DNA of 21,450 bases from a virus. The notes beneath the pieces are model-generated. The model worked only from the letters and a program-made list of their open reading frames with translations. It was not told the origin of the DNA and did no database searches. Made by a program: the position numbers and the translations under genes. Positions 1 to 21,450 of this stretch are shown here, piece after piece; the first letter of the stretch is position 1, and every line of letters starts with the position of its first letter. The stretch spans positions 1 through 21,450 of the IMG/VR virus record IMGVR_UViG_3300020370_000164, one strand, 5' to 3'.

Positions 1-96
1 ATCTTCTTTCTTGATGGTGTGTTGCGTCAAATCAATGGCCGTAACTACCAAATTAAAAATGCTATTGAGTGGGAGAGATTTCAAAGTGGAATGTAA
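1..96 (+). CDS. uvsY: UvsY recombination mediator, C-terminal fragment
   Basis: Only the last 31 codons are present; the gene begins upstream of the window. In frame 1 the end reads ...LRQINGRNYQIKNAIEWERF... to a TAA at 94-96. This resembles the C-terminus of T4 UvsY, which has the same pattern of a leucine-rich helix, an 'I..R...IK.I' stretch and a final RF/AFxxG. UvsY loads the UvsX recombinase onto gp32-coated single-stranded DNA. The following uvsW start is only 3 bases downstream, and uvsY next to uvsW is the usual order in T4-like phages, which supports the call. The fragment is short, so identity rests on both the tail similarity and the neighbour. Confidence 0.7.
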   Translation: MFFLDGVLRQINGRNYQIKNAIEWERFQSGM

Positions 97-99
97 ATC

Positions 100-1578
100 A
101 TGGCAGATCTCGTTATCCAAAAGAAGAACGAAGTCTATTTAAAAGTACAAGCAGAGCCTCATCTTCACAAAGAGGCAGCAGAATTTTTTACCTTTGAAAT
201 CCCCTCTGCAAAATACATGCAGAAGACGAGGAGATATAAAGGTTGGGATGGTAAAGTAAGATTATATTCACCTGCTACTGGAGAGATCTATTGCGGTTTA
301 ATAGATTATCTAATTGACTGGGCAAAGGACCGAGGGTATCAGGTTGAGTATTTGGAAAGTCAATATTTTGGACATCCAAAGGAAGAAAACGATCTTGTAA
401 CTCCTCAGTCTGTAGTTCAATTTGTTCGGGCGTTGCGTCTTCCTTCTGGAATAAAGATTCGGGACTACCAATACGCAGCAATATACGAGTGCCTAAGATA
501 CAACAGAAGACTCCTATTGTCGCCAACTGCAAGCGGGAAAAGCCTAATGATTTATTCATTGGTTCGGTTTCATGTAACGGTTAAACGGAATGTACTTATT
601 ATAGTACCAACTACCTCTCTTGTCGAGCAAATGTATAAAGATTTTACACAGTATGGTTGGAGCACTGAATACCACTGTCATAAAATCTATGCTGGTGAAG
701 AAAAATATACAGACCATGATGTAGTTATATCAACTTGGCAGTCCTTATATAAGGAACCACGAAAGTTTTTTGATAGATTTGATGTTGTGATTGGTGATGA
801 GGCTCATTTATTTAAAGCTAAATCTCTTACTAAATTAATGTCTAAGTTACATGGATGTAAGTTTAGATATGGATTTACTGGTACGTTAGATGGTTCAGAA
901 ACAAATCAATTAGTATTAGAAGGTGTGTTTGGTAGATGCTCAAAGGTTACTAAGACATCAGACCTAATGAAGAAAGGACATGTTGCTCAACTAAAAGTAA
1001 AAGTTATTGTACTTAAACATAGTGAACATATCTTTGAAGGGTATCAAGATGAGATGGATTACCTTTGTGAACATGAACAACGTAATCATTTTATCCGTAA
1101 CTTAGCGTGTGATCTTAAGGGAAATACGCTGGTACTATTCAATTACGTGGAGAAGCACGGTCTCCCTCTGTATGAGATGATAAATAGTCATACGGATAAA
1201 CCAGTACATTTAGTTTATGGTGGGGTGGATGTTGATGATCGTGAAGAAATTAGGAGACTAGTTGAACATGAAAACAACAGTATTATTGTTGCCAGTTATG
1301 GCACTTTCAGCACTGGTATTAATATCAAGCGGTTGCACAACTTGGTCTTCGCTAGTCCATCGAAATCTAGAGTGCGTAACCTCCAGTCTATCGGGAGGGT
1401 ACTTCGACAGTATAGGAGAAAAGAAGTAGCAACACTATATGATATTGCTGACGATATTACTAGAGATAATGGAAAGAATTATACTCTCCTTCATCTCTTT
1501 GAGAGATTAAAAATTTACAGAGAAGAAAATTTTAAATATGAAATTGTAGAAATCAAACTAAAGGATTATGACAATTAA
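100..1578 (+). CDS. uvsW: UvsW superfamily 2 helicase
   Basis: A 492-aa DNA/RNA helicase of the T4 UvsW type, close to the T4 length. UvsW unwinds branched recombination intermediates and R-loops and helps switch from origin-dependent to recombination-dependent replication. The SF2 motifs are in order: RDYQ near residues 121-124, Walker A SPTASGKS at 141-148, the DEAH box at 233-236, TGT at 260-262 and motif VI QSIGRVLR at 429-436. The N-terminal ~110 residues form a separate DNA-binding region as in T4 UvsW. The ATG at 100 lies just after the uvsY stop. The next gene starts inside its last codons. All catalytic motifs appear intact. Confidence 0.95.
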   Translation: MADLVIQKKNEVYLKVQAEPHLHKEAAEFFTFEIPSAKYMQKTRRYKGWDGKVRLYSPATGEIYCGLIDYLIDWAKDRGYQVEYLESQYFGHPKEENDLVTPQSVVQFVRALRLPSGIKIRDYQYAAIYECLRYNRRLLLSPTASGKSLMIYSLVRFHVTVKRNVLIIVPTTSLVEQMYKDFTQYGWSTEYHCHKIYAGEEKYTDHDVVISTWQSLYKEPRKFFDRFDVVIGDEAHLFKAKSLTKLMSKLHGCKFRYGFTGTLDGSETNQLVLEGVFGRCSKVTKTSDLMKKGHVAQLKVKVIVLKHSEHIFEGYQDEMDYLCEHEQRNHFIRNLACDLKGNTLVLFNYVEKHGLPLYEMINSHTDKPVHLVYGGVDVDDREEIRRLVEHENNSIIVASYGTFSTGINIKRLHNLVFASPSKSRVRNLQSIGRVLRQYRRKEVATLYDIADDITRDNGKNYTLLHLFERLKIYREENFKYEIVEIKLKDYDN

Positions 1579-2035
1579 CTACGTAAAGCATGATGAAGAA
1601 TTCCACGGAGTTTTTAAACTGGTTAGTGGAGAAGAAGTACTGGCTAAAGCAGTAATGGCTACGGAAGATAATTGTGAGGAGTCAATAGCATTTTTACAAG
1701 ACCCAGTTTGTATACAACCTATCAATCAAGATCTAGGTAAGGGTAAAATTATGAGGGGATTAGGATTTCATCGATGGATGATGTTATCTGATGAAGAATT
1801 TTTTATTATACGTGAGAAGGATATTTTAAGTGTTGCTTCTATGAGTAAGAATATTATAGGTATGTATGAAAAATTTTTAGTAGATGAACATGCTGATAGG
1901 ATTAAAGATGAAGAACCTCAAGAAGTAAAAGATAAACGAAACGCACGACGACGGACAAAAATAGATAACACACAAGGATTCATTGGAAAAATAAACCAAG
2001 CTCGACAGGTATTTGAAAAATTATATAAAAGCTAA
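1568..2035 (+). CDS. Conserved cyanophage protein, possible Sm/Lsm-like fold
   Basis: A 155-aa protein that overlaps the end of uvsW by 11 bases, with an AAGGA at 1560-1564 before the ATG. The N-terminal ~100 residues have alternating short hydrophobic strands (FKLVSGEEVLAKAV, then DPVCIQPI, then FHRWMMLSDEEFFIIREKDIL) that suggest a small beta-barrel of the Sm/Lsm type. This would suit an RNA-binding role, but the fold is inferred from the strand pattern and no Sm signature was verified. The C-terminal ~50 residues are charged and basic (KDKRNARRRTK), perhaps nucleic-acid binding. It is the last gene before a 93-bp non-coding gap with a promoter. Function unknown. Confidence 0.75.
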   Translation: MTINYVKHDEEFHGVFKLVSGEEVLAKAVMATEDNCEESIAFLQDPVCIQPINQDLGKGKIMRGLGFHRWMMLSDEEFFIIREKDILSVASMSKNIIGMYEKFLVDEHADRIKDEEPQEVKDKRNARRRTKIDNTQGFIGKINQARQVFEKLYKS

Positions 2036-2077
2036 TACTGTTCCCCTGAACCCTTAACATGGTTATCCTACTCACGA

Positions 2078-2106
2078 TTGACAATATTGTCAAGCCTTAG
2101 TATAAT
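2078..2106 (+). promoter_or_regulatory. Consensus sigma-70 promoter of gp55 with palindromic -35
   Basis: TTGACA at 2078-2083, a 17-base spacer and TATAAT at 2101-2106 form an exact match to the bacterial housekeeping consensus. The -35 box is the left end of a perfect 16-bp palindrome, TTGACAATATTGTCAA (2078-2093), so a dimeric DNA-binding protein could compete with polymerase. Transcription would start near 2112-2114, giving a leader of about 15 bases to the gp55 ATG. Confidence 0.75.
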
Positions 2107-2128
2107 ATAATCAATACAGGATACGCAT

Positions 2129-2599
2129 ATGAGGAGAGTCGCAAAAAAGAAAGAACATTATGTTAATAATGCTGAGTTCCTTGCTGCTATCGTAAAGTAT
2201 AAGGACAAAGTTATTATTGCTCAAGAGAAAGGTCTTCCTAAACCTCGTGTCAGTAATTACATTGGAGGATGCTTCTTAAAAATAGCACAGCATTTATCAT
2301 ATAGACCAAACTTTATCAACTACATGTATAAAGATGATATGGTTTGTGATGGAATAGAAAATTGTATACAGTACATAGATAATTTTGACCCTGCTAAAAG
2401 TAAAAATCCATTTGCATATTTTACACAGATAGTTTACTATGCATTCCTAAGACGTATTGCTAAAGAGAAACGCCAGATGGATATCAAAGATAAAATCTTA
2501 GAGAAGTCTGGATATGATCATGTATTTTCAGTTGATGGTGAGGCTAGTGCTGACTATACACAGATAAAAAATCGTGTAGAGATGAACACTAAGAGATGA
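2129..2599 (+). CDS. 55: gp55, sigma factor for late transcription
   Basis: A 156-aa protein matching the T4 gp55 type, a minimal sigma factor that directs host RNA polymerase to late promoters (TATAAATA) together with the sliding clamp gp45. The middle (about residues 50-115) resembles a sigma region 2: Y-DDMV-DGIENCIQYIDNFDP, then NPFAYFTQIVYYAFLRRIAKEKRQ. T4 gp55 is somewhat longer. The ATG at 2129 follows an AGGA at 2118-2121. The stop overlaps the gp47 start. A consensus host-type promoter lies directly upstream, which fits middle expression by unmodified host polymerase. The clamp gene and a matching late promoter are both in this window. Confidence 0.93.
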   Translation: MRRVAKKKEHYVNNAEFLAAIVKYKDKVIIAQEKGLPKPRVSNYIGGCFLKIAQHLSYRPNFINYMYKDDMVCDGIENCIQYIDNFDPAKSKNPFAYFTQIVYYAFLRRIAKEKRQMDIKDKILEKSGYDHVFSVDGEASADYTQIKNRVEMNTKR

Positions 2600-3627
2600 A
2601 GATCTTATTAATAACAGATCAACACTTTGGTGTTCGTAATGACAATCTTCATTTTGTTGAACACTATAGAAAGTTTTATAGTAAAATTGTAATACCTTTT
2701 ATTAAAGCATCAGGTATTAGAGAGATTATAAATCTAGGTGATACGTTTGATAAACGTCGTTCTATAAATTATATGTCTCTGGAAGCAGCGAAGGAGATGT
2801 GGTTTGATCCTATTAAAGAACTAGGATGTAACATGACTGCCTTGATTGGTAATCATGACATATATTATAAAAACACATTACGAATTAACTCACCAGAAGA
2901 GTTATTAGGAGGATATAATATAGATGTTATCGATGAACCCACTACCCGTAATTATGACGGTACTGACATTTTATTACTTCCTTGGATATGTGATGAGAAC
3001 TACGACAGAACCTTACGAAGCATCACAGAAAGTACTGCACCTGTCTGTATGGGCCATCTTGAGCTTAACGGCTTTGAAGCTCATCCAGGTCATGTGATGG
3101 ACAAGGGTATTGATATGAATATCTTTAGTAAGTTTACTAAGGTATTCTCTGGTCATTACCATACTAAATCTAATAAGAATAATTGTTATTATCTTGGTAA
3201 TCCCTATCAACTATACTGGAATGATTATGGACAAAAAAGAGGGTTCCATGTCTTTGATACAGAAACTCTACGAACTACTTTTTATAGAAATCCCTTTGAC
3301 ACTTTTCATAAGTTGTATTATAATAATGGAGTTGTACTACCGAATGAGGAAGAAGTTAAAGGAACCTTCGTCAAACTCATAGTAGAAGACAAAGGTGATT
3401 ATACTAAATTTGATTATTTTATCAGACAGCTTCAAGACATTGGACTTGCTGACCTTAAGATTGTAGAAGATCTTAGTGTTGATATAGAAGGTGGTGATGT
3501 AGTCGTAGAGACCGAAGACACCATTACTCTATTAGATAACTACATAGATGATATAGATCTTAAGGTTGATAAAAGTAATGTTAAAAACATTATGAGGTCT
3601 CTATACATGGAAGCATCTGAACTCTAA
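2596..3627 (+). CDS. 47: gp47, Mre11-like recombination nuclease subunit
   Basis: A 343-aa metallophosphoesterase nuclease, partner of gp46; the complex resects DNA ends for recombination-dependent replication. The two-metal site motifs are present in order: D8-x-H10 (ITDQHFG), LGDTFDKR with D49, GNHD at 85-88, a GHLELNG block with H154 and GHYH at 186-189. The length matches T4 gp47 (339 aa). The start overlaps the gp55 stop by four bases (ATGA). A small gene sits between it and gp46, with start and stop overlaps on both sides. No motif looks damaged. Confidence 0.95.
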   Translation: MKILLITDQHFGVRNDNLHFVEHYRKFYSKIVIPFIKASGIREIINLGDTFDKRRSINYMSLEAAKEMWFDPIKELGCNMTALIGNHDIYYKNTLRINSPEELLGGYNIDVIDEPTTRNYDGTDILLLPWICDENYDRTLRSITESTAPVCMGHLELNGFEAHPGHVMDKGIDMNIFSKFTKVFSGHYHTKSNKNNCYYLGNPYQLYWNDYGQKRGFHVFDTETLRTTFYRNPFDTFHKLYYNNGVVLPNEEEVKGTFVKLIVEDKGDYTKFDYFIRQLQDIGLADLKIVEDLSVDIEGGDVVVETEDTITLLDNYIDDIDLKVDKSNVKNIMRSLYMEASEL

Positions 3628-3896
3628 TGTTTATTTTAACTGAAAAAGATACTGGTGGTGTTTATGCTCTTCCAAATAATGAGAACGTTAAAACCGTTCA
3701 TATGTTTGAAGAAGAGGATGATGCTAAAAGATATTTGTATCAGTTAAATGAACAAGATTATAAGAAGAAATTAGAATTAATGGAAATAGACGTTGAGGCT
3801 GTTGCTATTAATTGTGATAAATTCGGGTATGCTTATGCCATTGTTACTAGAGAAGATTTAATTTTACCTCCGATTATCGAACCTACTAAAGAATGA
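3627..3896 (+). CDS. Small DUF3110-like protein
   Basis: An 89-aa protein placed between gp47 and gp46; its ATG shares a base with the gp47 TAA. The pattern of an N-terminal beta strand (MFILTEKDTGGVYAL), an acidic 'MFEEEDDAKRYLYQL' helix and a C-terminal 'YAIVTREDLILPP' resembles DUF3110, a family of small cyanobacterial proteins that pair a short strand-helix core with a C-terminal 'IxPxD'-like end. The assignment is from memory of that family and is tentative. Its function is unknown. Co-translation with gp46/gp47 suggests use at the same stage of infection, but not necessarily a physical link. Confidence 0.8.
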   Translation: MFILTEKDTGGVYALPNNENVKTVHMFEEEDDAKRYLYQLNEQDYKKKLELMEIDVEAVAINCDKFGYAYAIVTREDLILPPIIEPTKE

Positions 3897-5608
3897 TTAC
3901 CTTTGAGAGCATTAAGTGGAAGAATTTTCTTTCTACTGGTGACCAATGGACTGAGATCCAATTGAATGAAACTAATTCTACACTTATTGTAGGTACTAAT
4001 GGTGCAGGGAAATCTACTATGTTAGATGCTCTGTGCTTTGCTTTATTCAATAAACCTTTTCGTAAGATTACTAGAGGACAACTTGTTAATAGTATTAATG
4101 AAAAAGGATTGAAGGTTGAGGTTTCTTTCTCTATAGGAAAGGATGAGTACAGAGTTTTTCGAGGGGTTAAACCTAACCTTTTTGAAATATATAAAAATAA
4201 CAAATTCGTTGATCAAGATGCAGCAACACGTGACACACAAAAGTACCTCGAACAGACAGTCCTCAAACTTAATTTCAAGAGTTTCACACAGGTCGTCATT
4301 CTTGGTTCATCCACATTTATCCCCTTCATGCAACTCAACGCCCCTGTCAGGAGAGAAGTTATCGAAGATTTATTGGACATCAAGGTCTTTTCAAACATGA
4401 ATACTCTCCTTAAAGAGAGAGTTCGTAGTGCAAATTTAAAAAATAAAGACACTATTTATTTAAAAAACATTGCTGAAGAAAGAGTTTTATCACAGGAAAA
4501 GTTAATTAATTCTTTAAAAGATCTAAAGGACGTTCGGAACAAAGAGAAGAGAGCCAAATATAAGAAAAATGAAACTAAAGTGAAAGAAAAAGAAAAGCAA
4601 AAACAATATAAGATAACCGAGAAGACTAAGTTAGAAAAGGAATGTAGTGGAATAGAAACATTTAGGGATGCATTACAATCCTTGCGAGACAAGCAAACAC
4701 AAACAAAAACAGAATTAAAAAGATTAACTAAAGAAATTAAGTTTCTTGAGACACATGATGAGTGTCCTACATGTACTCAAGTAATATCTGATACGTTTAA
4801 AGAAACTCGAATGGGTTCTTTGACTAGTACTGGAGTATTATTGACTAATGATGGTAAAGAATATGAAGAAAATATTAAGGATACAATAGATATTATCGAT
4901 GAACTCGAAAGAATTTGTTCAGAATTGTATGAGATGCGTAGTGAAATATCATCTTTAGATCGTGATATCATTAGATTAGAAAAAGAAAATTTAGATATTG
5001 ATAAAGAACTCAAGCAACAGAAGACTCCTAAGATTGATGAAGAGAAAAAGATACTAGAAAATCTTACAGGTGAATTACAAAAAGTTCAGGATGAGTGTAG
5101 TGGTATAAGTAAGTTGATAGATGAGTATCAAGTTGTATCATCTTTATTAAAAGACTCTGGTATTAAGAAGCAAGTTATTAAGAAGTACATTCCTGTATTT
5201 AATAACCTTATTAATAAGTATCTTCATACAATGGATTTCTTTGTTAACTTTACATTAGATGAAGAGTTTAATGAAGTTATCAAGAGTAGATTTAGAGATG
5301 AGTTTAGTTACTCTTCTTTCTCTGAAGGTGAAAAGCAGAAGATAGATCTAGCACTTCTCTTTACATGGAGAGAGGTTGCACGTATGAAAAACTCTGCTGC
5401 TACTAATCTTCTTATACTTGATGAAGTATTTGATAGTTCTCTTGATGCATCTGCTACAGGAGAACTACTTTCTATACTATTAAAGTTAGGAGGTGGTACT
5501 AATCTATTTGTTATTTCACATAAAGGTGATATACTTATTGATAAGTTTAAGCGTTGTCTTAGATTTGAAAAGATAAATGATTTTTCTAAATTAATTGAGG
5601 AGGAATAG
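3893..5608 (+). CDS. 46: gp46, Rad50/SMC-like recombination ATPase subunit
   Basis: A 571-aa SMC-type ATPase, close to T4 gp46 (560 aa). It pairs with gp47 to resect DNA ends. The Walker A motif GTNGAGKS is at 34-41. A long coiled coil, rich in K and E, runs from about 180 to 420 and is broken by a Rad50-type zinc hook CPTC at 291-294. The ABC signature FSEGEKQ is at 476-482 and Walker B LLILDEVFD at 506-514. The ATG overlaps the preceding stop (ATGA). All ATPase motifs are intact. The stop is followed by a strong Shine-Dalgarno (GAGGAGG) belonging to the next gene. Confidence 0.95.
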   Translation: MITFESIKWKNFLSTGDQWTEIQLNETNSTLIVGTNGAGKSTMLDALCFALFNKPFRKITRGQLVNSINEKGLKVEVSFSIGKDEYRVFRGVKPNLFEIYKNNKFVDQDAATRDTQKYLEQTVLKLNFKSFTQVVILGSSTFIPFMQLNAPVRREVIEDLLDIKVFSNMNTLLKERVRSANLKNKDTIYLKNIAEERVLSQEKLINSLKDLKDVRNKEKRAKYKKNETKVKEKEKQKQYKITEKTKLEKECSGIETFRDALQSLRDKQTQTKTELKRLTKEIKFLETHDECPTCTQVISDTFKETRMGSLTSTGVLLTNDGKEYEENIKDTIDIIDELERICSELYEMRSEISSLDRDIIRLEKENLDIDKELKQQKTPKIDEEKKILENLTGELQKVQDECSGISKLIDEYQVVSSLLKDSGIKKQVIKKYIPVFNNLINKYLHTMDFFVNFTLDEEFNEVIKSRFRDEFSYSSFSEGEKQKIDLALLFTWREVARMKNSAATNLLILDEVFDSSLDASATGELLSILLKLGGGTNLFVISHKGDILIDKFKRCLRFEKINDFSKLIEEE

Positions 5609-5609
5609 A

Positions 5610-5855
5610 ATGTGGAGGATATGGAAATATGCGTTGGGTAGCTTTTCTGACGAAAAAACTGAACCCTACGACAACTACATTGTTTTGGTACGTTCTGTTA
5701 TTTTCGTATCTTATCTCGTCACTAACTGTTTTATTATTGCAGGGGTCATAAGACACTGGGGTGACAATCAAGAAACTGTCACCTTGTCACCTGACACTCT
5801 TGCTGTAAGTGCTATGATAGGTACATCTAAGAGGAACTATGACAATCAACGCTGA
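5610..5855 (+). CDS. Small single-span membrane protein
   Basis: An 81-aa protein. The ATG at 5610 is chosen because it follows the strong GAGGAGG at 5597-5603; a TTG at 5595 in the same frame would place the ribosome site inside the gene. A hydrophobic segment (about residues 26-47, VLVRSVIFVSYLVTNCFII) should cross the membrane once, with a short charged N-terminus and a polar tail. It overlaps the start of the downstream VWA protein by 17 bases, so the two are probably translated together. No family was recognised. Confidence 0.75.
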   Translation: MWRIWKYALGSFSDEKTEPYDNYIVLVRSVIFVSYLVTNCFIIAGVIRHWGDNQETVTLSPDTLAVSAMIGTSKRNYDNQR

Positions 5856-7977
5856 AGTAAAAGGAACCCTTGCTAAACTACTAGCAACAGAAGATTTGAC
5901 TGTAGAGCATCGTCAGGTACAGACTGCTTCATTTGATGTTAACAATCGTGTATTGACCCTACCTATCTGGAAGGACGCTTCAGAGACCGTATACGACCTT
6001 CTGGTGGGACATGAAGTAGGACATGCTCTATACACCCCTAACATTCCAATCGATGCTCCTAAAGGATTTGTGAACGTTATAGAGGATGCTCGCATCGAGC
6101 GTATGATGAAGCAAACATATCCTGGTCTTAGGAAGTCATTCTTTGAAGGGTATAGAGAACTATGGCATAAGGATTTTTTTGGTGTTGCAGATGAGGAGAT
6201 ATCAGAACTAGCATTTATTGACCGCATTAACTTATTCTTTAAAGGTAATAGTTCAATAGAATTTAATGATGAGGAGCAAGTCTGGGTTAATCGTGTAGCA
6301 TCAACTAAAACATTTGATGATGTCTTAGAACTTTCTAGAGAATTATATGAGTGGGCAAAGGGTCAGCAAGAAGCTAAAGAAGCACAAGTACCTGACGAGT
6401 TAAATATTGATTGGGATAATCCTGTTGCTGGTAATGAGTTAGAGCAAGAGGTTGATACTAACAATAAAGAAGATGGTGAAGGTGAAGGTGAATCAGAAAG
6501 ACCTAATAATCAAAAATCACTTGAAGAGAGAATGGATGAGTTAGAGGATGCAATGTATGAGGATGATGCTATTGGTGGTACTGATGGTAGTGCTGATGAG
6601 ACTGAGAGTGTTACAGACAGAGCATTGCAAGAGTCACTAGAAACTTTAGTTGATGAAGATAGTAAAGAGTGGGTTTATTTAGATCTACCTAAAATTAATT
6701 TAAAGGAAACTGTTGTACCTTATCAAACTGTACAGGAAGAATTAGACTGTGGATTCTATGGTAGAGCATGTCGTGACAGAGATGACCATGATTATTACTT
6801 TGATTCTTTGAAGTTTGCTGAGAAGCATTATGAATCATATAAGAAAGAAGCACAACGTAGTGTTAACTATCTTGTAAAACAGTTTGAGATGAAAAAGTCT
6901 GCTGATGAATATAAGAGAGCAGCAACATCTAAGACTGGTGTTCTTGATACTCAGTCACTATACAAGTACAAGTTAAGTGATGATATCTTTAAGAGAGTCA
7001 CAGTAGTTCCAGAAGGTAAGAATCATGGGTTAGTATTCTATCTTGATTGGTCTGGGTCAATGCAAAATATTTTATTAGATACACTTAAACAGACTTTCAA
7101 TTTAGTATGGTTCTGTAGGAAAGCACAAATTCCATTTAGAGTATATGCATTCCAAAATGGTTGGGAAAGACATGACATTCATCCAGCAGTTAAAGATGAT
7201 TTAAATGTACTTTCATTCTGTAATGGGTTTAAACTTTTTGAATTCTTTTCATCAAGGCAAAACAAACAATCTTTAGAGAAATCTATGAGGTTGGTTTATA
7301 CTCAAGCGTTTGCTATGAATGGACATCGTTTACCTTACGTACAAGATTACACTCTTGGTGGTACTCCTCTTGGTGAAGCGGTCTTATGCTCCAGATTACT
7401 TGTTGAGCAAATGAAGAATGTTGAGAAGGTTCAGAAAGTAAATGTAGTTTGCTTGACTGATGGTGAAGCAAATCCTATGCAGTATAATTATAAGGGTCAA
7501 GATTATTATTATGAAGATGAAACGATTAGAACTAAAACTTTGTCTATGCATAAAAAATATATACTAAGAGATTCTAAAACTGGTTATACTCGTGAGTTTA
7601 AACCAAGTCCATATTTAACAACCCAACAGATTGTTGGTTTCTTTAGAGAGATTACTGACTTCAATTGGATAGGCATTCGTATCTGTACTAAGAATGAACT
7701 GAAAAGAAATGTTCGTATATTAGACTACGAAGATGCTGAGAGAATGGAGAATCAATGGTCTAAAGAAAAGTATGCAGCAGTTAAGAAATTACTTGGGTAT
7801 ACTGAAGCATTCTTTATACCATCTCAGGGTATGGGAGATGGCACTCAAGACCTTGAAGTAAAACAGAAGGGTGAAGTTGCAACTAGAGCAGAACTTAATC
7901 GTGCATTTAAAAAGCACATGGGTTCTAAGATGACAAACAAAACTATCTTAAACAAATTTGTGGAGCAAATAGCATGA
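5839..7977 (+). CDS. HExxH metallopeptidase-like / VWA domain protein (CobT-like)
   Basis: A 712-aa protein with two modules. Residues 53-90 contain GHEVGHAL (HEVGH at 58-62) followed by NVIEDARIE near 79-87, the zinc-binding arrangement of a metallopeptidase-like domain. An acidic, low-complexity linker (about 195-265, rich in E, D and G) follows. The C-terminal half is a von Willebrand factor A domain with the MIDAS motif DWSGS at 403-407, a TLGGTPLGEA segment that supplies the MIDAS threonine, and a later LTDGEAN strand. HExxH-VWA and CobT-type proteins work with MoxR/CobS-type AAA+ ATPases, and such an ATPase (CobS) is encoded at 10323-11399. Whether the pair inserts a metal or remodels a protein cannot be told from sequence. 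Confidence 0.88.
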   Translation: MTINAEVKGTLAKLLATEDLTVEHRQVQTASFDVNNRVLTLPIWKDASETVYDLLVGHEVGHALYTPNIPIDAPKGFVNVIEDARIERMMKQTYPGLRKSFFEGYRELWHKDFFGVADEEISELAFIDRINLFFKGNSSIEFNDEEQVWVNRVASTKTFDDVLELSRELYEWAKGQQEAKEAQVPDELNIDWDNPVAGNELEQEVDTNNKEDGEGEGESERPNNQKSLEERMDELEDAMYEDDAIGGTDGSADETESVTDRALQESLETLVDEDSKEWVYLDLPKINLKETVVPYQTVQEELDCGFYGRACRDRDDHDYYFDSLKFAEKHYESYKKEAQRSVNYLVKQFEMKKSADEYKRAATSKTGVLDTQSLYKYKLSDDIFKRVTVVPEGKNHGLVFYLDWSGSMQNILLDTLKQTFNLVWFCRKAQIPFRVYAFQNGWERHDIHPAVKDDLNVLSFCNGFKLFEFFSSRQNKQSLEKSMRLVYTQAFAMNGHRLPYVQDYTLGGTPLGEAVLCSRLLVEQMKNVEKVQKVNVVCLTDGEANPMQYNYKGQDYYYEDETIRTKTLSMHKKYILRDSKTGYTREFKPSPYLTTQQIVGFFREITDFNWIGIRICTKNELKRNVRILDYEDAERMENQWSKEKYAAVKKLLGYTEAFFIPSQGMGDGTQDLEVKQKGEVATRAELNRAFKKHMGSKMTNKTILNKFVEQIA

Positions 7978-8597
7978 GCATTTGGGATGGATATCGGGAG
8001 GCAGTATTTACTACGTTTCCCGATTTAAAATTTGAGAGTAATCATGTAGAGTGGACTAATAAAAGAAATGTCCATTTAACTGCAGATCTATATTCTGGTA
8101 AGCATTTTATCAAGTCTAGGCACGTTGATATATGGGATGGTACTGTTGATATCCATAACAATATAATATACCCTAAGACTGGACATAACCTTCCTTGCTT
8201 TGGTATGGACTTGATGGGATTTAATAAGAAGAAAGTTATTATTGTATTTGACTTCCAGCATCCAGTGGAGAATTTTCTATTAGATGTACCACCATTACCT
8301 GAAACAACAGAGACCTATCGTTTCTTTGAGAAGGGTAATCACTTCTCTAATAATATCTTTGTAAGGTATTGTGAGATGGATGGAGTTGATACATTCTTAC
8401 CAACATTTAAATACTATCTGTCACTCTATAAGGAAATGATAGATAAAGCAAAACCAACTGAAGAAGATACAACAGTCTATAAAGACTTTGATTCTTATAT
8501 GATAAGATTAGACCCTATCTCAGGATATCTTTCACATCAATTTGGTAAAGATGAATCTGAAAAATTAATCAAGGAGTTCTTTTTTAGTTATGCCTGA
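7974..8597 (+). CDS. pebS: PebS, phycoerythrobilin synthase
   Basis: A 207-aa ferredoxin-dependent bilin reductase. In the characterised phage family PebS reduces biliverdin IXalpha to phycoerythrobilin in two ferredoxin-driven two-electron steps. The sequence follows phage PebS closely from memory: YPKTG..LPCFGMDLM, KKVIIVFDFQHP, YRFFE-GNHFS-NIFVRYC and YKEMID..KP..EDTTVY-DFD. The two catalytic aspartates correspond to D79 (FGMD) and D180 (RLDP); their spacing of 101 residues equals that of D105 and D206 in P-SSM2 PebS. The protein is shorter only at the N-terminus, by about 26 residues. It overlaps the upstream VWA gene (ATGA) and the downstream pcyA by 8 bases. No heme oxygenase or ferredoxin gene is in the window. 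Confidence 0.93.
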   Translation: MSIWDGYREAVFTTFPDLKFESNHVEWTNKRNVHLTADLYSGKHFIKSRHVDIWDGTVDIHNNIIYPKTGHNLPCFGMDLMGFNKKKVIIVFDFQHPVENFLLDVPPLPETTETYRFFEKGNHFSNNIFVRYCEMDGVDTFLPTFKYYLSLYKEMIDKAKPTEEDTTVYKDFDSYMIRLDPISGYLSHQFGKDESEKLIKEFFFSYA

Positions 8598-9294
8598 GTT
8601 AGTACAAGACATAGCAGTTTTACTTTCATTTACTATGAAAGACATTGAGGGTGTAAAACCTTTAGAGTGTCCTATACCAGAAGTAAAGAAAGATGATTTG
8701 TCTATTAAGAACACAATGTATACTGCACCTGGTCTCAGGAAGATACATTTAGAGTTAGCAGAATTAAAGGGAATGAAGATACTACATTCAGTATTCTTTC
8801 CTGACCCAAATTACAATCTTCCTATTTTTGGATGTGACATTGTTGCTACTGAGAAAGTAATCACTGCTGCTATCGTTGATGTATCTCCTGTACGAGGTTT
8901 TAATGAATGGGATGAGATAAGAGAAGTTAGTAACAATTTTAATATTGGTGAGAAGAGACCACTTCCATTATGGGGTGATGAAATATTCTCTCCTTATTGT
9001 AAGTTTATGCGTATTACTGAGGACATAGATATGGCAAATTTCTACTGTCTTGTTTTAAACTATCTTGGTATATATTGTAGGTTACATCAGAAAGCTATAA
9101 GAGACCCAGATTGGTGTGCAGCAATGCTTAGATATGATGACCAAATATATTATTGTGACCAACAAAGAAAGAATGATAAGACTCGTGGTATATTACTGAA
9201 GTGGTTTGATGAGGAATGGACAGATAAATATATCAATAGTGTATTATTTGATAAACCAAACTCGGATGATATAACCTATGCAGGGTGTAATTAA
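8590..9294 (+). CDS. pcyA: PcyA, phycocyanobilin:ferredoxin oxidoreductase
   Basis: A 234-aa ferredoxin-dependent bilin reductase of the PcyA branch, which makes phycocyanobilin from biliverdin. Key blocks are [40 protein letters not shown] and [10 protein letters not shown]. The catalytic histidine and aspartate (H88 and D105 of Synechocystis PcyA) match H66 and D83 here with the same 17-residue spacing, and E55 is a candidate for the PcyA glutamate (E76). That glutamate, missing as far as known from the related phage PcyX, favours PcyA. The start overlaps pebS by 8 bases and the end overlaps ndhI by 17. The product was not tested, so an altered bilin product is possible. Confidence 0.88.
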
Positions 9295-9820
9295 TTACTT
9301 AAAAGAAGTAAAGGATACTGCTAAATATCTGATACAAGGGTTAGGTGTAACCTTTGATCATATGCGTAGGAGACCTGTAACTATACAGTATCCCTACGAA
9401 AAACTAATACCTTCTGAAAGATACAGAGGACGTATACACTTTGAAATGGATAAGTGTATTGCTTGCGAAGTATGTGTCAGGGTATGTCCTATTAATCTCC
9501 CAGTAGTCGATTGGGTGATGAATAAGGAAGCAAAGAAAAAAGAACTTAGAAACTATTCGATAGACTTTGGGGCTTGCATATTCTGTGGAAATTGTGTAGA
9601 ATACTGTCCAACCAACTGTCTCTCGATGACGGAGGAATATGAACTTTCTACATTCGATAGGCACTCACTCAACTATGATAATGTCGCTCTTGGACGACTG
9701 CCCACTAATGTTACAACTGACCCCTCAGTTAGGGCCATGCGTGAGTTGGCTTACTTACCAAAAGGAAAGATGGACCCACATGAAGTACCAGACAGTGACC
9801 CAAGGGTAGCAGCAAGATGA
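9278..9820 (+). CDS. ndhI: NdhI, ferredoxin-like subunit of the cyanobacterial NDH-1 complex
   Basis: A 180-aa protein almost identical, as far as I can recall, to marine cyanobacterial NdhI, the peripheral-arm subunit carrying iron-sulfur clusters N6a and N6b that passes electrons from ferredoxin towards plastoquinone. Two complete CxxCxxCxxxCP motifs bind the 4Fe-4S clusters: C60/C63/C66/C70 and C100/C103/C106/C110. The blocks [23 protein letters not shown] and [17 protein letters not shown] are typical. Host NdhI is about 210-218 aa, so this copy has a shortened N-terminus and tail. The ATG at 9278 lies inside pcyA. Base composition looks richer in G and C than its neighbours, in line with recent acquisition from a host. 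Confidence 0.93.
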
Positions 9821-9951
9821 TTTTAGAAACATTCTTAATAGCTGCAGCATTACCGTTTGTAGCATTGTCACTTTACTTTGGAAGTAAGGGTGGTTATTAT
9901 GATAGTGATGATTATACTGGTGATGGTTGTGCTCACGATGTCCAACGATGA
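9817..9951 (+). CDS. 44-aa single-span membrane protein, candidate small NDH-1 or photosystem subunit
   Basis: An ATG at 9817 overlaps the ndhI stop (ATGA) and opens a 44-codon frame ending at TGA 9949-9951. The protein begins [20 protein letters not shown], one membrane helix, followed by a polar tail ([16 protein letters not shown]...AH). The tail, with adjacent tyrosines and acidic residues, looks like a small bitopic thylakoid protein. Its size (about 4.8 kDa), single helix and position directly after ndhI make a small NDH-1 subunit such as NdhP the leading hypothesis, but I could not verify the family from memory. A small photosystem subunit is the alternative. Coupled to ndhI before it and psaJ after it. 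Confidence 0.8.
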
Positions 9952-10091
9952 ATAATCTATTTAAAATCTTTTACACTAAATGGTTTAGATCTGCACCAGT
10001 TGTAGCAACCATTTGGTTGACTGTTACAGCAGTCATACTCATAGAGTTTAATTACTTCTTCCCAGACCTTTTGTTCCATCCTATGCAATGA
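9948..10091 (+). CDS. psaJ: PsaJ, photosystem I subunit IX
   Basis: A 47-aa protein starting at an ATG that overlaps the preceding stop (ATGA). It has the PsaJ plan: a short N-terminus with a TK..RSAPVVA motif, one membrane helix ([14 protein letters not shown]) and a C-terminal [13 protein letters not shown], which matches cyanobacterial PsaJ from memory. PsaJ lies at the edge of photosystem I near PsaF and the plastocyanin/cytochrome docking site. It is the only photosystem I gene in this window; psaF, psaA or psaB are not here. The length is 3-4 residues above the host norm. It overlaps the next gene by four bases. Confidence 0.9.
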
Positions 10092-10255
10092 AACCTATTA
10101 AATGGGAAGCTTATATCTTATTAGAATCTAATAGATTAACTAAGGTAGAGTTTCTTTGTACATCAAATTTAAGACAAGATGCTGAACAGAAATGTAAAGC
10201 AATGTTTGGTGTATCTGATGTAAGGCAGTTGAAACGGATATGGACAGATGAATAA
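10088..10255 (+). CDS. 55-aa conserved small protein
   Basis: An ATG at 10088 overlaps the psaJ stop (ATGA) and opens a 55-codon frame ending with TAA at 10253-10255. The product ([20 protein letters not shown]..., ending [15 protein letters not shown]) has one or two short strands, a helix and a basic patch, with no membrane segment. It looks like a small soluble cyanophage protein of a kind often placed before cobS, which would mark the downstream border of the metabolic cassette. Function unknown; a real gene by overlap and coding character. Confidence 0.7.
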
Positions 10256-10269
10256 GTGTCCATAGCTTA

Positions 10270-10305
10270 TTGATATGCTTTTTAATTCTGTTATAATAAG
10301 CATAT
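10270..10305 (+). promoter_or_regulatory. Sigma-70-like promoter of cobS with nested dyads
   Basis: TTGATA at 10270-10275, a 16-base spacer and TATAAT at 10292-10297 lie in the short gap before cobS. Two inverted repeats are interleaved with it: ATATGCTT (10273-10280) with AAGCATAT (10298-10305), and CTTATT (10266-10271) with AATAAG (10295-10300). They could form alternative hairpins or be a binding site over the -10 box. Transcription would start near 10304, leaving a leader of about 19 bases. Confidence 0.6.
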
Positions 10306-10322
10306 AGAAACAAAGAGTCATT

Positions 10323-11399
10323 ATGCCAATCAAGTCAGAAGTTACTACTGAAGAAATCATTTCCTTTCTTAAGGACAAGCATGGACCTAAAGCCAAAGTT
10401 GATACCATTGACTTAAGAGCTGCTGGTAAAAAATTCAAACTATCTTATCCTACAGTCAATAAAAGACTTAAGCAGTATAAGAAGGGAAGAGGTACTTGGG
10501 ACTTAACTGCTCTAGATATAGAGAAAGCATATAAAGCACCTGCTGCTGAACCTGCCGTTAAAGTTTCTTATGTTCCAGAAAAAGATTCGAGCTATGTACC
10601 CTTCGGGAATGCCCCTTCTCTTAAGAAGATTATTAATTCTAGACATTTTTACCCTGTTTTTATTACTGGTCTTAGTGGTAATGGTAAGACATTGGGGGTA
10701 GAACAGGCATGTGCAATTCTAAATAGAGAATTGATACGTGTTAATATAACAATTGAAACCGACGAAGATGACCTTATTGGTGGCTTCCGTCTTGTCAATG
10801 GTGATACTGTTTTTCATAATGGACCAGTGGTCGAGGCTTTGGAGAGGGGAGCTGTACTCCTTTTAGATGAGATTGACTTGGCATCTAATAAGATTCTATG
10901 TTTACAATCAGTACTAGAAGGTAAAGGTGTATTCCTTAAGAAGACTGGAAGGTATGTTAAACCTGCTGCTGGATTCACAGTCATTGCCACCGCTAATACA
11001 AAAGGTAAGGGTTCTGATGATGGACGTTTCGTAGGAACCAATGTTCTTAATGAAGCATTCCTTGAAAGATTCCCAGTAACCTTTGAGCAAGACTATCCAT
11101 CACCAGTTATTGAACAGAAGATTCTAAAGAATGTTGGATGTGAATTGACATTTGCTGAAAATCTGGTAAAATGGGCAGGAGTGATACGTAAAACATTCTT
11201 CGATGGAGGAGTGGATGAAGTTATCACAACACGTCGTCTAGTACACATTGCACAAGCATACTCTATATTTGGTGACCGCCTAGTAGCTATCACCAATTGT
11301 GTTAACAGATTTGATGATGATACTAAACAATCATTCTTAGATTTGTATACTAAAGTGGATGCTGGTGAAGAAACCGAAACCCCCGAAGGAGAATTTTAA
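10323..11399 (+). CDS. cobS: CobS-like AAA+ ATPase
   Basis: A 358-aa AAA+ ATPase of the MoxR/CobS clade, the protein annotated as CobS in T4-like cyanophages after the cobaltochelatase subunit of cobalamin biosynthesis. The Walker A motif GLSGNGKT is at 116-123 and Walker B LLLDEID at 179-185; a sensor 1-like IATANTKG and a conserved 'GTNVLNEAFLERF' arginine-finger region follow. The N-terminal ~65 residues are basic and helical (KRLKQYKKGRG), perhaps a DNA-binding or partner-binding domain. MoxR-type ATPases work with VWA proteins, and one is encoded at 5839-7977 upstream of the cassette. Direct chelatase function is not proven. The stop overlaps the next start (TAATG). Confidence 0.9.
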   Translation: MPIKSEVTTEEIISFLKDKHGPKAKVDTIDLRAAGKKFKLSYPTVNKRLKQYKKGRGTWDLTALDIEKAYKAPAAEPAVKVSYVPEKDSSYVPFGNAPSLKKIINSRHFYPVFITGLSGNGKTLGVEQACAILNRELIRVNITIETDEDDLIGGFRLVNGDTVFHNGPVVEALERGAVLLLDEIDLASNKILCLQSVLEGKGVFLKKTGRYVKPAAGFTVIATANTKGKGSDDGRFVGTNVLNEAFLERFPVTFEQDYPSPVIEQKILKNVGCELTFAENLVKWAGVIRKTFFDGGVDEVITTRRLVHIAQAYSIFGDRLVAITNCVNRFDDDTKQSFLDLYTKVDAGEETETPEGEF

Positions 11400-11602
11400 T
11401 GCACGGAGATTTAGAACCAGAGGAGCATCATTGGGGGGAGGATAACGACCCCCGATATGTAAATGATCTCTGGGAGGACATGGATCGCCTCAACGCTTTG
11501 TATGAGGAAATGATGTGGCCACATGATGACGTGTTAGAATTTATACCCGACCATGCAAATGATCGGATTATTATTCAGAACAAGTCTAGAAAAGGTTTAT
11601 GA
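11399..11602 (+). CDS. 67-aa acidic hypothetical protein
   Basis: A 67-aa protein with an AAGGAG at 11386-11391 before its ATG, which shares the last base of the cobS TAA. It is acidic and rich in D, E, H and W in the N-terminal half (EPEEHHWGEDNDPRYVNDLW) and ends with a short basic stretch. No membrane helix or recognised domain. The stop overlaps the next start (ATGA). Probably a conserved cyanophage protein of unknown role, co-translated with cobS. Confidence 0.75.
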   Translation: MHGDLEPEEHHWGEDNDPRYVNDLWEDMDRLNALYEEMMWPHDDVLEFIPDHANDRIIIQNKSRKGL

Positions 11603-11907
11603 AGTACAATGAAAATGAGATTCTCAAAGAGGTCTCAGATTATATAAGTGGAACTTACAGGGGTCACTACTCTTCAAACAATGTTCAGACATTGGACTTG
11701 ATTGATTCAGTAGGTGACGCAGAGGCATTCTGTAGGTCTAACATATTGAAATATGCCTCAAGGTATGATAGAAAGGGTACAGCACGTAAGGACATCATCA
11801 AGATTATCCACTATGCTGTACTCCTTCTACACTTTAACGATAAGACTGCTGCAGCAAATGCTCTCCAGTCTACATCCACCCCTTTCTCTGTTGATTATGA
11901 CAAGTAA
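11599..11907 (+). CDS. DUF3310-like protein
   Basis: A 102-aa protein. The segment DLIDSVGDAEAFCRSNILKYASRYDRKGTARKDIIKIIHYAVLLLHF has the layout of DUF3310: a D/E-F-C...N..KY..RY..K...DI.K..HY pattern. Phage proteins of this family include the T7 gp1.7-like nucleotide-metabolism group, so a role in nucleotide or host metabolism is possible but unproven. It overlaps the previous gene by four bases and directly abuts the gp45 ATG. All of the conserved positions named are present. Confidence 0.8.
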   Translation: MKYNENEILKEVSDYISGTYRGHYSSNNVQTLDLIDSVGDAEAFCRSNILKYASRYDRKGTARKDIIKIIHYAVLLLHFNDKTAAANALQSTSTPFSVDYDK

Positions 11908-12567
11908 ATGACTGTATTATCCAAACCAACTCTTGAAATTCTAAAGAACTTTTGTTCTATCAATAAATCACTTGTTATCAATCCTGGTAATAAGTTGAGT
12001 ACACTAAGCATTAACAAGAACATTCTTGTGTATGCTGATGTTGAAGAATCATTTGATTCACAACTATCAATATATGATTTGGGTGTATTCCTCGGTGGTT
12101 TATCTTTATTTGAGCAACCATCTATTGATACATCAAGAGATAATTATGTTACTGTAAGTGACACTAAGGGTAGGTCTAAGACTAAGTTCTTTTATGCTGA
12201 CCCTGACATCATTACACAACCACCTGAGAAAGAGATTAACCTTCCTTCTGAGGATGTTAAATTTAGGTTAGAGTCAACTGCATTACAACAGTTGCAACGT
12301 GCTGCTAGTGTATATCAGTTACCAGATCTATGTTTGTTTGGTGATGGTGAGAAGATGAATTTGTGTCTTACAGATAAGAAGAACGATACTTCTAACACAT
12401 ATTCAATTGAAGTTGGTAAGTCAGATGATGAGTTCTGTTATTGTTTTAAGGTTGAGAATTTAAAGTTGCTTCTTGGTGACTATAATGTTACACTAAGTAA
12501 GTCTAACGTTGCTCTCTTTCAAGGTGAGGGTATCAAATACTTCATTGCTTTGGAACCTAATGCCTAG
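11908..12567 (+). CDS. 45: gp45, sliding clamp
   Basis: A 219-aa protein of the T4 gp45 type (228 aa in T4), a trimeric ring that tethers DNA polymerase and, with gp55, activates late transcription. It begins LSKPTLEILKNFCSINKSLVINPGN, as in other gp45 proteins, and has the 'LGVFLGGLSLFEQPSI' and 'KTKFFYADPDIITQPP' segments and the C-terminal beta-rich domain ending FIALEP. It starts at the base after the preceding stop (TAAATG), and the next small gene starts inside its last codons. Both clamp loader subunits, gp44 and gp62, are in the same window, separated by about 2.1 kb. Confidence 0.92.
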   Translation: MTVLSKPTLEILKNFCSINKSLVINPGNKLSTLSINKNILVYADVEESFDSQLSIYDLGVFLGGLSLFEQPSIDTSRDNYVTVSDTKGRSKTKFFYADPDIITQPPEKEINLPSEDVKFRLESTALQQLQRAASVYQLPDLCLFGDGEKMNLCLTDKKNDTSNTYSIEVGKSDDEFCYCFKVENLKLLLGDYNVTLSKSNVALFQGEGIKYFIALEPNA

Positions 12568-12739
12568 AGAAATCCCCACTAAGGATTATATGCAAGCAGG
12601 TTGGGATAGTGGTCCTATTGGTTGCCATCCATACCAACGTGGGAGTAAGCATAATCGCATAGGTATGTGGGTTATGTGGACTTACTATCTTTTAATTACC
12701 TTTATGGTTATTAGATTAATCTTGGTTTTAAATACATGA
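12560..12739 (+). CDS. 59-aa membrane protein between gp45 and gp44
   Basis: The chosen start, ATG at 12560, gives a 59-aa protein (MPREIPTKDYMQAGWDSGPI...) that overlaps the gp45 stop by 8 bases. An in-frame ATG at 12509 lies deep in gp45 and is less likely. The N-terminus is polar, and residues 34-56 (MWVMWTYYLLITFMVIRLILV) form one membrane helix near the C-terminus. Its stop overlaps the gp44 start. No function recognised; its fixed place between replication genes suggests a conserved cyanophage protein. Confidence 0.72.
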   Translation: MPREIPTKDYMQAGWDSGPIGCHPYQRGSKHNRIGMWVMWTYYLLITFMVIRLILVLNT

Positions 12740-13677
12740 ATGATTTTTTATGGGTAGAGAAGTATAGACCTCAGAAAGTTGAGGACTGTATACTTCCTAC
12801 AGAAGTGAAGAACACCTTTAATAGTTTTATAGAGCAAGGTGAGATACCAAACCTCTTGCTCTCTGGAACTGCTGGTGTGGGTAAGACAACCATTGCGAAA
12901 GCATTGTGCAATCAATTGGGGGCTGACTTCTATGTCATTAATGGGTCTGATGAAGGTAGATTCTTGGACACTGTACGCAATCAGGCAAAGACCTTTGCTA
13001 GTACTGTTTCTCTTACATCTACAAGTCGTCATAAAGTTCTCATTATTGATGAAGCAGACAATACGACACCCGACGTACAACTCCTCTTACGTGCCTCGAT
13101 TGAAGAGTTCCAAAAGAACTGTAGGTTCATATTCACGTGTAACTTTAAGAATAAAATAATAGAACCATTACATAGTAGAACAACAGTAATTGATTTCAAT
13201 GTCCGTGGAAAATCTAAACAAGCTCTTGCAGGTCAGTTCTTTGAAAGGTGTAGAGACATCCTTACCAGAGAGGAAGTACGGTACAATGACAAAGTGGTTG
13301 CCACAGTTGTCCAAAAGTACTTCCCAGACTTCAGAAGAACACTCAACGAACTCCAAAGATATAGTTCAACAGGTTCTATCGATACTGGAATCCTCGCAGC
13401 ATTAGGTGATGCTAAGATCGATTCTCTTACAGAGTATCTAAAGAATAAGAAGTTTAATGATGTTAAGAAGTGGGTTACTCAGAATTTAGATAGTGACCCT
13501 ACTGCTATAATGAGGAAACTATATGACAGTCTTTCTACTATTATGGAAGGACCAAGTGTTGCTGCTGCTGTACTTATTATTGCAGAGTATCAATACAAGT
13601 CTGCTTTTGTGGTAGACCAAGAGATTAATCTCTTAGCATGTTTAACACAGATTATGTTGGAGTGTGATTTCAAATGA
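12736..13677 (+). CDS. 44: gp44, clamp loader ATPase subunit
   Basis: A 313-aa AAA+ ATPase matching T4 gp44 (319 aa), the large subunit of the clamp loader that opens gp45 and places it on primer-template DNA. It begins LWVEKYRPQKVEDCILP, a classic clamp loader start. Walker A GTAGVGKT is at 44-51, Walker B IIDEAD at 103-108, and the sensor/SRC segment (FTCNFKNKIIEPLHSR) at 133-148, with the arginine finger in SR. The ATG overlaps the previous stop (ATGA). Its small partner gp62 is at 15828-16226, separated by an insert of five genes. Confidence 0.95.
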   Translation: MNDFLWVEKYRPQKVEDCILPTEVKNTFNSFIEQGEIPNLLLSGTAGVGKTTIAKALCNQLGADFYVINGSDEGRFLDTVRNQAKTFASTVSLTSTSRHKVLIIDEADNTTPDVQLLLRASIEEFQKNCRFIFTCNFKNKIIEPLHSRTTVIDFNVRGKSKQALAGQFFERCRDILTREEVRYNDKVVATVVQKYFPDFRRTLNELQRYSSTGSIDTGILAALGDAKIDSLTEYLKNKKFNDVKKWVTQNLDSDPTAIMRKLYDSLSTIMEGPSVAAAVLIIAEYQYKSAFVVDQEINLLACLTQIMLECDFK

Positions 13678-14024
13678 TTGATGATGATGTGAAAATTACT
13701 ATCAACCTTAACAAGTTGGTAGAAACAAGAGCAAAACTCCAAACTCAATATGGAGATCACTCTAGTAAGATATGCAAGGGTGAGTATCTTGATGAGAATG
13801 ATATTGATAGGATAGCATCTGGATTAAGAGATACTCTAACATGGGATACATTATACTATATGATTGATGATGCCATCTTAGAATATCTGGGTGTAAAGGA
13901 AACTCATTATGGTGAGACTGCTGGTAATGAACCTGCTAAAACCTATGAGAAGAACAGACAACAGTTTAAGATGGTTAAATTGGAAAGTCCATCATGGACT
14001 ATTGAGGTTCCAGTGAGGAAATGA
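13674..14024 (+). CDS. 116-aa hypothetical protein
   Basis: A 116-aa soluble protein that begins with the gp44 stop overlap (ATGA). The first 40 residues look helical (NLNKLVETRAKLQTQYGD), followed by an acidic segment and a polar C-terminal part ending 'SWTIEVPVRK'. No membrane helix, metal site or known motif was found. It stands where gp62 would be expected directly after gp44, but it lacks the gp62 signature, which is found further on. Function unknown. Confidence 0.72.
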   Translation: MIDDDVKITINLNKLVETRAKLQTQYGDHSSKICKGEYLDENDIDRIASGLRDTLTWDTLYYMIDDAILEYLGVKETHYGETAGNEPAKTYEKNRQQFKMVKLESPSWTIEVPVRK

Positions 14025-14599
14025 ATAATATCCTTCAGTTAAAAAATCCTAAGACTCAACATTACATTGCTTTTAAAAAATATGTAATGTCAAGTGACAT
14101 GCCTTGGTTTAAGTATAATAAACAGCAAGAGGATAACTATCATAACTATGATATTAAATCCAAAGCTTTGTTTGAACATCCAAGAATGAATTTGGATAAG
14201 ATGGGAGATGTTTCAACATTTATCTCACCATTCTTAGGAAGACCAACTTCTGATGAACCGTACCCTCATCCTCAGAATTCATTAGAATATATAGAAGGAG
14301 CTGTAAGAACTCTTAAAGAGATATTGGATTTTAATAAAATAGAAGTTAATAGTTTTTTAAGAGTTGCTGCTAATATGGTTTATCCAGACCCTGATGTGGA
14401 TACTACTTTCATACATGTTGACCATCATTGTCCACATAAAAATATGTTAGTATATCTAACAGATGCTGGAGGTGAAACCATTATAGAGAATGATTTCCAT
14501 GATCCTAAAGAGGATGATGCAATCATCTTTGAAGGGTATCATACTCACAATGTACCCAAGACAAAGGCTAGGATAGTACTAGTCGCAACTTTCGTTTAA
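14021..14599 (+). CDS. 2-oxoglutarate/Fe(II)-dependent oxygenase
   Basis: A 192-aa protein with the double-stranded beta-helix oxygenase fold. The iron ligands fit HVD at 132-134 (HxD) and a distal histidine H176 in EGYHTHNVPKTKAR, with R184 as the likely 2-oxoglutarate carboxylate ligand, eight residues later. MLVYLTDAGGETIIEND is the typical strand between them. Such enzymes hydroxylate proteins, nucleic acids or small molecules; the substrate is not visible here. T4-like cyanophages commonly encode several. It overlaps the preceding stop (ATGA). N-terminal residues 1-110 may set the substrate. Confidence 0.85.
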   Translation: MNNILQLKNPKTQHYIAFKKYVMSSDMPWFKYNKQQEDNYHNYDIKSKALFEHPRMNLDKMGDVSTFISPFLGRPTSDEPYPHPQNSLEYIEGAVRTLKEILDFNKIEVNSFLRVAANMVYPDPDVDTTFIHVDHHCPHKNMLVYLTDAGGETIIENDFHDPKEDDAIIFEGYHTHNVPKTKARIVLVATFV

Positions 14600-14601
14600 T
14601 C

Positions 14602-14805
14602 ATGATTACTAAAGAAAAACAAAAAGCACAAGTTAAGTCCAAATTTTATTATATCTTTTGGGGTCTTGCAACTGTATCAGTATTTGCTGGACAGATATAT
14701 GTTGGTTCTGGGTATCGTCAGATGTCGAGATCTTTTAATCGCATTATGGATGCTATTGTAGTAGAAGTAGAAAGAGGATTTGGAAATTCACAGAGGTTTT
14801 ACTAA
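14602..14805 (+). CDS. 67-aa membrane protein
   Basis: A 67-aa protein starting at 14602, two bases after the previous stop. A basic N-terminus (KEKQKAQVKSK) precedes one hydrophobic helix (about residues 15-36, FYYIFWGLATVSVFAGQIYV), followed by a polar helix with RSFNRIMDAI and a basic-aromatic tail. The topology suggests an N-in single-span protein. Its TAA shares a base with the start of the PsbN-like gene, so both are co-translated membrane proteins. No family recognised. Confidence 0.72.
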   Translation: MITKEKQKAQVKSKFYYIFWGLATVSVFAGQIYVGSGYRQMSRSFNRIMDAIVVEVERGFGNSQRFY

Positions 14806-15014
14806 TGATTTTAGTTTTTATTATCGTAGGATTATTATTCTTTATTATGGGATATGGTTTGTATCTCACAATAGGACCAGGTAAGGCAGACTTACGTGAC
14901 CCTATTGACGAGCATGCTAAAATGCATGAACTAGGTATCGCACATGGACATGGTGGAAACAAGGGTGCATATGAGATGTCTGGTAAGCTTAAGCATACAC
15001 ATGATAAAGAATGA
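14805..15014 (+). CDS. psbN: PsbN-like small membrane protein with histidine-rich tail
   Basis: A 69-aa protein. Residues 1-24 form a membrane helix (MILVFIIVGLLFFIMGYGLY), followed by IGPGKADLRDPIDEHA, which matches the conserved end of cyanobacterial PsbN (F/IGP....LRDPF.EH). PsbN is a thylakoid membrane protein needed for photosystem II assembly and repair. Host PsbN is about 43 aa; here the C-terminus continues for ~25 residues with several histidines (HELGIAHGHGG, KHTHD), absent from host PsbN as far as I recall. The tail could bind metal. It lies inside the replisome block, coupled to the genes on both sides (ATGA with dam). Confidence 0.72.
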   Translation: MILVFIIVGLLFFIMGYGLYLTIGPGKADLRDPIDEHAKMHELGIAHGHGGNKGAYEMSGKLKHTHDKE

Positions 15015-15838
15015 AATCATTGAAAACCCCTCTTCGTTATCCAGGTGGTAAGTCACGGGCTATCACAAAGATGTCACGATTCTTACCAGAGATGAGTATG
15101 TATAGAGAGTATAGAGAACCGTTCTTAGGTGGTGGTTCTGTTGCTTTATACATGACAAGGAATCATCCCCACTTAGAAATATGGGTTAATGATTTATATG
15201 AACCCTTAGCAAACTTTTGGCAAACTTTACAACATGAAGGTGATGAAATTACGACCAGGCTCAGAGCATTTAAGCAAGCATACCCCACCCCAGATAGAGC
15301 ACGAGAACTTTTTTTGGAGAGTAAAGAACTGGTTAACGATGCAGGAGCCAGTCTCGTTACACGTGCTGTTAGTTTTTATATTGTTAATAAGTGTTCTTTC
15401 AGTGGTCTTACCGAATCGAGTTCCTTCTCAAAACAAGCCTCAGACAGTAACTTTAGTTTACGAGGCATAGAGAAACTACCAGAATATTCAGAGTTGATAC
15501 AGCATTGGACTATAACCAATCTAACATATGAAAGGATGGTAACTGATGATAAAAATATATTTACTTACTTTGATCCTCCTTATGAGATAGGTTCTAATTT
15601 ATATGGTAAGAAGGGTGGGATGCATAAGTCTTTTGACCATGATGCTTTTGCTCAAGAATGTGATTTACATACTGGGCATACCATGATATCATATAATTCA
15701 TCTCAGTTAATCAGAGACCGTTTTACCGATTGGATTCCAAATGAGTATGACCATACTTATACTATGAGATCTGTTGGTGACTACATGAAGAACCAACAAG
15801 AACGTAAAGAACTTGTGTTAACTAACTATGCCATATGA
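15011..15838 (+). CDS. dam: Dam-type N6-adenine DNA methyltransferase
   Basis: A 275-aa D12-class methyltransferase of the T4 Dam type. The opening TPLRYPGGKSRA (PGGK at 11-14) and REPFLGGGS (FLGGG at 38-42) form the AdoMet-binding region, and the catalytic DPPY is at 188-191. Length and layout match T4 Dam (259 aa). It would methylate adenine in GATC or a related sequence, which may protect phage DNA or mark it. It overlaps the previous stop (ATGA) and its own end overlaps gp62 by 11 bases. All main motifs are intact. Confidence 0.93.
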   Translation: MKSLKTPLRYPGGKSRAITKMSRFLPEMSMYREYREPFLGGGSVALYMTRNHPHLEIWVNDLYEPLANFWQTLQHEGDEITTRLRAFKQAYPTPDRARELFLESKELVNDAGASLVTRAVSFYIVNKCSFSGLTESSSFSKQASDSNFSLRGIEKLPEYSELIQHWTITNLTYERMVTDDKNIFTYFDPPYEIGSNLYGKKGGMHKSFDHDAFAQECDLHTGHTMISYNSSQLIRDRFTDWIPNEYDHTYTMRSVGDYMKNQQERKELVLTNYAI

Positions 15839-16226
15839 TGATAGATATCCTCTTAAGGATTATCTGAACAGTATTAATTTCAATAAGGATAATCTTATGG
15901 AAGATGATCCTGGTTGGGAAAAGAACTATCCTCCTTATGTTATTAACAAATGCCTGTCACATCACATGGACACACTAGCATTTGCTAATGAGATGAATCG
16001 ATATCCTAACTTGGATAAGAAATTACAATATTCTTTTTATCTAAATACAGTGAGACCGAAGAAGAGATTCTCTCCTTGGGGCAAAAAAGAAAAGGTGAAA
16101 GATCTTGACCTTGTGAAAAAATACTATGGCTATAGTAATGAAAAAGCGATTCAAGCCTTAAGGATCTTAACTCCAGACCAACTTAATTACATTAAAGAAA
16201 AACTGAATAAAGGAGGTAAGAGATGA
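15828..16226 (+). CDS. 62: gp62, clamp loader small subunit
   Basis: A 132-aa protein that has the cyanophage gp62 form: 'YPLKDYLNSINFNKDNL' near the start and 'PPYVINKCLSHHMDTLAFANEMNRY' in the middle, blocks I recognise from cyanophage gp62. T4 gp62 is 187 aa, so this is a short version. It forms the clamp loader with gp44 and holds the complex together without ATPase motifs of its own. The start overlaps dam by 11 bases and the stop overlaps regA (ATGA). T4 has 44, 62 and regA adjacent; here an insert of five genes lies between 44 and 62. Confidence 0.9.
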   Translation: MPYDDRYPLKDYLNSINFNKDNLMEDDPGWEKNYPPYVINKCLSHHMDTLAFANEMNRYPNLDKKLQYSFYLNTVRPKKRFSPWGKKEKVKDLDLVKKYYGYSNEKAIQALRILTPDQLNYIKEKLNKGGKR

Positions 16227-16642
16227 CTGAATTACAATGGACCAAAGATAATATGGTCGAGGTTCAATTAAAAGAACCTGATGACTTTCTTAAAGTAAGA
16301 GAGACATTAACTAGGATAGGTGTTGCTTCAAGAAAAGAAAAGAAGTTATATCAATCATGCCATATCCTTCATAAGAAAGGACAGTATTACATAGTACATT
16401 TTAAAGAACTATTTGCTTTAGATGGTAAGAAGGCAAATCTTTCCGACAATGATTTTCAAAGAAGAAATAGAATTATAAAACTTTTATCTGATTGGGGATT
16501 GGTGAATGTTGTAGATGAATCTGCTATAGTAGATGCAGCACCACTTAGTCAGATAAAAGTTATTGCATATAAAGAGAAGAGTGAATGGAACTTAGAATCC
16601 AAATATAATATTGGTAAGAAAAAGCAACCTACAAATGTATAA
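16223..16642 (+). CDS. regA: RegA translational repressor
   Basis: A 139-aa protein that aligns with T4 RegA (122 aa): 'PDDFLKVRETLTRIGVASRKEKKLYQSCHILHKKGQYYIVHFKELFALDGK' is nearly the T4 sequence, and 'EWNLESKYNIG' matches the C-terminus. RegA binds mRNA near start codons of early phage genes and represses translation, including its own in T4. The start overlaps the gp62 stop, and a strong AGGAGG lies at 16211-16216. The TAA at 16640-16642 lies inside a late promoter sequence. Extra C-terminal residues (KKKQPTNV) are basic. Confidence 0.95.
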   Translation: MTELQWTKDNMVEVQLKEPDDFLKVRETLTRIGVASRKEKKLYQSCHILHKKGQYYIVHFKELFALDGKKANLSDNDFQRRNRIIKLLSDWGLVNVVDESAIVDAAPLSQIKVIAYKEKSEWNLESKYNIGKKKQPTNV

Positions 16643-16645
16643 ATA
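16638..16645 (+). promoter_or_regulatory. T4-type late promoter TATAAATA
   Basis: TATAAATA at 16638-16645 is an exact match to the T4 late -10 element used by gp55-polymerase. It spans the regA stop codon. The next gene starts at 16666, so the transcript would begin about 13 bases before its ATG. It separates the early/middle block from the late block 16666-18856. Confidence 0.75.
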
Positions 16646-16665
16646 GGGCCAGTTGTTAAAGATAT

Positions 16666-17124
16666 ATGTCTGAAGAAATTTTAGATGATAAGGTAGAAGA
16701 GGAAAAGAAGAGAGGTCCGTTAGGTAAACTAAAGGATGCTATACTTCCAGATCCTGAAGAACAAGCTGCTATCATTAGTACATTTGTTCGCATTACCGTT
16801 CTTGCCTGGTCGGGTGGGATCTTGACTTTGAATTATGTTGCTATACCAGGTGTACCGCAACAGAAAATTGATCCAACTTTTATAGCTTCAGTTTTTACAG
16901 GAGTTTTAGCTAGCTTCGGAATTCAGACTGCATCTAAGAAAGGTGACGGTACTATGAAGATGAACGGCAATGGTGGCGGTGCTAACGGTGGTGCTCCCCC
17001 TGTTACTGCTAAAGATATTGAGGCAATCATAGCGAAAGCTGGACCTACTCAAACAATTAGAGTTGAACAAGCTCCCTTAAAAATTGTCACAGTCTCTGAC
17101 GATAAAGAAAATTACAAACTATAG
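16666..17124 (+). CDS. 152-aa late membrane protein
   Basis: A 152-aa protein behind the late promoter. The N-terminus is acidic and charged (EEILDDKVEEEKKRG), followed by two membrane helices, about residues 36-60 (AIISTFVRITVLAWSGGILT) and 69-90 (DPTFIASVFTGVLASFGIQTA), then a glycine-asparagine-rich linker (NGNGGGANGG) and a polar C-terminal domain ending in 'TIRVEQAPLKIVTV'. Holin-like topology is possible but no lysis signature is visible. Its expression from a late promoter suggests a structural or lysis role. The TAG lies 5 bases before the next ATG. Confidence 0.78.
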   Translation: MSEEILDDKVEEEKKRGPLGKLKDAILPDPEEQAAIISTFVRITVLAWSGGILTLNYVAIPGVPQQKIDPTFIASVFTGVLASFGIQTASKKGDGTMKMNGNGGGANGGAPPVTAKDIEAIIAKAGPTQTIRVEQAPLKIVTVSDDKENYKL

Positions 17125-17128
17125 AGTC

Positions 17129-17389
17129 ATGAAATTTAATTTTAATGCAATTGCTAATGCAATAAGTGTAGCATCAGGAGTAACACTTGCTACTCTCATA
17201 GGTGTAGGAACATACGTCTATGTAAATAAGGATGCTATCATTGAAGACATCAAGAAAGATGCTATCGAATCTATTACTGGTGGTTCTGCTATCGGTGGTG
17301 CTCTTACAGGAGACATTGGAAATCCTCAAGCATCTGCACCTGTACCTCAAGGTTCTAGTCTAGGTCTTCCTGTTCCTGGCGGATTCTAA
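17129..17389 (+). CDS. 86-aa late membrane protein
   Basis: The ATG at 17129 is chosen because an in-frame ATG at 17084 would lie deep in the previous gene. The 86-aa product (MKFNFNAIANAISVASGVTL...) has one membrane helix (about residues 10-31, ISVASGVTLATLIGVGTYVY), followed by an amphipathic DI.KDAIESI segment and a G/P-rich C-terminus. The next gene begins right after its stop (TAAATG). No family recognised. It may act with the neighbouring hydrophobic proteins in the virion or envelope. Confidence 0.72.
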   Translation: MKFNFNAIANAISVASGVTLATLIGVGTYVYVNKDAIIEDIKKDAIESITGGSAIGGALTGDIGNPQASAPVPQGSSLGLPVPGGF

Positions 17390-17650
17390 ATGGATCTTCA
17401 AAAGATTGCTTCTACTGGTACAGCAGTTGCTGTAGTGGGAACTGGTGCGTTTGTCGGTGGCAATCATGTCGTTGACCAACAAACTGGTGGTCCTCAGAAG
17501 AGAGAATCTGCAAAGATAGAAATGATAAGACAGATAGTTGCAGAAGAAGTGTATCTACAACTAATCAATGCTTGGCCAAAATCATCAGGTCCAGTTAAGG
17601 GTTTGAAGATACCTTCTACAGATTATAAGAAACAATTGCCTCAAAAATAA
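17390..17650 (+). CDS. 86-aa late protein with hydrophobic N-terminus
   Basis: An 86-aa protein that starts immediately after the previous stop. A glycine/alanine-rich N-terminal hydrophobic stretch (IASTGTAVAVVGTGAFVGG) could be a membrane anchor or signal-like segment, followed by a polar region with an acidic helix (AKIEMIRQIVAEEVYLQLIN) and a basic tail. The previous gene product also begins with a short N-terminal hydrophobic segment, so the two could be a related pair, but similarity is weak. The stop overlaps the next ATG. No family recognised. Confidence 0.7.
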   Translation: MDLQKIASTGTAVAVVGTGAFVGGNHVVDQQTGGPQKRESAKIEMIRQIVAEEVYLQLINAWPKSSGPVKGLKIPSTDYKKQLPQK

Positions 17651-17943
17651 TGATGGACAACACACAATTATCTTCCTACTATGAAAAACAAGCTGCTCAA
17701 GACAGTCGGATGGCAATCTTGGAAACTAAAGTTGAAGATCTTGAAAAAGGTTTGGAAGATTTTAATAACAAAGATAAGGAAGAACTCAATCAACGATTAA
17801 GATCTATTGAAAAACAAGTCTGGGGTGCTGGTGCTGTACTTGCTGCTATACTAGCCATCGTTGGTATCATAACTCAGATGGATATGGAAGAAGATGAGTG
17901 GGATGATGAAGCAAAAATTGAACATGTGATAAATATCGCATAA
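17650..17943 (+). CDS. 97-aa coiled-coil protein with C-terminal membrane helix
   Basis: A 97-aa protein starting in the previous stop (TAATG). Residues 18-56 are a coiled coil (MAILETKVEDLEKGLEDFNN and KEELNQRLRSIEKQ), followed by one membrane helix (57-77, VWGAGAVLAAILAIVGIITQ) and an acidic tail. This layout (N-terminal coiled coil, single C-terminal helix) is that of XhlA-type hemolysin/holin accessory proteins, so a lysis role is possible, but many phage anchor proteins look alike. It is late expressed. A second hydrophobic reading frame of 38 codons starts at its stop. Confidence 0.75.
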   Translation: MMDNTQLSSYYEKQAAQDSRMAILETKVEDLEKGLEDFNNKDKEELNQRLRSIEKQVWGAGAVLAAILAIVGIITQMDMEEDEWDDEAKIEHVINIA

Positions 17944-17956
17944 TGGATACTTACCT

Positions 17957-18856
17957 ATGGATCCTATTCGTGACTTACCTAATATTACTCTCGGTGGATT
18001 TAATATTCCTAACATCGTGGTCAGGCAACAGTCCGTTAATCTTGGAGGCATTTGGATAAGGAAACCAAGGGTAAGAGATATTAGTGATGTACAGATAGCA
18101 GATGCTAGAAATTGGATGGTGCAACCTCCACAGGCAATTCCTCCTGTAGTTCCAGTTACTGTTAATGCTGGTACTCCAATAGTTAATATTCCTGGTTGCG
18201 TCAAGGTACATAAAGAGAACGCAAAGAATCCTAATAATAAAAATAAACAATTAGTTAATGATGATCCTAAACAGAATGTAGTTCTATGTGATGGTGGCAT
18301 GCCATACTATGAGCCACCTGATTACGATTACAGGGAACTTAGTTGGCAGACAGTTAATCCAAATAAAGAAGAAGTTGATGAAGGTGTTAATACAGATGAA
18401 CCTCCTGCACCCGATATAGACACTCCAGAACCTCCTCCAACAGGTCCGAATACAGCAGGTGATATAGAATGTCCTCCACCTAATGCAAGACGTATAGGAG
18501 ATTTAAATCAAGCAGGTACAGAAAAGGTTGTAGGATATAAGTTAAGTGTAGATAAAAAAATTTGCATAACAGAATGGGAGGAAGTTCCTTTTATGGAACA
18601 GTACCTCCCTAGTGTTTCTGTTATAACTACGACTGCTGGTATTGCTACTGTGGCAACGACATCGGCCCTACTTGCAAAACCCCTAGCGGATTTGATTTTG
18701 AAGGTGGTGAAACCTGCTGTGAAGAAGTTGATTGCGAAGGTGAAAGAGAAAGTCCTAAAGAAGAAACCTCCTGTTTTGTCTCGTCGGGAACGTCTGTTGA
18801 AGCAGAGGGAAGCGAACTCTGCTGTAAAAGCTGCGAGGAAGTTGAAGGGGGAGTAA
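17957..18856 (+). CDS. 299-aa late protein, proline-rich with C-terminal membrane anchor
   Basis: A 299-aa protein. The first ~60 residues have repetitive 'LGGFNIPNIVVRQQSVNLGGIWIRKPRVRD' beta-like segments, the middle is proline-rich (PPAPDIDTPEPPPTGPN), and a hydrophobic helix at about 220-245 (ITTTAGIATVATTSALLAKP) leads to a strongly basic tail (KKLIAKVKEKVLKKKPPVLSRRERLLK). It looks like a virion or envelope-associated protein of cyanophages, but no named family was recognised. The last 212 bases lie antisense to a leftward gene (18645-19655), so one stretch codes on both strands. Start at 17957, 13 bases after the previous stop. Confidence 0.78.
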   Translation: MDPIRDLPNITLGGFNIPNIVVRQQSVNLGGIWIRKPRVRDISDVQIADARNWMVQPPQAIPPVVPVTVNAGTPIVNIPGCVKVHKENAKNPNNKNKQLVNDDPKQNVVLCDGGMPYYEPPDYDYRELSWQTVNPNKEEVDEGVNTDEPPAPDIDTPEPPPTGPNTAGDIECPPPNARRIGDLNQAGTEKVVGYKLSVDKKICITEWEEVPFMEQYLPSVSVITTTAGIATVATTSALLAKPLADLILKVVKPAVKKLIAKVKEKVLKKKPPVLSRRERLLKQREANSAVKAARKLKGE

Positions 18857-19655
18857 ACTTAAGTTCTGGTAACTCGTGTTCGTGTGGTAGTATCTTTCCA
18901 CCTGGAGTTGTAACTACTACGTCTGCACAGATTGAATGGTATGGTGACTTAGGATGGAAGAATATACCAGATTTTTTGAGTTCTCCGCAATTTTTTAGAC
19001 GAGCTATTTCAAAGTCTAATCTCTTATTGGCAACTAGTTGACTAGCCATTTCTATCTGAGCATTTGCTGCTTGATGACATTGCTTCTGTAGTTTTCTATT
19101 CAATGGTATTGATAGAGTAGCAGAGAGACCAGCATTGAATGACTGGTTTGCTTTCATATCAGTACGAATAGGTTTAAACCAAGTAGGTGTCATACCTCCA
19201 CCATTATTAATTACATCAGGTATACCATCAGGAGCATCTACATCTACTTCTATCTCTATACTTGATCCATCTTCAAACCATCTATCTCCATTTGCATCTA
19301 CTCTATCATCATACCATTCTTCCCAAGGGTAGTTCTTTACACTCACTGTTTGTTTAACAGTCTTACCCTCTACATCTGTTAGGTTATATTGTGGTTCATC
19401 ATAGAAGTCCTCCCAAGGATCTTTACGTGAATCAGCAAACTGTATATAGGGAGTGAGGTTAAACGTACTACCTTGACATTGCACTCCACCACCGTAGGTA
19501 TTCGTTATGTATGGACCTTGTAAAACTTGTATTGCCTGGTTCGTTACTGAGCCAGAACTATTGGCGATAGGATTCGCTGTTGCACTTACACCCCCTACAC
19601 CTTCCGCCAGTGTGACAGGGGCAATCGCAAGATTTGATAGACATAATGCAGCTAT
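18645..19655 (-). CDS. Leftward conserved secreted/virion-type protein, start uncertain
   Basis: The frame runs to a TAG at 18645. It contains a signal-peptide-like segment (LYPIAALCLSNLAIAPVTLA then EG), a long glycine/asparagine-rich region, duplicated acidic-aromatic blocks (DPWEDFYDEP and YPWEEWYDDR), a 'QCHQAANAQIEMASQLVANKRLDFEIARLKNCG' helix, HPKSPYHSICADVV and a low-complexity S/P/Q tail. No ATG, GTG or TTG lies near the signal segment. The given start is an ATA (19655-19653) that overlaps the TAG of the preceding gene; the nearest ATG is at 19970, deep inside that gene. The cysteines and signal suggest export. The tail overlaps the rightward 299-aa gene. A real gene by composition; its start may be a sequence error, a rare start or a frameshift. 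Confidence 0.6.
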   Translation of the reverse strand: MAALCLSNLAIAPVTLAEGVGGVSATANPIANSSGSVTNQAIQVLQGPYITNTYGGGVQCQGSTFNLTPYIQFADSRKDPWEDFYDEPQYNLTDVEGKTVKQTVSVKNYPWEEWYDDRVDANGDRWFEDGSSIEIEVDVDAPDGIPDVINNGGGMTPTWFKPIRTDMKANQSFNAGLSATLSIPLNRKLQKQCHQAANAQIEMASQLVANKRLDFEIARLKNCGELKKSGIFFHPKSPYHSICADVVVTTPGGKILPHEHELPELKFTPPSTSSQLLQQSSLPSASTDVPDETKQEVSSLGLSLSPSQSTSSQQVSPPSKSNPLGVLQVGPMSLPQ

Positions 19656-20146
19656 TGGGTAAAGGTTGAAGTTGTGTCTGTGACGCTTTGTATTTGAGTC
19701 GTTCTTTGGATGATTGTTTGATTGGTCATCCCTGGTCCTTGATACGTTTGCACGAAACTGAACGCCTCTCCTGGAGTCGTTATCGTGAAGTCTGAACCTG
19801 TACCAAGGTCTAATGAATCGAAGGAACTTGTTACGGCTCCTGTTATTGCAGTGCCGTTCGTGGCTGTTGTTGCCGTTGAAGGTTGTATTGACACTGTTGA
19901 TGTGTTCACGTTGGGGTTTAATGGTTGTCCGTCGTTGGATATTCCATGGCCCGATACTGAGTATTCCCATCCTGTCCTATAATCTATAGAGTTTATTGTC
20001 TCTGTGACTGTGCTTTCAGTCTCAGTATGACTCGTCATCGAGCCCTGTTGGAAGTTGGGGACCACAGGGACCGCCATAGCAGGTGCAGCACCGACACTTG
20101 CACTTACCACAGCTATCACATATGGGACATTCTTCAACTTCATCAT
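19652..20146 (-). CDS. 164-aa leftward secreted protein
   Basis: A 164-aa protein with a clear Sec signal peptide: MMKLKNVPYVIAVVSASVGA ending AMA before VPVVPNF. The mature part is rich in T, S and G. Residues around 'WEYSVSGHGIS' and 'GEAFSFVQTYQGPG' resemble 'STYTVSGNNIK' and 'GSAFSFSESWTSG' of the 175-aa protein upstream, so the two are probably paralogues. A cell-surface or virion decoration role would fit; not established. The start is one of two adjacent ATGs (20146 or 20143). Its TAG is used by the ATA overlap of the next gene. Confidence 0.78.
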   Translation of the reverse strand: MMKLKNVPYVIAVVSASVGAAPAMAVPVVPNFQQGSMTSHTETESTVTETINSIDYRTGWEYSVSGHGISNDGQPLNPNVNTSTVSIQPSTATTATNGTAITGAVTSSFDSLDLGTGSDFTITTPGEAFSFVQTYQGPGMTNQTIIQRTTQIQSVTDTTSTFTQ

Positions 20147-20179
20147 CTTTCTTAAACAGTTTAAGTAGATTAAACAAAA

Positions 20180-20707
20180 CTACCTCACGGTAATTTCTGA
20201 TACAAATTGACCTGTAGCCGAAGTTCCAGCTCCACCAGCTGTTAAAGTCATCACACCAGCAGAGGTGATCGTACCAGCTAAGTCTCCTTTAACTCCACCT
20301 GATGACACTAAAACTGAGCCGTATGCAGGCATATCTGCTACAACACCACTCGCTACGTCTACACCAGTACCGATAGGATTTACCGCATCTCCTGAAGTCC
20401 AACTTTCGCTAAAGCTGAAGGCTGAGCCTGTGGTGTTTATATCGTATGTACCAGCATCCAATGTTGCTGCTGCAGTTACACTTGCTGGAGCAGTTATCTT
20501 ACCAAAGTGATCATCAGCAGATGCTACTTTAATATTGTTACCACTAACAGTATAGGTTGAACCTATTCTTGTACCAGAAGTGAAAGCTGCGTCAACTGTT
20601 AATTGGGTTGAAGTACTCAACCTATGAACTAAATCAGCACGAGCTGCCATTGGTGTCATCCCAAGCAACATAACAATAGGTAGTAATTTCTTCATGTTTC
20701 TTGACAT
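20180..20707 (-). CDS. 175-aa leftward secreted protein
   Basis: A 175-aa protein with a signal peptide: MSRNMKKLLPIVMLLGMTPM then AARADLVHRL, with a plausible cleavage after ARA. The mature part is small-residue and T/S/G/A-rich with beta-strand-like repeats (TITSAGVMTLTAGGAG), as expected for an exposed or fibrous protein. The ATG at 20707 follows an AGG; a second in-frame ATG at 20695 gives the same signal peptide without the first four residues. It is the first gene of the leftward three-gene unit and divergent from hsp20. No known family recognised. Confidence 0.78.
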   Translation of the reverse strand: MSRNMKKLLPIVMLLGMTPMAARADLVHRLSTSTQLTVDAAFTSGTRIGSTYTVSGNNIKVASADDHFGKITAPASVTAAATLDAGTYDINTTGSAFSFSESWTSGDAVNPIGTGVDVASGVVADMPAYGSVLVSSGGVKGDLAGTITSAGVMTLTAGGAGTSATGQFVSEITVR

Positions 20708-20849
20708 TGTTACCTAGATCTATATAGGTGATTATTACCGTCTAAATTTGTACGTTAAATCACACTTCCAAAAATCTTAAGAATGATGTTAAATAGTAGT
20801 GTCGCCACAAAGGGACACACACTAAACCTAGCTTACTTAAGGAGGAATT
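20708..20849. promoter_or_regulatory. Divergent intergenic region between leftward unit and hsp20
   Basis: A 142-bp gap holds the promoters of both directions. An AAGGAGG at 20839-20845 belongs to hsp20. CTATATAG at 20720-20727 is a near-palindrome close to the leftward start and may hold its -10. A hairpin is possible at 20799-20818 (GTGTC-G-CC, loop ACAAA, GGGACAC) but it has no U run. TTAAATA at 20789-20794 resembles, without matching, the late motif. No promoter is assigned firmly. Confidence 0.4.
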
Positions 20850-21290
20850 ATGACTTACTTAACAAAATATCACGCAGCAAATCTTCCAGAATTGATGGAG
20901 AAGATTACTCGTAACGGAATTGGGATGGATGATTATCTAAATAGATTTTGGGAATCAGATAACAAATCTAATTATCCACCATATAATTTAGTACAATTGA
21001 ATAATCATGAATCGAAACTCGAAGTCGCATTGGCAGGGTTCAAGAAAGATGAAGTCAAAGTCTATACGGAGTTTGGAAAACTATTTGTCGAAGGCATCAA
21101 AGAAGATAAAGAAGGAGATGTTGAGTATACACACAGGGGCTTGGCACAACGTTCGTTCAAACGCTCTTGGACACTCTCCGAAGATTGCGAAGTTCGACAG
21201 GTCGTTTTTGAAGATGGACTCTTATCCATTGAATTAGGAAAAGTAGTACCAGAACATCATGCTCGTAAGGATTACTTGACAGCAGATTAA
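20850..21290 (+). CDS. hsp20: Hsp20 family small heat-shock protein
   Basis: A 146-aa protein with an alpha-crystallin domain at about residues 43-135: PPYNLVQ, LEVALAGF, LFVEGI, YTHRGLAQRSFKRSWTLSED and GLLSIELGKVVPEHH are in the standard order. The motif RSFKRSWTLSED with a following GLL.I.L is the core signature. Small heat-shock proteins hold unfolding proteins; this gene is found widely in T4-like cyanophages. The ATG has a strong Shine-Dalgarno (AAGGAGG at 20839-20845). The stop lies inside the repeat array upstream of pstS. Rightward gene after the leftward unit. Confidence 0.93.
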   Translation: MTYLTKYHAANLPELMEKITRNGIGMDDYLNRFWESDNKSNYPPYNLVQLNNHESKLEVALAGFKKDEVKVYTEFGKLFVEGIKEDKEGDVEYTHRGLAQRSFKRSWTLSEDCEVRQVVFEDGLLSIELGKVVPEHHARKDYLTAD

Positions 21291-21316
21291 ATGTAGTTTA
21301 AGATACACTATATAAT
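21275..21316 (+). promoter_or_regulatory. Pho-box-like array and -10 of pstS
   Basis: Four 8-base units recur at 11-base intervals: CTTGACAG (21275), ATTAAATG (21286), TTTAAGAT (21297) and CTATATAA (21308), with TATAAT (-10) at 21311-21316. Two carry an exact TTAA core. The 11-base period is that of PhoB-type direct repeats, and no -35 box stands at the proper distance. This fits an activator-dependent promoter. The first two units lie in the end of hsp20. Confidence 0.5.
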
Positions 21317-21337
21317 GAGCCACGATAGCGGATCCTA

Positions 21338-21450
21338 ATGAAAAGGCTTATCGCATTAGCAGCACTTGCTGCCCTAACAGTACCTGGTTGTGCCGAGGCA
21401 CGGACTAGACTTTCGGGAGCAGGTGCTTCTTTTCCATCTAAGATTTATCA
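21338..21450 (+). CDS. pstS: PstS phosphate-binding protein, N-terminal fragment
   Basis: The ATG at 21338 opens a frame that runs past the window end. The start (MKRLIALAALAALTVPGC) is a signal peptide with a lipobox-like end (VPGC at residues 15-18), followed by RTRLSGAGASFPSKIY. RLSGAGASFP.K.Y is the typical start of mature PstS, the periplasmic phosphate-binding protein of the Pst transporter, known from cyanophages. Only 37 codons are visible. The Pho-box-like array upstream supports phosphate-responsive control. The rest cannot be judged. Confidence 0.88.
   Translation, partial: MKRLIALAALAALTVPGCAEARTRLSGAGASFPSKIY

Follow-up and report, generated by a model that had tools for sequence, protein, structure and literature searches.

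Two modules, pebS-pcyA and ndhI-ndhP-psaJ, between cobT-like and cobS-like genes in an IMG/VR virus record

Genes and signals of the locus

We analyzed a window of 21,450 nucleotides (positions 1 to 21,450 of the IMG/VR virus record IMGVR_UViG_3300020370_000164), which is all of that record and represents 21 kb of a larger genome. The slot between its cobT-like and cobS-like genes contains genes of bilin synthesis, of NDH-1, and of photosystem I:

5839 to 7977, + strand: cobT-like gene, 712 aa, phrog_459 ("peptidase"), upstream border of the slot
7974 to 8597, + strand: pebS, 207 aa, phycoerythrobilin synthase-like ferredoxin-dependent bilin reductase
8590 to 9294, + strand: pcyA, 234 aa, phycocyanobilin:ferredoxin oxidoreductase
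9278 to 9820, + strand: ndhI, 180 aa, NDH-1 subunit I
9817 to 9951, + strand: ndhP by sequence match (previously ORF44), 44 aa, one-helix NDH-1 subunit, phrog_2173
9948 to 10091, + strand: psaJ, 47 aa from ATG 9948, photosystem I subunit IX
9278 to 10087, + strand: inserted block ndhI-ndhP-psaJ, 810 bp, missing here in 34 related contigs
10088 to 10255, + strand: 55-aa ORF, function unassigned, directly 3' of pcyA at the empty site
10270 to 10297, + strand: promoter-like site, TTGATA-16-TATAAT with TG before the -10, ahead of cobS
10323 to 11399, + strand: cobS-like gene, phrog_249, downstream border of the slot

A sequence-only reading of this DNA had described pebS-pcyA-ndhI-ORF44-psaJ as five overlapping genes. 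Their coordinates and overlaps were confirmed: pebS and pcyA share 8 bases, pcyA and ndhI 17, ndhI and ndhP 4, and ndhP and psaJ another 4 if psaJ starts at ATG 9948, as in the 47-aa reading (the mechanical ORF list gives TTG 9927). The limits of the chain had to be redrawn, as it extends from the cobT-like gene, which overlaps pebS by 4 bases, through the 55-aa ORF, which psaJ overlaps by 4. We rejected overlap as a remarkable feature, since 21 of the 29 neighbouring gene pairs listed for the window overlap, 11 of them by 4 bases. Gene overlap in itself is ordinary in this phage.

The gene identities proposed earlier were borne out by family and equivalog matches and, for pebS, by the solved structure 2vck. 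Both bilin reductase products match Fe_bilin_red in the family search. That of pcyA scores 215.9 bits with the PcyA equivalog (cut-off 206), and its Glu55, His66, and Asp83 align with the catalytic Glu76, His88, and Asp105 of solved PcyA. The pebS product reached no NCBIfam equivalog at its cut-off; among solved proteins, phage PebS comes closest to it (2vck, E=5.7e-73). The product starts around 20 residues later than P-SSM2 PebS, and its Asp79 and Asp180 correspond to Asp105 and Asp206 of that protein, the catalytic pair. The first gene is PebS-like, with phycoerythrobilin as its predicted product. Bilin reductases draw their electrons from ferredoxin.

The NdhI of the window scores 309.9 bits with the equivalog TIGR00403 (cut-off 302.35). 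Relative to the 6hum_I sequence, it keeps the eight cysteines of the two 4Fe-4S motifs and the lysines 86, 89, and 91, whose role in ferredoxin docking is described in the available text of PMC7021789. The host-type C-terminal tail, which is not needed for the equivalog assignment, is missing from this protein and its clade; viral NdhI mostly have 180-194 aa, host ones 199-214 aa. ORF44 matches the NdhP of solved NDH-1 complexes (6khi_P, E=3.7e-7; 6hum_P, E=1.7e-6), host NdhP copies are 45-67% identical to it, and a profile search detected NdhP in 9 of 10 host genomes. Judging from these matches, ORF44 is NdhP, the one-helix NDH-1 subunit. This gives a name to phrog_2173, an unannotated phage family that takes in "hypothetical" genes of the isolates P-SSM2 and P-TIM40. 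The PsaJ product scores 60 bits with PF01701 (threshold 22.4) and 82.6 bits with the PsaJ equivalog (cut-off 69). The median dN/dS is 0.083 for ndhI, 0.098 for ndhP, and 0.061 for psaJ (ungapped in-frame comparison of matches with at least 80% identity and dS of 0.1-1.5, leaving out loci L052-L083). The three genes are under purifying selection.

Scans of the window found 28 promoters (shuffle mean 22.6) and 2 terminators (2.8 in shuffles). As these counts are close to those of the shuffles, we make use only of the single strong site ahead of cobS, a candidate border of a transcription unit. The late-promoter motif ATAAATA gave no signal (5 matches versus 9.6 expected), and a tRNA scan of the window found none.

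An inserted block and its empty site

The 810-bp ndhI-ndhP-psaJ block lies between pcyA and the 55-aa ORF; it begins exactly at the start codon of ndhI and ends with the last base ahead of that of the 55-aa ORF. Among the contigs examined, which are related and not independent samples, 34 have pcyA directly overlapping the 55-aa ORF, and pebS-pcyA is found without the trio in related contigs. The locus is made of two modules, i.e., a resident pebS-pcyA pair and an inserted ndhI-ndhP-psaJ block. The cargo of the cobT-cobS slot varies, with pcyA in P-SSM4 and unrelated ORFs in P-SSM7. We consider it fairly probable that the locus is a two-part mosaic in the cobT-like/cobS insertion slot of a P-SSM7-like cyanomyovirus that infects ocean cyanobacteria.

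One might instead regard the five genes as a single functional cassette, in which bilins and electron-transfer subunits serve one task, e.g., around a shared ferredoxin pool. The genes are on the same strand in unbroken overlap, bilin reductases and NDH-1 both use ferredoxin electrons, and 12 of the 50 ndhI-bearing records have bilin reductase genes; in three loci these are within around 1.1 kb of ndhI (a bilin gene at about 1 kb in L072 and L073, a pcyA-like gene at about 0.8 kb in L076). However, in 9 of the 12 records a distance of roughly 7 to 124 kb separates the bilin gene and ndhI. When we took the best 80 of 223 pebS relatives, a pcyA-like gene followed pebS in 78 loci, while ndhI came next in 2. 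In the phage collection, 12 records have a close ndhI, and in none of them does pebS adjoin it. P-RSM6 has an overlapping pebS-pcyA, P-SSM4 has its pcyA in the same slot, and P-SSM2 has a phage pebS, all as in the window but without the trio beside them. The pcyA-ndhI junction pattern matches the window and two IMG/VR contigs, one of which ends inside ndhI; the exact five-gene order is rare, in agreement with the earlier remark that it is unusual. The idea of one built bilin, NDH-1, and photosystem I cassette did not hold: pebS-pcyA occurs without the trio, at most trio loci no bilin gene is adjacent, and the trio travels alone. We rejected it given the empty-site contigs, and regard a joint five-gene function as very doubtful.

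The trio in other cyanophages

We took the best 80 of 187 viral ndhI relatives. Out of the 91 viral ndhI loci listed, 26 do not have 700 bp on one side and were excluded from the tally of gene orders. Of the 65 listed loci whose flanks both reach 700 bp or more, 32 contain all three trio genes, in various orders. Overlaps of 4 bases (ATGA) join 71 of the 104 trio-internal neighbour pairs in the listed loci, compared with 20 of the 87 pairs taken from annotated cyanophage sequence. The trio recurs in many uncultured cyanophages, with shuffled order and at varied sites. We also located standalone psaJ by a psaJ DNA pattern, independently of ndhI, and found ndhI at 800 bp or less in 20 of the 21 contigs with 800 bp flanks. 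The two genes are apart in L396, L113, and L156, and on different contigs in the SAG E15.

Core genes of photosystem I do not usually accompany the trio. The window ORFs examined at 5839-11396 include no psaA or psaB, and PsaA_PsaB was found in 1 of the 50 ndhI-bearing records, most of which are fragments; this one is P-TIM68. A full photosystem I cassette was rejected on these grounds.

The three genes have host homologues, and host DNA or an assembly artefact could in principle explain their presence. Yet phage replication genes lie to either side of the locus in the window (uvsW-like helicase, gp55-, gp47-, gp46-, gp45-, and gp44-like), and the same order is found in the independent contig L004. 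None of the 91 listed viral loci matches more than a single ORF of the host ndhI locus, whereas all 80 host loci match three or more. Viral NdhI form one clade apart from hosts (support 100/92, in a bootstrap that had not settled) in a tree of 77 viral rows, with identical rows merged and the short L043 and L049 dropped, and 23 rows from the 80 host loci. The comparison between NdhI clades gave 0/34 versus 40/57, where the second clade counts the short rows L043 and L049. Host contamination was rejected on the flanking genes, the separate clade, and the lack of shared host-locus ORFs, and we find this explanation exceedingly improbable.

A different concern is passive hitch-hiking, where the slot gathers host-derived genes by recombination, each useful singly and with no joint function; the trio would be together for no other reason than the ease with which small genes joined by ATGA recombine. 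This fits the differing cargo of P-SSM4 and P-SSM7 and the frequency of overlaps in these genomes. It also fits ndhP, which has no ndhI nearby in 40 of 72 full-flank cases among the listed pattern matches (at least 117, of which 117 were analyzed); P-SSM2 has an ndhP-like gene, but the phage-collection search gave no close ndhI match for this phage. Flanks of the trio are diverse as well, the commonest flank pair being common to 6 of the 91 listed viral ndhI loci. On the other hand, psaJ is by ndhI in nearly all full-flank contigs, and the three genes derive from separate host loci, with neither ndhP nor psaJ near ndhI in any of the 80 host loci. The association even outlasts reordering at one site, since between the same flank families the order is psaJ-ndhI-ndhP in L019, L039, and L041 and ndhI-ndhP-psaJ in L027, L033, and L044. 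We consider hitch-hiking rather unlikely.

The suggestion that such mixes were unknown was too strong, since the available text of PMC4511924 and PMC3877843 mentions earlier reports of viral psaJ, ndhI, and ndhP, each as a single gene. The closest known system is the psaJF-C-A-B-K-E-D cassette of viral photosystem I genes in P-TIM68 and on GOS scaffolds (Sharon 2009, Fridman 2017; accessible parts of PMC5019241). It also has cyanomyovirus photosystem I genes with ndhI close by (in P-TIM68, psaD and a membrane-protein gene precede ndhI) and a proposed or reported effect on cyclic flow. In contrast, the window has no psaA/B/C/D/E/K, its psaJ is free rather than fused to psaF, and its ndhP adjoins ndhI. 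The NdhI of P-TIM68 belongs to a different viral clade and keeps part of the C-terminal tail. The standalone psaJ of uncultured cyanophages (Sharon 2011, compared through the available text of the citing PMC4511924 and PMC5019241) resembles that of the window, which is however linked to ndhI and ndhP as a unit. Viral ndhI, ndhD, and ndhP of Complex I (Sharon 2009 and Philosof 2011, as cited in the accessible text of PMC3877843; review PMC10452541, likewise in part) include the same subunits I and P, to which the window adds the psaJ linkage and the clean insertion. In P-TIM40, the "hypothetical" PTIM40_27 adjoins ndhI with an overlap of 4, is NdhP-like, and is 65% identical to ORF44, but no psaJ was found in its record. 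In the open literature searched, where Sharon 2011 and Philosof 2011 are represented by parts of later papers, we found neither the linkage of ndhI, ndhP, and psaJ nor their clean insertion as a module.

A proposed role in cyclic electron flow

The sequence-only reading had pointed to cyclic electron flow, and the NDH-1 and photosystem I genes fit it. We think it reasonably likely that the phage supplies subunits for host NDH-1 and photosystem I, supporting cyclic electron flow, while bilin enzymes share the slot. The resident pebS-pcyA would make phycobilins with electrons from reduced ferredoxin, and the ndhI-ndhP-psaJ mini-cassette would have entered the slot as one block. Phage proteins may then join or replace host subunits: NdhI would renew the ferredoxin-docking 4Fe-4S arm of NDH-1, NdhP would steady the distal NdhD1/NdhF1 membrane module, and PsaJ would be renewed or exchanged on photosystem I. 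During infection, cyclic flow from ferredoxin to plastoquinone and ATP would then increase or last longer. The available part of PMC7021789 describes what NdhI and NdhP do in NDH-1 and the supply of electrons to this complex from ferredoxin. The bilin enzymes are probably beside the trio mainly because of the shared slot, yet they use the same ferredoxin pool.

Phage P-TIM68, where ndhI stands among photosystem I genes, enhances cyclic flow according to the accessible text of a review (PMC6359870). Since it also has psaA, psaB, and other photosystem I genes, this physiology is not creditable to ndhI. With the trio's help, the infected cell's energy supply is probably kept up by cyclic electron flow. 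It is unlikely, though conceivable, that the trio is a minimal retrofit kit that re-tunes host complexes, perhaps favouring an association of NDH-1 with photosystem I, the truncated NdhI tail included. If so, a few small genes would do the job of P-TIM68's full cassette for cyclic flow.

The closely related contigs with and without the trio offer a natural comparison. Our results suggest that exchange of these NDH-1 and photosystem I genes takes place in units bounded by start codons, and that many cyanophages may alter cyclic flow via single subunits of two host complexes rather than a whole photosystem.

The gene chain and its two modules

The window is cyanomyovirus DNA, with P-SSM7 as nearest isolate (81.0% identity over 44% of the window), and the genes around the five-gene chain form a replication-gene region. 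The sequence-only reading had placed five genes in one overlapping chain, and the coordinates and overlaps hold:

7974-10091, + strand: pebS-pcyA-ndhI-ndhP-psaJ, with successive overlaps of 8, 17, 4 and 4 bases
9278-10087, + strand: extra block ndhI-ndhP-psaJ, 810 bp

The chain is not limited to these five, however, since 4-base overlaps extend it upstream to a cobT-like gene and downstream to a 55-aa ORF. Overlap by itself is an ordinary feature here, found in 21 of the 29 neighbouring gene pairs listed for the window.

The names pebS, pcyA, ndhI and psaJ were borne out by cut-offs, solved relatives and conserved residues. Gene 1 has phage PebS as its closest solved protein (E=5.7e-73) and conserves both aspartates, while gene 2 scores above the PcyA cut-off and conserves Glu, His and Asp; we take these residues to be catalytic. 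Gene 5 is PsaJ. ORF44 is NdhP (match to 6khi_P, E=3.7e-7), and a profile built from it and its relatives, including a stretch of the solved NdhP, matched in 9 of 10 host genomes, one match having an internal TGA. Gene 3 scores above the NdhI cut-off, with eight Fe-S cysteines conserved, as are the lysines equivalent to 86, 89 and 91, described as ferredoxin contacts in PMC7021789.

The locus consists of two modules, pebS-pcyA and the extra block (G+C of 33.6% vs 39.1%). Among the best 80 of 223 pebS relatives in IMG/VR, a pcyA-like gene follows pebS in 78 loci, and ndhI comes next after pcyA in two. Scanning IMG/VR with a degenerate pcyA-ndhI junction pattern gave matches on 2 contigs; such a scan may omit the record of the window itself. 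In 34 contigs pcyA directly overlaps the 55-aa ORF. In the window and the related contig L004, the ndhI start codon occupies the position of that ORF's start codon in relatives (e.g., L100), and the end of psaJ meets the ORF via an ATGA overlap. The slot between the cobT-like and cobS-like genes holds pcyA in P-SSM4, other ORFs in P-SSM7, and ndhP with ndhI in O18 and E15, which are divergent single-cell viruses (loci L087, L091); O18 also has psaJ there, in a gene order different from the window's.

At E<=1, nothing in Pfam, PHROG or NCBIfam matches the 55-aa ORF (10088-10255). Many related contigs have this ORF after pcyA; L088 and a few more have it after ndhP. It hence belongs to the same exchangeable small-gene set. 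Across loci L097-L130, nearly identical pebS genes adjoin divergent versions of pcyA, at 68% or 93% to the window copy; pcyA, too, thus seems to be exchanged. On L113 and L156, contigs with pebS-pcyA, psaJ precedes the cobT-like gene by about 0.6 kb, with no ndhI in the stretch examined.

Linkage of ndhI, ndhP and psaJ in viruses

We assembled 91 ndhI loci: the best 80 of 187 IMG/VR relatives, 8 single-cell virus records, P-TIM68, P-TIM40 and the window. Gene order was tallied in the 65 flanked on each side by 700 bp or more, and 32 of these carry the complete trio. The order was ndhP-psaJ-ndhI in 19 loci, ndhP-ndhI in 12, ndhI-ndhP in 6, ndhI-ndhP-psaJ in 6, psaJ-ndhI-ndhP in 3 and that of the window in 2; ndhI lacked both partners in 11, and six further patterns occurred once each. 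Flanks are diverse: the commonest pair is common to 6 of the 91 loci, three with psaJ-ndhI-ndhP and three with ndhI-ndhP-psaJ. Four-base ATGA overlaps join 71 of 104 trio-internal neighbour pairs vs 20 of the 87 pairs taken from annotated stretches of cyanophage DNA, a comparison that is descriptive and not a test because the loci are related. On one 12-kb contig (L011), ndhI and psaJ are surrounded by three copies of ndhP.

A further scan, made independently of ndhI, used patterns drawn from the ends of psaJ and NdhP. The psaJ pattern matched 40 contigs, 21 of them with 800 bp on each side; ndhI lay within 800 bp in 20 of the 21, with ndhP also within 800 bp in 18 and after ndhI in the other two. 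The ndhP pattern matched at least 120 contigs, and among the 117 matches analysed, ndhI lay within 800 bp in 32 of 72 with full flanks. Hence, psaJ is tightly linked to ndhI and ndhP less so. Against the psaJ tie, however, contigs L396, L113 and L156 have psaJ without ndhI nearby, and in E15 the two genes are on separate contigs. Two proteins annotated as hypothetical, PSSM2_253 of P-SSM2 (L094:4001-4135) and PTIM40_27 of P-TIM40 (L002:6873-7004), are NdhP-like.

Among the 50 longest-contig records of the 90 with ndhI, mostly fragments, PsaA/PsaB occurred in one (P-TIM68) and PsaJ in 24, as 22 strong standalone matches and two weak ones that are psaJF (P-TIM68 and the record of L064). Bilin reductases occurred in 12: in the record of L004 they adjoin, in two records the distance to ndhI is about 1 kb, and in the remaining nine it is roughly 7 to 124 kb.

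Origin, novelty and possible role of the trio

All 80 host ndhI loci have three or more surrounding ORFs in common with Prochlorococcus MIT 9314, presumably ndhA, ndhG and ndhE. Neither ndhP nor psaJ was near ndhI in any of the 80, and each of the 91 viral loci matched at most one ORF of these surroundings. In the 8 host genomes where both were found, ndhP and psaJ either sit on separate contigs or are over 200 kb from each other. In the NdhI tree, viral sequences (77 rows) stand apart from host ones (23 rows; support 100/92) and split in two. None of the 34 P-TIM-clade loci has standalone psaJ near ndhI, vs 40 of the 57 others, which include two too short for the tree. Median dN/dS is 0.083 for ndhI (55 sequences), 0.098 for ndhP (37) and 0.061 for psaJ (39). 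As seen across window 9278-9820 and loci L086, L001, L222 and L199, NdhI of the window's clade stops about where a conserved tail, present in host and P-TIM68 NdhI, begins.

Viral psaJ is listed singly in PMC4511924, and viral ndhI, ndhD and ndhP in PMC3877843; the sources they cite are Sharon 2009, Sharon 2011 and Philosof 2011. Searches of the open literature (cyanophage+ndhI+psaJ; psaJ+ndhP+virus) found no paper with the combination. The locus is thus a variant on known viral genes, and its ndhI-ndhP-psaJ linkage is new relative to the open papers searched, with the caution that the Sharon and Philosof originals could already show it.

NdhI is the seat of two Fe-S clusters and of ferredoxin contacts, and NdhP is placed in the NdhD1/NdhF1 module (PMC7021789). 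P-TIM68, which has ndhI beside psa genes, enhances cyclic flow according to a review (PMC6359870). The bilin genes had been proposed to serve the same end; this is possible through ferredoxin, and their distribution gives no indication of it. For the trio, we infer that its proteins would renew or exchange host subunits, and may keep up both ATP supply and cyclic flow from ferredoxin to plastoquinone.

Follow-up and report, generated by a model that had tools for sequence, protein, structure and literature searches.

The locus considered here raises the question of what a marine cyanophage may do with three consecutive leftward genes whose products look exported. Viral lysis of Prochlorococcus and Synechococcus, the most common photosynthetic bacteria of the sea, feeds a large share of ocean carbon turnover. 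How the phages of these hosts open the cell is a gap: a survey found 20 Prochlorococcus/Synechococcus phages (including P-SSM7, P-SSM2, P-SSM4, Syn9, Syn33, S-SSM7 and P-SSP7) to be spanin-less, with the route of outer-membrane disruption not known, and offered only a possibly fragile host outer membrane as an explanation; other topologies, e.g., a protein with a C-terminal transmembrane (TM) segment, were left unconsidered (Kongari et al. 2018, PMC6139136). The window, i.e., the whole 21,450-nt stretch of viral DNA analysed (IMG/VR record IMGVR_UViG_3300020370_000164), represents part of the genome of a T4-like cyanophage (Kyanoviridae), for which Prochlorococcus phage P-SSM7 is the nearest isolate.

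The leftward unit, all on the minus strand, includes: (i) gene 1 (20180..20707; T4-GC 237, phrog_564), which encodes an exported-type protein of 175 aa, (ii) gene 2 (19652..20146; T4-GC 236, phrog_650, Pfam DUF6322), which encodes an exported-type protein of 164 aa, and (iii) gene 3 (18645..19970; T4-GC 235, phrog_848/1755), which encodes a protein of 441 aa from an ATG start within gene 2. The three-gene unit of the original prediction is thereby borne out, as is its statement that these are the only leftward genes here, the homologous annotated genomes showing no further ones in this stretch. Relatives of genes 1, 2 and 3 and of the convergent GC 234 gene are found in about 400 phage records each, and this conservation identifies genes 1-3 as real genes. 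In P-SSM7, gene 1 corresponds to PSSM7_172 (T4-GC 237) and gene 3 to PSSM7_171 (T4-GC 235), while the counterpart of gene 2 is unannotated and equals T4-GC 236 of P-SSM2.

On the plus strand, the unit is faced by a series of small membrane-type proteins. GC 218 (16666..17124; Pfam DUF6450) is small with two hydrophobic segments and is holin-like by topology only. It is followed by phrog_568 (17129..17389), an 86-aa 'plasmid stability' protein by annotation with an N-terminal hydrophobic segment, phrog_22018 (17390..17650), a small protein with one hydrophobic segment, and a coiled-coil protein with one TM segment (17650..17943; Pfam DUF7201, with weak phage hemolysin-type matches). GC 234 (17957..18856; phrog_570) is proline-rich with a C-terminal TM segment and a strongly basic tail; it is convergent with gene 3, the two overlapping in antisense over 212 bp (18645-18856). 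The P-SSM7 annotation has GC 218, 234, 235 and 237 in the order and orientation of the window, and the PHROG matches agree; GC 219 has no match in the window. These genes belong to the cluster of GC 218, 219, 234, 235 and 237 that Sullivan et al. (2010, PMC3037559) describe as hypothetical, present in all their cyanophages except S-PM2, often accompanied by a 'plasmid stability' protein and showing signs of mobility; the window is a member of it. Function, export signals, overlap analysis and a podovirus link do not appear in the main text of that paper.

The criteria for export signals were hydropathy, A-x-A sites and conservation. Genes 1 and 2 encode an N-terminal hydrophobic stretch followed by A-x-A, in agreement with the clear Sec signals originally noted for two of the products. 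That these two proteins look like paralogues (YSVSG, AFSF) was likewise upheld: a single-sequence BLAST comparison gives a hint only (E = 0.59), whereas the profile-profile alignment (hhalign) matches them at 97 % (E = 8.5e-11) across the YSVSG...AFSF region, and Pfam DUF6322 matches gene 2 strongly and gene 1 weakly. Both proteins are free of cysteine. Protein 2 has a nearly invariant mature N-terminus (VPVVPNF.QGSMTSHTET) and a composition of 42 % S/T/N/Q; its matches to designed WD40 proteins appear to be artefacts of threonine composition, and a WD40-like assignment was rejected. Solved-structure matches were not found for gene 1 or gene 3, and no fold or distant homologue was recognised for the exported proteins, for which the AlphaFold models are poor (mean pLDDT 54.6; low confidence for genes 2 and 3).

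The third product was originally credited with a signal-like segment. Such a segment is present (19605..19664, minus strand, ending ..VTLA|EG and spanning the end of gene 2), yet it lies at residues 103-122 and not at the N-terminus. It is found about 100 residues into the protein because the frame starts at an ATG inside gene 2. The predicted layout of protein 3 is an overprinted basic leader (residues 1-102), the signal-like segment, an A-x-A site, an ectodomain and a low-complexity tail. The ectodomain has four invariant cysteines in myoviruses and podoviruses alike, and the hydrophobic segment varies in sequence while keeping its form and its A-x-A-type end. Export of the three proteins, as originally predicted, is supported by signal-like segments and A-x-A sites that are kept across three lineages despite the fast variation of the segments themselves.

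The overlap of genes 2 and 3 is a dual-coding region of 319 nt (19652..19970, minus strand) in which gene 3 occupies the -1 frame, stop-free in 63/63 close relatives. A stop in this frame requires a gene 2 codon with T in third position and AA, AG or GA directly after it. Among 203 distinct loci of three lineages, no such stop was observed against about 627 predicted from codon usage. Myovirus lineage A, with 63 distinct loci, has 1031 susceptible boundaries in the final 100 codons of gene 2 and 0 stops at them (219 expected), while the next 30 codons upstream have 175 stops at 407 boundaries. Lineage B (62 loci) has 0/521 in the final 60 codons (145 expected), whereas farther upstream 188 of 662 boundaries bear a stop. 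The podovirus lineage (78 loci) has 0/1109 in codons 10-79 (263 expected), a count read without internal contrast, as the -1 frame is nearly open across the whole of gene 2.

In the two myovirus lineages, stops reappear directly upstream of a conserved ATG, the position of which differs between A and B. The ATG of the window (19968..19970, minus strand) is created by the gene 2 codons GGA TGG, is preceded by a Shine-Dalgarno-like AGGA (19975-19978) and is kept in 59/59 resolvable relatives. The lineage A start lies inside 'RTGWEY', 101-108 codons ahead of the gene 2 stop (59/59 resolvable), and the Gly codon that creates it is GGA in nearly all loci (72/75 with lineage B included). The lineage B start lies inside 'S.WTG', exactly 54 codons ahead of the gene 2 stop (62/62), and the bases GG.GTGAC ahead of it are fixed in at least 95 %. 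Of the 78 podovirus loci, 75 have an ATG or GTG 68 codons ahead of the gene 2 stop, and 69 have a second ATG at 120 codons. The overlap thus ranges from 54 to about 105 codons in the -1 frame over the three lineages. There are two exceptions: P-SSP7 has a GTG closer to the end as its first in-frame start, and L321, a contig of freshwater type, has no ATG, GTG or TTG across its 31-codon open stretch.

The last case, together with the absence of ATG, GTG or TTG near the signal segment of gene 3 in nearly all relatives, would suit a -1 ribosomal frameshift that yields protein 3 fused to protein 2. This mechanism is quite unlikely, as the -1 frame is stop-free up to a conserved ATG that is sited differently in A and B, stops resume upstream, the lineage B bases are fixed directly before the ATG and no slippery heptamer was seen in the overlap; the gene 2/gene 3 junction also showed no canonical signal for -1 frameshifting. 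A non-AUG start near the signal segment was considered and rejected, as no near-cognate codon is conserved there. Initiation of gene 3 inside gene 2, which would make frameshifting unnecessary, is instead well supported by the zero stops, the conserved ATG at the frame boundary and the fixed flanking bases.

Selection on the leader sequence itself gave no consistent signal across lineages. Synonymous diversity is somewhat lower inside than outside the overlap in lineage A (0.443 vs 0.571, the latter from 4 columns only) and in podoviruses (0.388 vs 0.546) but not in lineage B (0.513 vs 0.486), and the leader charge exceeds a codon-shuffled null in lineage B only (+6.9 vs +2.4, sd 2.7). Based on these results, the constraint on the leader seems to be mainly that of staying open.

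Four components recur across phage lineages: the two-TM DUF6450 protein, the C-terminal-TM protein, gene 2 and the overlapping gene 3. In T7-like cyanopodoviruses, this set sits between the tail fibres and the small terminase. The order in P-SSP7 is tail-fibre genes, 042, 043, 044, 045, a short gene and the small terminase, where 042 ends in a TM segment and a basic tail and matches GC 234 by profile (95.6 %, E = 1.3e-8), 043 is DUF6450/GC 218, 044 is of the gene 2 family (phrog_650) and 045 is of the gene 3 family (phrog_848/1755) with a -1-frame overlap with 044. P-SSP10 and S-TIP37 share this arrangement. The set is also present in S-TIM5, of a separate myovirus lineage, with the DUF6450 gene elsewhere in the genome. 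The holin and spanin genes of T7 occupy the corresponding part of the genome. Bacterial-record matches are mostly phage-like or contaminant contigs (MAGs, single-cell assemblies), with one isolate contig besides; no clear host family was found among them, and a host origin was rejected.

The nearby tail-fibre genes of P-SSP7 and gp9 of S-SSM7, as well as the beta-rich and repetitive sequence of the proteins, could indicate virion- or tail-fibre-associated proteins, such as adhesins, despite the signal-like N-termini. Sec-exported proteins are, however, unlikely to join virions assembled in the cytoplasm, and all three genes keep their export signals. In addition, the available part of the S-SM1 virion paper names GC15 and GC190, not genes 1-3, as the two cyanophage-core structural proteins. 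Virion association is improbable. The virion proteomes of S-CREM2 and S-SZBM1 are uninformative, as both phages are devoid of genes 2 and 3.

The divergent interval between gene 1 and hsp20 (20708..20849) is a predicted promoter region. Of 117 regions upstream of gene 1 in relatives, 91 contain TAAATA (18.4 expected from shuffled sequence) and 14 contain TATAAATA (2.0 expected); these motifs match the published cyanophage late promoter NATAAATA (PMC2984593). The window has the variant CCTATATAG, so that the late-promoter argument is indirect for this phage. The late-type motif and the podovirus tail-fibre/terminase position would suit a late envelope function such as lysis.

The same timing bears on surface modification or superinfection exclusion, in which exported proteins in the periplasm or outer membrane would block further phages or alter the surface. 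The signal sequences, the fast-varying low-complexity parts and the non-enzymatic look of the proteins are in keeping with such a role, and cyanophages lack the r genes that serve superinfection and lysis inhibition in T4 (PMC2984593). Exclusion genes are, however, usually early and host- or receptor-specific, while this unit has a late-type motif upstream in relatives, a late position in podoviruses and a distribution common to T4-like, T7-like and S-TIM5-type phages; the role is thus unlikely, most of all in an early form. Host-surface coating, prevention of superinfection and attachment to virions, all suggested by the original prediction, gained no specific support among the results. A periplasmic host-interaction or nutrient function, co-expressed with auxiliary genes, is suggested by the hsp20 and pstS or psbA genes that adjoin the unit in many myoviruses. 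It is very unlikely: the unit is transcribed away from hsp20/pstS/psbA, the neighbours differ between genomes and none of the three is adjacent in podoviruses.

The distribution of peptidoglycan hydrolases offers a further line of evidence for an envelope function. A whole-record search found a PF00959 lysozyme or Amidase_2 gene in 0/9 module-bearing isolates, GH19 was absent in 8/8 of those tested for it and four near-full-length module-bearing contigs have no PF00959 lysozyme. Conversely, S-PM2, S-B68, S-CRM01, S-CREM2, S-CREM1 and ACG-2014f have a lysozyme and no gene 3. S-CAM7 has a lysozyme and a weak, unlinked gene 3 relative, and S-SZBM1, Syn5 and P60 have neither module nor lysozyme. 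Phages with the module thus mostly have no lysozyme, and phages with a lysozyme mostly have no module (Fisher p = 0.021 for a non-random sample of related lineages, with S-CAM7 and DSL-LC02 counted as both and S-SZBM1, Syn5 and P60 as neither). Strict exclusion as a rule is refuted by L321 and DSL-LC02, in which the module lies within about 6 kb of a lysozyme gene (about 5 kb from gene 3 in DSL-LC02). In L321, genes 1-3 and the genes for a C-terminal-TM protein and a DUF6450 protein are within about 9 kb of others that encode a lysozyme, an exported Phage_lysozyme2 protein, a C39-like peptidase and a lipoprotein candidate. The S-PM2-type lysis locus (C39-like peptidase, lysozyme, RlpA-like protein and phrog_3316 lipoprotein candidate) similarly groups envelope-directed genes of related T4-like cyanophages; it differs in being enzymatic and is mainly found in phages without the present module.

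The predicted export signals of genes 1-3, the paralogy of genes 1 and 2, the conservation, the overlapping start and the common module are established by sequence comparison. Topology, synteny, late-type promoters and the lysozyme pattern together point to the leftward unit as the exported half of a late module with which marine cyanophages would disrupt the envelope (lysis) in place of canonical spanins, a role that has close to an even chance of being correct. The DUF6450 protein would sit in the inner membrane and act like a holin. Proteins 2 and 3, produced in a linked ratio via their overlapping frames, would come together in the periplasm, perhaps joined by the C-terminal-TM protein as a partner in the inner membrane, and would break up the outer layers as infection ends, the job of Rz/Rz1 spanins elsewhere. 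Gene 1 may be a duplicated helper of gene 2 in myoviruses. More tentatively, T4-like, T7-like and S-TIM5-type marine cyanophages may share one lysis apparatus without lipoprotein spanins, built of an overprinted, exported, non-enzymatic pair with a two-TM and a C-terminal-TM partner. Points counted against a lysis function are the missing lipobox, recognised fold and, in common phages, adjacent hydrolase (PF00959, Amidase_2 and GH19 families covered), the location of the unit among replication and auxiliary genes (hsp20, pstS, psbA) in most myoviruses, the signs of mobility noted by Sullivan et al., and the departure of S-CAM7, S-SZBM1, Syn5 and P60 from the pattern.

The module resembles the two-component Rz/Rz1 spanins (lambda, T7, P2) in having an exported pair encoded by overlapping reading frames of the same strand (-1 frame in three lineages for genes 2 and 3; 116 surveyed cases of -1-frame o-spanins, PMC6139136), a podovirus position that matches the T7 lysis region and cysteines in the exported part of protein 3. 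By contrast, no member of the module has a lipobox: proteins 1 and 2 are free of the cysteine that an o-spanin lipobox would need, and Cys110 of protein 3 lies in AALC, off the consensus [LVI][ASTVI][GAS]C. Protein 2 has a cleavable-type signal and no anchor, and the module proteins are larger. An i-spanin is an N-in inner-membrane protein with a single N-terminal TM segment and a periplasmic domain; in protein 3, a cytoplasmic-type basic leader of about 50-105 residues precedes the one hydrophobic segment, and an A-x-A site predicts cleavage. GC 234 has a C-terminal TM segment without an N-terminal lipobox or signal and thus differs from unimolecular spanins. Given the missing lipobox, the gene 2/gene 3 pair is not a spanin by definition. 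The DUF6450 protein shares with Class II phage holins a small size and two hydrophobic segments (peaking at residues 35-53 and 68-86); its ends are charged, and its gene lies beside the exported pair in podoviruses. A sequence relation to a known holin family was not found among PHROG and Pfam matches.

The module provides four named, deletable candidate genes for lysis in phages with a knockout system, as published for S-TIP37 (PMC8776855). No prior report was found in the literature consulted for the internal start of gene 3, the four-component set in podoviruses or the lysozyme/module pattern. Genes 2 and 3 also form a deeply conserved, overlapping-frame exported pair with an internal start that is sited differently by lineage. 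Annotators often mis-start or omit one of the two genes.

The phrog_3316 proteins of phage S-PM2 (L284 3332-3730) and of the freshwater-type contig L321 (1828-2238) include candidate lipoboxes (SLSSC and ALSQC, respectively), and their genes are adjoined in both by a lysozyme and further cell-wall enzymes. In S-PM2, the latter include an exported RlpA-like lytic transglycosylase (L284 2939-3301; PF03330, 80 bits), which is encoded about 0.7 kb from the lysozyme. As S-PM2 is listed among phages without spanins, phrog_3316 may represent an o-spanin-like protein that has been overlooked so far. The lysozyme/module region of L321 also encodes, on the minus strand, an exported threonine-rich protein of 616 aa (7836-9686), which resembles an outer-membrane beta-barrel or autotransporter-type protein.

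The leftward gene 3 and the convergent, rightward GC 234 gene, which encodes a proline-rich protein with a C-terminal transmembrane segment, overlap tail-to-tail in antisense by 212 bp (window 18645-18856), such that the serine/proline-rich tail of gene 3 lies opposite the basic C-terminus of GC 234; a similar antisense overlap is found in P-SSM7. Of the overlapping genes 2 and 3, one is left out of each of four public annotations: gene 3 in S-SCSM1 (L282 2979-3617), and gene 2 in ACG-2014i (L007), S-SM2 (L096) and S-SSM7 (L088). The gene 3 homolog of L321 (3553-4448) has only 31 codons of open frame extending into gene 2, and this stretch includes no ATG, GTG or TTG; an unusual start codon, a frameshift or an assembly error are the alternatives.

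Elsewhere in the window, the short phrog_568 protein (17129-17389, plus strand) has an N-terminal hydrophobic segment, and the family name 'plasmid stability' appears to be a misannotation. This T4-like cyanophage also encodes NdhI (9278-9820, plus strand), which in cyanobacteria serves as the iron-sulfur subunit of NDH-1; the phage protein scores 309.9 bits against TIGR00403 and thus exceeds the curated cut-off of 302.35.
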